DNA from: Stagnimonas aquatica
GTDB lineage: Bacteria > Pseudomonadota > Gammaproteobacteria > Nevskiales > Nevskiaceae
Assembly: GCF_003730135.1 (NCBI RefSeq)
Contig: NZ_RJVO01000002.1
Coordinates: forward strand, 372,001-436,000
DNA length: 64,000 nt
Direction: 5' to 3'
Shown piece by piece: positions 1-64,000 of this stretch; positions within the stretch are counted from its first letter, which is position 1, and every line of letters begins with the position of its first letter. Below the pieces are notes generated by a model. The model made no database searches and was not told the DNA's origin. It was given only the letters and a program-made list of their open reading frames with translations. Both the position numbers and the translations under genes were made by a program.

Positions 1-303
1 CTGGAAACCATCGTCGGCGAGATCGACGACGAGCACGACGAGGCCGAGGGCGCCTGGATCATCAAGCAGGACGAGCGCCGCTACGTGGTCAACGCGCTGA
101 CGCCGATCGAGGAGTTCAACGAGCACTTCAACGCCGAGTTCAGCGACGAGGAATTCGACACCGTCGGCGGCCTGGTGGTGCACCACTTCGGGCACCTGCC
201 AAGGCGCGGCGAGAGCGTGAAGATCGGCCGCTTCCAGTTCAGCGTGCAGCGCGCCGACTCGCGGCGCGTGCAGCAGTTGCAAGTGCTGCTGTCCCAGGAC
301 TGA
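1..303 (+). CDS. corC: CorC/HlyC-type CBS-domain protein, C-terminal part (5' end outside window)
   Basis: The frame is open from base 1 and ends at TGA 301-303, leaving about 100 residues. The visible part matches the C-terminal CorC_HlyC domain of CorC/YbeX proteins: acidic 'EIDDEHDE', then 'FNEHFNAEFSDEEFDTVGG' and 'HFGHLPRRGE', ending in 'FSVQRADSRRVQQLQV'. The family is linked to Mg/Co efflux and, in E. coli (YbeX), to ribosome metabolism. The CBS pair would lie upstream of the window. The stop overlaps the ATG of the next gene (TGATG), so translation is probably coupled. In most proteobacteria corC/ybeX is followed by lnt; here the follower is different (see next entry). Confidence 0.93.
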   Translation: METIVGEIDDEHDEAEGAWIIKQDERRYVVNALTPIEEFNEHFNAEFSDEEFDTVGGLVVHHFGHLPRRGESVKIGRFQFSVQRADSRRVQQLQVLLSQD

Positions 304-1538
304 TGTCCGCCCTGCGCCACTGGCTGGCCGCGAGCCTGCTGGCCCTGCTCGCCTGGCTGCCTGCCGCACAGGCCCAGGCGGAGCCGGCCTCGGCACCGGC
401 GCCGCGCATCAGCCTGCTCAGCTTCGCGCCCGGCCCGGTGTACTGGCAGCGCTTCGGCCACAACGCGCTGATGGTCGAACCCGGCGATGGCAGCGCCACC
501 GCCGTCTACAACTACGGCATCTTCGACTTCTTCCAGAAGAACTTCTTCCTCAACTTCGCACGCGGCCACATGCTCTACCGGCTGGCGGCGATCCCGGTGC
601 CGAACACGCTCGCCGAGTACGCCGCCGAAGGCCGCTGGGTGTACGTGCAGGAACTGGCCCTGAGCGAGACACAGGCGCGCCAGTTGGCTGCCTTCCTGGC
701 CGACAACGCCCTGCCGCAGAACGCCGAGTACCGCTACGACTACTTCCTCTCCAACTGCTCGACGCGGGTGCGCGATGCGCTCGACCAGACCCTCGGCGGC
801 GCGCTGAAACAGGCCTGGAGCGGGCAACCCAGCGGCAGCAGTTTCCGCCGCGAGGCCACCCGCCTGATGTCGCCGGTGCCGGCGCTGATGCTGGGCATGG
901 ACTACATCCTCGGCCCCGCCGCCGACCGGCCGATCAGCCTTTGGGAGCAGGCCTTCGTGCCCGAGGTGCTGATGCGCGCGGTGCGCGCGGTGCGCGTCGA
1001 TGGTCAGCCGCTGGTGGCGCGCGAAGGCTACTGGCTGCCGCCCGCCGGCGGCCCGGAGGCGCCCGAGCAAGCCTTTGGCTACACCCTGCCCGCCCTGTTG
1101 CTGGGCGCTCTGCTGGCGACGGCGCTCGTCCTGCTGCACCGCCAGCGTCGGCGCCCCGCCGCACGCGGCGCCTACCTGGTGCTGGCGCTGCTGCCCAGCC
1201 TGCTCTCCGGCCTGGGCGGCGTGGTGCTGTTGGCGGCCTGGACGCTGACCGACCACTGGGCGATGTGGGCCAACCACAATCTGCTGCTGTTCAGTCCCCT
1301 GAGCCTGCTGCTGATCCCCAGTCTCGCCGGCAGCGCCCGCGCGCAATGGCGGCCGGGGCGGACGCAGCGTCTGCTGGCGGCGCTGATCGCCTTCGGCGCC
1401 CTGCTCAGCCTGCCGCTGCAACTCTTGCCGGGCGCTCAGCAGCAACTGCCCTGGATCGCCTTTTGGCTGCCGGTGCATGCCGTGCTCGCCTGGAACCTGC
1501 GCCAGAGCGGCCGGGCGCCGCCGGTGGCGACGCGCTAG
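303..1538 (+). CDS. lnb: DUF4105 / Lnb-type periplasmic-domain membrane protein, possible lipoprotein N-acyltransferase
   Basis: 411 aa. A signal peptide or N-terminal anchor spans residues 1-25. A DUF4105 (now 'Lnb N-terminal periplasmic') domain covers about 35-260, with 'QRFGHNAL' (His53) and 'YFLSNCSTRVRD' (Cys152), the expected His/Cys pair. Four or so membrane helices follow between about 265 and 400. Members of this family have been shown elsewhere to N-acylate lipoproteins in place of Lnt. The ATG overlaps the corC stop. Because corC is normally followed by lnt, the position itself argues for lipoprotein acylation here. That role is inference; the domain assignment is firm. The symbol is provisional. 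Confidence 0.72.
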   Translation: MSALRHWLAASLLALLAWLPAAQAQAEPASAPAPRISLLSFAPGPVYWQRFGHNALMVEPGDGSATAVYNYGIFDFFQKNFFLNFARGHMLYRLAAIPVPNTLAEYAAEGRWVYVQELALSETQARQLAAFLADNALPQNAEYRYDYFLSNCSTRVRDALDQTLGGALKQAWSGQPSGSSFRREATRLMSPVPALMLGMDYILGPAADRPISLWEQAFVPEVLMRAVRAVRVDGQPLVAREGYWLPPAGGPEAPEQAFGYTLPALLLGALLATALVLLHRQRRRPAARGAYLVLALLPSLLSGLGGVVLLAAWTLTDHWAMWANHNLLLFSPLSLLLIPSLAGSARAQWRPGRTQRLLAALIAFGALLSLPLQLLPGAQQQLPWIAFWLPVHAVLAWNLRQSGRAPPVATR

Positions 1539-1564
1539 CACCACGCAATTCAAGTGCGCCCCAA

Positions 1565-1680
1565 AATCCCCTCCCCTGCGCAGCGGGGGAGGGCCAGGGA
1601 GGGGGCGTTTGTTCCCGGCGAATCCCTTAGCGCAAATAACGTCCCCATCCCGACCTTCCCCCGCTACGCAGGGGAAGGAG
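1565..1680. repeat. Pair of short palindromic (REP-like) repeats in opposite orientation
   Basis: Two GC-rich hairpins sit between convergent genes. The first has arms CCCTCCCC (1569-1576) and GGGGAGGG (1586-1593). The second has arms CCTTCCCC (1654-1661) and GGGGAAGG (1671-1678). Flanking C/G-rich text (GGAGGGGGCG at one end, CCCCATCCCGACC at the other) marks them as inverted copies of one element. A third copy lies inside the hydrolase gene at 9384-9426. They probably also act as a bidirectional transcription stop between the Lnb-type gene and the aldolase gene. Confidence 0.75.
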
Positions 1681-1712
1681 ACCAGCGCCTTACCCAAACG
1701 CGCCGCAGCCCC

Positions 1713-2480
1713 TCAAACCTCCCACCCCGGATTCGCCCGCCCCAGACGCCGCAGCAGGCCCGGCCAGACCAGCGCGCCGCCCAGCCCCTTGGTGACCGCC
1801 GCCGCCTGCGCCTGGATACCGGCCAGGATCGGCGCCGGAATCGGCAACAACTCGCCGCCGCCGGACTGCGCCCGCACCTGGATCATGCAGGCCGCCTCGA
1901 ACAGGTACATGGCGAGGAAGGCGTCGGCCACCGTGCCACCTGCGGTCAGCAGGCCATGGTTGCGCAGCATCAGAAAGGCCTTGTCGCCGAGATCGCGCAC
2001 CAACCGTGGCTTCTCGTCGGCATTGAGCGCCACGCCCTCGTAGTCGTGGTAACCCAGGCTCGCCAGCACGAACAGGCTCTGCTGGCTGATCGGCAACAGC
2101 CCACCCTTCTGCGCCGAGACCGCGATGCCATTGAGAGAGTGCACATGCATCACGCAGTGCGCGTCCTCGCGCGCCGCATGCACCGCGCTGTGGATGGTGA
2201 AGCCGGCCGGGTTGATGAAGTGCGGCGTCTTCATCACCGGCTTGCCGTCGAGATCGACCTTCACCAGCGAGCTGGCGGTGATTTCCTCGAACAGGAAGCC
2301 ATACGGGTTGATGAGGAAATGATGCTCCGGCCCCGGCACCCGCGCCGAGATGTGGGTGAACACCAGATCGTCCCAGCCGAACAGCCGCACCAGCCGGTAG
2401 GCGGCGGCCAGATCGCAGCGACGCTGCCACTCCTCGGCACTGACGTGTTCCTTCACGGACGGGGTTTCGATGGTGCTCAT
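1713..2480 (-). CDS. Class II aldolase/adducin family protein
   Basis: 255 aa from ATG 2480, chosen over the upstream in-frame start at 2516 because GAGGAG lies just upstream and the family begins close to this point. The class II aldolase fold is clear: 'VFTHISARVPG', 'INPYGFLFEEITASSLVKVDLDG', the metal-site 'HSAVHAAREDAHCVMHVHS', and 'MLRNHGLLTAGGTVADAF' with the C-terminal metal His. Relatives are L-fuculose-phosphate aldolase and 'class II aldolase/adducin' oxidoreductase-associated proteins. The substrate cannot be read from sequence. It stands alone and converges with the Lnb-type gene. Confidence 0.9.
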   Translation of the reverse strand: MSTIETPSVKEHVSAEEWQRRCDLAAAYRLVRLFGWDDLVFTHISARVPGPEHHFLINPYGFLFEEITASSLVKVDLDGKPVMKTPHFINPAGFTIHSAVHAAREDAHCVMHVHSLNGIAVSAQKGGLLPISQQSLFVLASLGYHDYEGVALNADEKPRLVRDLGDKAFLMLRNHGLLTAGGTVADAFLAMYLFEAACMIQVRAQSGGGELLPIPAPILAGIQAQAAAVTKGLGGALVWPGLLRRLGRANPGWEV

Positions 2481-2601
2481 CGCGCGCTCCTCGGATGATG
2501 GTTGTAGTCCGGGCATTCTGCGCCAGGACGTTGGCGCCGGCGCGGAAATGACAAGCAGGGCCGAGTTTCCCTAGATTGCCGGCATCCACAGGGAGCCCGA
2601 C

Positions 2602-3330
2602 ATGCCAACCACCGCCCATTTCAGCCCGGCCACCTTCAAGTTTCTGCGCGCGCTGGCCAAGAACAACAGCAAGGACTGGTTCGCCGCCCACAAGGCCGAA
2701 TACGAGGCGGCCGTGAAGGCGCCCTGCCTCGCCTTCATCGCCGACCTCGCCGCGCCGCTGGCCAAGATCAGCCCGCAGATGGTCGCCAGCCCCAAGCCGG
2801 TGGGCGGCTCGCTGTTCCGCATCTACCGCGACACGCGCTTCAGCGGCGACAAGACGCCGTACAAGACCCACGCCGGAATGAGCTTTTTCCACGCCGCCAC
2901 CAAGCAGGTCGCGCGCGCCGCCGGCGCCAACGCGATGATGGGTCGGCTCGACGCGCCGGGCTTCTACCTGCATCTGGAGCCCGGCGCGAGCTTTCTCGGC
3001 GGCGGCCTCTGGCACCCGCAGCCCGACACCTTGAAACGCATCCGCGCCAACATCGTCAGCAATCCCGCAAGCTGGAAGAAGGCCACGCGCGACCCGAAGT
3101 TTCTGAAGCTGTTCGCGCTGGGCGGCGACAGTCTGCAACGCCCGCCCGCCGGCTACCCGGCCGACCACGAACTGATCGAGGACTTGAAGCGCAAGGATTT
3201 CGTCGCGAGTTGTGCGCTCAGCGACGAGGAAGTCTGCGCGCCGGGCTTTCTGAAAGAGGCCGTACGCCGCTATGCGCTGATGGCGCCGATGATTGACTGG
3301 CTGTGTACTTCACTGGACCTGGAGTTCTGA
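2602..3330 (+). CDS. DUF2461 (TIGR02453) family protein
   Basis: 242 aa. The N-terminus 'FSPATFKFLRALAKNNSKDWFAAHK' is the family hallmark. 'GGSLFRIYRDTRFSGDKTPYKTH' and 'FYLHLEPG' follow, then 'LKRKDFVASCALSDEEV' near the C-terminus. Length is typical of the family (about 220-245 aa). No biochemical function is established for it. Divergent from the class II aldolase gene, with about 120 bp between the two starts holding both upstream regions. Confidence 0.9.
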   Translation: MPTTAHFSPATFKFLRALAKNNSKDWFAAHKAEYEAAVKAPCLAFIADLAAPLAKISPQMVASPKPVGGSLFRIYRDTRFSGDKTPYKTHAGMSFFHAATKQVARAAGANAMMGRLDAPGFYLHLEPGASFLGGGLWHPQPDTLKRIRANIVSNPASWKKATRDPKFLKLFALGGDSLQRPPAGYPADHELIEDLKRKDFVASCALSDEEVCAPGFLKEAVRRYALMAPMIDWLCTSLDLEF

Positions 3331-3378
3331 CTAGAACCTAGACGGGCAAAGGGCACTGTGCCTCCTTCGCCTCTTCAG

Positions 3379-4704
3379 TCACCAACGTACGCGCCAACGC
3401 CCCCCCCCGGTGCAAGCACTGCAGTGCGCAAGGGTCTTCCAATCGCTTCTCCCCTCAAGCTTCAACAGGCCTTTTTCTGCTTGGATACCTTTGAAGGCCG
3501 GCTTCCAGTTCGACTCCTTGTGGTTACATTCCTTGGTCTGTACCAAGGCATCTACGCCACCGCCACTGCCGATTTTCTTGTAAAACCTAGTCTCACCCGG
3601 TTGAGGCGGAATATGCGATGCCGAATCGCTTCCCCCCTCATCGGAATCATCCCGAGCTGAATCTCGCCCCGGTACCGCATAGGTAGCAGCTACCAATTTT
3701 GAGTTGAGCGAATGAATGGTTTGCTCAGCTTCCCGGAGGCGTTCCGTCAACTTGGCATTTTCTTCGACGATAGAGTCCAAGGCCTGATCACGGGCCTGGG
3801 ATTCGAGCGCGTTGATTCTCTCTTTCTCGCCTGTCGTGCGAATATCCCGGAGGATTCGTGGCGGGGTAATTGTCCATGCAGCAACTGACATAATTTCCTT
3901 GCGGAGTACCGCCAGGAATCGATTGCGTCCACTTTCATCTGTTCCGAACAATGCAAGTCTGGACGCCAGCCAGTTAATTCCCGCCAATGAGCGGCCAACG
4001 GTAGCGCCGGGCCAATAAAGGCGAACCGCCCCGAGGTAGCATGAATCTCGCGGCCCGAGTTCATCGGTCAGAATCCAAGACGACTCAGCACTAACAACTG
4101 CAACGTATGCTAGGCCAACTAGGTGCTCTGCGACCTTTAGGTGAAGATCAAGCCAGACCCTCTCGTCTTCATCATTCGAGACGACAACGACAGGAAACCG
4201 GCGACCGCCAGCTCGGAGCACGCCGCACAGTTCTTTGGCGCTAACGGCATCGGTCGCGTCGAATGCCACTGCGCCCGGCAAGACCTTGCCGAAAGACTTC
4301 CAGTCCGAAAAGCGATTCACCATCGCCCGAATCACCCAAGGGCAACGCGGGTAGAGCCCCATAGGAGCGATCCTTGATTCGCCGGGGGTAGCAGACAGCG
4401 AAGCGTAAACCGTCACCCGATCAGCGGCACTCGCAATTTGGATGCTAGTGGTGAACATGGCACCGGCATATGCAGTCTCGATCAGCTCAATCTCACGCAA
4501 AGAGCCTAGACTGCTTTCCAACACCCGACGTTGAAATTGGCCGGTACCGTCACCGGTCTTCGAGACAAACGATCCATCAGTCGCCCGAACTGTCTCGACA
4601 CCCTTATAGGCCAACCACTCGTCAACAAGCTGGTCGAGTACTTCTAAGCGGCCGCTCACGTCCCCCACCACCGCTTCAAACGAATACGCTGCGAGATTCT
4701 GCAT
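3379..4704 (-). CDS. Orphan hypothetical protein with coiled coil and C-terminal possible zinc ribbon
   Basis: 441 aa. I do not recognise the family. Residues 1-290 are mixed alpha/beta without a motif I can name. Residues about 285-335 ('EKERINALESQARDQ', 'EENAKLTERLREAEQ') look coiled-coil. Residues about 340-365 are a Ser/Asp-rich linker. The last 70 residues contain 'ECNH' and 'HCSAC', a C-x-H plus C-x2-C set that could bind zinc, and end in 'TGGGRWRVRW'. Base composition is lower in G+C than both neighbours, suggesting acquisition. A run of nine G (minus strand; 3400-3408) encodes the Gly-Gly-Gly near the end. It is isolated, with no operon partner. Confidence 0.75.
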   Translation of the reverse strand: MQNLAAYSFEAVVGDVSGRLEVLDQLVDEWLAYKGVETVRATDGSFVSKTGDGTGQFQRRVLESSLGSLREIELIETAYAGAMFTTSIQIASAADRVTVYASLSATPGESRIAPMGLYPRCPWVIRAMVNRFSDWKSFGKVLPGAVAFDATDAVSAKELCGVLRAGGRRFPVVVVSNDEDERVWLDLHLKVAEHLVGLAYVAVVSAESSWILTDELGPRDSCYLGAVRLYWPGATVGRSLAGINWLASRLALFGTDESGRNRFLAVLRKEIMSVAAWTITPPRILRDIRTTGEKERINALESQARDQALDSIVEENAKLTERLREAEQTIHSLNSKLVAATYAVPGRDSARDDSDEGGSDSASHIPPQPGETRFYKKIGSGGGVDALVQTKECNHKESNWKPAFKGIQAEKGLLKLEGRSDWKTLAHCSACTGGGRWRVRW

Positions 4705-5104
4705 ATCGTGCCCTCCCTAGGCCTCAGTGATAGTACACAGCTGCAATCTTAGGGCGAGCAAAGTCAAACGGACCCACTCGAATCGCCAGAGCAAATGAAG
4801 CGCGGGCTAAAGTCCGCCCTACGTCTGCAATCTGACCTAAAGCCGAATCATCACGAAGTGAACGACGCGCCGTTGCAGTTTCCCGGCTTTTAGGAATTCA
4901 CCGCCAAGTGTGTATTGGCTATCAGCTAAATACTTGCTCTCAGGCTGCATGGCGGGCGCACGCGACGCGCGGGGGGGGGGAGTCATGGCGGCGAACCAGC
5001 AACCGCGCAGGTGAGTACGCCGTAGCGTAAGCCCCCTTACCCAAACGGCCGGAGTAGTCTCTTCGTCACAAGGTCGCGCCAAGACGCGGCCGTGGAGGAG
5101 ACCG
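4705..5104. other. Intergenic region with one REP-like palindrome and a G10 tract
   Basis: 400 bases with no convincing gene. At 4802-4817 GCGGGCT and AGTCCGC form an imperfect palindrome of a type often dispersed in proteobacterial genomes. At 4971-4980 there is a run of ten G. The last 60 bases have GGAGGAG shortly before the ATG of the next gene. No promoter could be assigned with confidence. Confidence 0.55.
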
Positions 5105-6934
5105 ATGATCATTTCCAAACCCCTGCGGCTCGCAGCCGCAGTCTCGTGGCTGCTGAGCAGCGCCGCGCTGGCGATCCCTGAAGGCCCGGCGCCGAACACG
5201 CCGGCCTGGGTGCAGCGCGAGGCGCTGAACTACGCAAAGACCACCGAGGCGCCCACCGAACAGTTGCTGCCGGCCTTCCAGGCGCGCTGGCTGCCGCAGT
5301 CCACGGCCAACCTCGTCGAGTGGAACCAGCGCGCGCTGGGCGACAGTAGCTGGCTGCTGCTGCCGAGTGGCAACACGCCGGTGCTGCCGCTCTGCACAAC
5401 CTGGGCACTGCAGTGCGCGGGCGACCCCTTCCGCTACCCGGGCTTCGATCCGTTTTATGAGAACGAGGCCGAGGTCATTCCGCTGGTGATCTACGACCAA
5501 GGCTGTGCGCGACTCTCGGGACGAGTGTGGGCGCCGAAAGGCAGTCGTGCCGGCGCCAACCTGCCGGCAGTGGTGATCGAGAACGGCAGCATCCAGGCCC
5601 CGGAGCCGCTGTACTGGTGGATGGCGCAGGCGCTGGTGCGGCAGGGCTATGTGGTGATGAGCTTCGACCCGCGCGGCCAGGGCCGCAGCGACCAGCAGAC
5701 TCCCTCCGGGGAGCAAGGCAGCAACCTCAACTCGGCGGTGTTCTGGGAGGGTCTGGTCAACGTCATCGACTTCTTCCGTTCGACGCCGGTGATGCCCTAC
5801 CCGCACAACGCCAGTTGCGCTGGCACTTACCCGACCCCGGTCACCGACTTCAACCCGTTTCACGACCGTATCGACCGGGCACGGCTGGGCATCGCCGGCC
5901 ACTCGCTGGGCGCAACCGGGGTGTCGGTGGTGCAGGCCTACGGCGGCGAGGGCGCGGAGCCCTGGCCCGGACGGCTCGACCGCGAGAATCCGGTGAAGGT
6001 GATCGTTGCCTGGGATTCGCTGCGCGCGCCCGGCGCCGCCAGCAGCGGCACCCCGGCCGTGGTGGCGCGAGTGCCGGCGATGGGGCAGACCAGCGAGTAC
6101 GGCATCGGCGGCACGCCCTTCACGCAAGCGCCCGACCCGGAGTCCGACAAGGCGGCCTACAGCGCCTGGCGCGACGCTGGCGTGCCGGTATACCAGCTCA
6201 CCATCCAGGGCTCGACGCACTTCGAGTGGAGCCTGATCCCGACCTTTCCCGCCACCAGCTGGTGCCCGGAAGTGGTCGACGGTCAGTGCGTCGGTGGCTG
6301 GGGACGGCCGCTGGCCGAGAACTACTCGCTGGCCTGGTTCGACCGCTGGCTCAAGCAACCGGGCGAGGCGGGCTATGACGATGCCGACGCGCGCCTGCTG
6401 GCCGACAGCGACTGGGTGGATCGCTACAGCTTCTACGCGCGTTCGGCGCGGGCCTTCCCCAAGCGCGACGGCAGCCCGGCGCTCTGCGAGGACATCCGCG
6501 CCGGCTGCGGCTGCCAAGGCGAGTCCAGCAGCAGCTCCAGCAGTTCCGGGGCCAGTGGCTCAACATCCGGCAGCAGCAGTTCCGGCTCGGGTAGCGGCAG
6601 CGGATCGAGCAGCGGCGGCGGCACCAGCGGCAGTAGCACGAGCGGGGGCTCGGCGAGCGGTTCGGGGAGCGGGTCCGGCAGCAGCTCGGGCTCGTCGTCG
6701 TCGAGCAGCTCAGGGGGCAGCTCTGGCGGCTGCGAGCCAGAGGGCTCGTCCAGCAGCTCCAGCTCCGGCAGCAGCAGCGGCAGCAGTGGCAGTAGTGGCA
6801 GCAGCACTGGCTCCGGCAGCTCCTCCGGCGGTGCGCCGGGTGGCTCCTCGGGTGCGGCCAGCGGCGGCGGCGCGCTAACGGCTTCGCTGCTGCTCGGCCT
6901 CTTGCTACTCGGCAGCCGTCGCCGCGCGCGCTGA
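5105..6934 (+). CDS. Secreted alpha/beta hydrolase with Ser/Gly tail and GlyGly-CTERM-like C-terminus
   Basis: 609 aa, preceded by GGAGGAG. A signal peptide spans about 1-23 ('AAAVSWLLSSAALA'). The hydrolase core (about 30-460) has 'MSFDPRGQGRSDQQ', nucleophile elbow 'GHSLGA' with Ser267, and 'GSTHFEW' with His372 as likely catalytic histidine. Several cysteines suggest periplasmic or extracellular disulfides. After 'CEDIRAGCGCQGE' comes about 110 residues of almost pure Ser/Gly. The end is Gly-rich, then a hydrophobic stretch ('LTASLLLGLLLLG'), then 'SRRRAR'. That Gly/hydrophobic/Arg order is the layout of GlyGly-CTERM sorting signals processed by rhombosortase. The substrate is unknown. Confidence 0.82.
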   Translation: MIISKPLRLAAAVSWLLSSAALAIPEGPAPNTPAWVQREALNYAKTTEAPTEQLLPAFQARWLPQSTANLVEWNQRALGDSSWLLLPSGNTPVLPLCTTWALQCAGDPFRYPGFDPFYENEAEVIPLVIYDQGCARLSGRVWAPKGSRAGANLPAVVIENGSIQAPEPLYWWMAQALVRQGYVVMSFDPRGQGRSDQQTPSGEQGSNLNSAVFWEGLVNVIDFFRSTPVMPYPHNASCAGTYPTPVTDFNPFHDRIDRARLGIAGHSLGATGVSVVQAYGGEGAEPWPGRLDRENPVKVIVAWDSLRAPGAASSGTPAVVARVPAMGQTSEYGIGGTPFTQAPDPESDKAAYSAWRDAGVPVYQLTIQGSTHFEWSLIPTFPATSWCPEVVDGQCVGGWGRPLAENYSLAWFDRWLKQPGEAGYDDADARLLADSDWVDRYSFYARSARAFPKRDGSPALCEDIRAGCGCQGESSSSSSSSGASGSTSGSSSSGSGSGSGSSSGGGTSGSSTSGGSASGSGSGSGSSSGSSSSSSSGGSSGGCEPEGSSSSSSSGSSSGSSGSSGSSTGSGSSSGGAPGGSSGAASGGGALTASLLLGLLLLGSRRRAR

Positions 6935-6948
6935 ATCTTGCGGCGGAT

Positions 6949-6969
6949 CCGGCGGCCGACAGCCGCCGG
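6949..6969. terminator. GC hairpin between convergent genes
   Basis: Perfect 8-bp stem CCGGCGGC / GCCGCCGG with a 5-base loop, lying between two converging coding regions. There is no T-tract on either side, so it may be a weak or Rho-assisted terminator. Confidence 0.4.
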
Positions 6970-6983
6970 TCACCGCCAGGGCC

Positions 6984-8882
6984 TCAGGCCGAATCGCCGC
7001 GCAGGGCGGAGACGCGCTGTTGCAGTTCCGCCGCCTTCAGGGTGTCGCCGGCAACGGGCGCATCGGCGATCAGTTCGATCCTGGCCCGCAGGCGACGCGG
7101 CAGGCGCATGCGGCGCAGGCGCGAGTCTCGGCGGCTCCACATGCTTTCCCACAGGCCGCGTAGGGCGAAGGGCACCACCGGCACCGGGGTGCGGGCAAGG
7201 ATGCGCTCGATGCCGGCCTTGAACTCCTGGATGTCGCCGTCCGGCGTGAGCCCGCCCTCCGGAAAGAGGCCCACCACCTCGCCGTTCTTCAGCGCGGCGT
7301 CGATGTCTTCATACGCCTGCTTGAGCAGCGCCTCGTCTTCCTTGGCCGGGGCGATGGGGATGGCGCGGGCGGTGCGGAAGATGAAGTTGAGTACCGGGAT
7401 CTTGAAGATCTTGTGGTACATGACGAAGCGCACCGGCCGGCGGATGCTGCCGCCGACGATCAGCGCATCGACGAAGCTGACGTGATTGCCGGCGACGATC
7501 ACCGCGCCCTCGTCGGGAATTTTCTCCAGCCCCTCGGCGCGGATTCGGTACAGCGTGTGGATCAATAGCCACACCAGGAAGCGCATCAAGAATTCCGGCA
7601 CCAGGCTGTAGATGAACACCGCCACGGCGGCGTTCATCAGCGCAGTCACCAGCAGCAGTTGCGGGATGCTCAGGCCCGCCTTGAGAAAGGCGATGGCGAG
7701 CGCGGCGGCAACCACCATGAAGGCGGCGTTGAGGATGTTGTTGCCGGCGATGATGCGCGAGCGGTGGCTGGCCTCGCTGCGGGTCTGGATCAGGGCGTAG
7801 AGCGGCACGATGTAGAAGCCGCCGAACACGCCGATCAGCAGCAAGTCCCAGAGCACGCGGTGGTTGCCAACCTGGGCAATGAACGCCTTGGCATCCAGCG
7901 CCACGCCTTCCGCCACACCCGGCGCGGCAAAGTAGAGATCGACGCCGAACACGGTGAGGCCGATCGAGCCCAGGGGCACCAGGCCGATCTCGACCTTGTG
8001 GCCGGACAAGCGCTCGCAGAGCAGTGAGCCCAGTCCGATGCCCAGCGAGAACACCGTCAGCAGCAGGGTCACCACTTCCTCGCCGCCGCCGAGCGTGGTC
8101 TTGGTATAGGCCGGCAGTTGCGAGAGGAACATCGCGCCGTAGAACCAGAACCAAGAGATGCCCAGCACCGACAGGAATACGGTGCGGTTACCGCGCATGA
8201 AGGCGATGTTGCGCACCGTCTCGGTGATCGGGTTCCAGCGCATCAGCAGCTCGGGCGCGGCGGCCGGGGCGAGAGGCACTGCGCGGCTGCTGAGGTAGCC
8301 GATCACCGCCACGGCGATTACCGTGCCACCCACCCAGTGCGCGCCGCCCGGCTGCGCCACCAGCCAGCCGCCAAGCATGGTGCCGAGCAGGATGGCGAGA
8401 AAGGTCGCGGCCTCCACCAGAGCATTGCCGCCGACCAGCTCGTCCGCGCGCAGATGCTGCGGCAGGATCGCGTACTTCACCGGCCCGAACAGCGTGGCCT
8501 GCAGGCCGAGCAGGAACAGCACGGCGAGCAGGAAGCCCACGCTCTGCATCGCCAGACCGACGGCGGCGAGCACCGCGATGCCCAGCTCCAGCAGCTTGAT
8601 GCCGCAGATCAGCCGCGACTTCTCGTACTTCTCCGCCAACTGGCCGGCGAAGGCGGAGAACAGGAAGAACGGCAGGATGAACAGCCCGGCCGCGAGGTTG
8701 ACGTACAGGGCGCGCTGGCCCTCGCTCAGGCCGGCGATGCCGAAGGTCACCAGGATGATCAGCGCGTTCTTGAACACATTGTCGTTGAACGCGCCCAGCG
8801 CTTGAGTCCAGAAAAACGGCGCGAAACGGCGCGCCTTCAAGAGGCCAAACTGGCTGTGCCCGGTGCCGGTGGATTCGCTCAT
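6984..8882 (-). CDS. LplT-like MFS transporter fused to PlsC-type 1-acylglycerophosphate acyltransferase
   Basis: 632 aa. Residues about 10-415 form a 12-helix MFS module starting 'RRFAPFFWTQALGAFNDNVFKNAL', as in lysophospholipid transporter LplT. Residues about 430-625 form a PlsC acyltransferase with 'GNHVSFVDALI' (the H-x4-D motif), 'FPEGGLT' and 'PVVPFAL'. It probably flips or imports lysophospholipids and re-acylates them at the inner membrane. Better-known relatives carry a third acyl-ACP synthetase domain; here the protein ends after PlsC, so acyl donor activation must come from elsewhere. The start overlaps the end of the downstream-encoded hydrolase (8879-8882), so the two are likely co-transcribed. 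Confidence 0.88.
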   Translation of the reverse strand: MSESTGTGHSQFGLLKARRFAPFFWTQALGAFNDNVFKNALIILVTFGIAGLSEGQRALYVNLAAGLFILPFFLFSAFAGQLAEKYEKSRLICGIKLLELGIAVLAAVGLAMQSVGFLLAVLFLLGLQATLFGPVKYAILPQHLRADELVGGNALVEAATFLAILLGTMLGGWLVAQPGGAHWVGGTVIAVAVIGYLSSRAVPLAPAAAPELLMRWNPITETVRNIAFMRGNRTVFLSVLGISWFWFYGAMFLSQLPAYTKTTLGGGEEVVTLLLTVFSLGIGLGSLLCERLSGHKVEIGLVPLGSIGLTVFGVDLYFAAPGVAEGVALDAKAFIAQVGNHRVLWDLLLIGVFGGFYIVPLYALIQTRSEASHRSRIIAGNNILNAAFMVVAAALAIAFLKAGLSIPQLLLVTALMNAAVAVFIYSLVPEFLMRFLVWLLIHTLYRIRAEGLEKIPDEGAVIVAGNHVSFVDALIVGGSIRRPVRFVMYHKIFKIPVLNFIFRTARAIPIAPAKEDEALLKQAYEDIDAALKNGEVVGLFPEGGLTPDGDIQEFKAGIERILARTPVPVVPFALRGLWESMWSRRDSRLRRMRLPRRLRARIELIADAPVAGDTLKAAELQQRVSALRGDSA

Positions 8883-9817
8883 GAGACTCGCTGGCGGTCG
8901 TGGAATTGCAGGAAGGCGTCGAGCACCGCCTGCGGCGCTTCGACCTGGGGATAGTGGCCGATGCCCGGCAGGCTCACCACGTCGGGCGCAGCGATCAGCT
9001 CGCGGTAGCGCGCCACCATGTGCGCGCCGGACACCGGATCGACCGGGCCGTTGATGAGGCGCATCGGCACCGCTGTCCGCTGCATCGCCGACAGCCAGCG
9101 CTCGCGGTGCTGGCGGCGGTCGAGGATGTAGCGGATCAGCTCGTGCATGATCCGGCCGCCGTCGTTGTAGGCAACCAGTTGCCAGAAGGCGGCCAGCTCG
9201 GCCGCGCTGGGCTTGGTATCGGGGCCGAATACGGCGGAAAAACTCTTGCGGAAGCCACGCTCGTTGAACAGGCGGCTGACCAGCGGACCCAGTGGCGATA
9301 GCAGCAGCTTCTGGATGGGCCGGGGGCGATGGGTTTCCGGGAACAGGCCGCCGTTGAGGAAGACGATGGAGCGCAGGCGCAAAACGCCCCCACCCCGACC
9401 CTCCCCCGTAAACGGGGGAGGGAGAAATGCAGCTTCATGCCGCGCCAACAGCTCCTGCGCCACCGAGACGCCGTAGTCGTGCGCCAGCACATGCACTTCG
9501 CTCACGCCCAGCCGCGCGCACAGCGCGGCGTGGAGATCGGCCTGGTCGTGGATGGAATAGCCCCAGCCGCGCGGCTTGGTGGAAAAGCCGAAGCCGATCA
9601 TGTCCGGCGCGATCAGGCGGAAGCGCTCGGCCAGCGGCGCCCAGAGCCCGTGCCAGTCCCAGGAGGCGCTGGGAAAGCCGTGGATCAGCAACAGCGCCGG
9701 CTTCGCCGACGCGCCGCTGTCGCGGTAGTAGATGCGCTGGCCGCGATAGTCGAAGTGGGCACCGGCGGCGCGCCAGGCCTCAGGCGACGGCGGCCGGAGT
9801 GTCGGGTTTGCGCTCAT
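8879..9817 (-). CDS. Alpha/beta hydrolase of haloalkane dehalogenase/epoxide hydrolase type, carrying a repeat-encoded insert
   Basis: 312 aa. 'LLLIHGFPSASWDWHGLW' is the oxyanion-hole region and 'HVLAHDYGVSVAQEL' supplies an Asp nucleophile (Asp114), as in dehalogenases and epoxide hydrolases. 'LPGIGHYPQVEAP' holds the catalytic His. Residues about 129-146 ('FLPPPFTGEGRGGGV') are encoded by a palindromic repeat inserted in frame between the helix after the nucleophile elbow and the next strand ('LRSIVFLNGG'). Normal relatives have no such segment. The gene overlaps the MFS gene before it by 38 bp and the LplT-PlsC gene after it by 4 bp, so this is a three-gene minus-strand operon. Confidence 0.86.
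   Translation of the reverse strand: MSANPTLRPPSPEAWRAAGAHFDYRGQRIYYRDSGASAKPALLLIHGFPSASWDWHGLWAPLAERFRLIAPDMIGFGFSTKPRGWGYSIHDQADLHAALCARLGVSEVHVLAHDYGVSVAQELLARHEAAFLPPPFTGEGRGGGVLRLRSIVFLNGGLFPETHRPRPIQKLLLSPLGPLVSRLFNERGFRKSFSAVFGPDTKPSAAELAAFWQLVAYNDGGRIMHELIRYILDRRQHRERWLSAMQRTAVPMRLINGPVDPVSGAHMVARYRELIAAPDVVSLPGIGHYPQVEAPQAVLDAFLQFHDRQRVS
9384..9426. repeat. Palindromic repeat inside a coding region
   Basis: Arms CCCTCCCCCG (9399-9408) and CGGGGGAGGG (9413-9422), preceded by CGCCCCCACCCCGAC. Same family and orientation as the copy at 1654-1678. It adds codons in frame to the hydrolase gene without introducing a stop. Confidence 0.8.
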
Positions 9818-11084
9818 TGCCCAGCTCCAGCAGGTTGACCGCGAACAGTTTGCCGGAACGCGTCCAGACTCCGGCGACGATGGACAAGGTCATGCCGGCG
9901 CCGAACACCACGCTTGGCACCGCGCCCATCAGCCGCGCCGCCAGGCCGCTCTCGAAGGCGCCGATCTCGTTGGAGCAGGACAGGAACACGCTGTTGACCG
10001 ACTGCACGCGACCGCGCAGATGATCGGGCGGCATCACCTGCAGGATGGTGGAGCGGATCACCACGCTCACCGAGTCGAAGGCTCCGGTGAGGAACAAGGC
10101 GAACATCGACAGCCAGAAACTGCGCGACAGCGCGAACACCAGGGTCGCCAGGCCGAAGCCGGCGATCACCCACAACAGATTGCGCCAGGCGCGGCGGGTG
10201 GGCGGATACCAGGCGCAGAGCAGCAGGGTGAGTACCGCGCCGACGCTGGAGGCGGCGCGCATCAGGCCCACCTCGGTGGCGCCGACGTGCAGCACGTCCT
10301 CGGCGAACACCGGCAGGATCGCCACCACGCCGCCGAACAGCACGCTGAACAGGTCGAGGGTGATGGCGTAAAGGATGATCGGGGTATTGCGGACGAAGGC
10401 CAGGCCTTCCTTCAGCGAGGCCCAGAGGTCGTCGCCGCCCTCGCCCGCCGCCGGCACGCCGCGCTTGCGGATGCCGGCAACCAGCACGGCGGACGCGGCC
10501 AGCAGGGCCATCACCACCAGCAGCGTGCCTTCCAGGCCAAAGGCGGCATAGAGCAGGCCGCCGCTGACCGGGCCGAGGATGGCGCCCACCTGCCAGCCGG
10601 CCGAGGACCAGGTGGCGCCGTTGCCATAGATCTCGCGCGGCACCAGGAAGGCCTTCAGCGAGCTGGCCGAGGGCGAGAAGATGCCGCGCGCAAAACCAAT
10701 GAGCACGATGGCGCCGTAGATCGCCAGCAGCCAGGGCGTCTGCGGCAAGGCGGCGCGGCTGGCGTCCAGCGACAGCGCCAGCAGCCAGGTGGAGGCGACG
10801 AAGATCGCCAGCAGCGCGCCGAGAATCAGATTGCGCTTCTCGCGGCGGTCGGCGAGATGGCCGCCGACCAGGGCCAGGGCGATGAAGGGGATGGCCTCGG
10901 CGAGCCCGAGAAAACCCAGGGTCAGCGGGTCGCGGGTCAGCAGGTACAGCTCGTAGCCCAGCGCCACTTCCTGAGCCAGCAAGGCCAGGGTGAGCAGAAA
11001 GCTGCCGGCCACCAGGCGGCGGAACTCGGGGTAACGCAAGGCAGCGTAGGGATCGTGAGAGCTTGCGGCGGCGGGCGCGGCCAT
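9780..11084 (-). CDS. MFS transporter, EntS/MFS_3-like
   Basis: 434 aa with about 12 hydrophobic segments. It begins 'PYAALRYPEFRRLVAGSFLLTLA' and carries the loop 2-3 motif 'GGHLADRREKRN'. 'SASSLKAFLVPREIYGNGATW' and 'LRGRVQSVNSVFLSCSNEIGAFESG' are typical of the EntS/MFS_3 exporter branch, which includes enterobactin and other small-molecule exporters. The substrate is not predictable. It is the first gene of the three-gene minus-strand operon and is divergent from the ATP-grasp gene, with about 150 bp between the starts. Confidence 0.87.
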   Translation of the reverse strand: MAAPAAASSHDPYAALRYPEFRRLVAGSFLLTLALLAQEVALGYELYLLTRDPLTLGFLGLAEAIPFIALALVGGHLADRREKRNLILGALLAIFVASTWLLALSLDASRAALPQTPWLLAIYGAIVLIGFARGIFSPSASSLKAFLVPREIYGNGATWSSAGWQVGAILGPVSGGLLYAAFGLEGTLLVVMALLAASAVLVAGIRKRGVPAAGEGGDDLWASLKEGLAFVRNTPIILYAITLDLFSVLFGGVVAILPVFAEDVLHVGATEVGLMRAASSVGAVLTLLLCAWYPPTRRAWRNLLWVIAGFGLATLVFALSRSFWLSMFALFLTGAFDSVSVVIRSTILQVMPPDHLRGRVQSVNSVFLSCSNEIGAFESGLAARLMGAVPSVVFGAGMTLSIVAGVWTRSGKLFAVNLLELGNERKPDTPAAVA

Positions 11085-11241
11085 GGCGGTGGATTACGGG
11101 TAGCGGCGCGAAGAGTCCGCGCCAGATCACCTTGCCGCAGGGCCAGCCCGGCCCGCAAGCCCGCAGGCCTGTGTGGTTGGCGGCTGGCCCCGACTTGCAG
11201 TCAAATCGAGGACCGGAGAACAGACCACCACGATCACAACA

Positions 11242-12504
11242 ATGAGTCCCTCGGAAATTCCGGCGCCATCCCGGCTGTTGCTGGTCGCCACCCAGCACTG
11301 GCCTTTCCCGGCGCGTCTGGCCATCGCCTTCGCCGAGGCGGGCTGGCAGGTGGAAGCTGTCGGCCCGCGCGGCCACGTGCTCGGCAGCACCTCGGCAGTG
11401 CGACGGCTGCACCCCTACAGTCTGCTCGATCCGCTGGCGGCGCTGATCGCCGCCATCGAGCAGGGCGCGCCGGATTTCATCATCCCCTGCGACGACAGTG
11501 CGGTGGTGCGCCTGCACCGGGTGGCGCAGCAGCGGCCGGCGCTGCGGCCGCTGATCGAGCGCTCCCTGGGCAACCCCGACGCCTGCCTGGAAGCCACCCG
11601 CCGCGAAGCACTGATGGCGGCGGCGCGGGCCGAGCAGGTACGCATTCCGGAGACGGCGGAGATCCGCAGCCTGGCCGACCTTCAGGCCTGGCAGCGACAG
11701 CAAGGCTGGCCGCTGGTGCTGAAGGCCGACGGCACTTTCGGCGGCACCGGCGTGGCGATCATCCGCGAGGCGCAAGAACTGGAGCCGGCCTATCGCGCAG
11801 TGTCGGCCAAACCCAGCGCGCTGCGCATCCTCAAGCGCCTGCTGGTGAACCACGATCACTTCCTGCTCGACCAGTTGCGCGACCGCCAGAGTCAGGGCTT
11901 GATCGCTCAGCAATACATCGCCGGGCGTCCCGCCAACCGGGCGGTGGCCTGCTGGCAGGGCGAGGTACTGGCGGGGAGCAGCGTCGAGGCGCTGGCGACA
12001 CTCAGTGCCACCGGCGCGGCGACGCTGATCCAGCCGATCGAGCACCCGGAGATGGAGCAGGCGGCACGACGCCTGGTACGGCGGCTGGGTCTTTCCGGCC
12101 TCTGCGGCTTCGACTTCATGCTCGAAGCGGCGAGCGGCCGGGCCTACCTGATCGAAGTGAATCCGCGCGCGACGCCGGTGACCGCGCTGGCACTGGGGCC
12201 GGGCCGCGATCTGGTGGCGGCACTCAGCCGCCAGTGGCTGGGGCAGGCCGTCGCCGACCGGCCGGCGCTGACCAATCGCGGCCAGATCGCGATGTTCCCC
12301 GGCACCTGGCTGAAAAACCCCGAAGACCCGGCGCTGGAAACCGCGCACCACGACGTGCCCTGGGAGCAGCCGGCGCTGGTGCAGGCCTGTATCGACTTTG
12401 ACTACGCCGGCACGCCGTTCTGGCGGCGCTGGGCGCGGCGACACAGCCCTATGGCGGCGAGCCTGACCGCGCCGGACGGAAGGATCTACCGCCGCAGCAA
12501 CTGA
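11242..12504 (+). CDS. Stand-alone ATP-grasp domain protein
   Basis: 420 aa from ATG 11242; an upstream in-frame GTG at 11173 is possible but adds residues unlike the family start. The ATP-grasp core is visible: N-terminal Rossmann-like lobe 'RLLLVATQHWPFPARLAIAFAEAGW', then 'GWPLVLKADGTFGGTGVAII', the ATP-binding 'GLIAQQYIAGRPANRAVACW', and the Mg site 'LCGFDFMLEAASGRAYLIEVNPRATP'. Such enzymes join a carboxylate to an amine or thiol using ATP. No biosynthetic partners flank it, apart from the divergent exporter. The substrate is unknown. Confidence 0.85.
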   Translation: MSPSEIPAPSRLLLVATQHWPFPARLAIAFAEAGWQVEAVGPRGHVLGSTSAVRRLHPYSLLDPLAALIAAIEQGAPDFIIPCDDSAVVRLHRVAQQRPALRPLIERSLGNPDACLEATRREALMAAARAEQVRIPETAEIRSLADLQAWQRQQGWPLVLKADGTFGGTGVAIIREAQELEPAYRAVSAKPSALRILKRLLVNHDHFLLDQLRDRQSQGLIAQQYIAGRPANRAVACWQGEVLAGSSVEALATLSATGAATLIQPIEHPEMEQAARRLVRRLGLSGLCGFDFMLEAASGRAYLIEVNPRATPVTALALGPGRDLVAALSRQWLGQAVADRPALTNRGQIAMFPGTWLKNPEDPALETAHHDVPWEQPALVQACIDFDYAGTPFWRRWARRHSPMAASLTAPDGRIYRRSN

Positions 12505-12522
12505 ACGCGGGCGCGGAGCGGC

Positions 12523-13209
12523 CTACCAGCGCACTGTCGAATAGCTGCTGGCGTTGTTGGCGGCGCGACGGTCGCGCGGGTTGTGCCAGGGGATGAAACG
12601 CTCCTGGGCGTGCTGCTGGTGCACGAACTGGTCGAGCACGTAGATGCCCTGCTCGGTCGCGCGCAGGAAGATCGCCGCGTGCTTGTTGCCGCGCCGGCGG
12701 GCCTGCGGGTAGCGGCCATTGACGAAGGTGGCGATGGCGGTGCCAGGCTGGATCTGGTCGGCGTGGGCCTTGAGCTTGCGGCCTTCCTGCCACTGGCGGG
12801 TGCTGGGCGCGTCGAGCAGGCCCTTGATCAGCTCCACGCACTCGGTGCGACCGGCGCTGTTGGCAAAGCTGGGGTAGGCGACTTCCACGCCTTCGCCGGG
12901 CAGAACGCCCTCGTAGACCCGTTCCGGGCTCAGGCCGTAGTGGCCGTCCAGACTGCGGTCCGCGTACGCGTTGCCGGCCTCCGTTTCAGCAGCGACGGCG
13001 GCCACCGACGGACGCTTGGCCAGCGCCTGATGCGCCTTGGCGGTGGTGGTGGATTTCTTTTTTTTCGGCTTCGTCGCCGCATTCTTCGACGAAACCGTCA
13101 CCGCATGGGTATGCGCCCCGGCAGTGCCCGCGACTGCTGGGGCAGCCTGAACCAGGGTGCTCAAACTAAGGCCGAGAAACAGGCTCCCGACCAGGGAGAA
13201 AACTCGCAT
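12523..13209 (-). CDS. Secreted BPSL0067 family (NlpC/P60-like) protein
   Basis: 228 aa from ATG 13209; GGAG lies about 9 bases upstream and the next residues form a signal peptide ('MRVFSLVGSLFLGLSLSTLVQAAP'), which rules out the longer reading frame. Residues about 45-90 are Lys/Ala-rich and low in complexity. From about 110 on it matches BPSL0067 proteins: 'TECVELIKGLLDAPSTRQW' with the candidate nucleophile Cys, 'PGTAIATFVNGRYP', 'GNKHAAIFLR' with the candidate His, and 'GIYVLDQF'. The fold is an NlpC/P60-like amidase, sometimes linked with type VI effectors; no type VI genes are visible here. It converges with the ATP-grasp gene. Confidence 0.75.
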   Translation of the reverse strand: MRVFSLVGSLFLGLSLSTLVQAAPAVAGTAGAHTHAVTVSSKNAATKPKKKKSTTTAKAHQALAKRPSVAAVAAETEAGNAYADRSLDGHYGLSPERVYEGVLPGEGVEVAYPSFANSAGRTECVELIKGLLDAPSTRQWQEGRKLKAHADQIQPGTAIATFVNGRYPQARRRGNKHAAIFLRATEQGIYVLDQFVHQQHAQERFIPWHNPRDRRAANNASSYSTVRW

Positions 13210-13243
13210 CTTTGAACTCCAGCGGCGGCACATGACGCCAGTA

Positions 13244-13272
13244 CCGGCACGTTTTCGCAAAAACAGTGCCGG
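13244..13272. repeat. Long inverted repeat upstream of the BPSL0067-like gene
   Basis: CCGGCAC (13244-13250) pairs with GTGCCGG (13266-13272), and inside it GTTTT pairs with AAAAC around CGC, with a single A bulge. It lies 35-63 bases upstream of the start codon and is not followed by a T-tract in the reading direction. It is either an operator or a 5' leader hairpin. Confidence 0.5.
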
Positions 13273-13379
13273 ACCTTAGTGTTTGCCTGCATTCGGGGTC
13301 AAGGAGTTTTCAGGAATAAAGTGATTCGAAGGGGTAGTAATAATTGCGAGCCGCCAGCCTGCGCGGGCCGCATTCCGGC

Positions 13380-14270
13380 CTAGTCGGCGATGTCGCCGGC
13401 GGTCTCCTCGGCCGCTCCGCCGAGTTGCAGCGCCCGCTCATAGAGGGCTTTGCGCTTGGCGCCGGTGAGTTCGGCGGCCAACCGGGCGGCGCGCGAGGGC
13501 GGCAGCTCCTTGAGCAGCAGCCGCAGGGTCTGCTCGGCGGAAACCACGCTGCCCGCCTCGCCGGCCGGGGCGCCGGCGACCACCAGCACGAACTCACCGC
13601 GCTGGTGGTTGTCGTCGGCCTTGAGCCAGGCCGCCAGCTCGCCGGCCGGCAGCCGAACGCTCTGCTCGAAACGCTTGGTCAGCTCGCGCGCCAGGCACAC
13701 CAGCCGCCCGGCGCCCAGCTCGCTGGCCAGATCTTCGGCGCATTCGACGATGCGGTGCGGCGCCTCGTAGAACACCAGGGTGGCGGTCTCGGCCGCCAGC
13801 GCGCGCAGGCGCTCGCGACGGGCATTGGGCTTGGCCGGCAGAAAACCGGCGAAGCGGAATTCGTCGGTAGGCAGGCCGGCCACCGACAGCGCCGCGATCA
13901 AGGCGCTGGGGCCGGGGATGGCGCGCAGCTCGCCGCCCGCCTCGCGCACCGCCTTCACCAGCGCGTAGCCGGGATCGGAAACCAGCGGCGTGCCGGCATC
14001 GCTGACCAGGGCCAGGGTTTTGCCGGCGGCGAGGTCGGCCACCACCCGCGCGGCGATGCGGTCCTCGTTGTGCTCGTGCAGGGCCAGCAGCGACTGCTGG
14101 ATGCCGAACTGCGCCAGCAACTGGCCGCTGGTGCGGGTGTCTTCGGCGCAGATGCCGTCGACCCGCGCCAGCACCGAACGCGCCCGTGGCGAGAGATCGC
14201 CGAGGTTGCCGATCGGCGTCGCCACCACGTACAGGCAGCCGGGCAGCAGCGGTTCTTCGACGATGGTCAC
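13380..14270 (-). CDS. rsmI: 16S rRNA (cytidine1402-2'-O)-methyltransferase RsmI
   Basis: 296 aa. Begins 'GCLYVVATPIGNLGDLSPRA', the invariant RsmI/YraL start, with 'EDTRTSGQLL', 'LVSDAGTPLVSDPG', 'IPGPSALIAALSVAGLPTDEF' (SAM-binding tetrapyrrole-methylase fold) and 'FYEAPHRI'. It 2'-O-methylates C1402 in the ribosomal P site, together with RsmH (N4). Divergent from lpoA with 39 bp between the starts, the usual gammaproteobacterial arrangement. Confidence 0.97.
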   Translation of the reverse strand: MTIVEEPLLPGCLYVVATPIGNLGDLSPRARSVLARVDGICAEDTRTSGQLLAQFGIQQSLLALHEHNEDRIAARVVADLAAGKTLALVSDAGTPLVSDPGYALVKAVREAGGELRAIPGPSALIAALSVAGLPTDEFRFAGFLPAKPNARRERLRALAAETATLVFYEAPHRIVECAEDLASELGAGRLVCLARELTKRFEQSVRLPAGELAAWLKADDNHQRGEFVLVVAGAPAGEAGSVVSAEQTLRLLLKELPPSRAARLAAELTGAKRKALYERALQLGGAAEETAGDIAD

Positions 14271-14309
14271 GGGTGCGGAGGTCTTGAGGGGGCGTGCGAT
14301 ACTTTAGCC

Positions 14310-16079
14310 ATGAACACCGCGTTCCACCGCGCCGCTCTGCTGGCCCTGCTGCTGCACACCGCCCTGCCCGCCATGGCCGAGTCGCCGGCCGCCGCCGCCC
14401 AGGCTGCGGCGGCGCGCGGCGAGTACCGCGAGGCCAGCCGGCTTTATCAGGACGCCGCCCGCCAGACCAAGGGCGGGCTGGCGGCGGACTACAGCCTGCT
14501 CGCCGCCGAATCGCTGCTTGCGGCCGGTGAACCGGCCGGCGTCGATCCGCTGCTGCAGAAGCTGCCGCCGGCCTCGCTCGACAACCGTCAGTTCCAACGC
14601 GCCGGCCTGCTGCGGGCCCGCGCCCGCCTGCAGCTGGGCGATGCCAGCGGCGCCTTGCAGGCCTTGCCGGCCAGCTTCGACGCACCGCTGGCGGTGGAAG
14701 GTCTGGCTGTGCGCGCCCAGGTGCAGTTCGCGCTCGGTGACGCGGTGGCGGGCACCGCCAGCCGGGTCGCCCGCGACCCCCTGCTCTCTCCCGAGGCGCG
14801 CGAGGCCAACTGGCAGGCGCTGTGGACCGAACTCGGTCGCGCGCCGCTGCCCGAGGGCAGCGTCAACAGCGGCAACACCCTGGTCAGCGGCTGGATCGAA
14901 TTGGCGCAGCTGGCGCGCGGCGGCGCGCCCCTGGTGGCGGTGGAGGCCTGGCGCGCCAGCCATCCCGACCATCCTGGCGTCAGCCAGCTGCCAGCGCTGC
15001 TGTTGCCGGACAGCCCGGCGCCGGCACCGCTGGTGGGCGGCCGCGACTTCGCCCTGCTGCTGCCGCTCAGCGGCCCGCTGGCCAGCGCCGCGCAGGCGGT
15101 GCGCGCCGGCGCCGAGGCCGCGCGTCAGCAGGCTGGTCCGCAAGCGCCGGCCCTGAGCGTGCAGGATCTCGCTCCCGGCCTGGAAGCGGCCCAGCAGGCG
15201 GCGATCACCGCCGGTGCCGGCCTGCTGATCGGCCCCTTGCGCAAGGAAGATGTCGCTGCCCTCGCCGCCTCGCCGCTGCGGCTGCCGACGCTGGCGCTCA
15301 ACTATCTGGATGCCGGCCGCAGTCCGCCGACCGGCCTCACCCCCTTCGGCCTGGCGCCGGAGGACGAAGCCCGCGCCGCCGCCGAGGATGCCGCCAACGC
15401 CGGCCAGTTGCGGGCGCTGATCTTCAGCCAGCAGGGCGACTGGGGCGAGCGCGTGGCGCAGGCCTTCCGCAGCCAGTTGGAGGCGCGCGGCGGCCGGGTG
15501 CTGGCGGAGGCGCGCTTCGCCCCCGCGACCGTGGACTTCTCCACCAGCCTCAAGCAACTGCTGGCGCTGGATGCCTCCGAGCAGCGCGGCAAGCAGCTCG
15601 CCAACATCGGCATCCGTGCCGAGGCGGCGGCGCGGCCGCGCGGCGATGTCGACGTGATCTTCATCGGCGCCCGCGCCGCCCAGGCCAAGCTGATCTGGCC
15701 GCAGCTCCGCTACTTCCGCGCCGGCCGCATCGCCACCTATGCGCCGGCGGCGGCGGCCGATGCCGGCCCTGCCGACCTCGGCGGCCTGCGCGTCTGCGAC
15801 GCGCCCTGGCGCCTGGACACCACCGGCCCGCTTGCCGACCTGCGCGGCACGCTGGCGACCGTCAACCCGCGCAGTCCCGACGCCCAGCGGCTGTTCGCGC
15901 TCGGCTACGACGCCTACAACCTCGCACGGCGGATGCAGAGCGAGGGCCTGGCGCCGGGCAACGCCGTCCCGGGACTCACCGGCGAACTGGTGATCGAGGC
16001 TGACGCCGCCCTGCACCGACGGCTGAGCTGCACCACGCTGGTGGCGCCGAATCCGGTCAGCGACGAGGGCGGCGAGTGA
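14310..16079 (+). CDS. lpoA: Penicillin-binding protein activator LpoA-like protein
   Basis: 589 aa from ATG 14310; the open frame runs further upstream but that part is antisense to rsmI. N-terminal signal 'AALLALLLHTALPAMA', a TPR-like helical domain (about 25-220), then a periplasmic-binding-protein fold ('RDFALLLPLSGPLASAAQAVRAGAEAA', 'LIGPLRKEDV', 'LALNYLDAG') as in LpoA. LpoA activates PBP1A in peptidoglycan synthesis. No lipobox cysteine is apparent in the signal region, unlike E. coli LpoA, so it may be a soluble periplasmic form. It heads an operon with yraN and diaA. Confidence 0.9.
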   Translation: MNTAFHRAALLALLLHTALPAMAESPAAAAQAAAARGEYREASRLYQDAARQTKGGLAADYSLLAAESLLAAGEPAGVDPLLQKLPPASLDNRQFQRAGLLRARARLQLGDASGALQALPASFDAPLAVEGLAVRAQVQFALGDAVAGTASRVARDPLLSPEAREANWQALWTELGRAPLPEGSVNSGNTLVSGWIELAQLARGGAPLVAVEAWRASHPDHPGVSQLPALLLPDSPAPAPLVGGRDFALLLPLSGPLASAAQAVRAGAEAARQQAGPQAPALSVQDLAPGLEAAQQAAITAGAGLLIGPLRKEDVAALAASPLRLPTLALNYLDAGRSPPTGLTPFGLAPEDEARAAAEDAANAGQLRALIFSQQGDWGERVAQAFRSQLEARGGRVLAEARFAPATVDFSTSLKQLLALDASEQRGKQLANIGIRAEAAARPRGDVDVIFIGARAAQAKLIWPQLRYFRAGRIATYAPAAAADAGPADLGGLRVCDAPWRLDTTGPLADLRGTLATVNPRSPDAQRLFALGYDAYNLARRMQSEGLAPGNAVPGLTGELVIEADAALHRRLSCTTLVAPNPVSDEGGE

Positions 16080-16459
16080 TCGCCGCGCTCAAGGCCAGGC
16101 TGGCCGCCGTGCGCGGCCAGGATGCCGAGCGCGAGGCCGAGCGCTATCTGCTGAGCCGCGGCCTGCGCACGCTGGAACGCAACTGGCGCTGCCCGCGCGG
16201 CGAACTGGACCTGGTGATGCAGGACGGCGACACCCTGGTGGTGGTCGAGGTGCGCCAGCGCGGCCACGCCGGCTATGGCGGTGCCGCCGGCTCGGTGGAC
16301 CGCAGGAAGCAGCGCCGCATCGCCGCCGCCACACTGGCCTGGCTGCAACGGCATCCGCGCCAGGCCGAGGCGCCGCTGCGCTTCGACGTGCTGGCCTACG
16401 AGGCCGATGGCCGCCGCGAGTGGCTGCAAGCCGCCTTCTCCATGGACGATTTCGCATGA
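16076..16459 (+). CDS. yraN: YraN/UPF0102 family protein (nuclease-like fold)
   Basis: 127 aa from GTG 16076, which overlaps the lpoA stop (GTGA). 'GQDAEREAERYLLSRGLRTLERNWRCPRGELDLVMQDGDTLVVVEV' is the family signature; the Glu-Asp and 'VEVRQR' residues match a restriction-endonuclease-like active site. The usual 'VEVKxR' lysine is replaced by Gln/Arg here. Function unproven in most bacteria; its place between lpoA and diaA is strongly conserved. Confidence 0.93.
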   Translation: MIAALKARLAAVRGQDAEREAERYLLSRGLRTLERNWRCPRGELDLVMQDGDTLVVVEVRQRGHAGYGGAAGSVDRRKQRRIAAATLAWLQRHPRQAEAPLRFDVLAYEADGRREWLQAAFSMDDFA

Positions 16460-17049
16460 GCTCCCTAGAGGACCGCCTGCGCGGTCATTTCGAAGCCAGC
16501 CTCGCCGCCAAGCGCGCGACCCTGGACAGCGCCCTACCCGCCATCGCGCGCGCCGCGCGCCTCCTGGCGGCGCGCATCGACGCCGGCCACAAGGTGCTGG
16601 CCTGCGGCAACGGCGGCAGTGCCGCCGACGCCCAGCACTTCGCCGCCGAACTGGTCGGCCGCTACGAGCGCGAGCGGCCGGAACTCGCCGCCCTCGCCCT
16701 CACCACCGACAGCTCGCAGCTCACCGCCATCGCCAACGACTACGGCTACGAACAGGTGTTCGCCAAGGCGGTGCGCGGTCTCGGCCGGCCCGGCGATCTG
16801 CTGCTGGCGATCTCCACTTCCGGCAACTCGCCCAGCGTGGTCAAGGCCATCGAGGCGGCGCAAGCCAAGGGCCTGAGCGTGATCGCGCTGACCGGCAAGG
16901 ACGGCGGCGCGATGGCGCGGATGCTCCAGGGCGAGGACGTGGAACTGCGCGCCGCCAGCGCCGTCACCGCCCGCGTGCAGGAAGTGCATCTCTTGTTCCT
17001 GCACTGCCTCTGCGACGCCCTGGATGAGCTGCTCTACCCCAGGCCCTGA
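16456..17049 (+). CDS. diaA: SIS-domain DnaA initiator-associating protein DiaA / phosphoheptose isomerase-like
   Basis: 197 aa from ATG 16456, which overlaps the yraN stop (ATGA). SIS fold with 'VLACGNGGSAADAQHFAAELVGRYERERPELAALAL', 'LLLAISTSGNSPSVVKAIEAA' and 'VIALTGKDGG'. The GmhA paralogue is close, but the lpoA-yraN neighbourhood points to DiaA, which binds DnaA and promotes timely initiation. The BON-domain gene (yraP/dolP) that often follows is absent here. Confidence 0.88.
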   Translation: MSSLEDRLRGHFEASLAAKRATLDSALPAIARAARLLAARIDAGHKVLACGNGGSAADAQHFAAELVGRYERERPELAALALTTDSSQLTAIANDYGYEQVFAKAVRGLGRPGDLLLAISTSGNSPSVVKAIEAAQAKGLSVIALTGKDGGAMARMLQGEDVELRAASAVTARVQEVHLLFLHCLCDALDELLYPRP

Positions 17050-18442
17050 GCCGCTGCCGGCGGCCTTCGTCGCGGCGCTGCGCGGCCTGCTGGGTGAGGC
17101 GGCGCTGCTGACCGATCCAGCCGACTGCCTGACCTATGGCTACGACAACTCACGGCGGCTGACCCTGCCGCAAGCTGTTGCCTTCGCGCAGAACCACGAG
17201 CAGGTGCAGGCCGTGGTGCGACTCTGCCACCAGTACCGCGTGCCGCTGACCGCGCGCGGGCGTGGCACCAACACCACCGGCGCCAGCGTGCCGCTGGCCG
17301 GCGGCCTGGTGCTGTCGCTGGAACGCATGGACCGCATCCTCGAAGTCTCCCCCGGCGACCGCCTGCTGCGCTGCGAGGCCGGCGCGCTCAATGGCGCGGT
17401 GCAGGCCGCCGCCGGCCGGCACGGCCTGTTCTGGGCGCCGGACCCGACCAGTGCCGCCTTCAGCACCGTCGGCGGCAACCTCGCCTGCGGCGCCGGCGGG
17501 CCGCGCGCGGTGAAGTACGGCACCGCCCGCGACGCGGTGCTGGGGCTGAAGGCGGTCACTGGCGAAGGCCGCACGCTCACCACCGGCGCCTACACCAGCA
17601 AGAGCGTGGTCGGCTACGACCTGAGCCGCCTGCTGATCGGCAGCGAGGGCACGCTGGCGATCATCACCGAGGCCACGCTCAAGCTGCTGCCCAGGCCCAG
17701 CCAGACCCGCCTGCTGCGCGCCGCCTATGCCGATGTCACTGCCGCCGCCGAGGCGGTGGCGCGGATCATGGGCCAGCCGGCGATCCCTTCGGCGCTGGAA
17801 TTCCTCGACGGCGAGGCGGTGCGGCTGGCCGAGGAGTACCGGCCCACTGGCGTCCCCGCCGGCACCGGCGCGCTGCTGCTGATCGAGGCCGACGGCGAGG
17901 CCGAGACGCTGCCGGCAACGGTACGCGCCATCGAGGCGGCGGCGAGCGGCGCCGGGCTAGTCGAGCTGCGCAGCGCCGGCAGCGCTGAGGAAGCAGAGAC
18001 GCTCTGGGCCTGCCGCAAGGCGCTCTCGCCCAGCCTGCGCAAGCTGGCGCCGAAGAAGGTCAATGAGGACGTGGCGGTGCCGGTCACCCAGCTACCGGCG
18101 CTGATCGCCGGGGTGCAGGCGCTGTCCCGCGCGCACGGCCTGCCCATCGTCTGCTTCGGCCATGCCGGTAACGGCAACATCCACGTCAATCTGCTCGCCA
18201 ACCCGGACGACCCGGCACAGATGGGGCGCATCGAGGCTTGCCTGGCGGCGCTGTTCCGACTGGTGCTGTCGCTGCGCGGCACGCTCAGCGGCGAGCACGG
18301 TGTCGGCATCGACAAGCGCGACTACGTCGGCTGGGAGGTGGACGCCGACACGCTTGAACAGATGCGCGCGGTGAAGCAGCTCTTCGACCCGCTGGGCATC
18401 CTCAATCCCGGCAAGGCCCTGCCGACGGCAACAGGCATCTAA
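17024..18442 (+). CDS. FAD-linked oxidase, GlcD/D-lactate dehydrogenase type
   Basis: 472 aa, start overlapping diaA by 26 bp. FAD-binding PCMH domain with 'VPLTARGRGTNTTGASVPLAGGLVLSLERM', 'GLFWAPDPTSAAFSTVGGNLACGAGGPRAVKYGT' and 'GYDLSRLLIGSEGTLAIITEATLKL'. The C-terminal cap has 'CFGHAGNGNIHVNLL' and 'GTLSGEHGVGIDKRDYV'. These mark the glycolate/D-lactate/2-hydroxyglutarate dehydrogenase family. The exact hydroxyacid cannot be told. It converges on the lipoprotein esterase gene; the two stops overlap by four bases. Confidence 0.92.
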   Translation: MSCSTPGPEPLPAAFVAALRGLLGEAALLTDPADCLTYGYDNSRRLTLPQAVAFAQNHEQVQAVVRLCHQYRVPLTARGRGTNTTGASVPLAGGLVLSLERMDRILEVSPGDRLLRCEAGALNGAVQAAAGRHGLFWAPDPTSAAFSTVGGNLACGAGGPRAVKYGTARDAVLGLKAVTGEGRTLTTGAYTSKSVVGYDLSRLLIGSEGTLAIITEATLKLLPRPSQTRLLRAAYADVTAAAEAVARIMGQPAIPSALEFLDGEAVRLAEEYRPTGVPAGTGALLLIEADGEAETLPATVRAIEAAASGAGLVELRSAGSAEEAETLWACRKALSPSLRKLAPKKVNEDVAVPVTQLPALIAGVQALSRAHGLPIVCFGHAGNGNIHVNLLANPDDPAQMGRIEACLAALFRLVLSLRGTLSGEHGVGIDKRDYVGWEVDADTLEQMRAVKQLFDPLGILNPGKALPTATGI

Positions 18443-19566
18443 TTTCGGTAAGCGCCGAAATAGTCCCAGAAGGCTTCGGTGGCCGAGTAGTCCCGCGCGG
18501 TCAGGCCGATGCTGCTGGCCAGCCCCTGGAAAGTGCCGCCCGGCCACGCGTGGCCGCCACCGTTGATCTTGTAGAAGCGCAGCTCGTTGCCCTGCGCGCA
18601 GCCGGTGTAGCGGGTGAGATCGGTGGTGGTGCCGTCGAGCGCGGTATTCGGCAGCGCTTCCGTGCTCTCACCGGTGCAGCCCTGGGCATCGACCCAGTGC
18701 GCCACCGAGGTGGCCGCCGAGGAGAAGCCGCTGAGGCCGTCGAAGGCCACTACCGGGTCCAGGGTGCCGAGCATGTAGGCGATCGGCCGCGCCGGACTGC
18801 TCGCGCAAGCGGCGGCGATGGATGGGCGCAGCACCGCCGAGACCACGCCATAGGCGGCGAATGCGCCCGGATTCGAGCAGGCATAGCGCTCCACCATCGC
18901 GCCGCCGTTGGAAAAGCCGCTGAGGTAGAAATGCTGGGCATCAATATGCGCGGTGCCGCGCAAACGCTGCACGACGGCGCTGATCAGGCCAATGTCGTCG
19001 ATGCCACGGGTATCGGAAGGGTCCTCCGACCAGCGGAGGTCGGTGGCCTCGGGCAACACCGCCACTAGGCGCTGACTGGCAACCAGCGCCGCCGCCTCGA
19101 CCTGATCGGACATGCCCTGCGGAGTTCCGTTGTTGCCGTGCAGGAACATCATCACCGGCACATCCGCGTTCAGGCCCTGCGGACGGACGACCAAGTAGCT
19201 GCGCAGCACGCCCTGATGGCTCAGCGTCTCGACACCGGCTTCCGTGCCTCGCCAGAGAACCATCTGGCGGCCATCGACCGTGACGGTGGCGGAGTCGCGA
19301 TCAGTGGGTCCACTCACGTAGCCATCGGTCGGCAGCGGTTGCGAGCCCGAGCTACCGCTGCTCGAACCGCTGCCACTGGAGCTGCCACTGCTCCCCGAGC
19401 CACTGCCGCTGGAACCGCCACTGCCGCCGCTGCTCCCGCCCGAGGAGCTGCCACCGCCGCCCGAACTCCCCCCGGAGTCGCCGCCCCCTCCGCAAGCGGC
19501 CAGAAGCAACAGGGAAAGCAAGACCATCAACAGCCCACGACACCGACACAATGTCTCAGCTCGCAT
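18439..19566 (-). CDS. Lipoprotein esterase of the PHB depolymerase/LpqC family with Ser/Gly linker
   Basis: 375 aa. Lipoprotein signal ends at 'LLAAC' (Cys25). Residues 26-75 are a Gly/Ser linker, holding the catalytic domain away from the membrane. The hydrolase domain (about 95-375) has 'MMFLHGNNGTPQGM', nucleophile 'SGFSNGG' (Ser219), Asp270 in 'GTLDPVV' and His339 in 'GGGHAWPGG', the triad order of polyhydroxybutyrate depolymerase/feruloyl esterase relatives. The substrate is likely an ester polymer or aromatic ester; this is inference. Its linker resembles the tail of the secreted hydrolase at 5105-6934. Confidence 0.87.
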   Translation of the reverse strand: MRAETLCRCRGLLMVLLSLLLLAACGGGGDSGGSSGGGGSSSGGSSGGSGGSSGSGSGSSGSSSGSGSSSGSSGSQPLPTDGYVSGPTDRDSATVTVDGRQMVLWRGTEAGVETLSHQGVLRSYLVVRPQGLNADVPVMMFLHGNNGTPQGMSDQVEAAALVASQRLVAVLPEATDLRWSEDPSDTRGIDDIGLISAVVQRLRGTAHIDAQHFYLSGFSNGGAMVERYACSNPGAFAAYGVVSAVLRPSIAAACASSPARPIAYMLGTLDPVVAFDGLSGFSSAATSVAHWVDAQGCTGESTEALPNTALDGTTTDLTRYTGCAQGNELRFYKINGGGHAWPGGTFQGLASSIGLTARDYSATEAFWDYFGAYRN

Positions 19567-19657
19567 GATCTACCTCCCAATACAGGTCCGGCGGTCGCGA
19601 TCTCGCCGAGAGTGCGGCGGCCAGCTTGCACCCGGCTAGAGGGGATTGCCAGACCGC

Positions 19658-20092
19658 CTACTTAACCACCCGCAGGTGCCCCCGTCCCTTGGGCTTGGGC
19701 GGCTCCGGCGGCTCATCCTGGGAAACCACGGGATCGGCCCCTGTCTCGGCGTCGGTTTCTCCCTCCGGCGGCTCCACCTCGCCGAACACCAGACCCTCGC
19801 CGTTTTCCCGGGCGAAGATCGCCAGCACCGCGCCGGAGGGAATCACCACCTCGAAGGGCCGGCCGGAAAACCGGGCGGAAAACCACAGGGGATCGTCGTC
19901 GAGGTGCATGGACTGCACCGCCATCGGCGACAGATTGAGGGTGATGCGACCCTCCTGCACGTACTGACGGGGCACCGCCACGCCCGGATAGTCGGCGGCC
20001 ACCAGGATGTGCGGGGTGTGGCCGTTGTCCACCGCCCAGTCGTAGATGGCCTGGATCAGGTACGGACGGCGGGATTTATGGGTCTTTGACAC
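19658..20092 (-). CDS. sspB: ClpXP protease specificity-enhancing factor SspB
   Basis: 144 aa from GTG 20092, chosen because the SspB fold starts at 'SKTHKSRRPYLIQAIYDWAVDNGHTPHILVAA'; the longer frame upstream is antisense-like. 'ITLNLSPMAVQSM' and 'WFSARFSGRPFEVVIPSGAVLAIFARENGEGLVF' complete the peptide-binding domain. The tail is Pro/Glu-rich and ends 'KPKGRGHLRVVK', the ClpX-docking motif. It delivers ssrA-tagged proteins to ClpXP. It follows sspA, as usual. Confidence 0.95.
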   Translation of the reverse strand: MSKTHKSRRPYLIQAIYDWAVDNGHTPHILVAADYPGVAVPRQYVQEGRITLNLSPMAVQSMHLDDDPLWFSARFSGRPFEVVIPSGAVLAIFARENGEGLVFGEVEPPEGETDAETGADPVVSQDEPPEPPKPKGRGHLRVVK

Positions 20093-20159
20093 GGCCAGCA
20101 CTCGACAAGCGAAAACAGGCGCCAAGGATAGCCGGCCGCCTTGGCGGCCGGGCCGGATT

Positions 20160-20786
20160 TCAGCGGCCGGTGAAGAAACGCCGCACCGCCGGCCGCTGGG
20201 CCAGACGTTCGGCGTAGTTGCGCACCGGCTCGGGCGGCTCGATGCCGCGCGCGAACACCCCTTGCAGCCAGACCGCCCAGGCGCTGTCGACGAGGCTGAA
20301 CTCCGGCCCCAGGAACCAGCCACGGGCGCTGAACGAGCGGGCGCTGACCGCCAGGGTCTGCCCCAGCTTGAGACGCGCCGCCTTGGCGGCCGCCTTGTCG
20401 CCAGCGGCCTCCTCCAACAGCGGGAACAGCTCCTGCTCGAAGCGCTCCAGCACCATCCGCGCCCGCGCCCGGCCAGCGGGATCGGTGGGCATCAGCCGTG
20501 GATGCGGATAGCGCTCTTCCAGGTATTCGGCGATGACCCTGGCACCGGTGATCAGCAACTCGCGGTCGGCCAGGGCCGGCAGCCGTTGCTCGGGGTTGAG
20601 CACCAGCAAGTCTTCATTGGGTGGCGCGCCGGCACGCAGGCGGTCGACACGCGCATCGACCACGTCCTTCTCGGTGAAGATCAGCCGCGCCCAGTCGCTC
20701 CAGAGATCACTGCCGGCGTAAAGCACCAAGCCCGCGACCGGCGCGGGCTTGGGGGGGAGGCTGTTGCGGGGACGACGCAGGCTCAT
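20160..20786 (-). CDS. sspA: Stringent starvation protein A, GST-fold
   Basis: 208 aa. Thioredoxin-like N-terminus 'GLVLYAGSDLWSDWARLIFTEKDV' and 'LNPEQRLPALADRELLITGARVIAEYLEERYPHPRLMP', then the all-alpha GST C-domain. SspA binds RNA polymerase and supports stress and acid survival in E. coli. It sits between petC and sspB. No clear Shine-Dalgarno is seen; instead an 8-bp hairpin ends three bases before the ATG (next entry). Confidence 0.92.
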   Translation of the reverse strand: MSLRRPRNSLPPKPAPVAGLVLYAGSDLWSDWARLIFTEKDVVDARVDRLRAGAPPNEDLLVLNPEQRLPALADRELLITGARVIAEYLEERYPHPRLMPTDPAGRARARMVLERFEQELFPLLEEAAGDKAAAKAARLKLGQTLAVSARSFSARGWFLGPEFSLVDSAWAVWLQGVFARGIEPPEPVRNYAERLAQRPAVRRFFTGR

Positions 20787-20789
20787 GAT

Positions 20790-20816
20790 CTGGCGGCTCG
20801 ACTAGCGGGCCGCCAG
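20790..20816. promoter_or_regulatory. Hairpin immediately upstream of the sspA start codon
   Basis: Perfect 8-bp stem CTGGCGGC / GCCGCCAG with an 11-base loop, lying 4-30 bases upstream of the sspA ATG in the petC-sspA gap. It would occlude the ribosome-binding region, or could reduce read-through from the pet operon. There is no T-tract. Confidence 0.5.
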
Positions 20817-20839
20817 GCCAACAGCCAGGGCGCTGAATC

Positions 20840-21592
20840 TCAATGCACGTCCTTCCAGTATTCCTTCTTCAGGGCATAGGCCAGGACGAAGAAGACCGAG
20901 AGGAAAGCCAGAACCTTCCAGCCAAACGCGATGCGGTGGTTGCGGCCCGGCTCGGCGGCATAGACCAGGAAGTTGGTCAGATCGCCGACGAACTTCTTGT
21001 ACTCCTCCGGCGACAGCTTGCCCTTCTGCACCAGCTCGAACGGCTTGGCGCCGTGCTCGCCTTCGGCCGCAGCCTCACCGTGGTGCTCAACTTTGGCCTG
21101 CAGGCCCTGCAACTCCCAGAGCACGTGCGGCATGGAAGCCCCCGGCAGCACGGTGTTGTTGACGCCCAGCGGACGGCTGGGGTCGAGGTAGAAGCTCTGG
21201 AGATAGGTGTAGACCCACTCGGCACCGCGCGAACGGGCGGTCAGCGACAGGTCGGGCGGCTGGGCACCGAACCAGTCAGCAGCGTTCTTCGGCAGGGCCG
21301 AAACGATGGTGTCACCCGGCTTTTCGCTGGTGAACATCAGATTGGCCTTGAGCAGCTCCTCGGGAATCTGGAGATCCTGGGCCAGACGGTTGTAGCGCAG
21401 GTATTTCAGACCGTGGCAGCCCGAGCAGTAGGCCATGAAGTCGCGGGCACCGCGCTGCAACGAGGGCAGGTTGCCGGTGTCGGCGCGGAAGTACTGCAAC
21501 TCGGCACCGCCGGAAGACGCCAGGGCCGCGCCCGAGGCGCCGATGCCCGCCAGCGCCAGCAGGCCGGAGGCGAGAATCTTAGTGAGCGTCAT
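20840..21592 (-). CDS. petC: Cytochrome c1 of the bc1 complex
   Basis: 250 aa. Signal peptide about 1-25, haem-c site 'YCSGCH' (Cys56, Cys59, His60), 'LMFTSEKPGDTIVSALPKNAADWFGAQPPDLSL', axial Met region 'LPGASMPHVLWELQG', and one C-terminal membrane anchor ('VLAFLSVFFVLAYALKKEYW'). A His/Glu-rich insert ('KVEHHGEAAAEGEHGAKP') precedes the anchor. It passes electrons from the Rieske centre to cytochrome c. It overlaps petB by 14 bp. Confidence 0.97.
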   Translation of the reverse strand: MTLTKILASGLLALAGIGASGAALASSGGAELQYFRADTGNLPSLQRGARDFMAYCSGCHGLKYLRYNRLAQDLQIPEELLKANLMFTSEKPGDTIVSALPKNAADWFGAQPPDLSLTARSRGAEWVYTYLQSFYLDPSRPLGVNNTVLPGASMPHVLWELQGLQAKVEHHGEAAAEGEHGAKPFELVQKGKLSPEEYKKFVGDLTNFLVYAAEPGRNHRIAFGWKVLAFLSVFFVLAYALKKEYWKDVH

Positions 21593-22841
21593 GGGTCACG
21601 CGCTCCGGTTCGGTCTTGTAGGAATCCATCTTGGTGTAGACGGGCATGAGGAAGAAGAACAGGAAGTACACCACGCTGCCGATCTGCGACACCAGCTTGC
21701 CCAGCGGGCTGGGTGGCTGCATGCCGTAGTAGGACAAGGCGATGAAGGCGATGGTGAACAGCGTCAGGGCGATCTTGAACAGCGGGCCCTTGTAGCGGAT
21801 CGACTTCACCGGCGAGCGGTCCAGCCAGGGCACGAAGAAGATCACCAGCACCGCGCCGAACATGGCGATCACGCCCGGCAGCGCCGAGCCGAACAGCGGC
21901 GGGGTGGCGCGCAGGATCGCGTAGAAGCTGCCGAAGTACCAGGCCGGGGTGATGTGCTCGGGGGTGTTGATGGCGCTGGCCGGGGTGAAGTTCGGCTTCT
22001 CAAGGAAGTAGCCGCCGCCGTCCGGAGCCCAGAAGATGATGCCCGCGAAGATCATCAGGAACACGGTGACGCCAACGATGTCCTTCACCGTGTAGTACGG
22101 GTGGAAGGGAATGCCGTCGAGCGGGATGCCGGTGGCCTTGTCTTTGTGCTTCTTGATCTCGACGCCGTCGGGGTTGTTGGAGCCGACTTCGTGCAGCGCG
22201 ATCAGGTGGGCGACCACCAGGCCGACCAGCACGAAGGGCAGCGCGATGACGTGCAGCGAGAACAGGCGGTTGAGCGTGGCATCGGCCGGCGAGTAGTCGC
22301 CCTGCACCCAGATCACCACGTCGGGACCGATCACCGGGATGGTGCCGAACAGGCTGATGATCACCTGCGCACCCCAGTAGCTCATGTTGCCCCAGGGCAG
22401 CACGTAGCCACAGAAGGCTTCGGCCATCAGCACCAGGAAGATCAGCGCGCCGAACACCCAGATCAGCTCACGCGGCTTCTTGTAGCTGCCGTAGAGCAGG
22501 CCGCGATACATGTGCATGAACACGACGATGAAGAACGCCGAGGCGCCGGTCGAGTGCATGTAGCGGATGATGTTGCCCCAGGGCACATCGCGCATGATGT
22601 ATTCGACCGAGTCGAAGGCGGTCTCGGCACCCGGCTTGTAGTGCATGGTCAGCACGATGCCGGTGATCAGCTGGTTGACCAGCACCAGCAGCGCCAGCGA
22701 GCCGAAGTAGTACCAGAAGTTGAAGTTCTTCGGCGCGTAGTACTCGGAGAGATGATCCTTCCACAGCTTGGTCAGCGGGAAGCGGTCGTCGATCCAGCCG
22801 AGGAAGCCGGTGGTCTTGTACGGGTTGGGAACAATGGCCAT
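21579..22841 (-). CDS. petB: Cytochrome b of the bc1 complex
   Basis: 420 aa with eight or so membrane helices. 'YFGSLALLVLVNQLITGIVLTMHYKP', 'HSTGASAFFIVVFMHMYRGLLYGSYK' (haem His) and 'LPWGNMSYWGAQVI' are diagnostic, as is 'PEHITPAWYF' (PEWY-type Qo motif in the form PAWY). It oxidises quinol in the inner membrane. Middle gene of petABC. Confidence 0.97.
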   Translation of the reverse strand: MAIVPNPYKTTGFLGWIDDRFPLTKLWKDHLSEYYAPKNFNFWYYFGSLALLVLVNQLITGIVLTMHYKPGAETAFDSVEYIMRDVPWGNIIRYMHSTGASAFFIVVFMHMYRGLLYGSYKKPRELIWVFGALIFLVLMAEAFCGYVLPWGNMSYWGAQVIISLFGTIPVIGPDVVIWVQGDYSPADATLNRLFSLHVIALPFVLVGLVVAHLIALHEVGSNNPDGVEIKKHKDKATGIPLDGIPFHPYYTVKDIVGVTVFLMIFAGIIFWAPDGGGYFLEKPNFTPASAINTPEHITPAWYFGSFYAILRATPPLFGSALPGVIAMFGAVLVIFFVPWLDRSPVKSIRYKGPLFKIALTLFTIAFIALSYYGMQPPSPLGKLVSQIGSVVYFLFFFLMPVYTKMDSYKTEPERVTHDAH

Positions 22842-22864
22842 GTCTTAAAACTCGCTCGCGGAAC

Positions 22865-23452
22865 TTAGGCCTGGTCTTCGCCGATGACGACCGAGAGGTC
22901 GCTGGCGAAGCGGTGCGGCGGGATCACCAGATTGACCGGGGCCGGAGAGCCCTTGTAGACGCGGCCGGCGAGGTCGAACTTGGAACCGTGGCAGGGGCAG
23001 AAGAAGCCACCTTCCCAGTGAGGGTGAATGTCCGGCGCGGGGTGCTCGGGACGGAAGGTCGGAATGCAGCCGAGGTGGGTGCAGTTGCCGATGGTGACCA
23101 GCACATCCGGCTTGATCGAGCGACCGGCACCCTTGACGTAGGCCGGCTGCAGCGAACTCTTGGACTCGGGGTCGGTCAGATCGGCGGTGACCTTGTCGAG
23201 GCTGGCGACCATCTCGGGGGTGCGACGCACAACCCAGACCGCCTTGCCGCGCCAGGTGACGCTGAGCTTCTGGCCCGGCTCCACCGCCGTCAGGTCAACG
23301 GTGACCGGAGCGCCAGCCGCCTGCGCCTTGGCACTGGGCCTCAGGGAGGCCAGGAACGGCCAAACCACGGCAGCGCCGCCCACCACGCCCATGCCGGTAG
23401 TGGCAAGCGTGAGGAAGCGGCGGCGGCTGGTGTCGACGCCTTCGGTACTCAT
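22865..23452 (-). CDS. petA: Rieske iron-sulfur subunit of the bc1 complex
   Basis: 195 aa from ATG 23452, preceded by GAGGG; the longer frame upstream is antisense to the DUF1302 gene and not real. Twin-arginine signal anchor 'TSRRRFLTLATTG', hydrophobic segment to about 36, then the [2Fe-2S] motifs 'CTHLGC' (Cys124, His126, Cys129) and 'CPCHGS' (Cys152, Cys154, His155). First gene of the pet operon. Confidence 0.97.
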   Translation of the reverse strand: MSTEGVDTSRRRFLTLATTGMGVVGGAAVVWPFLASLRPSAKAQAAGAPVTVDLTAVEPGQKLSVTWRGKAVWVVRRTPEMVASLDKVTADLTDPESKSSLQPAYVKGAGRSIKPDVLVTIGNCTHLGCIPTFRPEHPAPDIHPHWEGGFFCPCHGSKFDLAGRVYKGSPAPVNLVIPPHRFASDLSVVIGEDQA

Positions 23453-23539
23453 GTACGGATACCCTCGCTGGAATTCGAAAATTTGGCTGGGAACTGGCCT
23501 GCGGCCGCATAGAGCGGGCCGCAATCCCGAAACTCGGCA

Positions 23540-23569
23540 AGTATAACGGCGCGCCCGGGGCGACGTCAC
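23540..23569 (-). promoter_or_regulatory. Candidate sigma-70 promoter for petABC
   Basis: Reading the minus strand: GTGACG, an 18-base spacer, then TATACT (23545-23540). The start of transcription would fall about 80 bases upstream of the petA ATG. The match is moderate. Confidence 0.4.
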
Positions 23570-23625
23570 CGTTTGCCCTCCCCCGCCCGGGCGGAACTCG
23601 CCGGGGCGCGGAGGGCGGACCTGCC

Positions 23626-26265
23626 TCAGAACTGGTAGCGCACGTAGAGCTGTGCGAAGTCGCGGTCGCGGTACAGATTGGATGCGCCCTTGCCGCCAGT
23701 GAACCAGGTGTAGCCAGGATTGATCGACAGCGAGGACTTGTAGCGCACCTCGAAGTTGATGCTCGCGGTCTTGCGGCCCTCGACGAAATTGGTGTCGAGC
23801 GGCTGCGGCGCGGTGCCGTTCATGTCGTGCTGCCAGATGATCTGGGGCTGGAAGCTGATGCCCGGGAACACGCTCTCGTAACGGATGATGCTGATGATCC
23901 GGTAGCCCCAGGAGAACTTGTCCGGATACAGGCTGAGGTCGGCCTGGTGCGGGTTGAAGCGCAGGCCATCCGGACCGTAGGAGCAGGTCGGATTGGTCGA
24001 GCAGGCCTGCCGACGGGTGGCGTCGGTGTAGTAGGAGCCGGAACCGTCGGCACCGGCGCTGGCATGGGTGTAGGTACCCGGCGCCTCGAACTGGAGCACG
24101 TCCAGCGGCGGCAGGTCCGGGATCCAGGTGCCGCCCACTTCCAGCACGCCGAGAATCTGGTCGGCGCCGATCCAGTTGTCGGTCGCGCCCAGCACCTGGG
24201 TGGCGCCGAAGTTGAACTGGTAAACGCCGAGCTGCTCGTAGCCGCGGATGTAGCCCGGATTGTTGTGGTCGTAGGGCCGGGTCGGGTCGCTGCCCGGGTT
24301 CTCGCCCACTGCACCACCCCGGTAGGGAATGATGAAGCTGGGGAACGAGCGCGAGGAGCCGGTCATGTGGCCGACCAGCAGGTCGAAGGTGTCGTTGTAG
24401 GCGCCGGGAGTGCCGTTGGCATCGACCACGTAATCGCTGCCCGGATAGAGCACCGGGTTGCCGTTGGCGTCGGTGCCGATGCCGCCGACGGCATTGATGT
24501 TGCCGCCCAGCGAGTCCACCAGCGGCCCCAGAGCGGCCTGCAACTGCGGCGGCAAGGCGCCCAGCGCCAGGCCGGTGCCATTGCCGGTTCCGGCGCAGGG
24601 CGTGCCGCCGACGGTCGGGTTCTGGCACAGCGACAGCGTCGGCCCGAAGGCGCCGAACAGCAGGTCTTCGAGATCCACCTGTAGCGGCATGTTCGGCCGG
24701 TACGCCACCTCGCCCTGGATCGAGTACTCGCCAAGCGTGGTGTTGAACGACACCCCGAGCATCTTGATGTTCTTCGGGTACTCGAACTGCAGCTTGGCAC
24801 TGTCGAACGGCACCGCCGAGTAATCGTTCACCGTCTTGGTCTGGCCGGTGGCCGGATCAATGCGGTAGGAGTCGGGGTCGTTGGGATTGGTCAGGCTGGC
24901 GAGCAAGGGAATGCCCGGGCAGTCGGCCAGGAACTGCAGGGTGCTGCGCGAATAACGGCCGCAGGAGTCGATCGAAGCGTAGGTGCTGATATAGGGCAGC
25001 TTCGAGTGGTAGTTCATGAAGTAGAAACCCAACTCGGTGCCGTTGTTGAGCCATTCCGCGAAGTACTTCAGGGAGATGCCGTACTGGTTGCTCAGACCAA
25101 AGCGGTCGGGTTCGTTGTCGGGCAGCCGCTGCGCCTGAAGGCTGGTATCGGTCAGCCCCGACAGCGGGTTGTCGATCAGCCGGCCCTTGCCGTCGGCATC
25201 CTCGGCGGCACCACCGAAGCTGATGGTGGCGAAGTTGCCGGCGTTGTCGGTACCGAGGTCGGCAAAGGAGAAGTAGGAGCCGGGCGCGGGAATCTCCACC
25301 GGCTGCCACTCGAACTGGTAGTAGGCCTCGATGGTGGCGTTCTCGAACGGCTCGAAACTGCCGAATGCCGAGGTCTGCGGCGTGAAAACCTCCTCCACCG
25401 CGAAGCCGGTGCGCAGGAAATTGTTGGCGTTGACCGGCTGGGCCTGGTTCACCGAGTTGATCACCAGCAGGGTGGACTCGCCCCAGTTGATGGTCTGCCG
25501 CCCCAGCTTGTAGGTCAGCTCGCGGTCGAACGGCAATGGCGCCTTGCCGTAGAACACCGCGTCCAGCAACTGGAAGTTCTGACCGATCTGCCTGAGGGTC
25601 GCGGCGTCGGTGCGCTTGCTGTTCACCTGCGCGCCGGGGCCGTAAAGGATGCTGCACGGCAACCCGAGAGGGTTGCGCGCGGCATCGCAGGGTCGCGAAT
25701 CGGTGCGCGGCAGCGGCAGATTCTGCAAGGCCGTAACGGCATTGCCGACCTGCAGATAGTTGTCCTTGGTGATGCGGTTGGGGTGGTTCTCGGTGAAGTC
25801 GTTGTTCACCAGATCGTAGAAGTACAGCGCGCGGGCGAAAAAGCCGTAGTCACCGTAGTTGAGCGTCAAGTCCTGGGTGAGCTTGATCGGCGCCTGGGTG
25901 AGGTCACCCTTGTCGTAGTTCAGGTTGCCGTCGTCGAAATTGTTCGAGAACTGCCCCGGCACTTCCGACAGCCGCGCCGCCGGGTAGGTCTGGGCACGGA
26001 ACAGGCCCTGACAGGACTGATAGAGCGGCGTGCCGTTGGCCTTGCGGCCGCAGACATTGGGATCGAGATTGGCCTTGCCCACCAGCGACTGCGAGCGCTC
26101 CTGCATGCGCCACTGCGCACCGGCGGTGATGGTGGAATTGAGCACGCCGGTGATGCCCTCATCGCCGTAGGGAAACGTGAATTCCACCGCGTGGGCACTC
26201 CCCTGCCAGACCAGTGCCGCGAACAGGGCCAGCAGCAGCCCAGGACGTCCAAGACGGTACCCCAT
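23626..26265 (-). CDS. DUF1302 family outer-membrane protein (copy 1)
   Basis: 879 aa. Strong Shine-Dalgarno (GGAGGAG). Signal peptide ends near 'GSAHA'. Start of the mature protein 'VEFTFPYGDEGITGVLNSTITAGAQWRMQERS' is typical of DUF1302. Many amphipathic beta-strand-like segments follow, and the C-terminus 'DFAQLYVRYQF' ends in Phe, as outer-membrane barrels do. DUF1302 proteins are often found beside DUF1329 proteins and RND pumps for hydrophobic compounds; neither is visible here. Second gene of a tandem pair with the next entry, its ends clearly similar. Confidence 0.85.
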   Translation of the reverse strand: MGYRLGRPGLLLALFAALVWQGSAHAVEFTFPYGDEGITGVLNSTITAGAQWRMQERSQSLVGKANLDPNVCGRKANGTPLYQSCQGLFRAQTYPAARLSEVPGQFSNNFDDGNLNYDKGDLTQAPIKLTQDLTLNYGDYGFFARALYFYDLVNNDFTENHPNRITKDNYLQVGNAVTALQNLPLPRTDSRPCDAARNPLGLPCSILYGPGAQVNSKRTDAATLRQIGQNFQLLDAVFYGKAPLPFDRELTYKLGRQTINWGESTLLVINSVNQAQPVNANNFLRTGFAVEEVFTPQTSAFGSFEPFENATIEAYYQFEWQPVEIPAPGSYFSFADLGTDNAGNFATISFGGAAEDADGKGRLIDNPLSGLTDTSLQAQRLPDNEPDRFGLSNQYGISLKYFAEWLNNGTELGFYFMNYHSKLPYISTYASIDSCGRYSRSTLQFLADCPGIPLLASLTNPNDPDSYRIDPATGQTKTVNDYSAVPFDSAKLQFEYPKNIKMLGVSFNTTLGEYSIQGEVAYRPNMPLQVDLEDLLFGAFGPTLSLCQNPTVGGTPCAGTGNGTGLALGALPPQLQAALGPLVDSLGGNINAVGGIGTDANGNPVLYPGSDYVVDANGTPGAYNDTFDLLVGHMTGSSRSFPSFIIPYRGGAVGENPGSDPTRPYDHNNPGYIRGYEQLGVYQFNFGATQVLGATDNWIGADQILGVLEVGGTWIPDLPPLDVLQFEAPGTYTHASAGADGSGSYYTDATRRQACSTNPTCSYGPDGLRFNPHQADLSLYPDKFSWGYRIISIIRYESVFPGISFQPQIIWQHDMNGTAPQPLDTNFVEGRKTASINFEVRYKSSLSINPGYTWFTGGKGASNLYRDRDFAQLYVRYQF

Positions 26266-26413
26266 GCTCTCTCCTCCTCTCTCTCACGCACTGGCCCGCA
26301 GACGCGGACTCTTAAAATTTGCGGCGCCCTGACAACAGCGCCTGCTTATTCATGGAAGGTAGCAGCAGCCTCCGAGCAGCCGCAATACAGGCAAAAAAGA
26401 AAGTGAGAAAAGA

Positions 26414-26438
26414 AAAAGGACGCCGGGGGCGTCCTTTT
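26414..26438 (-). terminator. Rho-independent terminator after DUF1302 copy 2
   Basis: Stem GGACGCC / GGCGTCC (26418-26424 with 26428-26434), extended by A/T pairs, followed in minus-strand reading by TTTTTCTTTT. It lies just after the stop of the 26457-28979 gene, so the two DUF1302 genes are mostly separate transcripts. Confidence 0.88.
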
Positions 26439-26456
26439 CTCAACCGCTGCAACAAT

Positions 26457-28979
26457 TCAGAACAGGTACTTGGCAAACACCTGGGCATAGTCGCGGTCGC
26501 GCAACAGGTTGTAGCTGCCGCCGCCGGTGAACCAGGTGTAGCCGAGATTGAACGAGAAGCTGGACTTGTAGCGGGTCTCCAGCAGGGCCGAGACGGTCTT
26601 GCGCCCCTGCACGAAGTTCTCGCCTGGCCCCGGCGCGGTGCCGTTGACGTCGTGGCTCCAGACCAGGAAGGGTTGCAAGGAAATGCCCGGCAGCACGCTC
26701 TCGTACTTGACGATGGCGATCATCCGGTAGCCCCAGGAGAAGCGGTCGGTGTAGCCCTCGGGATCCTGCTGGTGCGGATTGAACCGCGCGCCGTCGGCAC
26801 CGTAGGAGCAGGTCGGGTTGGTGGAGCAGGCCATGCGCCGGGTTTCGTCGGTGAAGTAGCCGCCCGAGCCGTCGGCACCGGCGCTGGCATGGGTGAAGGT
26901 GCCGGGCGCCTCGATCTGCAATTGATCCAGCGGCGGCAGGTCGGGCACCCAGGTGGCGCCGAACTCGGCCAGCAGCAGAATCTGATCGGCGGCGAAGGGA
27001 TTCTCGGTGGCTCCCAGCACGCGGGTCGCGCCCAGGTTGAACTGATACACCCCGAAGCGCTCGTAGCCACGGATGTAACCCGGATTGTTCGGGTCCAGCG
27101 CCTTGCTGCGGTCGGTGGGCGCGTTCTCGCCGACCACGCCGCCACGGTAGGGGATGATGAAGCTGGGGAAGGAGCGCGCCGAGCCCGGCAGATGGCCGAC
27201 ACCGAGGTCGAAGGTATCGGGGAAGGGATTGTTGCCGTTGGCGTCGAGAAAATCGCTGGGGCCGTAGAGCGTGCCCAGGTAGGCACTGTTGGTGTCGATG
27301 CCTACCGTGGTGCCGGCGCAGCCACTACCGACCGGCAGCACATTGGGCACGCCCACCGGCAGGCCCAGACCGGACAGCAGATTGTTGAGCGCGGTGCTGG
27401 CTGCGCCCAGGTTCAGTCCCGGCAGCGCCAGCCGCGCCAGGTTCTGGTCGTGGCAGCGGGTAAGCGTCGGGCCGTAGGCGGCAAACACCAGATCTTCCTG
27501 GTCCACCTGCAAGGGCAGGTTGGGGCGGTAGGCCACCTCGCCCTGCAGGGAGTAATCGCCGACCGTGGTGTTGAAGGAGATGCCGTAGAGCTGGATGTTC
27601 TTCGGGTACTCCAGCATGAAGCTGGCGGTATCCAGCGGCGCGGCGCTGGAACTGGCATTGCTGGGATCCACCGACAGCTGCGGAATGCCCGGGCAGGCAG
27701 CGACGAAGCTGAGCGGATCGTAGGCGTCGATGCCCAGGGCATTGCCTTCACGGCGGGCACAGCTGGCGTCGGCGGCAAAGAAGCTCGCGTAGGGCAGACG
27801 CGAGTGGTAGTTCATGAAGTAGAAGCCGAACTCGCTGCCGGAGTTGATGTTCTCGGCGTAGTACTTGAGCGCGACGCCGAACTGGCCTGCGGCGTCCGGT
27901 TCCAGATCGGGCTGGCGCTGCAGGCGCAAGGTGGTGTCGGTGATACGCGCCAGCGGGTTGTACTGCAGCGAGGCCTTGCCGTCCGGATCTTCGGCGGCGC
28001 CACCAAAGCTGGCGAACACGTAGTCGCCCGCGTTGTTGGTGCCGACATCAATGGTGGAGAAATAGGTGCCCGGGGTCTGCGCTTCCACCGGCTGCCATTC
28101 GAGCTGGTAAAAGGCCTCCAGCGTGGCGTTCTCGAACGGCTCGAAGCTGGCAAAGGCCATCGCCACCGGCGTGAACACCTCCTCGACCTGGGTGCCGATG
28201 CGCATGAAGTTGTTGGCGTTAACCGGCTGCGCCTGATTGATCGAGTTGAGCACCAGCAGGGTGGACTCGCCCCAGTTCACGGTCTGGCGGCCGAGCTTGA
28301 AGCTGAGCATCTTCTCGTCGCTGAACGGCAACGGCAGCTTGCCGTACACGTAGGTGTCGAGGAACTGGTAGTCCTGGCCGGCCTGGCGCAGCACCTCCTT
28401 GTCCCTGCGCTGGTTGCGCACCACGGCACCGGGTCCGTACACGCGGGCGCCCGGGTAAGGCAGGGTGAAGCCCGGATTGAACGAGGAATAGCCGACGCTG
28501 GCAGCGTTCTCGGCGGTAATGCGGTTCGGGTGGTATTCCTCGAAGTCGTCGTTGACGAAATCGTGGAAGAAAAGGGTACGGGCGAAGAAGCCGAAATCGC
28601 CGTAAGCCAGAGTGAGATCCTGAGTGATCTTCAGCGGCGCCTGGATGAGGTCGCGCTTGTCGTAATTGAGATTGCCGTCGTCGGCATTCAGCGAGTACTG
28701 GCCGGGAGCGGCCGCCAGCGTCTGCGCGGGATACAGCTGATCGCGGAATACCGCCTGGCAGGACTGGTTGGGAATGCCGCAGACCGTCGGATCGACGTTG
28801 GACTTGCCGACCAGGGCCGCGCTGCGCTCCTGCATGCGCCAGGCGGCGCCGACGGTCACCACGGTGTTGAGCACGCCCTTCACTTCGTCGTCGCGGTAGG
28901 GGAGCTTGAATTCGATGGCCTGCGCCGGCAGGGCGGCCAGCAGCAGGGTCAAGGCGAGATAGCGATACGGCAGTGACAC
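26457..28979 (-). CDS. DUF1302 family outer-membrane protein (copy 2)
   Basis: 840 aa from GTG 28979, chosen because AGGGAG lies at good spacing and a signal peptide follows ('ALTLLLAALPAQA'); the long upstream frame is spurious. Mature start 'IEFKLPYRDDEVKGVLNTVVTVGAAWRMQERS' aligns with copy 1, as do 'LGRQTVNWGESTLLVLNSINQAQPVNANNF' and 'VGHLPGSARSFPSFIIPYRGG'. C-terminus 'DYAQVFAKYLF' ends in Phe. A terminator separates it from copy 1. Probable hydrophobic-compound channel or lipid/sterol-related barrel; the substrate is unknown. Confidence 0.85.
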   Translation of the reverse strand: MSLPYRYLALTLLLAALPAQAIEFKLPYRDDEVKGVLNTVVTVGAAWRMQERSAALVGKSNVDPTVCGIPNQSCQAVFRDQLYPAQTLAAAPGQYSLNADDGNLNYDKRDLIQAPLKITQDLTLAYGDFGFFARTLFFHDFVNDDFEEYHPNRITAENAASVGYSSFNPGFTLPYPGARVYGPGAVVRNQRRDKEVLRQAGQDYQFLDTYVYGKLPLPFSDEKMLSFKLGRQTVNWGESTLLVLNSINQAQPVNANNFMRIGTQVEEVFTPVAMAFASFEPFENATLEAFYQLEWQPVEAQTPGTYFSTIDVGTNNAGDYVFASFGGAAEDPDGKASLQYNPLARITDTTLRLQRQPDLEPDAAGQFGVALKYYAENINSGSEFGFYFMNYHSRLPYASFFAADASCARREGNALGIDAYDPLSFVAACPGIPQLSVDPSNASSSAAPLDTASFMLEYPKNIQLYGISFNTTVGDYSLQGEVAYRPNLPLQVDQEDLVFAAYGPTLTRCHDQNLARLALPGLNLGAASTALNNLLSGLGLPVGVPNVLPVGSGCAGTTVGIDTNSAYLGTLYGPSDFLDANGNNPFPDTFDLGVGHLPGSARSFPSFIIPYRGGVVGENAPTDRSKALDPNNPGYIRGYERFGVYQFNLGATRVLGATENPFAADQILLLAEFGATWVPDLPPLDQLQIEAPGTFTHASAGADGSGGYFTDETRRMACSTNPTCSYGADGARFNPHQQDPEGYTDRFSWGYRMIAIVKYESVLPGISLQPFLVWSHDVNGTAPGPGENFVQGRKTVSALLETRYKSSFSFNLGYTWFTGGGSYNLLRDRDYAQVFAKYLF

Positions 28980-29127
28980 GGGAACTCCCTGGGGATCTGG
29001 CGCGGTCGGTGGCTGCCGGCACGGCGAGCCGCCAGGGCATAGGGCTTCCCCGGAGGCACTATTTACCGTTTGTTCAGCAGCCCGAGCATGGTAAGGCAAG
29101 CCCCCGGAGAATGGGTAAAAAAATGAC

Positions 29128-30099
29128 TTAGCCGTCACCGTTTTCGGGCCAGCCAGCCGCCGCATGGCAGGCCAGCCCCGCGCCACCGTCCACCGAGGTC
29201 CAGACCGGACGCTGACGCTGGCAAAGCGCACGCGCCAACTCGCAGCGGGGTGCAAAAACGCAGCCTGTTCGCGCGTCACGCGCGCTGACCACGGAGCCGG
29301 GGATCGCCGACAGCGGTCGCCCCAGCGGACTGTCGAGACGGGGACGACAGGCAATCAGACCGCGCGTGTAGGGGTGCCTGGCCTGCCCGAGCACCTGCGG
29401 CACCGGTCCGCGCTCCATCATCCGGCCACCGTAGAGCACCAGCACCTGGTCGGCGACCTCGGCGATCACGCCAAGGTCGTGGGAAATCATCAGCAAAGCC
29501 AGGCCGAACTCGCGCCGCAGGTCTGCCAGCAGGCGCAGCACCTCGGCCTGCACGGTGACATCGAGCGCGGTGGTGGGCTCGTCGGCGATCAGCAGCGCCG
29601 GCTTGAGCAGCAACATCATCGCGATCATCACCCTCTGGCGCATGCCGCCGGAAAACTCGTGCGGGCACTGCCGCAGGCGGCGGCGGGCGTCGCCGATGCG
29701 CACCGCCTCCAGCATGCGCAAAGCCTCGGCCTCGGCACTGCCCTGCCCCAGGCCGCGATGCACGACCAGCATCTCGGTGAGCTGGCTGCCGATGCGCAGG
29801 TAGGGGTTGAGGCTGCTCATCGGATCCTGGAACACCATGCCGATGGCGCTGCCACGCAACCGGCGCCGCGAGGCCTCGGGGAGCGCCAGTAAATCCTGCC
29901 CCTGGAAGCGCAGCGAACCCTGCACGCGGGCCTGCTCGGGCAGAAGACCCAGCAGCGCCAGCGCACTCTGCGACTTGCCAGAGCCGGACTCGCCAACCAG
30001 GCCCAGACAGCCGCCCGCCTCCAGCGTGAAAGAAAGGCCGTCCACCACCCTGCCACGCGGGTAGTCGATGCTCAGGTCTTCCACTTCCAGCAGGGCCAT
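29128..30099 (-). CDS. oppD: Oligopeptide/dipeptide ABC transporter ATP-binding protein, OppD/DppD type
   Basis: 323 aa from ATG 30099 (an upstream in-frame start is less likely; the family begins 'LLEVEDLSIDYP'). Walker A 'GLVGESGSGKSQSALALLG', signature 'FSGGMRQRVMIAMMLLL', Walker B 'LLIADEPTTALDVT', and the C-terminal Opp/Dpp extension with cysteines ('ARTGCVFAPRCELARALCQRQRP'), the usual 4Fe-4S-like site. Last gene of the operon. A second ATPase (OppF), normally next, is missing; the DUF1302 gene follows. Confidence 0.92.
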   Translation of the reverse strand: MALLEVEDLSIDYPRGRVVDGLSFTLEAGGCLGLVGESGSGKSQSALALLGLLPEQARVQGSLRFQGQDLLALPEASRRRLRGSAIGMVFQDPMSSLNPYLRIGSQLTEMLVVHRGLGQGSAEAEALRMLEAVRIGDARRRLRQCPHEFSGGMRQRVMIAMMLLLKPALLIADEPTTALDVTVQAEVLRLLADLRREFGLALLMISHDLGVIAEVADQVLVLYGGRMMERGPVPQVLGQARHPYTRGLIACRPRLDSPLGRPLSAIPGSVVSARDARTGCVFAPRCELARALCQRQRPVWTSVDGGAGLACHAAAGWPENGDG

Positions 30100-30103
30100 G
30101 GTG

Positions 30104-30952
30104 CTAGTCCGCACCGCGCTCGAGGGCATCGCTCAGGGCGTCGCCGAGGCGGTTGAGGCAGAGCAGCGTCAGCGCCAGCAGGCCGGCCGGGAACAGCAGT
30201 GTCCAGGGCGTGCGCTCCATCTCGCGGGCGCCGTCGTTGACCAGCGCGCCCCAACTGGTGGCCGGCTCCTGCACCCCCAGGCCCAAGAAGCTCAGGAAGG
30301 ATTCGGTGAGGATCACCTGCGGCACGGTCAGCGTCGCCACCACCGCCACCGTACCCAGCAGGTTGGGCAGGATCTGGCCCCAGAGAATGGCGAAATCGCC
30401 CAGGCCCGAGGCGCGCGCTGCGAGCACGAACTCGCGCTGCTTCAGGGCCAGGGTCTCGCCCCGGACGATGCGCGCCATGTCCAGCCAGTTGATCGCGCCG
30501 ATGGCGACGAACACCAACCAGAACTCACGGCCGAACAGCACCATCAGCAGGATCACCAGAAACAGAAACGGCAGGGCGTAGAGGATGTCCACCGCACGCA
30601 TCATCAGCTCGTCGAGCCGGCCGCCGAAGTAGCCGGCGATGGCACCGTAGGCGACGCCGATCAGCAGCGAGACCGCAGTGGCGGCGATACCGACCAGCAG
30701 CGACACCCGGCCACCTTCCAGACTGCGCACGAAGACGTCGCGACCGAGACCGTCGGTGCCGAACCAGTGCCGCCCGGCCCACTGCGGCGGCTGCGCCCAG
30801 TCGGCGTCGAAGTCGATGCTGTCCACCGCATAGGGCGACAACAGTGGGCCGAGCAGGATCAGCAGCAGAAGCAGGCTCAGCAAGGCCGCCGCCAGCAACG
30901 CACCGCGATCACGGCGCAACAGCGGCCACAGGCCTTCCGCCATCGTGCTCAT
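30104..30952 (-). CDS. oppC: Oligopeptide ABC transporter permease, OppC type
   Basis: 282 aa. N-terminal helix 'ALLAAALLSLLLLLILLGPLLSPY', then 'HWFGTDGLGRDVFVRSLEGGRVSLLVGIAA', the hallmark of OppC/DppC. The EAA loop is 'EFVLAARASGLGDFAILWGQILPNLL'. About six membrane helices. It overlaps oppB by four bases (30949-30952). Confidence 0.93.
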   Translation of the reverse strand: MSTMAEGLWPLLRRDRGALLAAALLSLLLLLILLGPLLSPYAVDSIDFDADWAQPPQWAGRHWFGTDGLGRDVFVRSLEGGRVSLLVGIAATAVSLLIGVAYGAIAGYFGGRLDELMMRAVDILYALPFLFLVILLMVLFGREFWLVFVAIGAINWLDMARIVRGETLALKQREFVLAARASGLGDFAILWGQILPNLLGTVAVVATLTVPQVILTESFLSFLGLGVQEPATSWGALVNDGAREMERTPWTLLFPAGLLALTLLCLNRLGDALSDALERGAD

Positions 30953-31872
30953 GCTCGCCGCAGCCTGGGGTCAAGCAGGCCGTAGAGCAGATCGACCAGA
31001 AAGTTGAACAGCACGATCATCGCGCCATAGACCAGCACCACACCCAGCACCAGGGTGTAGTCGCGATTGAGTGCCCCCTGCACGAAGTAACGACCGATGC
31101 CAGGCAGACCGAACACCTGCTCGACGACTACGGAGCCGGTGATGAGTCCAGCGGTGGCCGGGCCCAGATAAGAGAGCACCGGCAGCAAGGCCGGCTTCAG
31201 GGCGTGCACCAGTACCACGCGGGACTCCGGGAGCCCCTTGGCGCGAGCGGTACGAATGTACGGCTGGCGCAGCACCTCCAGCATCGAGCCGCGCAACAGC
31301 CGGGCGATGGCGGCGATCTGCGGCAGCGCCAGTGCCAGCACCGGCAGCAGCAGATCGCTCCAGCGACCCGGTTCCCAGCCGCCCGCCGGCAGCCAGCGCA
31401 GCAGCACCGCGAACAGCAGCACCAGCAGTGGGCCCACCACATAGCTGGGCACCGAGATGCCCAGCATCGCCAGACTCATCAGGCCCCGGTCCAGCACGCT
31501 TCCCGGCCGCAGGCTGGCGACGACGCCCGTGGCTCCACCGAGCAGCAAGGCCAGCGCCATCGCCAACAATCCCAGGCTCAGCGATACCGGCAAGCCTGCC
31601 GCGATCAACTCGCGCACCCGGAAGCCCTGGTACTGGAATGAGGGCCCGAGATCACCGCGCAGCAGTCCGCCGAGATAGCGCAGGTATTGCTGCGGCAGGG
31701 GTTCGTCGAGGTGGTATTCGGCACGCAGGCTGGCCTCGATCTCCGGCGGCAGACTGCGCTCGCCATCGAAGGGGCCGCCGGGAGCGAGGCGCATCAGGAA
31801 GAAGCTGAGCGTCACCAGCAGCAGCAGGGTCGGCAGCGCCGTGAGCAAGCGCAGCAGCGCATAACGACTCAC
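30949..31872 (-). CDS. oppB: Oligopeptide ABC transporter permease, OppB type
   Basis: 307 aa. N-terminus 'LLRLLTALPTLLLLVTLSFFLMRLAPGGPF' is typical of OppB, with 'PYIRTARAKGLPESRVVLVHALKPALLPV' as the EAA loop and 'VVVEQVFGLPGIGRYFVQGALNRDY'. The start overlaps the stop of oppA (ATGA at 31869-31872). Confidence 0.94.
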   Translation of the reverse strand: MSRYALLRLLTALPTLLLLVTLSFFLMRLAPGGPFDGERSLPPEIEASLRAEYHLDEPLPQQYLRYLGGLLRGDLGPSFQYQGFRVRELIAAGLPVSLSLGLLAMALALLLGGATGVVASLRPGSVLDRGLMSLAMLGISVPSYVVGPLLVLLFAVLLRWLPAGGWEPGRWSDLLLPVLALALPQIAAIARLLRGSMLEVLRQPYIRTARAKGLPESRVVLVHALKPALLPVLSYLGPATAGLITGSVVVEQVFGLPGIGRYFVQGALNRDYTLVLGVVLVYGAMIVLFNFLVDLLYGLLDPRLRRA

Positions 31873-33482
31873 CGTGCCGCCTCGCCCGGACGCCCGACGA
31901 TGCGCAGATCCTTGCTGTAATGGATGTCCAGCGGATTGTCCTGCCAGCCCTGGACCCAGGGCTTCACCAGATGCTTGGAGGTGTAGGTGTAGATCGGCAG
32001 CAGCGGCTGGTCACGCAGCAGCATTTGCTCGGCCTGCGCGAGGTGCTGGCGGCGACGCTCGGAGTCCGCTTCTGCGGCTGCCAACGCCAGCAAGCTGTCG
32101 TAGTCCGGATTGCTGTAGGCCATGTCGTTCTGGCCGTGGCTGGAATGCAGGATGTCGGTAAAGGCCGTGGGGTCGTCGTAGTCGGCGATCCAGACCGCAC
32201 GGAACAACTGGGTGATCTTGCGCAGATTGCGATTCTGGATAAAGACCTTGAACTCCTCGTTGAGCAGCGTGGTGCGCACACCCAGCCACTGCTTCCACAT
32301 CGCCGCCACCACTGTCGCGATGCGCTTGTGATCCTCGTGGGTGTTGTAGCGCAGTTCCACCTCCAGCGGCCGCTGCTCGGAGTAGCCCGCCTCCGCGTAC
32401 AGGCGCCTGGCTTCGGCCAGCCGCCGCTCGCGCGACCAGTCGGCCCATTCCGGCCGTTGCGGCGTGTAGCCACTCAAGCCCGGCGGCAGCAGGCTATACG
32501 CCGGCAGCGCGAGACCGTTCATGACCTTATCGACGATCACCTGGCGATCCACCGCCAAGGTCAAGGCCCTGCGCAGCTTGGGGTTGTCCTTGAACGGTGG
32601 GCGGGAGCAGTTGAAGCCGTAGAAGTAGGTTCCGAGATAGCTGGAAACATGCAAATCCTGGCCATAGTGCTGGCGCAACCATGGCGCCTGCTGCAAGGGA
32701 ATCTCGTAGGTCACGTCCAGTTCGTCGGCGCGATACCGCTTGAGCTCGGTATTGCTGTCCTCGGAGGGCTGGTACACCACCGTGTCGATGGCAGTACGCG
32801 CATCGTTCCAGTAATAGCGGTTGCGCTTCAGGCGAATGGACGACTGCGGCGTCCAGGACTCCAAGGTGTAGGCGCCATTGCTGACCAGACGGCCAGGGCG
32901 TGCGAAATCCTTGCCCCAGCGCTCCAGGCTGGGGCGGTGGATGGGGAAGGTAGAGGGGTGGGATAGCAACCCGAGGAAGTACGGCCGAGGCGAGCTCAGA
33001 CGGATTATTAGAGTCTGCGCATCGATCACTTCCACGCCAAGCTCTCTAAGTTGCCGCGCCCCAACCATCACCTCCGTCGCGCCTTCGATAGGTGCCAGCA
33101 TCTGGGCATAGGCAGAACCGGTCGCTGGATCGACACTGCGACGCAGACCATCAGCAAAATCCTCTGCCGTTAGTGGATCGCCATTCGACCAACGCGCCTG
33201 CGCGCGCAGTTGGAACCGGTATTCCCGGCCGTCGGGACTGACCTCCCAGCGCTCCGCCGCGCCGGCAACGACCTCACCGCGAGACGACAAGCTGGTTAGT
33301 CCCTCGTAGAGGTCGCGTACGATGTTTGACGCGCTGACGCCCTCGACTCGCTGTGGGTCCAAGGTTTCAGGTTCGTTCCCATTGCCGACGCTCAGTCGTG
33401 ACTCCGCCGCGCAAAAATGGGCTGGGCACAACAGCAGCGCAGCCAGCATCTGCCAGCAGAGCTTTCGCGCCGGGAAACTCAC
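31869..33482 (-). CDS. oppA: Oligopeptide-binding protein, OppA type
   Basis: 537 aa from GTG 33482; the longer frame upstream lacks a signal peptide. Signal 'KLCWQMLAALLLCPAHFCAAES' then 'GNEPETLDPQRVEGVSASNIVRDLYEGLTS', the SBP_bac_5 start, and 'SNGDPLTAEDFADGLRRSVDP'. The C-terminus ends 'LDIHYSKDLRIV' as in OppA. Captures peptides in the periplasm for OppBCD. First gene of the operon. An internal methionine (ATG 33449) is an alternative start. Confidence 0.9.
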   Translation of the reverse strand: MSFPARKLCWQMLAALLLCPAHFCAAESRLSVGNGNEPETLDPQRVEGVSASNIVRDLYEGLTSLSSRGEVVAGAAERWEVSPDGREYRFQLRAQARWSNGDPLTAEDFADGLRRSVDPATGSAYAQMLAPIEGATEVMVGARQLRELGVEVIDAQTLIIRLSSPRPYFLGLLSHPSTFPIHRPSLERWGKDFARPGRLVSNGAYTLESWTPQSSIRLKRNRYYWNDARTAIDTVVYQPSEDSNTELKRYRADELDVTYEIPLQQAPWLRQHYGQDLHVSSYLGTYFYGFNCSRPPFKDNPKLRRALTLAVDRQVIVDKVMNGLALPAYSLLPPGLSGYTPQRPEWADWSRERRLAEARRLYAEAGYSEQRPLEVELRYNTHEDHKRIATVVAAMWKQWLGVRTTLLNEEFKVFIQNRNLRKITQLFRAVWIADYDDPTAFTDILHSSHGQNDMAYSNPDYDSLLALAAAEADSERRRQHLAQAEQMLLRDQPLLPIYTYTSKHLVKPWVQGWQDNPLDIHYSKDLRIVGRPGEAAR

Positions 33483-33813
33483 GACCAAGCTTTCGCCGAG
33501 ACCGGCTTTTCTAGTCGCGGCTTCGGAGTCACACACCCGCAGCGTGCCAAGCCAGTAAGGGTGCCCGTGACGTAAACCGCCCCTAGAAAGCTTGATCTCC
33601 TGAACCGCATCCCGAGCCGCGAAGCCGACGCCCCGGTGAAGCCGGCCGAATAGCGCGGAGACATATTGAACCGGCAAACAATCGGGAGAGAGCTGAATCT
33701 CCAACCTGACGATACCGTTGCTATGTACAGGTATTCCTCTGACCTAACGCGGCTCATGAGGCAAGCCCAATATGGAGCCAGGTCACGTCAGATTGTGGGC
33801 ATGGCTAGCAGGC
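33483..33813. other. Intergenic region, no gene recognised
   Basis: 331 bases between oppA and the TPR-hydroxylase gene. Overlapping short frames exist on both strands but none has a recognisable start, a domain or coding-like composition. G+C is lower than in the opp genes. It presumably holds the opp promoter and marks the edge of the accessory segment that follows. Confidence 0.5.
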
Positions 33814-35007
33814 TCATAACCCTTCGCTCGGAGTCAGTTCGTTATAACTATCCATTGCCGCCAGTACCGCGCTGATGTTCTCCCTCTCAATCGTGCTGAG
33901 GCGGGGATTCCAAACATCACAAATCAGCACCACGCGAACTTCGTTGCTGTTGTTCCAGGCCTCGTGCTCAATGGTGTCGTCGAAGATCCAGGCCTGGCCA
34001 ACACGCCACTCTCGGATTTCATTACCCACACGGAAACCGCAGCCCGAAGGAACCACCAAAGGGAGGTGCATCACCAAACGGACGTTGGCTACGCCGGTAT
34101 GCGGCGGAATTCGGGTTTGCGGCTTTAGCACAGAGAACATCGCCGCCGGCATGCGCCCCGCAGCTTGCGGTTGCGGCAACTTTGCCAACGCCGCCATCGT
34201 AGCCGGGCAGCGTAAACAGTTCTCTTCGTAACGGCGCCCGTGATGAAAAAAATGAAACGCGCTCCAGCTCAGCGAGCGATTCAATGCAGCCCATTGGTCT
34301 AGCGGAATGCCGTCGGGGTAATCAACATAGGGGGTGAACCCCTGCTCTACCGCCATAATTTGGGCGAGCTCCTGCTGAATTCGCGGAGTAGCTGCTTCCA
34401 GTTCTTCCAACCAGGGGAACTCGCCTCGCTCCCAAAACTCGGTTGCAGGCAGGCCGGGGTAGAAATAGTCTGTCGGCTCCTGTCGGAAGCGCGGCTTGAG
34501 GCCCAAAGTGGAGTCGACAAAGTTGGCGAGCCGTCGTCCCACCACACCGCTGTTGGTCTCTGTAATCAGCGGGACTATCTGGTTTAGGTGCTCACGCATT
34601 CCGCGCAGATAGCGTTCGTAAACCAAACGCCCATGTCGTATGGCCTGGAGGCTAGCTGAGTCTAGCCGACTATCCGCCGGCGCCTGGGTGAGCGCAACTC
34701 CGTACGCGCGGGCTGCTTCCTTCGATTTTCCGTCTCTTTCTAGCAACGTCGCCCTCATCAGAAGGGCGAGAAAGAAACGTGGATCAAGACGCAAGGCCTG
34801 ATCGACGGCGACCATTGCGCCCGAATAATCGCAGCAAGCTCTGCTGGCGGCCGCAAGGTGGAGCCACAAACCGGGGTCCGACGAGTGCAGATTCAATGCC
34901 TGTTTGAGGCGGTCCCGTGCCGTCTCAGCATCGGCAGCAGCCATCGCCTCACTGGCCTGCTGATGCAGTACCGATAGGGTCTGTTGAATCGTTCTCGACA
35001 GTTCCAC
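33814..35007 (-). CDS. TPR protein with C-terminal aspartyl/asparaginyl beta-hydroxylase domain
   Basis: 397 aa from GTG 35007, favoured by a GAGGGTGGG stretch at workable spacing; GTG 35019 is in frame and adds four residues. Residues about 20-115 are TPR-like ('GLWLHLAAASRACCDYSGAMVAVDQALRLDPRFF'). The C-terminal third is an Asp_Arg_Hydrox cupin: 'RIPPHTGVANVRLVMHLPL' (first Fe-ligand His303), 'AWIFDDTIEHEAWN' (His348) and 'VRVVLICDVWNP' (2-oxoglutarate Arg358). Predicted Fe(II)/2OG oxygenase acting on protein or peptide side chains, the target unknown. It lies downstream of the TonB-receptor terminator, same strand. G+C is lower than the core genome here. Confidence 0.86.
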   Translation of the reverse strand: MELSRTIQQTLSVLHQQASEAMAAADAETARDRLKQALNLHSSDPGLWLHLAAASRACCDYSGAMVAVDQALRLDPRFFLALLMRATLLERDGKSKEAARAYGVALTQAPADSRLDSASLQAIRHGRLVYERYLRGMREHLNQIVPLITETNSGVVGRRLANFVDSTLGLKPRFRQEPTDYFYPGLPATEFWERGEFPWLEELEAATPRIQQELAQIMAVEQGFTPYVDYPDGIPLDQWAALNRSLSWSAFHFFHHGRRYEENCLRCPATMAALAKLPQPQAAGRMPAAMFSVLKPQTRIPPHTGVANVRLVMHLPLVVPSGCGFRVGNEIREWRVGQAWIFDDTIEHEAWNNSNEVRVVLICDVWNPRLSTIERENISAVLAAMDSYNELTPSEGL

Positions 35008-35051
35008 CGTCAAACCCACCCTCGTCGTCTTTACGTGCTAGCAGATTATCC

Positions 35052-35083
35052 AAAAAAAAACGGCGGGTCTTACGAACCCGCCG
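35052..35083 (-). terminator. Rho-independent terminator after the TonB-dependent receptor
   Basis: Stem CGGCGGGT (35061-35068) / ACCCGCCG (35076-35083), followed in the minus-strand direction by nine T (35060-35052). It separates the receptor from the TPR-hydroxylase gene. Confidence 0.92.
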
Positions 35084-35109
35084 CTTTGATTGCAAACAAC
35101 AGTGCTGCT

Positions 35110-38100
35110 TTAGAAATCCAAGGTCACGCTGGTGAACAGGAAGCGTCCCATGGAATCGTACACCTGAGGATAGGTGTTACCGCTGCCGACAACGGAGGTC
35201 GTGGCGCCGGAGCCCACCAACGGCGGCTCGTTGTCCAGGACGTTCTGGATACCGGCGCGCACGGTGTACTTCTTCGCAAGGCGGATGCTGCCGAACAGAT
35301 CGAAGTAGCTCTGACCCGACAGCTTGTCGTCACGGAGATTGTTAAGACCAGAACCGTCAGCCTCGACCTCACCGATGTAGCGCCAAGCCAGCGAAACCGC
35401 CGAGTCATACCAGGGCATCTGCCAGCTACCACGCAGTTTGTGCCGCCACTGCGAAACCGGCGCGCCGCACTGCGGACCGTACTTACCGACGCAGTTGTAG
35501 GCCAGGCTTTCGTCACCCGGGATCGGGGAAACCTTCTGCTGGGTGTTCAGAGTACCGACGTAATCGACCACGAAGGTACCAACAGGACCCAGGCCGAGAT
35601 CGGTGGCCTTGATGCGGTAATCGCCCTTGAAGTCAATACCCGCAGCCAGCAACGTACCAGTGTTGGTCGTCGTGTCGACGACGTAACCGTTGTTGCTCAG
35701 CCAAAGGGTACCCTGGGTGATACCGGCGGTGGGATCGCGATTGATGAGATCGCAAAGCGCACCACTGTTGTAGCAAGAGGCCAGGATGGTATCTGCGCCG
35801 TAGCCCGAGATGTAACCGTCAACCTTGATGTTGAAGTAGTCGACGGAGAAGCTCAGGCCTTTGACAAACGACGGAGTCAACACAAAGCCAAAGGTATAGG
35901 TGTCGGCGGTCTCGGCCTTCAGGCCCGGTGAGGTGCCGACCTGGCCGTTGTACTGCTCCGCAGCATTCGGTCGGATGGTGCCATACAGTGCCGGGTTGGC
36001 GGCAATCAGCGGATCGTTAAGGCACTGGTCGCGCGTAGCGCCGCCTGAAACAACTTCACCCGCGGCAACCTGGTCCGGAGTCAGCAGACCAGCACAAGGA
36101 TCGGTCGAACCATCCAACTGCACGTTCAGCGGCGAGGCCAACTCACCGATGTTCGGGGCACGAACCGCTCGGTTGTAACTGCCACGAAGCTTGATATCGT
36201 CAACCGGAGCGTAGTTCAGGCCAACCTTGTAGGCGTTGGTGCTATCAATGGAGCTGTAGCTGGAGAAGCGATACCCGAGGTCAACGCTCAACTCCTTACC
36301 AAACGGCTGGTCCTGCCAGATCGGCAGTCGGGCCTCGGCAAAGAATTCCTTGACATCAAATTGCCCTCCGCTGCCAAGCGTTGCACCACCCTGACCAGCG
36401 AGGTCACCTGTGGCAAAAGCCTGATCAACTTCCAGGATGGAACGCTCGTCCCGGTATTCCGTACCCAACGCGACCGTAACGGCTTCATTAGCCCAGGGCG
36501 TCTGCAAGGGCAACGGACCGGAGACCGACGCCGTGGCAACACGCTCCTCAACCACTCCGAGCTGGAAGCCCGGAGTCTGGAGGTAGCCGAGAGCCGCAGG
36601 GGTCACGCCACCAACCGAGAAGATATTCCAGGGCACACATGCCGGGTCGGTCCCGTCGGCAAACGAGCGGCAAACCGCGTTTCCACTACCGTCATCGATG
36701 ACGTCCAGAGCCCGACCGACGCGCACGATCGAGAAGTCGTTGCGGTAAATGTTCTCGCGGGTGGTCTTACCGAACTGATAAGACGCGTCATAGGACCAGT
36801 CGCCAACGATATCACCCTTAATGCCGCCGACGATACGGAAGGAGTTGTGGCGGAGATCACTGTCACGACCACCACCTTCCACATTGCGGCGCAGGATCAG
36901 AGTGTCCGTGGTCTGGGCAGTCGGGTCTTCGTTCTGGAACAACAGGTCTTCCTGTTGCTGCGAGATCAGCGGGTTGTCGCGATCGATGGTGACGGCCACA
37001 CCGAAGGCGCCGCTGGGCGCGATCACGGCATTGGTGCGGTCATCCATGAACATGACCTGACTGTAAACCTCAGCGTGCTTATTGATCTCGTAATGACCAA
37101 ACGCACCCAGGGTGTAACGCTCGTCGTTACGCTGGAAGTAGTTGTACGGATTGAAGTTAAAAACGTCCGTCGCAGCGAACGGGCGGAAGGTATTGCCCGG
37201 ACCAGACGTATCAAGGGTATAGGCGCCATCGTAATTGCCAAGAATCTGGCCGGTCGCGCTGGTACCGGAACCGCCGCAGATGAAGTCGTTAGGCCGCGCA
37301 CCAGTCGGAGCACTAGCACGAGAAAGCGCGCACGCACTGAAGTCGCGCTGCCCCTGATCAATGGGATCAATCTGGCGGTAAGTCGCGTAGGCCGAAACGT
37401 TGCCCTTACCATCAGCCGTATTGGTGCCGATAACTGCGGCAAGATCCCAAGACTGACCGTCCCACTTATTCTCGGCAGGGCGCGTAAAGCCCTTGGCCTG
37501 CACAACATCGCCGATTTGACTGTCATTCTTGTGGTTGAAGATGCCGCGCTGAGCCTCGATGCGAACGCCTTCAAAATTCTTCTTCATCACGAAGTTGACG
37601 ACACCTGCGACCGCGTCAGCACCATAGGTGGCCGAAGCGCCGCCAGTCAGCACGTCAACGCGATCAATCAGTGCCGCAGGAATGAAGTTGAGGTCAGCGG
37701 TGGAATCGCCAGGATCACCCGGTTGCACGCGTTTGCCGTCGATCAGCACCAAGGTACGCGAGGAGCCAAGGTCGCGAAGATCCACAGTGGCAGTACCAGT
37801 CGCGCCGTTAGCGAGGTTGCCGCCCTGATCCGCAAACACCTGCGGCAGGCTGTTGAGCAAATCTTCGACGCGGGTGGTGCCTTGGAACTTAATCTCCTGC
37901 GCGCCTACCGTGGTAATCGGGCTGGAACTGGTCAGATTCGGCGCCTTGATGCGCGAGCCCGTAACCTGAACAGCCTTCAACTCCACCGCCTTGGTCGCCG
38001 GAGCAGCGGCAGGGGCCGCTTCAGGCGCAGGAGCCGTCTCAGGCACAGTGGTCGCCGCCGGAGCGGTGTCCTGCGCAAAAGTGGGAGCTGCGGCGCTGGC

Positions 38101-38163
38101 AATGCCAGCGGCGAACGCAGCCCACACTGACCTCCGAATACATCCGTCTACGCTAAGTTTCAT
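35110..38163 (-). CDS. TonB-dependent outer-membrane receptor
   Basis: 1017 aa from ATG 38163, preceded by GGGAG; a longer frame upstream is not coding. Signal peptide ends near 'AAAPTFAQ'. An Ala/Pro-rich stretch (about 33-60) precedes the likely TonB-box/plug start 'AVELKAVQVTGSRIKAPNL'. Plug motifs 'RVEDLLNSLPQVF', 'RTLVLIDGKRVQPGDPG', 'IDRVDVLTGGASATYGADAVAGVVNFVMKK'. The barrel ends 'FLFTSVTLDF', with the terminal Phe of BamA substrates. This is the CirA/OMR-type branch common in carbohydrate, peptide or siderophore uptake by Xanthomonas/Caulobacter-like bacteria. The ligand cannot be read. It is flanked by two 2OG-oxygenase genes. Confidence 0.93.
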   Translation of the reverse strand: MKLSVDGCIRRSVWAAFAAGIASAAAPTFAQDTAPAATTVPETAPAPEAAPAAAPATKAVELKAVQVTGSRIKAPNLTSSSPITTVGAQEIKFQGTTRVEDLLNSLPQVFADQGGNLANGATGTATVDLRDLGSSRTLVLIDGKRVQPGDPGDSTADLNFIPAALIDRVDVLTGGASATYGADAVAGVVNFVMKKNFEGVRIEAQRGIFNHKNDSQIGDVVQAKGFTRPAENKWDGQSWDLAAVIGTNTADGKGNVSAYATYRQIDPIDQGQRDFSACALSRASAPTGARPNDFICGGSGTSATGQILGNYDGAYTLDTSGPGNTFRPFAATDVFNFNPYNYFQRNDERYTLGAFGHYEINKHAEVYSQVMFMDDRTNAVIAPSGAFGVAVTIDRDNPLISQQQEDLLFQNEDPTAQTTDTLILRRNVEGGGRDSDLRHNSFRIVGGIKGDIVGDWSYDASYQFGKTTRENIYRNDFSIVRVGRALDVIDDGSGNAVCRSFADGTDPACVPWNIFSVGGVTPAALGYLQTPGFQLGVVEERVATASVSGPLPLQTPWANEAVTVALGTEYRDERSILEVDQAFATGDLAGQGGATLGSGGQFDVKEFFAEARLPIWQDQPFGKELSVDLGYRFSSYSSIDSTNAYKVGLNYAPVDDIKLRGSYNRAVRAPNIGELASPLNVQLDGSTDPCAGLLTPDQVAAGEVVSGGATRDQCLNDPLIAANPALYGTIRPNAAEQYNGQVGTSPGLKAETADTYTFGFVLTPSFVKGLSFSVDYFNIKVDGYISGYGADTILASCYNSGALCDLINRDPTAGITQGTLWLSNNGYVVDTTTNTGTLLAAGIDFKGDYRIKATDLGLGPVGTFVVDYVGTLNTQQKVSPIPGDESLAYNCVGKYGPQCGAPVSQWRHKLRGSWQMPWYDSAVSLAWRYIGEVEADGSGLNNLRDDKLSGQSYFDLFGSIRLAKKYTVRAGIQNVLDNEPPLVGSGATTSVVGSGNTYPQVYDSMGRFLFTSVTLDF

Positions 38164-38386
38164 TTGATTGACTCCCTTGGGGACAGCGAATACCAAAAAA
38201 TTAAAGGCCCTCGACCAAAGCAGGGCCCACATGCCAAGCCAACACGAGTTTCAGCCCAGGCTGTCACCGCAACGTAACGTTGTGCATTGCGACACGTCAA
38301 TACGGCTTACGGCCTAAACCCATATCCCGCCTGATACTTGTGGGAAAGCAAAATCCTTGCCCAGACAGGGAACCTCGCGGGCTAGC
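38164..38386. promoter_or_regulatory. Upstream region of the TonB-dependent receptor
   Basis: Non-coding, G+C-poor relative to the window. It should carry the receptor promoter; a TTGACG with TTACGT 17 bases downstream is visible on the minus strand, but the second hexamer is a poor -10 match. The left target-site copy of the IS (CTAGC, 38382-38386) is at its far end. Confidence 0.4.
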
Positions 38387-39407
38387 TGTAAAGGTTCGAT
38401 AGGTTGTTCATCCGGCTGTGGAGATGGGAATCTGAGCTTGTCGAGAGTTCAGAGCCATCACCAGGGAGCCGGATGAACAGTCATCAGAATGCCCGAACGA
38501 CGTGGCGTGGGCGAATGTGATTGGTAGAGCGGATCGCAGTCATTGGTCTTGCTGCCGCTGCGATTGAGGCGGGTATTTCGCAGCGCACGGCAGCGAAATG
38601 GAAGTCCCGCTTTGTGACTGAAGGCGACGCGGGCCTTCGGGATCGGTCGAGCCGACCTCATGCCGTGCGCGCGGCGCTGAACGGAGAGCAGCTTGCTGAA
38701 GCACTGCGCTTGCGTCGGGCCCGCTGGACGATCCGGGCGATTGCCAGCTCACTGGCAGCGCCCTATCCGACTGTGCGGCGGTTCCTGGCCGGTCGGAGCT
38801 TGAGCCGGCTGCCTCCCATCGAAGCGCCACCACCGGTGGTGCGCTACGAGCATACGACGCCCGGGTCTATGATTCACCTCGACACCAAGAAGCTCGGGCG
38901 GCTCGAGAAGACCGGACACCGCATCACCGGAAACAAGCGCGATCACGTCTGCTGCGTGGGCTGGGAAGTGCTGCATCTGGCCATTGACGATCACAGCCGG
39001 CTGGCCTACACCGAAGTGCTGATCGACGAGAAGAAAGCTACGACCACCGACTTTCTGGAACGCGCACTGGCGTGGTTTACCGAACACGGTGTTTCAACCG
39101 CGCGGGTGATGACGGACAACGGCGTGTCCTATCGCTCGAAGCCTTTTGGTGCCGCACTGGCCGTACGAGGCATCCGCCACGTCTTCACCAAACCGTATAC
39201 GCCACGGACCAACGGCAAGGCCGAACGCTTTGTGCAAACGGCACTGCGCGAATGGGCCTATGCCCATGCCTATAACCACTCCAGCGAACGCACCGACCAG
39301 CTTGCACGATGGAACCACTTCTACAATCACCACCGACAACATTCAGCAATCGGCTTCTGCCCTCCCATCAGCCGCATCCCCATGAATAACGTATCGAACC
39401 TCAACAC
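38387..39407 (+). mobile_element. IS481-family insertion sequence
   Basis: About 1.02 kb. The left end TGTAAAGGTTCGATAGGTTG and the right end (reverse complement) TGTTGAGGTTCGATACGTTA are clear imperfect inverted repeats, continuing into TTCAT on both sides. It is flanked by CTAGC on the left (38382-38386) and CTAGC on the right (39408-39412), a direct target duplication consistent with IS481's CTAG preference. It sits between the TonB receptor and the oxygenase genes. Confidence 0.88.
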
Positions 39408-39411
39408 CTAG
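38473..39411 (+). pseudogene. IS481-family transposase with an in-frame TGA after codon 15
   Basis: The expected start is ATG 38473: 'MNSHQNARTTWRGRM' matches the conserved N-terminus of IS481 transposases, then TGA at 38518-38520 interrupts, and the same frame goes on 'LVERIAVIGLAAAAIEAGISQRTAAKWKSRF' (helix-turn-helix) and 'GLRDRSSRPH'. The DDE catalytic core is intact: 'LHLAIDDHSRLAYTEV', 'VMTDNGVSYRS', 'YTPRTNGKAERFVQTALREW'. Translation could restart at TTG 38521 (296 aa), so it may be active or partly active. The stop codon TAG (39409-39411) lies in the target-site copy. Confidence 0.82.
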
Positions 39412-39442
39412 CAGTCGATGTTTGGCCTTTGGGGAGGCGTGC

Positions 39443-39481
39443 ATGAATTGCGGCAGGACAAGTACCATCAACCGCAAATGA
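39443..39481 (+). CDS. Possible 12-codon leader peptide coupled to the oxygenase gene
   Basis: GGGGAGG (39431-39437) at good spacing precedes ATG 39443. The frame reads 'MNCGRTSTINRK' and stops at TGA 39479-39481, which overlaps the oxygenase ATG (ATGA). The oxygenase itself has no Shine-Dalgarno, so this leader may drive its translation by coupling. Whether the peptide has its own role is unknown; length gives little statistical weight. Confidence 0.4.
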   Translation: MNCGRTSTINRK

Positions 39482-40131
39482 ACTTACAAATTACAACCCC
39501 TTTTGCGACGCCATTCGGCTTCGCTCGTCACCCGGCACCAAGCAGTTTGAACGCTGAGTTGCGCAGGCTATTTCTCGAAAAGGAAAAGGATCCTTCTTCC
39601 GCCAATGCGAAGGCCACCATGCAGGTGACCAAGGACTTATTCGAGAGCCGCTTCGACTTGTTCAATTGGCCCGAGCCATGCGTACGCGAGTTGCGGGAAT
39701 TCTGCTGGCGGCACTTGCACCACTTCGTCTCGACATTGCATGGTCAAGAGGCCACCACACTGTCTAGAATCATCGGACATGCCGATGCTTGGTTCCACGT
39801 CACTCGACAGCACGGTTATTTCGGACTTCACAACCACCCCATGGCTTCGTGGTCGGGCGTCTACTGCGTCGATTCGGGATGCAACGGCGAAGAGCCAGAG
39901 AAGGGAGGCCTACTAAGTTTTCCGCACCCCAACCTCGCCGCCGCGATGTTCAAAGATGCGGCAAACAGCAAGCTCAGAATCCCGTACGGCTATCAATCCC
40001 GGGAGTACTTCTTGAACCCAGGCGATTTGCTGCTGTTCCCATCCTGGGTATCGCACCAAGTCACCCCATTTTTCGGGGACTCCCCGCGCATCACCGTGGC
40101 TTTCAATGCGTGGTTCACGTTTTCTCAGTGA
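39478..40131 (+). CDS. Putative 2OG-Fe(II) oxygenase, TIGR02466 type
   Basis: 217 aa from ATG 39478; the longer frame lacks a credible start. The family pattern is present: 'AWFHVTRQHGYFGLHNHPMASWSGVYCV' with His118 and His120, 'GGLLSFPHP', 'LNPGDLLLFPSWVSHQVTPFFGDSPRITVAFNAWF' with distal His193 and Arg204. Predicted Fe(II)/2-oxoglutarate dioxygenase of unknown substrate. It lies right after the IS, transcribed away from the TonB receptor, and before the IS arrived the two would have been divergent neighbours. A bidirectional terminator follows. Confidence 0.86.
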   Translation: MNLQITTPFATPFGFARHPAPSSLNAELRRLFLEKEKDPSSANAKATMQVTKDLFESRFDLFNWPEPCVRELREFCWRHLHHFVSTLHGQEATTLSRIIGHADAWFHVTRQHGYFGLHNHPMASWSGVYCVDSGCNGEEPEKGGLLSFPHPNLAAAMFKDAANSKLRIPYGYQSREYFLNPGDLLLFPSWVSHQVTPFFGDSPRITVAFNAWFTFSQ

Positions 40132-40199
40132 CGAAGACCGTCAGCTCCGAAAAGAGGGCCGCAGTCCAAGCGTCCCAAGCCGAGTCGCGGCCGACGAAT

Positions 40200-40226
40200 A
40201 AAAAAGGCGCCTAGGGCGCCGTTTTT
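40200..40226. terminator. Bidirectional Rho-independent terminator
   Basis: Stem GGCGCC (40206-40211) / GGCGCC (40215-40220) with loop TAG, A-run on the left and T-run on the right. It serves the oxygenase gene on the plus strand and the alpha operon (rplQ) on the minus strand. Confidence 0.93.
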
Positions 40227-40241
40227 ATTCTTGTGGGAACA

Positions 40242-40628
40242 TTACGCCGAGGCTTGTTCACCAACCGACAATGGCCGATCAACCAGTTCCACATACGCCA
40301 TCGGCGCATTGTCACCGGCACGGAAGCCGCAGCGCAGGATGCGCAGGTAGCCGCCCGGACGCTTGCTGAAGCGCGGGCCGAGATCCAGGAACAGCTTCTG
40401 CACGGCATCACGGTTGCGCAGGCGGTCGAACGCAATGCGGCGGTTGTGCAGGGAGTCTTCCTTGGCGCGGGTGATCAGCGGCTCGATCTCGCGACGCAGC
40501 TCCTTGGCCTTGGGGACAGTGGTCTGGATCAGCTCGTGCTGGATCAGGGAGGCGACCATGTTCTGCATGGTGGCCTTGCGGTGAGCGGTGGTGCGGCCGA
40601 GACGGCGGCCGGAGACTTTGTGGCGCAT
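40242..40628 (-). CDS. rplQ: 50S ribosomal protein L17
   Basis: 128 aa. '[52 protein letters not shown]' is the invariant start. Lies near the peptide exit tunnel. Last gene of the alpha operon, just ahead of the terminator at 40200-40226. Confidence 0.98.
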
Positions 40629-40652
40629 GACTTAGATTCCAGATCTGATGGC

Positions 40653-41627
40653 TTAGGCCGAGGCTTTCGGCGACGACCAGTTGTCGAGCTTCATGCCCAG
40701 GTCGAGATCGTGGCCCTTGAGGGCTTCCTTGATCTCGTTGAGCGACTTCTTGCCGAGGTTCGGCGTCTTCATCAGCTGGGTCTCGGTGCGTTGCACCAGA
40801 TCGCCGATGTAGTAGATGTTTTCGGCCTTGAGGCAGTTGGTGGAACGCACGCCCAGTTCCAGCTCGTCGATGGGACGGAACAGGATGGGGCTGAGATCCT
40901 TCTTGCCGCCGGCGACGGCCACGGTCTCTTCGGCTTCCAGGCCGACGAAGATGGTGAGCTGGTCGCGCAGGATACGGGCCGCCTGGCGCACCGCTTCAGC
41001 GGCGTCGACACCACCGTTGGTATCGATGTCGAGGATCAGCTTGTCCAAGTCGGTGCGCTGCTCAACACGGGCGCGCTCCACCGAGTAGCTGACACGGCGA
41101 ACCGGGCTGTACGAGGCATCAAGCTTGAGCATGCCAATGCCGACGCCCTCTTCCTCGGGGCGCGCCAGCGCAGGCTGATAACCACGACCGCGAGTCACGC
41201 GCAGGGTCATGTTCAGCTTGCCGCCGGTGAGGTTGGCGATCACCAGATCCGGGTTGACGATCTCGATGTCGTGATCGAGCTGGATGTCCCCGGCGGTCAC
41301 CGGGCCCTTGCCGGACTTCGACAGGGTCAGGGTCGCGCTGTCGCGCGAGTGCATGCGGATGGCGACGTTCTTGAGGTTCAGCAGCACGTCGAGCACGTCT
41401 TCCTGCACGCCTTCGACGGCACTGTACTCGTGCACCACGCCCTCGATCTGGACTTCCGTGATCGCGGCGCCGGGGATGGAGGACAGCAAGATGCGACGCA
41501 GGGCGTTACCGAGAGTGTGGCCAAAACCGCGCTCAAGCGGTTCCAGAGAAACCCGCGCATGGTTCGGACCGAGTTGTTCGACCTCGACGTTACGCGGTTT
41601 GAGCAAATCGTTGACGATACCCTGCAT
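40653..41627 (-). CDS. rpoA: RNA polymerase alpha subunit
   Basis: 324 aa. N-terminal assembly domain with '[26 protein letters not shown]', linker, then C-terminal domain '[45 protein letters not shown]', which binds UP elements and activators. Length is close to E. coli (329). Fourth of five genes in the alpha operon. Confidence 0.98.
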
Positions 41628-41674
41628 GGGATGACCTCTAGAAAATTCGGGAAAACCAGTGCGGCGGCTATCGC

Positions 41675-42295
<621 letters not shown>

Positions 42296-42318
42296 GATCG
42301 ATTCCTGTTACCTAGGCC

Positions 42319-42726
42319 TTAGACGCGGCGGCGCTTGGCCGGACGGCAGCCGTTGTGGGGGATCGGGGTGACGTCGGAGATGTTGGTCACCTTGAAACCA
42401 GCCGCATTCAGAGCGCGGACCGCAGACTCGCGGCCAGGGCCGGGGCCCTTGACCAGCACTTCCACCGTCTTCACGCCATGCTCGGCCGCTGCGGTCGCCG
42501 CACGCTCGGCGGCAACACCGGCCGCGAACGGGGTCGACTTGCGCGAGCCCTTGAAGCCGCAGGCACCGGCCGTCGACCAAGACAAGGCGTTGCCCTGGCG
42601 GTCGGTGATGAGCACGATGGTGTTGTTGAACGACGCGTGCACATGCACGACCGCATCGCTAACGTTCTTCTTGACCTTCTTGCGCTTGGCGGCAGCGGCA
42701 GCTGCGGCGGATTGTGGGGCGGCCAT
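42319..42726 (-). CDS. rpsK: 30S ribosomal protein S11
   Basis: 135 aa. An Ala/Lys-rich start '[17 protein letters not shown]' leads to the conserved core '[42 protein letters not shown]' and the basic end '[18 protein letters not shown]'. It lines the 30S platform. Confidence 0.98.
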
Positions 42727-42751
42727 AGGGCGTCCTTAAACTGACTGGTTA

Positions 42752-43120
42752 CTACTTCTTGTTGGAGGCGACAGTCGCCTTACGCGGACCCTTGCGGGTA
42801 CGGGCGTTGGTACGGGTACGCTGGCCACGGACCGGCAGTCCACGGCGATGACGGGTGCCACGGTAGCAACCCATGTCGATCAGCCGCTTGATGCTCATCG
42901 AAACCTCGCGACGCAGGTCGCCTTCGACGATGTACTTGCCGATTTCGGCACGCAGCTTGTCCAGCTCGGCCTCGGTCAGGCTCTTGATCTGGACCGACGG
43001 GTCGATGCCGGTCGCTTCACAGATCTTCTTGGACCGGGTCGCGCCGATGCCATAGATCGACTGAAGCGCGATCACCGTGTGCTTCTTGTCGGGGACATTG
43101 ACGCCCGCGATACGTGCCAT
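42752..43120 (-). CDS. rpsM: 30S ribosomal protein S13
   Basis: 122 aa. '[38 protein letters not shown]' and '[30 protein letters not shown]' are diagnostic. In the 30S head, contacting the 50S and P-site tRNA. First gene of the alpha operon, with its own candidate promoter upstream. Confidence 0.98.
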
Positions 43121-43157
43121 GTTCGACTTCCTTCAAGCGCCAAATAAAAGGGCGCGG

Positions 43158-43186
43158 ATTGTAAAGAAAACTCTTGACTTATTCAA
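43158..43186 (-). promoter_or_regulatory. Sigma-70 promoter of the alpha operon
   Basis: Minus strand: TTGAAT (43186-43181), a 17-base spacer, TACAAT (43163-43158). The -10 matches consensus in 5 of 6 positions. Transcription would start about 30 bases upstream of the rpsM ATG, which is where E. coli also has an alpha promoter, between rpmJ and rpsM. Confidence 0.78.
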
Positions 43187-43281
43187 ACGGCAACGCCCTT
43201 GACGCAGCCGGCAAAACTCGATCTTCCAAACCCTGCTGAGCAGACCAACCCATTCAGGCCGCCCCGATCAGACGGAGGGTA

Positions 43282-43395
43282 TTAACCCTGGCGCTGCTTG
43301 TGGCGCAGGTCAGAGCAGATCACCCGCACGACACCATTGCGGCGCACCACCTTGCAGTTGCGGCACATTTTCTTGACGGATGCACGGACTTTCAT
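43282..43395 (-). CDS. rpmJ: 50S ribosomal protein L36
   Basis: 37 aa: starts '[20 protein letters not shown]' and ends 'DLRHKQRQG'. Cys11, Cys14, Cys27 and His32 give the zinc-binding (C+) form. It sits in its usual place between secY and rpsM, 29 bases after secY. Confidence 0.97.
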
Positions 43396-43424
43396 GGCTC
43401 TATCTCTTGACGACGTTGTTGCTA

Positions 43425-44804
43425 TTAGCCCTGGCGCAGTGCGCCGGGACGACCAGGGGTTTTCTGCTCGGACTTGCCGTCGGCACCCTTGCCGAGCGAC
43501 TTGAGGTTCTGCTTCTTCAGCAAACCTTCGTACTGATGCGACATCAGGTGCGCCTGCAACTGCGCCATGAAGTCCATGACCACCACCACGGTGATGAGCA
43601 GGGAGGTACCGCCGAAGGCAAAGGGAACCGACCACTTCGCGATCAGCATTTCCGGCAACAGGCAGATGGCGGTGATGTAGATGGCGCCGGCAACCGTCAG
43701 GCGGGTCAACACCTGGTCGATGTAGCGGCCGGTCTGCACGCCCGGACGAACCCCGGGAATGATCGCGCCGGACTTCTTCAGGTTCTCGGCGGTCTCGCGG
43801 GAATCGAACACCAGCGCCGTGTAGAAGAAGCAGAAGAAGATGATCATGGCGCCGTAGAGCACCGAGTGCAGGGCTTGGCCTGGCGACAAGGCATTGGCCA
43901 GCCGCTGCAGGAAGCTGCCCGCTTCACCGTCGCCAAAAAAGCTGACGATCGAGGCCGGGAACAGGATGATCGAGGAAGCGAAGATCGGCGGGATCACGCC
44001 GGACATATTCAGCTTCAGCGGCAGATGCTGGGTCTGGGCGGCGAACAGCTTGCGGCCCTGCTGACGGCGCGCGTGGTGAACCGGGATACGCCGCTGAGCG
44101 CGTTCCACGAATACCACCGCCCAGGTCACCAGACCGACCAGCGCAAACATCACGATCACCACGAAGGCGTTCAGCGAGCCCTCGCTGACCAGCTGGGCGG
44201 TAGCACCCAGGGCCCGGGGCAGACCGGCGACGATGCCGGCAAAGATGATCATCGACATGCCGTTACCGACGCCGCGCTCGGTGATCTGCTCACCCAGCCA
44301 CATCAGGAACATGGTGCCGGTCACCAGCGACACGGCGGCGACGAACACGAAACCGAAGCCCGGGAACATCGCCACGCCGCTCTTCTGCAGAGCGGTGGCG
44401 GCGCCGACCGACTGGAAGATCGCCAGGCCGAGGGTGCCGAAACGGGTGTAGCGGGTCAGCTTGCGACGACCGGCCTCGCCTTCCTTCTTCAACTCCTTGA
44501 GCTGCGGCACCGCAGCGGCCATCAACTGCACGATGATGGAGGCGGAGATGTAGGGCATCACGCCCAGGGCAAAGATCGACAGACGCTCGAGTGCGCCACC
44601 CGAGAACATGTTGAACATGTCCAGGATGGTGCCCTTCTGCTGGCTGAACAGCGCAGCCAGTTTGCCCGGATCAATGCCCGGCACCGGGATGTACGAACCG
44701 ATGCGGTACACCACCAGCGCGCCCAGCAGGAACAGCAGACGATTGCGGACCTCTCCCATTTTGGAGAGATCCGGCATCATCCCGGTGGCTTGCTGATTTG
44801 CCAT
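43425..44804 (-). CDS. secY: Preprotein translocase subunit SecY
   Basis: 459 aa, ten membrane helices. '[34 protein letters not shown]' opens the protein, with the plug and pore region '[27 protein letters not shown]'. The cytoplasmic loop '[17 protein letters not shown]' (SecA/ribosome contact) is conserved. Last large gene of the spc operon. Confidence 0.98.
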
Positions 44805-44855
44805 GGTCTACTCGGTCGAACGCGTTCGGTGGAGGCTAGGGAAACGGTACTGGGC

Positions 44856-45290
44856 TTACTCGGCGAAGCTACCGCCAGCGGCGGTCACGGCTTCGCGGGC
44901 ACCCTTGGTAGCGAGCACGCCCTTGAAGCTGACCTTACGAGTCAGCGTGCCGGACTTCACCAGCTTGGCGGTCTGCGCACCCGCAGCAACCACGCCTTCA
45001 GCCTTGAGCACAGCAAGGTCGATCTCGGTGGCGGTCAGCTTCTCGATCTCGGACAGGCGCACTTCCGCAGTCAGCCCCTTGAGCGGCGACTTGAAGCCGC
45101 GCTTGGGCAGACGACGCTGGATCGGCATCTGGCCGCCTTCGAAACCAACCTTGTGGTAGCCGCCCGAGCGAGCGCGCTGACCCTTGTGGCCGCGACCGGC
45201 GGTTTTGCCGAAGCCGGAGCCGATGCCACGGCCAACGCGGACCTTACCCGGCTTGGAGCCCTTGGCGGGCTTGATGGTGTTCAGTTTCAT
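44856..45290 (-). CDS. rplO: 50S ribosomal protein L15
   Basis: 144 aa. '[44 protein letters not shown]' is the invariant Gly/Arg-rich N-terminus that reaches into 23S rRNA. Between rpmD and secY in the standard order. Confidence 0.98.
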
Positions 45291-45297
45291 GACTGTC

Positions 45298-45492
45298 TCA
45301 GTTCACTTCTTCGACTTTCAGCATGAAGCGCGACTTGTTGACCATGCCCAGATTCTCCGGGGTGGCCGACACGATCACGGACTGGTGCATGCGGGTCAGA
45401 CCGAGGCCGTTCACGCAATTGCGGTGCATCTTCAGCTGGGCGGCCAGGCTGCGAACCAGCGTGACCTTGATCTGCTTGGTGGTAGCGGTCAT
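45298..45492 (-). CDS. rpmD: 50S ribosomal protein L30
   Basis: 64 aa. '[36 protein letters not shown]' matches the small L30 fold, a few residues longer than E. coli (59). Four bases from rpsE. Confidence 0.97.
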
Positions 45493-45495
45493 GGC

Positions 45496-46014
45496 TTAGG
45501 CCCCCAGGATCTCTTCAACCGTCTTGCCACGCTTGGCGGCAATCTCGGAAGGCAGGCTCATCTTCTTGATGGCATCGACGGTGGCACGCACCACGTTCAT
45601 GGCGTTGCGCGAACCGTAGGTCTTGGCCAGCACGTTCTGCACGCCGGCGACTTCGAACATCGGGCGCATGGCGCCACCGGCGATGACGCCGGTACCGTCG
45701 GAGGCCGGACGGAGCAGGACGCGAGTGGCGCCGTGGGTGCCGATCACCTCGTGCTGGATGGTGTGGCCGCGGAGCGGGACGGTGACCATGTTCTTGCGAG
45801 CCTGGTCCATCGCCTTGCTGATTGCCTGCGGCACTTCGCGAGCCTTGCCGTAGCCGAAGCCGACGCGGCCAGCGCCGTCGCCCACCACGGTCAGCGCGGT
45901 GAAGCTGAAGTGCTTGCCGCCCTTAACGGTCTTGGAGACGCGGTTGGTGGCAACCAGCTTCTCCTTGAGATCGCTGCCCTGGCCGTCGTCCTGCGTGTTC
46001 TGATAGTTAGCCAT
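45496..46014 (-). CDS. rpsE: 30S ribosomal protein S5
   Basis: 172 aa. '[54 protein letters not shown]' holds the S5 double-stranded RNA-binding domain. S5 guards decoding fidelity and mRNA entry. Confidence 0.98.
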
Positions 46015-46017
46015 GAT

Positions 46018-46371
46018 TTAGAACTCCAGGCCGGCTTCACGCGCGGCTTCGGCCAGCGCCTTGATGCGGCCGTGATACTGAAAACCGGAACGGTCGAAAG
46101 CCACCTTGACGATGCCGGCGCTCTTGGCACGCTCGGCGATGGTGGCGCCCACCTTCTTGGCGGCGTCGACGTTGCCCGTACCTTCCAGGCCGGAGGCCAC
46201 GTCCTTCTCCACCGTCGAAGCGGCGATCAGGGTTTTGCCTTCGAAGATGATCTGGGCATAGATGTGCTGCGGCGTGCGGTGAACCGTCAGGCGGTGCGCG
46301 CCCAGCTGAGTGATCTTCGCACGCGTCCGGCGCGCGCGGCGCAGACGGACGGATTTCTTGTCGGTGCTCAT
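46018..46371 (-). CDS. rplR: 50S ribosomal protein L18
   Basis: 117 aa. '[38 protein letters not shown]' and '[36 protein letters not shown]' are diagnostic. Binds 5S rRNA with L5 and L25. Confidence 0.98.
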
Positions 46372-46394
46372 GTTCGTTTACCGGGTGCCCAGAC

Positions 46395-46925
46395 TTACTT
46401 CTTCTTCGCTTCTTTGAGGATGACCTTCTCATCCGAGTAACGCACGCCCTTACCCTTGTAGGGTTCCGGCTCGCGATAGCTGCGGATGTCGGCGGCCACC
46501 TGACCAACCAGGCGCTTGTCGGCACCCTTGATGACGATTTCGGTCTGGGTGGGGGTTTCCACCGAGATGCCTTCCGGCACCGGGTAGTTCACCGGGTGCG
46601 AGAGGCCAACCTGCAGGTCGAGCAACTTGCCCTTCATGGCGGCGCGGTAACCGACGCCGACCAGTTGCAGCTTGATCTCGTAGCCCTTGGTAACGCCGAC
46701 GACCATGTTGTTCAGCAGGGCGCGCATGGTGCCCGCGAGCATCTTGTTGGACTTGATCGACTCGGCGCTGATGGTGGCGACATCGCCTTGGACGTCAACC
46801 GCGATACCGGCGGGCAGCGGCAGGGTCAGGGACGCCTTGGCGCCCTTGACGGTAGCGACACCGCCGGAGGTGGTCAGCTGCACACCGGCCGGCAGCTTGA
46901 TGGGATTCTTTGCGACGCGTGACAT
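46395..46925 (-). CDS. rplF: 50S ribosomal protein L6
   Basis: 176 aa. '[17 protein letters not shown]' start and the C-terminal '[27 protein letters not shown]' are typical. Lies at the factor-binding side of the 50S subunit. Confidence 0.98.
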
Positions 46926-46937
46926 GGGGTCTTCTCC

Positions 46938-47333
46938 TTACGCCACGAGGCAGATGATTTCGCCGCCCTGGCCTTCAGCCCGGGCCTTGCGGTCGGAAAG
47001 CACACCCTTGGGGGTGGAGATGATCGCAACACCGAGGCCACCCAGCACCTTCGGCAGTTCATCCTTGCCCTTGTAGACGCGCAGAGACGGGGTGCTGACG
47101 CGAACCAGCCGCTCGATCACCGGCTTGCCGGCGAAGTACTTGAGGGTAACGGCGATGGTCTTCTTGTTGCCGTCGGCGGTCACCGCGTAGTCGGCGATGT
47201 AGCCCTCGTCCTTGAGGACGGCGGCAACCGCCTCGCGCGCCTTCGAGGAGGGAGAGACGATGTACTTCTTGCGCGCCTGCTGACCATTACGGATGCGGGT
47301 CAGAAAGTCGCCGATAGGATCGTTGATGCTCAT
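46938..47333 (-). CDS. rpsH: 30S ribosomal protein S8
   Basis: 131 aa from ATG 47333; the longer frame starts in the spacer and is not like the family. '[46 protein letters not shown]' and '[33 protein letters not shown]' are conserved. S8 is the spc-operon repressor in E. coli. Confidence 0.98.
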
Positions 47334-47408
47334 ATCAAATCTTCTTCGGTCGGTTTGAAACAAACGGCTCGCGGCAGGATGCCGCGAGCCGGCAATACGG
47401 AATACGCC

Positions 47409-47714
47409 TTACCAGCTGGCCTTCTTCAGTCCGGGCACCTCGCCGCGCATCATCGCCTCGCGCAGCTTGTGACGGGCGAGGCCGAACTTGGCGTAGACAC
47501 CGCGCGGACGGCCGGTGATGGCGCAGCGGTTGCGCTGGCGGGTCTTGGCGGCGTCGCGGGGCAGCTTCTGAAGCGCGACCACGGCGGCCTGCTTTTCGTC
47601 GTAGCCGACGTTCTCGTTGGCGATCACCTTCTTCAGCTCGGTGCGCTTCTTGGCGTAGCGCTTGGCGAGCTTCTTCCGCTTGACCTCGCGGTTGATCATG
47701 CTGGTCTTGGCCAT
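47409..47714 (-). CDS. rpsN: 30S ribosomal protein S14 (zinc-free form)
   Basis: 101 aa. '[31 protein letters not shown]' and '[43 protein letters not shown]'. Only one cysteine remains in the region that holds CxxC pairs in the zinc form, so this is the long C-minus type. Confidence 0.98.
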
Positions 47715-47730
47715 GAGTCTCTACCTGGTC

Positions 47731-48270
47731 TTACTTGCGGAACGGGAACTGGAAGGCTTCCAGCAGGGCCTTGCCTTCGGCATCGGTCTTGGCGCTGGTG
47801 GTGATGGTGATGTTCATGCCGCGCAGCGCATCCACCTTTTCGTACTCGATTTCCGGAAAGATGATCTGTTCGGTGATGCCGAAATTGTAATTGCCGGCGC
47901 CGTCAAAACCCTTGGGAGAAAGACCACGGAAATCGCGGATACGCGGCAGAGCCACGCACACCAGACGCTCCAGGAATTCCCACATGCGCTCACGGCGCAG
48001 GGTCACCTTCACACCCACGGGATAGTTCTCGCGGATCTTGAAGTTGCTGATGGCGATCTTGGACTTGGTGATCACCGGCTTCTGGCCGGCGATCGCGGTC
48101 ATGTCGGCCAGCGCATTCTCGATCACCTTCTTGTCCTGGGTGGTCTCGCCGACGCCCATGTTGAGAGTGATCTTCTTGATGCGCGGCACCGCCATGGCGT
48201 TGCAGCCGAGCTTGGTCTTCAGCTCGGTGGCAATCTTGTCCTGGTACAGCGTCTGGAAATTCGGAGTCAT
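47731..48270 (-). CDS. rplE: 50S ribosomal protein L5
   Basis: 179 aa. '[35 protein letters not shown]' and '[32 protein letters not shown]' are invariant. Binds 5S rRNA and contacts S13 across the subunits. Confidence 0.98.
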
Positions 48271-48282
48271 CGGAGAAATCCT

Positions 48283-48591
48283 TTAGCCCACCAATTCTTT
48301 GCTGGACTTGAAGAAACGAACCTTCTTGCCGCCTTCAACACGGAAGCCGACGCGCTCGCCCTTGCCCGACTTCGGGTTGAACAGCTGCACGTTGGAGATG
48401 TCGATCGGCAGTTCCTTCTCGACGATGCCACCCGCGACACCGGCGTTGGGATTGCCCTTCTGATGCTTCTTGGCAACGTTGATGCCGGAGACGATCAGCT
48501 TGCCTTCGAGCACCTGAGAAACGGTGCCGCGCTTGCCCTTGTCCTTGCCGGTGGTGACGATTACGTCGTCGCCCTTCTTGATCTTGCTCAT
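48283..48591 (-). CDS. rplX: 50S ribosomal protein L24
   Basis: 102 aa. KOW motif at the start: '[26 protein letters not shown]'. An early assembly protein near the tunnel exit. Confidence 0.98.
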
Positions 48592-48604
48592 GGCTTCTTG
48601 TCCT

Positions 48605-48970
48605 TCAGATCACTTCCGGCGCCAGGGACACGATCTTCATGAACCGGTCGCGCAGTTCGCGCGTCACGGGTCCAAAGATACGGGTGCCAATCGGCTCCAT
48701 CTTGGTGGTGATGAGCACCGCCGCGTTGGTATCAAAACGGATGGCGGAGCCGTCGTTGCGACGGATCGGATGACGGGTGCGAACCACCACGGCGTCGTGG
48801 ACTTCACCCTTCTTGACCTTGCCGCGCGGGATGGCGTCTTTCACGGTCACCTTCACCACGTCGCCAACGTTGGCGTAGCGGCGGTAGGTAGAACCCTTGA
48901 CCTGGATCACCTGGACCAGCTTGGCGCCGCTGTTGTCAGCGGCGACCAGAAATGATTCTTGCTGAAGCAT
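48605..48970 (-). CDS. rplN: 50S ribosomal protein L14
   Basis: 121 aa. '[22 protein letters not shown]' and '[42 protein letters not shown]' are diagnostic. Its N-terminus is about two residues shorter than in E. coli. Only 14 bases separate it from rpsQ, so there is no room for a separate spc promoter as in E. coli. Confidence 0.98.
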
Positions 48971-48984
48971 GGCTCTAAGCCTCC

Positions 48985-49260
48985 TTAGCCGTGCGCTTTC
49001 TCAAGCACTTCGAGCAACTTGAAGTGCTTGCTGCGGGACAGCGGACGGGTTTCGACGATGGCGACCAGATCGCCCTCGTTGCACTCGTTGTTTTCGTCGT
49101 GAGCATGCAGCTTGCTGCTCTTGCGCACGTACTTGCCGTAGAGCGGATGCTTGACCTGACGCTCGACCAGCACAGTGATGGTTTTGGCCATCTTGTTGCT
49201 GGTCACGCGGCCGACAATGCGGCGCTCCGGCTTGGTCGCGGTGGTGGTCTGCTCGCTCAT
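48985..49260 (-). CDS. rpsQ: 30S ribosomal protein S17
   Basis: 91 aa. '[46 protein letters not shown]' is the OB-fold of S17. The ATG overlaps the rpmC stop (ATGA). Confidence 0.98.
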
Positions 49261-49466
49261 TTCGCGTTCGCCTGCTGGGTCATCACGGTCTTGAGACGGG
49301 CAATGCTCTTGCGCGCCTCGCGGACGAGGTGGGACTTGGTGGGCTGGCCGAGGGCAGCCTGCATGCGCAGGTTGAACTGCTCCTTGCGGAGCGAGGCCAG
49401 TTCCTCGTTGAGCTGCGTCGCCGACTTGGCGAGCAGTTCCTTCATTTTTTCGCTGTTCTTCTTCAT
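49257..49466 (-). CDS. rpmC: 50S ribosomal protein L29
   Basis: 69 aa from ATG 49466; an upstream in-frame GTG at 49475 would overlap the rplP end. '[34 protein letters not shown]' is the two-helix L29 pattern. Near the tunnel exit, a docking site for SRP and trigger factor. Confidence 0.97.
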
Positions 49467-49476
49467 GGCGATCACA

Positions 49477-49890
49477 TCACATGATGGTGCGCTGGACGAA
49501 GGAGGTCTTCACCGGCAACTTGGCGGCCGCCAGGCGGAAAGCCTCGCGCGCTTCGGTTTCGGTGACACCATCCAGTTCGTAAATCATCTTGCCGGGCTGC
49601 ACCTTGGCAACCCACCACTCGACGTTACCCTTACCGGAGCCCATGCGGACTTCCAGGGGCTTGCGGGTCACCGGCACGTCCGGGAACACGCGGATCCACA
49701 TCTTGCCGCCACGCTTCACGTAACGGGTGATGACACGGCGGGCGGCCTCGATCTGGCGCGCGGTGAGCGCACCCCACTCGGAGCTCTTCAGGCCGAATTC
49801 GCCGAAGCTCACCTTGTTGCCGTTCTGCGCGAGTCCGCGGTTACGGCCTTTCTGTTGTTTGCGGAATTTGGTCCGCTTGGGCTGCATCAT
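49477..49890 (-). CDS. rplP: 50S ribosomal protein L16
   Basis: 137 aa. '[35 protein letters not shown]' and '[40 protein letters not shown]' are invariant. Organises the A-site region of the 50S. Starts at Met1 or Met2. Confidence 0.98.
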
Positions 49891-49908
49891 GGGAGTGCTC
49901 CTTAAGCC

Positions 49909-50601
49909 TTAGGCCGCGACGGCCTCGGCAGCTTCGTCCTTTTTGCCGTGGCCACGCTGGTCGGCCTCGAACACCTCACCGGTGTAGACCCAGACCTTGA
50001 CGCCAATGACACCGTAGGTGGTCTTGGCTTCGGCGGTGTTGTAGTCCACGTGGGCGCGCAGGGTGTGCAGCGGCACACGGCCTTCGCGGTACCACTCGAC
50101 ACGGGCGATTTCGGCGCCGTTCAGACGGCCGCCGAGCTGGATCTTGATGCCGCCGGCGCCGATGCGCATCGCGTTCTGCACCGCGCGCTTCATCGCGCGG
50201 CGGAACATGATGCGACGCTCAAGCTGCTGGGCAACGGACTCGGCGACCAGCTTGGCATCGAGTTCCGGCTTGCGGATTTCCTCAACCGAGATGTGCACCG
50301 AATCGGTCTTGAGACCCATCTTGGCGGCGACTTCGGCCTTCAGCTTTTCGATGTCCTCGCCCTTCTTGCCGATGACGATGCCGGGACGCGCGGTGAAGAT
50401 GGTGACGCGCGCGGACTTCGCCGGGCGGTCGATCTTGATCTTGCTGACCGAAGCAGCCGCGAGCTTCTTGAACAGGAAGGCACGGACAGCAATGTCCTTC
50501 TGCAGGGTTTCGGCGTAGGCGCCCTTCTCGGCGTACCAGTTGGAGGTCCAGCCGGTGGTGATGCCGAGACGGAAACCGTTGGGGTTAACTTTGTGGCCCA
50601 T
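49909..50601 (-). CDS. rpsC: 30S ribosomal protein S3
   Basis: 230 aa. '[26 protein letters not shown]', a KH domain '[25 protein letters not shown]', and the C-domain '[37 protein letters not shown]'. Part of the mRNA entry helicase site. Confidence 0.98.
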
Positions 50602-50616
50602 AAATGATCCTGGTCC

Positions 50617-50958
50617 TTACGCCGCTTTGCCGTCGGAAACACGGATGGTGATGTGCGCCGTCGGCTTGACGATGCGGTCGGCACGACCCTTGGCACGCGG
50701 CATGACGCGCTTCAGCACCGGCCCCTTGTCGACGAAGATTTCCTTCACCTTCAGCTCATCGACGTCGGCACCGAAGTTGTTCTCGGCATTGGCGATCGCC
50801 GACTCCAGCACCTTGAGGATGATGCGAGCGGGCTTCTGCTGAGAGAACTTCAGGATGTTGACGGCTTCGGCGACCGGCTTGCCGCGCACGAGGTCGGCCA
50901 CCAGGCGCGACTTCTGCGGGGACAGACGCACAAATCTCAGAACGGCTTGCGTGTTCAT
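50617..50958 (-). CDS. rplV: 50S ribosomal protein L22
   Basis: 113 aa. '[55 protein letters not shown]'. The beta-hairpin reaching the exit tunnel, where macrolide-resistance changes occur, shows '[16 protein letters not shown]', a normal sequence. Confidence 0.98.
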
Positions 50959-50967
50959 GGCGCTCCC

Positions 50968-51237
50968 TTAACCCTTCTTGTCGCCGCCGTGACCCTTGAA
51001 GGTCCGGGTCGGCGAAAACTCGCCCAGCTTGTGGCCGATCATGTTGTCGGTCACAAACACCGGCATGTGCTGCTTGCCGTTGTGGACTTGCAGGGTCAGG
51101 CCCACGAACTCGGGCGTGATCATGGAACGGCGCGACCAGGTCTTGATCGGCTTCTTGACTCGGGAACCGCTAGCGTCAGTCACCTTCTTCATCAGGTGAT
51201 GATCGATAAACGGACCCTTCTTTACGGAACGCGGCAT
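50968..51237 (-). CDS. rpsS: 30S ribosomal protein S19
   Basis: 89 aa. '[19 protein letters not shown]', '[52 protein letters not shown]'. Pairs with S13 in the 30S head. Confidence 0.98.
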
Positions 51238-51251
51238 GGTCGTTCTCTCAA

Positions 51252-52082
51252 TTACTTCTTGTGGCGACTACGCACGATGAACTTCTGCGTGCGCTTGTTC
51301 TTGCGGGTCTTGAGACCCTTGGCCTTCTGGCCCCAGGGGCTAACCGGATGCGGGTTACCCTGACCGGACTTACCCTCACCACCACCGTGCGGGTGGTCGA
51401 CCGGGTTCATCACCACGCCACGGACGGTCGGGCGAATGCCCTTCCAGCGCTTGGCGCCGGCCTTGCCGTACTGGCGCAGGTTGTGTTCGTTGTTGCTGAC
51501 TTCGCCGATGGCGGCGCGGCACTCATTGTGCACCTTGCGCATTTCGCCGGAGCGCAGACGCAGGGTCACGTAGTCGCCTTCGCGAGCCACGTACTGCACG
51601 GCGGCGCCGGCAGAACGAGCGATCTGCGCGCCCTTGCCGGGACGCAGCTCGATGCAGTGGATGGTCGAGCCCACCGGAATATTGCGCAGCGGCAGCACGT
51701 TGCCCGCCTTGATCGGCGCGTCCGAGCCGGACTGCACGGTATCACCCACCGAGAGCCCCTTGGGAGCAATGATGTAGCGACGCTCGCCGTCGGCGAACAG
51801 CACCAGCGCGATGTGCGCCGAGCGGTTCGGATCGTATTCGATGGTCTCGACCTTGGCCGGGATGCCGTCCTTGTTGCGCTTGAAGTCAACGAGACGGTAC
51901 GCCTGCTTGTGGCCACCGCCCTTGTGACGGGTGGTGATGTGGCCGTTGTTGTTGCGGCCACCGGACTTGCTTTGCGACTCGAGCAAGGGAGCGTAGGGAG
52001 CGCCCTTGTGGAGCTGCGGATGCACCACCTTGACCTGGTGGCGGCGACCCGGCGAGGTCGGCTTGAGTTGGATCAGCGGCAT
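51252..52082 (-). CDS. rplB: 50S ribosomal protein L2
   Basis: 276 aa. '[52 protein letters not shown]' and '[24 protein letters not shown]', the latter containing the His proposed to matter at the peptidyl-transferase centre. Confidence 0.98.
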
Positions 52083-52106
52083 GGCCTGGATCTCTCTTCT
52101 AGTGCC

Positions 52107-52415
52107 TTAGGCCTGCGGCGCGGCGCCGGCCAGGAAATCAATTTCCTGACCTTCGGCGAGCGTCACGTAAGCCTTCTTCCAGTCGGAGCGCTTGCCTTCG
52201 AAACGGCCAAAGCGCTTGCTCTTGCCCTTCACGACCAGGGTCTGGACACCAGACACCTTGACGTTGAAGAGCTTTTCGACGGCTTCTTTGATCTCGGGCT
52301 TGTCGGCATCGAGGGCAACCTTGAACACCGCCTGGTTGCGCTTCTCGGCGACGCGGGTGGCCTTCTCGGAAACCACCGGCGCGAGAATGATCTGATGGAT
52401 GCGTTCGACGTTCAT
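52107..52415 (-). CDS. rplW: 50S ribosomal protein L23
   Basis: 102 aa from ATG 52415, overlapping the rplD stop (ATGA); the longer open frame upstream runs through rplD in another phase. '[46 protein letters not shown]'. Main trigger-factor and SRP docking protein at the exit. Confidence 0.97.
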
Positions 52416-53014
52416 GCCAGCCAAGCCTCGAGTTTCTTCACGGCTTCGCGAGTGAACAGCACCTTCTCGTGGCGCAGCAGCGCGACGGGATTCAGGGCCT
52501 CGACGTCGCACACCGCGACATGCGGGATGTTGCGGGCGGACAGGTACAGATTCTTGTCCACCGCTTCGGTCACCAGCAGGATGTCGTTACCACCCACTTC
52601 CGCCAGCTTGGCCAGCAGGGACTGGGTCTTGGGCGCCTCGACGCTGAAGCTATCGGCCAGCACCAGGTGACCCTGGCGGGACAGCTCCGAGACGATCGAA
52701 CGGATCGCGCCGCGATACATCTTCTTGTTGACCTTCTGCGCGAAGTCGCGCGGCTTGGCCGCGAAGGTCCGGCCGCCGCCGCGCCACAGCGGGCTGCGGA
52801 TGGAGCCGGCGCGGGCACGGCCAGTGCCCTTCTGCTTCCAGGGCTTCTTGCCGCCGCCGGAAACTTCCGCCTTGGTCTTCTGGGCCTTGGTGCCGGCACG
52901 ACCGGCCGCCATGTAGGCGGTGACGATCTGGTGAACCAGCGGCTCGTTGTACTCGGCGCCGAAAACGGTGTCAGACACCGTCACGGATTCGCCCTTGTTG
53001 GTTTTCAGTTCCAT
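52412..53014 (-). CDS. rplD: 50S ribosomal protein L4
   Basis: 200 aa. '[59 protein letters not shown]' is the tunnel loop. In E. coli L4 shuts down the S10 operon through a long leader; the leader here is short. Confidence 0.98.
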
Positions 53015-53030
53015 GAAGGACTCGCTCGCT

Positions 53031-53681
53031 TTACTTGACCGTCGGACGGACGATGACTTCGCCGCCGGCGTAGCCAGGGACTGCGCCCTTGACCAGGATC
53101 AGGTTGCGCTCGCCATCGATCTTGACCACATCGAGGTTGAGCGCGGACGCCTGCTTGGAACCCATGTGACCGGCCATCGGCTTGCCCTTCCAGACCTTGC
53201 CGGGGGACTGACGCTGACCGATAGAACCGGGCATGCGGTGCGACAGGGAGTTACCGTGGGTCGCGCGACCGCCACCAAAGTTGTGGCGCTTCTGCCAACC
53301 GGCAAAGCCCTTGCCCTGGGTGGTGCCGAGCACGTCGACGGCCTTGACGTCGGCAAACAGCTCGACCTTCAGCTCGGCGCCGGCGGCAAATTCCGCACCC
53401 TCGCCGTCCTGCAGGCGGAACTCCACCAGGGTCCGGCCGGCTTCAACGCCCGCCTTCTTGAAGTGACCGGCTTCGGCCTTGTTCAGGCGCGAGGCCTTCA
53501 CAGCGCCGGAAGTGACCTGGATGGCGCGATAGCCATCGGCCTCAACGGTCTTGACCTGGGTGATACGGTTGGGGGCGCACTCGATCACGGTGACCGGAAT
53601 CGATTCGCCAGCGTCGGTGAAAACGCGGGTCATGCCGGCCTTGCGACCGACCAGACCGAGACGGGAGACAGTATTAGTCAT
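53031..53681 (-). CDS. rplC: 50S ribosomal protein L3
   Basis: 216 aa. '[28 protein letters not shown]' and the central loop '[35 protein letters not shown]', with the Gln methylated by PrmB in E. coli in '[10 protein letters not shown]'. Early assembly protein. Confidence 0.98.
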
Positions 53682-53697
53682 GATGTCTTCTCCAGGC

Positions 53698-54015
53698 TCA
53701 GTTGAGGCTGATCTGGACTTCCACGCCCGCCGGCAGATCCAGCTTCGACAGAGCGTCGACGGTCTTTTCCGTCGGCTCCACGATCTGCATCAGGCGCTTG
53801 TGGGTACGCAGTTCGTACTGGTCGCGAGCATCCTTGTCACCGTGAGGGGACACCAGGATGGTGAAGCGCTCCTTGCGTGTGGGCAGGGGGATCGGGCCAC
53901 GGACAACAGCACCGGTGCGCTTCGCGGTCTCGACGATCTCTTTGGCGGACTTGTCGATCAGACGATGATCGAACGCCTTGAGTCGGATACGGATGGATTG
54001 GCTGGTTGCGGCCAT
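53698..54015 (-). CDS. rpsJ: 30S ribosomal protein S10
   Basis: 105 aa from ATG 54015 (GTG 54021 in frame is possible). '[75 protein letters not shown]'. Also the NusE antitermination factor. First gene of the S10 operon. Confidence 0.98.
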
Positions 54016-54051
54016 GCTCACACTCAGGTCTTAAAGAACAGGGTGGTAACG

Positions 54052-54093
54052 CGAAAGGGCGCGAATTATATCGACGCCCTTTCGTTGTTACAA
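54052..54093 (-). promoter_or_regulatory. S10-operon promoter with an inverted repeat centred on its -10 box
   Basis: Minus strand: TTGTAA (54093-54088), 17-base spacer, TATAAT (54070-54065), a full consensus -10. It sits inside a perfect 10-bp inverted repeat, CGAAAGGGCG (54052-54061) and CGCCCTTTCG (54075-54084), so that the -10 lies in the centre. Predicted leader to rpsJ is about 40 bases. Confidence 0.78.
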
Positions 54094-54096
54094 CAG

Positions 54097-54116
54097 CCTC
54101 GCGGTGATCTGCGAGG
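54097..54116. terminator. Weak hairpin after tuf
   Basis: CCTCGC / GCGAGG stem 8-28 bases beyond the tuf stop. On the minus strand it is followed by CTGTTGT rather than a T-run, so any termination is weak and read-through into the S10 operon is expected. Confidence 0.3.
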
Positions 54117-54124
54117 AATTATTT

Positions 54125-55327
<1,203 letters not shown>

Positions 55328-55383
55328 GTCGGCGTCCTCTGTTCGTTTGTCAGATCAATTGATGGATAGGGGAATTGCAGGCT

Positions 55384-57486
<2,103 letters not shown>

Positions 57487-57520
57487 GGCGTTAACCTCTT
57501 TGTAAAGTGTTCGGAGAAAA

Positions 57521-57555
57521 CGACAATCCGCAGCTTTTCGGGCTGCGGATTGTCG
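57521..57555 (-). promoter_or_regulatory. 14-bp perfect hairpin with U-tract between rpsG and fusA
   Basis: CGACAATCCGCAGC (57521-57534) and GCTGCGGATTGTCG (57542-57555) with a 7-base loop. In the minus-strand transcript it is followed by TTTTCTCC. It looks like an intrinsic terminator or attenuator placed inside the str operon, or an RNase processing site. Confidence 0.75.
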
Positions 57556-57587
57556 GGACAGCGGCAATCTGGGGACGAACCCCGGAT

Positions 57588-58061
57588 TTACCAGCGGAAG
57601 TGGGCAAAGGCCTTGTTCGCTTCCGCCATCTTGTGCGTGTCTTCGCGCTTCTTGACGGCCGCACCGCGATTCTCGGAGGCATCGAGCAGCTCGCCGGCGA
57701 GGCGATCCATCATGCCCTTCTCACCGCGCTTGCGGGCGGCGTCGATCAGCCAGCGCATGGCCAGGGTGGTGCGGCGCACGGCGCGCACTTCCACCGGAAC
57801 CTGGTAGGTGGCACCGCCGACGCGGCGGGACTTCACTTCGACGCTCGGGGAGACGTTGTCGAAGGCCGTCTGCAGCACGGCGACCGGATCATCGGTCTTC
57901 TTCTTGGCGGCGATCTGGTCAAGGGCGCCGTAGATGATCTTCTCGGCGACGGCCTTCTTGCCGTCCTCCATGATCATGGCCATGAACTTCGAGAGCGTGA
58001 CGCTCTTGAACTTCGGGTCGGGCAGGACTTCGCGCTTCTCAGGGGTACGGCGACGGGACAT
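57588..58061 (-). CDS. rpsG: 30S ribosomal protein S7
   Basis: 157 aa. '[50 protein letters not shown]' and '[57 protein letters not shown]'. Organises the 30S head; the str-operon repressor in E. coli, acting near the rpsL-rpsG junction. Confidence 0.98.
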
Positions 58062-58074
58062 GGCAGCTTCCTAA

Positions 58075-58479
58075 TTACTTCTTCTTGCCAGCAGCCGGGG
58101 CACCACCGGCCTTGGGACGCTTGGCGCCGTACTTCGAACGGCTCTGACGACGCTTGTCGACGCCAGAGGCGTCGAGCGCGCCGCGCACGGTGTGGTAACG
58201 GACACCCGGCAAGTCTTTCACGCGACCGCCACGGATCATCACCACCGAGTGTTCCTGCAGGTTATGGCCTTCACCACCGATGTAGCTGGTGACTTCGAAG
58301 CCATTGGTCAGACGCACGCGGCAGACCTTGCGAAGCGCCGAGTTCGGCTTCTTCGGGGTCGTCGTGTAGACGCGCGTGCAGACACCACGCTTCTGAGGGC
58401 TACCAGCAAGGGCGGGAGCCTTGCTCTTGTAGACTTTGCTGGTGCGCCCGGTGCGCACAAGTTGGTTGATCGTCGGCAC
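58075..58479 (-). CDS. rpsL: 30S ribosomal protein S12
   Basis: 134 aa from GTG 58479, with GGGAG upstream. '[19 protein letters not shown]' has Lys43/Lys44 and '[17 protein letters not shown]' has Lys88 and Asp89 (the residue methylthiolated by RimO in E. coli), all wild type at positions where streptomycin resistance arises. The C-terminus '[14 protein letters not shown]' is about ten residues longer than in E. coli. Confidence 0.98.
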
Positions 58480-58529
58480 GTTCGTTTGTCTCCCGCGATT
58501 CCGCGAGGTCGGCTTGGCAAAGACAGCAA

Positions 58530-58595
58530 CGGGCCGACAGGCCGGCCCGTTTTTTGGAGGTCGCGAATCTTACGGGCGCTCCTTGGCAGTGTCAA
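58530..58595 (-). promoter_or_regulatory. Promoter and leader hairpin of the str operon
   Basis: Minus strand: TTGACA (58595-58590, full consensus), 17-base spacer, TAAGAT (58572-58567). Just downstream the leader holds a hairpin, ACGGGCC / GGCCCGT (58529-58550). In the plus direction the same hairpin is followed by TTTTTT and could stop antisense transcription. Confidence 0.78.
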
Positions 58596-58704
58596 CAAGT
58601 GGCGTGCAGGCGAAATTTGTCCCCGATGAGCGCGCTGGGAGGCCGGCCGGCGCTGGTAAAGTAGTGAGCATTCAAAGGCATCCGCATTATTGCTGGAGTC
58701 GTTC

Positions 58705-59055
58705 ATGCGCCTGACACCGCCCGCTTTACCGGCAACTTTCTTTCTACTGGCCAGCCTGATGCCCTTGCTGGCCGGCGCTGACGTGCTGGACCTGCCTGCG
58801 CCCACCGAAACCGCCCCTCATATCGACAAGCCCGCCAAGGGCAGCACCATGTCGGCGGTCGAACGCCAGTACGGCCAACCGCTGAAGAAGCACCCCGCAG
58901 TGGGTGGTGGCCGGCCCCAGCAGCCGCCCATCACCCGCTGGGACTATCCGGGCTTCACCGTGTTCTTTGAACACCAGCACGTGGTCGACGCGGTGATCCC
59001 CGGGCAGCCGCCGCCAGTTCAGCATCGCGACGAACTGCAAACATCCACACCTTAA
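58705..59055 (+). CDS. Small secreted conserved hypothetical protein
   Basis: 116 aa from ATG 58705 with GGAG upstream. Signal peptide about 1-26. The rest, 'TMSAVERQYGQPLKKHPAVGGGRPQQPPITRWDYPGFTVFFEHQHVVDAVIPG', resembles a small family of gammaproteobacterial periplasmic proteins of unknown function that share 'PITRWDYPGFTVFFE'. Divergent from the str operon. Confidence 0.8.
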   Translation: MRLTPPALPATFFLLASLMPLLAGADVLDLPAPTETAPHIDKPAKGSTMSAVERQYGQPLKKHPAVGGGRPQQPPITRWDYPGFTVFFEHQHVVDAVIPGQPPPVQHRDELQTSTP

Positions 59056-59132
59056 ATAAGTAGGTCCGCCTACCTGCCCCGGACTGGCGCCATCGCGCGC
59101 CGGTCAGTTGTCCTGTCCGCACTTTCCACCCC

Positions 59133-60167
59133 ATGACCAACCGTCTGCTGCCGCCCGAGTGGGCGCCTCAAACTGCCATCCAGCTCACCTGGCCGCGTCC
59201 CGACGGCGATTTCGCCGACTGGTTCGAGGCGGTGGAGGACAACTTCATCCGTCTGGCGGTCGCCATCAGCCGCTACCAGCGCGTGCTGATCGGGACCGAG
59301 CAGCCCCCCGAGACCCTGCGCGAACGCCTGATCGCCGCAGGCGCCCTGCCGCAGCGGCTCGCCATCTATCCGGTGCGCAGCAACGACGTCTGGGCCCGCG
59401 ACCACGGCCCAATCACCGTGCTGCGCGACGGCCAGCCGCTGCATCTGGATTTCCAGTTCAACGGCTGGGGCGGCAAGTTCGACGCCCGCCTGGACAACAC
59501 CCTCACCCAGCAACTGGCCGCACTCGGCGCACTGACCGCGCCGGTAGAGACCGTTGACTTGGTGCTGGAGGGCGGTGGCATTGATGTCGACTCCCAGGGC
59601 AGCCTGCTCACCACCCGCCGTTGCCTGCTGGCGCCCACCCGCAACCCGCAGCTGTCCGAGGCGCAGATCGAGGCCGTGCTCAAGGACAAACTGGGTGCCA
59701 AGCGCGTCCTCTGGCTGCGGCATGGCGACCTGCTGGGCGACGATACCGACGGCCACGTCGACACCATCGCCCGCTTCTGCGACGACCACACCATCGCCTA
59801 CCAAGCCTGCGAGGATCAGAACGACGCCCACTACCAGGACCTCAAGGCCCTGGAAGCCGAGTTGCAGGCTCTACGCACTCCCGATGGTGCGCCGTACACC
59901 CTGGTCCCTCTGCCCCTGCCCCAGCCGATCCACGACGAAGACGGCCGTCGCCTGCCGGCCGGCTATCCCAATTTCCTGATCCTCAACGGGGCGGTATTGG
60001 TGCCCACCTACGGCGACAAGCACAACGACGCCGAGGCGCTGCGCCGCCTGCGTCCGCATTTCCCGGGCCGCGAGGTCATCGGCCTGGATTGCCGCGCCCT
60101 GATCAACCAGTACGGCAGCCTGCATTGCGTCACCATGCAGATTCCCGCCGCCACCGCTGCCCAGTAG
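59133..60167 (+). CDS. aguA: Agmatine deiminase
   Basis: 344 aa. 'MTNRLLPPEWAPQTAIQLTWPRPDGDF', 'NDVWARDHGPITVL', 'FNGWGGKFD', 'VLEGGGIDVDSQGSLLTT', and the nucleophile near the C-terminus in 'YGSLHCVTMQIP' (Cys332). Turns agmatine into N-carbamoylputrescine and ammonia. Ten bases ahead of aguB, so co-transcribed. Confidence 0.96.
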   Translation: MTNRLLPPEWAPQTAIQLTWPRPDGDFADWFEAVEDNFIRLAVAISRYQRVLIGTEQPPETLRERLIAAGALPQRLAIYPVRSNDVWARDHGPITVLRDGQPLHLDFQFNGWGGKFDARLDNTLTQQLAALGALTAPVETVDLVLEGGGIDVDSQGSLLTTRRCLLAPTRNPQLSEAQIEAVLKDKLGAKRVLWLRHGDLLGDDTDGHVDTIARFCDDHTIAYQACEDQNDAHYQDLKALEAELQALRTPDGAPYTLVPLPLPQPIHDEDGRRLPAGYPNFLILNGAVLVPTYGDKHNDAEALRRLRPHFPGREVIGLDCRALINQYGSLHCVTMQIPAATAAQ

Positions 60168-60177
60168 GAATCTGACC

Positions 60178-61065
60178 ATGTCCAGCAAGACCCTGCGCGT
60201 CGGCCTGATCCAGCAACCCTGCACCAGCGACCGCGCACTCAATCTGAAGATGTCCGAGGAAGGCGTGCGCGCCGCTGCGGCCGGCGGCGCCAAGCTGGTG
60301 CTGCTGCAGGAGTTGCACACCTCGCTGTACTTCTGCCAGCACGAATCCACCGAGCTGTTCGATCTCGCCGAACCCATCCCCGGCCCCTCCACGCAATGGC
60401 TGGGCGAGCTGGCCCGGGAACTGGGGATCGTCCTGGTCGGCAGCCTGTTCGAGCGCCGGGCGCCCGGGCTCTATCACAACACCGCCGTGGTGCTGGAAAC
60501 CGACGGCTCGCTGGCCGGCGTCTACCGCAAGATGCATATCCCGGACGATCCCGGCTACTACGAAAAGTTCTACTTCACCCCTGGCGACCTCGGCTTCACA
60601 CCGATCCAGACCAGCGTCGGCAAGCTCGGCCTGCTGGTCTGCTGGGATCAGTGGTACCCGGAAGCCGCGCGGCTGATGGCGCTCGCGGACGCCGACCTGC
60701 TGCTCTACCCCACCGCCATCGGATGGAACCCACAGGATCCGCACGCGGAGCAGCAGCGGCAGCGCGAGGCCTGGGTGACCATCCAGCGCGCCCATGCCGT
60801 TGCCAACGGCCTGCCGGTGCTGGTCGCCAACCGGGTCGGCTTCGAGCCCGACCCCAGCGGCCAGCTGTCCGGCTCGCAGTTCTGGGGGCACAGCTTCGTC
60901 GCCGGCCCGCAGGGCGAGTTCCTGGCCAGGGCCGACGAGTCCGCCGACGTGCTGGTGGTCGATGTCGACCTGGCGCGCAGCGAGAACGTGCGTCGCTGGT
61001 GGCCGTTTCTGCGCGACCGCCGGATTGATGCCTACGGCGATCTGGTGCGCCGCTATCGCGACTGA
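60178..61065 (+). CDS. aguB: N-carbamoylputrescine amidase
   Basis: 295 aa, nitrilase superfamily. The Glu-Lys-Cys triad is in 'LVLLQELHTSLYF' (Glu45), 'VYRKMHIPDDPGYYEKFYFTPGD' (Lys118) and 'GLLVCWDQWYPEAAR' (Cys155). Hydrolyses N-carbamoylputrescine to putrescine, completing the arginine-decarboxylase route with aguA. Confidence 0.96.
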   Translation: MSSKTLRVGLIQQPCTSDRALNLKMSEEGVRAAAAGGAKLVLLQELHTSLYFCQHESTELFDLAEPIPGPSTQWLGELARELGIVLVGSLFERRAPGLYHNTAVVLETDGSLAGVYRKMHIPDDPGYYEKFYFTPGDLGFTPIQTSVGKLGLLVCWDQWYPEAARLMALADADLLLYPTAIGWNPQDPHAEQQRQREAWVTIQRAHAVANGLPVLVANRVGFEPDPSGQLSGSQFWGHSFVAGPQGEFLARADESADVLVVDVDLARSENVRRWWPFLRDRRIDAYGDLVRRYRD

Positions 61066-61094
61066 GGTTCAGCGCCGAACTCGCCGCGCCGCGC

Positions 61095-62198
61095 TCAGGA
61101 GCGGGCGTCCAGTATCACCCTGGATATCTCGCGCGCCACCCGCTGCCATCGGTAGTGCGCCAGGCAATGCGCCTGACCTGCCTCGCCCATGCGTGCCAGG
61201 CGCTCGGGGTCGGCGAGCGCGGACAGCAGCAGGTCCGCCAGTGCTTCCGGGGTCTGCTGCGCCAAGCTGAAGCCGTAGCGGCCCCGGCCGCTGATCTCCG
61301 GGAACGCTCCGCGCTCCAGGCCGACGATGGGCATGCGGCAGGCCAGAGCTTCCAGATACGACAGGCCCCAGGGCTCGTAGCCGGCCGGCATCACGTACAG
61401 GCAGGCCTCGTCGAACAGGCGCTGCAGTTCCTCGGCGCTGATCCAGCCGGTGGGCAGGATGCCCGGGCGGTCCTTCAGCTCCGGATACTTGGCGCCGCCG
61501 ATGACGGTCAGTTGCAGGTCCGGCAGGCTGGCGCGGGCACGCTCGAAGGCGGCCAGCAGCAGCGGCAGACCTTTGTCGGCCGGGCGGTTCTTGGCGACGA
61601 TCAGCAAGCGGTTGCGGCGGTAGTCCTTGGCGCCGCTGTACGGCTGGATGTCGCCCATGCCGGTGCCGACGGCGGTCAGCCTGTCGCGCGGCACGCCCAT
61701 GTGCGTCGCCATGTTGTCGGCGATGTGCTCGCCGACCGTGAAGATGTGCCGGGCGGCCAGCAGCACCCGGCGGTCCAGGGCCCGGAAGGCCCGGCGCTGC
61801 CAGCCACCGAGCGAACGGGCGGCCAGCGCGTGACGCTCCCAGAAGTCGTAGGAACTGTCGACGTAGAGGTAGAACGGCCGCCGGCCGGCGCGCAACGGCG
61901 CGTCGTAGCTGCCCAGATGCAACTGCGCGACGCAGTCCAGGCGCTCCGCCTCGGCGCTGGCGGCTGCGGCAGCCTGCCAGCGTCGGGCCGGGCCGTGGAT
62001 GAAGCGGTGCTGCAGGCCCAGCGCGCGGTCGATGCGCAGGGCGCTGGGGCCGGCGGCCGCACTCGACCAGGGTTCCGGCCGCAGCGCACCGTCGGCGAGC
62101 AGCGCCTCGAACAGCTTGCTCGGGGTGCCGGACCAGACGCGCGGATCGGCGGGCGAGCCGGCCTGGCTGGAGACCAGCAGGCGGGGAAGAGCGGTCAT
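61095..62198 (-). CDS. Glycosyltransferase family 4 (GT-B) protein
   Basis: 367 aa from ATG 62198; the longer frame upstream lies antisense-like over the methyltransferase gene. The C-domain is clear: 'NRLLIVAKNRPADKGLPLLLAAFERARASLPDLQLTVIGG', 'LPTGWISAEELQRLFDEACLYVMPAGYEPWGLSYLEALACRMPIVGLERGAFPEI' with the EPWGLSYLEA (E-x7-E) motif. Sugar donor and acceptor are unknown. Seven bases from the methyltransferase gene, same strand. Confidence 0.88.
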   Translation of the reverse strand: MTALPRLLVSSQAGSPADPRVWSGTPSKLFEALLADGALRPEPWSSAAAGPSALRIDRALGLQHRFIHGPARRWQAAAAASAEAERLDCVAQLHLGSYDAPLRAGRRPFYLYVDSSYDFWERHALAARSLGGWQRRAFRALDRRVLLAARHIFTVGEHIADNMATHMGVPRDRLTAVGTGMGDIQPYSGAKDYRRNRLLIVAKNRPADKGLPLLLAAFERARASLPDLQLTVIGGAKYPELKDRPGILPTGWISAEELQRLFDEACLYVMPAGYEPWGLSYLEALACRMPIVGLERGAFPEISGRGRYGFSLAQQTPEALADLLLSALADPERLARMGEAGQAHCLAHYRWQRVAREISRVILDARS

Positions 62199-62205
62199 CG
62201 TCGCC

Positions 62206-63366
62206 TCAGGCCAGCTTGATGGCGACAAAGAAGCCGCTGAATTGCGAGAACCAGGTGACCGCGTCGCGCCGGCCGTCGAAGAACTCGTGCACGGCCAGGC
62301 GGTTGCCGAGCAGGGCGGCGTGGCCGTAGTCCTCCATGATGACGATGCCACCGACCGGCACGCGGCTACCCCACAGCTCGGCGAGCAGCACCCTGGTGGC
62401 GCGGTAGGAGTCGCAGTCGATGAAGGTCAGCGCCAGCGGCCCGGTGTCGGTCTCCAGCACGGTGCGGGTGAAGTCGCCCTTTACCAGCCGCACGTTGGCG
62501 CGATCGCTGAAGCGCTGCTGGATCTGCGCGAAATCGACCTGGTGGGTGCCGCTCCAGAAGCGGTCGACGCCGACACCCTCCTCCGGGAAGTTCTCGAACA
62601 TGTCGAACATGTACAGGGTCTTGTCGCTGCCCAGTCGCTCCAGCACCCGCGAGATCAGATAGCCGCTGTGCCCCTTGTAGGAACCGAACTCGGCGACCTG
62701 GCCCGGCACGCCTCGGCTCACCACCGACTCCAGCAGCTGGCTGAGGTCGAGGTAGTCGCGGATGTCGGTCTTGCGACGGAAGCGGCTCAGCGACTCGCGG
62801 TAGATGTCGTAGAAGGCGGCGCCGTGCTGGCTGATCAGCGGAGAGACGAAATCGCGGGTGTCGTAGTGGTCCCACTCGGCGATGGCGGCGTTGTCCTCGC
62901 GCGGCAGCGCCAGGTACTCCAGCGGAATCTCGGCGCTGGCCGGGTTGGCCACCAGGGCCCTGGCGGCGGCGAACTGCGACTGCGAATCCGGCAGCGCCAG
63001 CAGCAGACAGCCGACGCCCGCGAGCTGCGGCTTGCCGAGCCCGGCGATGGCCTCCGGTGCGAGTCGGCGGTGGCGCAGGCCGCGCTGGACCAGGCCGGCC
63101 AGCACCCCCTGCAGGAACTCGCCCTCGACGCCGATCACCAGCACCTCGCCACCCGCTGCGGCCTGCGCCGCCAGCGGCGGCAACCGGGCGATGGCGTCGG
63201 CACGGGTCTGGGCGCTGAAGCGCAGGTCCGGCGCCTTCGCCGGCACCGGCCGCAGGCGGCGCTTGATAGCCGGCAGCAGGCTGCCCTGGCGGGCATGGTG
63301 CAGGACGCTGGGAACGAGGCGCGCGAGACGGCGGGCGAGGCCCGGAGTGGGTTTGGAAGCGGTCAT
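62206..63366 (-). CDS. TylF-type (macrocin O-methyltransferase-like) methyltransferase
   Basis: 386 aa from ATG 63366. The N-terminal 150 residues are Ala-rich and unassigned. The C-terminal half matches TylF/MycF enzymes: 'GVPGQVAEFGSYKGHSGYLISRVLERLG', 'YMFDMFENFPEEGVGVDRFWSGTHQVDF', 'VRLVKGDFTRTVLE', 'LTFIDCDSYRATRVLLAELWGSRVPVGGIVIMEDYG'. It probably O-methylates a sugar of a surface glycan, judging from its neighbours. Confidence 0.84.
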   Translation of the reverse strand: MTASKPTPGLARRLARLVPSVLHHARQGSLLPAIKRRLRPVPAKAPDLRFSAQTRADAIARLPPLAAQAAAGGEVLVIGVEGEFLQGVLAGLVQRGLRHRRLAPEAIAGLGKPQLAGVGCLLLALPDSQSQFAAARALVANPASAEIPLEYLALPREDNAAIAEWDHYDTRDFVSPLISQHGAAFYDIYRESLSRFRRKTDIRDYLDLSQLLESVVSRGVPGQVAEFGSYKGHSGYLISRVLERLGSDKTLYMFDMFENFPEEGVGVDRFWSGTHQVDFAQIQQRFSDRANVRLVKGDFTRTVLETDTGPLALTFIDCDSYRATRVLLAELWGSRVPVGGIVIMEDYGHAALLGNRLAVHEFFDGRRDAVTWFSQFSGFFVAIKLA

Positions 63367-63502
63367 GGCGGGGGCTGCGGAAAGTGACGACAGCGTAGGC
63401 GCCCGGACCTCACCCGCCAAGACCATCCGGCGGGCCGGCAAGCTTGCTAACCTCTGGCCACAACGAGACTGCGCCCAGCCTGCCCCCAAGAGGAGACCCC
63501 CG

Positions 63503-64000
63503 ATGTCCGCGTCCGAGGCCACCGCGCCCGCCCGCTCCGCGCCCGTGCGCGGCGAGGCGGTGCGCTTCATCGAGATCGACGGCATGCGCGGCCTGGGCGC
63601 GATGGTGGTGATCGTCGGGCACATCAACTACCACAACCTGTTCTGGGCCTGGGTGTTCATGGACATGTTCTTCGTGGTGTCCAGCCTGCTGATCACCCGC
63701 ATCGTGCTGCGCCAGGTCACCTCGGCGAAGGGCCTGATCGCCTTCTGGGGCCGGCGCATCGAGCGCATCTGGCCGCTCTATCTGCTGACGGTCTGGGCAC
63801 TGCTGCTGCTGGCGCTGGCGATCAACGGCGTCAGCACCGGACGGCAGTTCGACTTGAGCCTGTTCTGGCGCTTCTTCACCTTCTCGCAGTTCTCCGACTT
63901 TCTGTTCGACTCGGTGAGCGACGAGAACTACCCCTACTTCACCGGCCACCTCTGGTCGCTGTCGGTGGAGGAGCAGTTCTACATCCTGCTGCCGGTGCTG
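63503..64000 (+). CDS. Acyltransferase 3 (OafA/YrhL-type) membrane protein, 3' end outside window
   Basis: First 166 codons visible, ATG 63503 with AGGAG upstream. 'RFIEIDGMRGLGAMVVIVGHINYHN' carries the Arg and His of the family, followed by 'SLLITRIVLRQ', 'FWGRRIERIWPLYLLTVWALLLL' and 'YFTGHLWSLSVEEQFYILLPVL'. Membrane O-acyltransferases of this family decorate O-antigen, peptidoglycan or exopolysaccharide. Divergent from the methyltransferase gene. Confidence 0.92.
   Translation, partial: MSASEATAPARSAPVRGEAVRFIEIDGMRGLGAMVVIVGHINYHNLFWAWVFMDMFFVVSSLLITRIVLRQVTSAKGLIAFWGRRIERIWPLYLLTVWALLLLALAINGVSTGRQFDLSLFWRFFTFSQFSDFLFDSVSDENYPYFTGHLWSLSVEEQFYILLPVL

Follow-up and report, generated by a model that had tools for sequence, protein, structure and literature searches.

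The window, by which we mean the whole 64,000-nucleotide stretch of Stagnimonas aquatica DNA analyzed here, carries a TonB-dependent receptor (TBDR) gene with an Fe(II)/2OG oxygenase gene to either side, next to genes for an Opp-type transporter (Table 1). The AspH gene, coding for a TPR protein with an aspartyl/asparaginyl beta-hydroxylase-type domain, lies 90 bp downstream of the receptor gene and the pair looks intact, while the second oxygenase gene is divergent from the receptor gene and is now separated from the region upstream of it by an IS481-family element that the first-pass annotation missed. The element is complete-looking; its transposase scores 274.3 bits against NCBIfam NF033577 (cutoff, 224), its terminal arms are 75% complementary over 51 nt, and CTAG flanks it on both sides, such that it has both inverted repeats and a target duplication. 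In several relatives' genomes the slot between rplQ and opp likewise holds the receptor gene, and genome comparison shows that a congener (G003) has all three genes at this same site, without the IS.

Table 1. Features of the receptor locus and its Opp-type neighbors, with positions counted from the start of the window
Feature	Coordinates	Strand	Basis and remarks
OppC-type permease	30104..30952	-	Cluster label
OppB-type permease	30949..31872	-	Cluster label; a same-label protein elsewhere matches BPD_transp_1
OppA-type peptide-binding protein	31869..33704	-	SBP_bac_5; adjoins AspH
TPR-AspH (TPR plus aspartyl/asparaginyl beta-hydroxylase-type 2OG oxygenase)	33814..35019	-	Pfam, alignment, AlphaFold2 model
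TonB-dependent receptor, 1017 aa	35110..38163	-	Pfam plug and barrel, structure comparison
IS481-family insertion sequence	38386..39407	+	Imperfect inverted repeats at the ends, flanked by CTAG; boundary uncertain by one base
IS481-family transposase ORF	38521..39411	+	NCBIfam NF033577
PF13759-type Fe(II)/2OG oxygenase, 217 aa from likely start	39478..40131	+	Pfam; ORF opens at 39418

AspH is indeed a TPR protein with a hydroxylase domain, as first annotated: its 401 residues match PF05118 at 156.7 bits (cutoff, 22.6) and TPR_14 at 24.5 bits (cutoff, 23.5), and its AlphaFold2 model (mean pLDDT, 93.7) has an N-terminal helical repeat in which the TPR region matches TPR structures with Z scores of about 17. 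Human AspH, which acts on side chains of proteins, likewise has its TPR part ahead of the PF05118 oxygenase, its oxygenase domain matches the predicted fold (Z, 22.2; rmsd, 2.2 Å over 189 residues), and the active-site letters of the two proteins align (Ser, H-x-G, Arg, His, distal His, Arg). H307, H352, and R362 are invariant in all 42 aligned sequences, window included, as is G309, and the metal motif around H307 is thus H-x-G and not H-x-D/E; from their roles in human AspH, H307 and H352 are presumably the Fe ligands and R362 the 2OG ligand. Joint superposition of both modeled domains on human AspH covers 293 to 309 residues at an rmsd of about 14 Å, and the relative placement of the TPR and oxygenase domains may therefore differ between the two. 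The window protein differs further in that it is bacterial, apparently cytosolic, and linked to an outer-membrane receptor. The bacterial lipid hydroxylases OlsC and LpxO belong to the same oxygenase family and are not known to have a TPR part; they are the best NCBIfam matches of the window AspH, far under cutoff (OlsC, 105 versus 450 bits; LpxO, 58.6 versus 500 bits).

The second oxygenase matches PF13759 (2OG-FeII_Oxy_5) at 63.2 bits (cutoff, 27). It had been described as a TIGR02466-type oxygenase, but its score of 52.7 bits is under the NCBIfam cutoff of 62.5, and by the curated rule it is a PF13759 protein and not a TIGR02466 member. H118, H120, H193, and R204, which we take from the motif to be the Fe and 2OG ligands, are invariant in 17/17 sequences, window included; the catalytic residues are thus kept in both oxygenases, as had been proposed. 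The true start is more likely the ATG at 39478, because close relatives (L063 and L091 to L094) begin there in the alignment and because the longer ORF, as listed, starts some 10 bp away from the edge of the IS.

The receptor was also correctly recognized, with the Plug and TonB_dep_Rec_b-barrel domains both above the Pfam cutoff; the plug begins near residue 78, and large loops carry five Cys pairs. The receptor model matches BtuB with a Z of 33.8 (rmsd, 2.6 to 3.2 Å), although BtuB, Cir, and PirA are all alike at Z values of about 33 and the receptor has large extra loops, such that the structure gives no hint of the ligand. Among the matches listed, the structure searches returned AspH/TPR and TBDR folds and nothing else. 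Substrates of human AspH carry an EGF-type hydroxylation consensus, and this is absent from C820-C827, the one Cys loop of the receptor inspected for it. The genome codes for 27 TBDRs in 3.8 Mb.

The locus is lower in G+C than its flanks, as first reported, with GC3 values of 0.64 to 0.69 compared to 0.77 to 0.85 for OppA, L17, RpoA, and SecY. The suggestion that it moved as a unit does not follow, however: the congener has the same genes at the same site and they are G+C-poor there too (GC3 of 0.66 to 0.73 versus 0.84 to 0.89), so low G+C is no sign of recent joint transfer, and we reject the case for it from base composition. Moreover, four genomes belonging to another genus have the second oxygenase gene at a different place.

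Of the 27 TPR-AspH loci taken from relatives, 24 have a TBDR gene within 9 kb, as do 51 of the 75 TPR-AspH loci in a wider set of alpha-, beta-, and gammaproteobacteria (originally 80 loci, from which L103, L104, L105, L109, and L113 were dropped as duplicates of first-set genomes). In contrast, this is true for 0/20 TPR-less PF05118 genes and 2/20 generic PF13759 genes, these controls being hand-picked, one per genome, with weak PF13759 matches in the latter set and with the nearest 1.5 kb seen beforehand for G022, G034, G011, and G035 (PF05118) and G000, G023, G019, and G012 (PF13759). With short flanks (1.5 kb), a TBDR is present at 11/26 TPR-AspH, 6/18 second-oxygenase, and 12/30 sulfotransferase loci (the other 18 sulfotransferase loci have none within that distance), compared to 0/4 TPR-less PF05118 and 0/12 weak PF13759 loci. 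Association of AspH with the receptor is above chance, and this linkage relative to controls is established by the comparison. It is not universal: where AspH has 8 kb or more of sequence to either side (50 loci, the five duplicates still counted), 15 loci have no TBDR within 8 kb, and close receptor relatives in G001, G017, G064, G070, and G024 have no AspH alongside, some of them being beside catabolic genes.

It is conceivable that there is no functional link and that receptor loci are either gene-exchange sites gathering unrelated enzymes or neighborhoods shared by descent, as might be suggested by the inherited rplQ-opp slot in several genomes of the family, the nearby IS481 element, and the existence of orphan AspH genes. 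We consider this very unlikely, given how rarely the same-superfamily controls lie near TBDRs and that the linkage is found repeatedly, at different sites, across three proteobacterial classes, and with changed orientation. Where AspH and TBDR genes are within 2 kb (n = 57), 22 are co-directional (TBDR then AspH), 28 convergent, and 7 divergent, so the association is not merely one inherited operon. The first-pass annotation made its proposal depend on a conserved association of the three genes; the link is strong for receptor and AspH, but the exact trio is uncommon and its association beyond chance is weak. Ten of 146 genomes code for a full-length TPR-AspH as well as a protein closely related to the second oxygenase; four of these have both at one receptor locus (this genome, G003, G054, and G123), as do 2/75 loci of the wider set. 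The second-oxygenase loci compared with wide flanks are a set of 16, with neither the window nor G089 among them.

Many of these loci also code for TPR-sulfotransferases, TPR-2OG proteins, other 2OG oxygenases, or methyltransferases, and some for TonB-ExbB-ExbD or Opp. Among the 51 wider TBDR loci, 31 have another modifying-enzyme family; sulfotransferases are present in 27, another 2OG oxygenase in 26, and a second AspH in 22. TPR parts are fused to two oxygenase families and one sulfotransferase family. The window's own genome has no sulfotransferase match at an E value of 1e-60, and no halogenase is among the neighbor-gene representatives scanned by Pfam. Enzyme sets vary between related receptors; they track the receptor tree and yet turn over, with 14 changes for the TPR-sulfotransferase versus an average of 32.8 over 60 shuffles. 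The AspH-receptor association together with this accumulation of modifying enzymes fits a receptor-linked modification system, the part of the original proposal that stands; the specific oxygenase pair on which it was built is not supported.

The window locus may thus be one member of a widespread, modular locus type built around a clade of ∼1000-aa TBDRs. The enzymes beside the receptor have no evident export signal, many bear TPRs, and they are likely cytosolic; their families would hydroxylate (TPR-AspH, TPR-2OG, PF13759, and other 2OG oxygenases), sulfate (TPR-sulfotransferases), or methylate. In the most likely mechanism, the TPR domain would grip an extended polypeptide for side-chain modification by the catalytic domain, as in human AspH. 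That such enzymes, guided by their TPRs, act on a polypeptide associated with the receptor, most likely the receptor precursor or else its peptide ligand, is a serious possibility, if somewhat short of probable.

One alternative is that the enzymes act on an imported ligand, with the receptor taking up a peptide that an Opp-type ABC system imports and the enzymes convert or inactivate. Opp genes adjoin the window locus and are present in 12/23 and 6/51 TBDR loci, the latter six away from rplQ within the stretches examined (L111, L112, L133, L139, L165, and L179, two of them Pfam-checked); genes outside the window were called with an ORF script and assigned to families by HMMs built on clusters, with labels such as OppB or TonB checked by Pfam for single representatives only (the L137 TonB representative has no Pfam match). 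This explanation would also accommodate G059 (L098), which combines a TBDR, a methyltransferase, a TPR-sulfotransferase, a PF13759 oxygenase, TonB/Exb, and opp in one strand-uniform run, and G024 (L186), where a receptor relative is beside an M28 peptidase and an amidase. We note, however, that few of the wider loci have Opp (the 6/51 given above), that Opp beside rplQ may be an inherited neighborhood, and that no recognized inner-membrane importer family is constant, which counts against an imported substrate because such a substrate would need one. There is also no obvious use in both sulfating and hydroxylating an imported nutrient, and enzyme sets differ between related receptors; we regard action on an imported ligand as somewhat unlikely.

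The enzymes could instead modify some other co-made polypeptide, such as a small Cys-pair protein, TonB/ExbD, or an unrecognized peptide, with the receptor only sensing or importing the product. A small Cys-pair protein with no Pfam match is coded by 22/75 and 6/27 loci, a second such secreted-looking ORF is present in four (L106, L110, L111, and L175), TonB/Exb genes are in 9/51 wider loci, and an EamA-type transporter present in 5/27 loci could export a product. Both small proteins are missing from most loci, however. A hidden precursor peptide was sought in 287 intergenic segments near receptors and rejected: apart from these two Cys-pair families, the 15 largest short-ORF clusters are mostly group-specific (L131-L162) or pieces of known genes. 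A separate polypeptide substrate is unlikely in our estimation.

Under the preferred explanation, in which the receptor precursor is the substrate, modification would occur in the cytosol prior to Sec export, and the outer loops would then be hydroxylated, sulfated, or methylated, which may tune ligand binding or block binding of phages and bacteriocins. More tentatively, and with considerable doubt, interchangeable TPR-guided hydroxylases, sulfotransferases, and methyltransferases may decorate these loops before export such that close relatives differ in their receptor surface, which could, for instance, preserve ligand uptake yet evade phages and bacteriocins. We scanned 99 receptors for residue signatures, comparing D/N with AspH, Y and S/T with sulfotransferases, and P and K with 2OG enzymes. 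For AspH, the differences for D (0.38) and N (0.44) are below those for S, A, G, C, and Y, whereas the three largest single-residue differences for sulfotransferases are S (0.55), Y (0.46), and T (0.42), closely followed by A (0.41) and V (0.40); the TPR-2OG scan gave T (0.53) and P (0.48). The lead of Ser, Tyr, and Thr is a hint only as a sign of modification, and among the positions listed, tree-independent pairs at top positions, including Ser/Tyr/Thr versus sulfotransferases, gave median p values of 0.06 to 1, a weak test because there are at most 13 pairs. The scan thus gave no significant residue signature, and the receptor is a candidate substrate.

Several known systems are instructive for comparison. 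RaxST of Xanthomonas, acting on RaxX, and animal TPST are protein-tyrosine sulfotransferases, and cytosolic sulfation of an exported polypeptide is a possible precedent; Sulfotransfer_3 is also found in partner enzymes of related loci, which differ in being TPR-fused and receptor-linked. Some related loci resemble TonB2/TtpC-type energy systems in having genes for DUF3450, an N-terminally extended ExbB-like protein, ExbB, ExbD, TonB, and TPR proteins, a system not seen next to the window receptor. BrvH exemplifies TBDR-linked flavin halogenase loci, where, as here, a TonB receptor adjoins a tailoring enzyme with no known substrate, although the enzyme chemistry is different. Judged by titles and abstract openings, we found no paper on the receptor-AspH association in the open PMC literature. 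In PMC10040529, the gene clusters listed as co-occurring with halotolerance include, under neighboring numbers, a lasso-peptide protein, sulfotransferases, and an aspartyl beta-hydroxylase.

The locus thus places an outer-membrane uptake receptor beside enzymes resembling those that decorate proteins in animals, a pairing that recurs in many proteobacteria with a varying cast of enzymes and hints at an undescribed chemical modification of the receptor or its imported peptide. If the receptor is the substrate, then this would be a eukaryote-like, TPR-guided modification route for bacterial outer-membrane proteins, and it would bear on uptake, on how phages use receptors, and on antibiotics that target receptors; should the ligand be the substrate instead, the loci would mark an unrecognized peptide-uptake pathway. 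Either way, with defined enzymes and candidate substrates, the functions of TPR-AspH and TPR-sulfotransferase proteins become testable.

The coordinates and gene types given for the receptor segment in the first-pass annotation stand, but an IS481-family element was overlooked, and the second oxygenase, a PF13759-type enzyme there called TIGR02466 type, scores under the TIGR02466 cut-off. The element has imperfect inverted repeats at its ends and CTAG flanking both sides; further copies in the same genome are partial, with at most 77% identity. When it is removed in silico, the alignment with the receptor-oxygenase intergenic region of a congener (G003), whose TonB-dependent receptor (TBDR) is 85% identical to that of the window, is good on the receptor side of the gap and poor on the oxygenase side. 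Because G003 carries all three genes together without the element, the TBDR, the TPR-AspH (a TPR protein with a PF05118 aspartyl/asparaginyl hydroxylase domain), and the second oxygenase were most likely adjacent before the insertion; as judged from the sequence, the element now parts the second oxygenase from a shared upstream region.

Features of the receptor segment, and examples of a small Cys-pair protein at related loci
Feature	Position	Strand	Remark
opp genes	30104-33704	minus	one edge of receptor segment
TPR-AspH	33814-35019	minus	start 90 bp past TBDR stop
TonB-dependent receptor, 1017 aa	35110-38163	minus	
IS481-family element	38386-39407		between TBDR and second oxygenase
PF13759-type 2OG oxygenase	39478 (likely start)-40131	plus	
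rplQ-rpoA ribosomal operon	from 40242	minus	other edge of receptor segment
Small Cys-pair protein	L107:8105-8629		
Small Cys-pair protein	L110:5592-6218		
Small Cys-pair protein	L074:11205-11822		

The three window genes have GC3 values of 0.64-0.69, versus 0.77-0.85 for OppA, L17, RpoA, and SecY, and such a composition had been read as a sign of movement as a unit. A recent joint transfer is not indicated, since the copies at the same site in G003 are also G+C-poor (GC3 0.66-0.73 versus 0.84-0.89). The receptor-AspH pair also lies between rplQ and opp in another genus of the family, g3 (L066, L069-L071, and L074), and, with more genes intervening, in a further genus, g9 (L080). The L066 receptor of genome G006 (6057-9130) is divided into two open reading frames of 403 and 622 aa, with a frameshift in the gene or assembly likely. 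In four g3 genomes (G039, G045, G049, and G052) the second oxygenase is encoded away from the receptor site, with no same-clade receptor within the roughly 20 kb fetched, and this gene moves independently.

Among 146 genomes, including that of the window, 26 code for a full-length TPR-AspH and 18 for a protein closely related to the second oxygenase. Of 27 fetched TPR-AspH loci (the first set), 24 have a TBDR within 9 kb of the TPR-AspH gene; the corresponding count for the second oxygenase is 10 of 16. A wider scan of named genomes took the best 80 of at least 595 relatives, and once five duplicates were dropped a TBDR was within that distance of the hydroxylase gene in 51 of 75 loci, assigned by record title to Alpha-, Beta-, and Gammaproteobacteria. 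For control genes, mainly taken from the same bacterial family, a nearby TBDR was seen for 0/20 TPR-less PF05118 genes and 2/20 generic PF13759 genes; the six genomes checked have 9 to 46 TBDRs each, and that of the window 27. The loci are kin by descent to varying degrees, so the linkage counts are not independent events. Where TBDR and AspH are within 2 kb (57 loci), 22 pairs are ordered TBDR to AspH, 28 are convergent, 7 divergent, and none runs from AspH to TBDR.

The linkage has exceptions. Of 50 loci in which 8 kb or more was available to either side of AspH, 15 have no TBDR within 8 kb, and no family of the set was recognized near AspH in 16 loci, both counts still including the duplicates (L103, L104, L105, L109, and L113). 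One or two neighbors scanned in six of these 16 comprise signaling proteins, a helicase, and polymerase-type and AsmA-type proteins, with one matchless. A Nitrospirillum TPR-AspH without a recognized TBDR (L126:9836-15252) has genes for a histidine kinase and an HD-domain response regulator downstream. Receptor relatives without an adjacent AspH occur in G001, G017, G064, G070, and G024, and their neighbors include a LapB-like TPR protein (G001), the second oxygenase (G017), a TPR/transglutaminase-like protein (G064), and, in G024, a TPR-2OG enzyme at one locus and catabolic genes at others. Of 30 sulfotransferase loci with 1.5-kb flanks, 12 have a TBDR and 18 none.

Pfam matches of cluster representatives from related loci include fusions of TPR with Sulfotransfer_3 or PF13759 and of PF05118 with Sulfotransfer_3, as well as a methyltransferase, Sulfotransfer_2, further 2OG oxygenases, DUF4915, EamA, and a DUF3450/ExbB/ExbD/TonB/TPR gene set. 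An extra modifying-enzyme family is present in 31/51 wider and 17/23 first-set receptor loci (23 rather than 24 at the stricter score used here), a second AspH in 22/51 and 1/23, TonB/Exb genes in 9/51 and 3/23, and Opp genes in 6/51 and 12/23; receptor and AspH are alone among these enzymes in 10/51 and 6/23. On a 99-row receptor tree compared with 60 shuffles, the presence of a TPR- or AspH-fused sulfotransferase takes 14 changes (shuffle mean, 32.8), that of TPR-2OG enzymes 13 (19.2), of AspH 13 (20.1), and of the second oxygenase 8 (10.5); by these counts the enzymes go with receptor lineages, yet gains and losses are frequent. One protein with PF05118 and sulfotransferase domains (L077:6786-8870) shares its cluster with proteins of similar length from L084, L088, L089, and L101, and such a fusion suggests that both activities meet a single substrate. 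The G050 TPR-sulfotransferase (L194) has one in-frame TGA, and the L125 receptor, from a record titled as a Klebsiella pneumoniae MAG, is 0.07 tree units from that of a proteobacterium (L122), the title probably being wrong. We note that a small protein that looks secreted, has a C...LAC(Y/F)D-like Cys pair, and lacks a Pfam match is encoded beside receptors in 22/75 and 6/27 loci, and a second small open reading frame, likewise secreted-looking and with a Cys pair, is intergenic near receptors in L106, L110, L111, and L175. Searches of the open PMC literature listed no paper on the TBDR-enzyme association; each component family is already known, and the combination appears undescribed within the literature searched.

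The window AspH and human AspH agree at the aligned positions of the active site, including the unusual H-x-G replacing H-x-D/E, and these positions are invariant in all 42 aligned sequences. Its AlphaFold2 model (mean pLDDT 93.7) has an oxygenase and a TPR domain; the former aligns with human AspH over 189 residues (Z 22.2, rmsd 2.2 Å), and the two domains jointly superpose only at about 14 Å, so that their relative placement in the model differs or is uncertain. In the second oxygenase, H-x-H, the distal His, and Arg are kept in 17/17 sequences, and the closest solved structures bear 'uncharacterised' names.

A polypeptide substrate is likely on three grounds: TPR occurs in one sulfotransferase and two oxygenase families, the AspH active site is of the human type, and the enzymes are linked to the receptor. 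Action on the imported ligand gains from the Opp adjacency in wider loci and from a single-strand run in G059 (L098:4203-19901), which codes for a TBDR, methyltransferase, TPR-sulfotransferase, PF13759 oxygenase, DUF3450, ExbB-like, ExbB, ExbD, TonB, TPR, and Opp proteins. The TBDR model (mean pLDDT 82.0), with its large extra loops, is like solved TBDRs as a class, and the comparison gave no ligand hint. Modification of the receptor precursor is weakened by the lack of a significant tie between receptor residues and the enzymes; a residue scan for the sulfotransferases was topped by Ser, Tyr, and Thr, with too few pairs for the tree-aware test to decide. The receptor precursor is nonetheless the favored candidate for the polypeptide that these enzymes would modify, because no inner-membrane importer or peptide gene is constant among the recognized families and the linkage holds with the receptor itself in any orientation.
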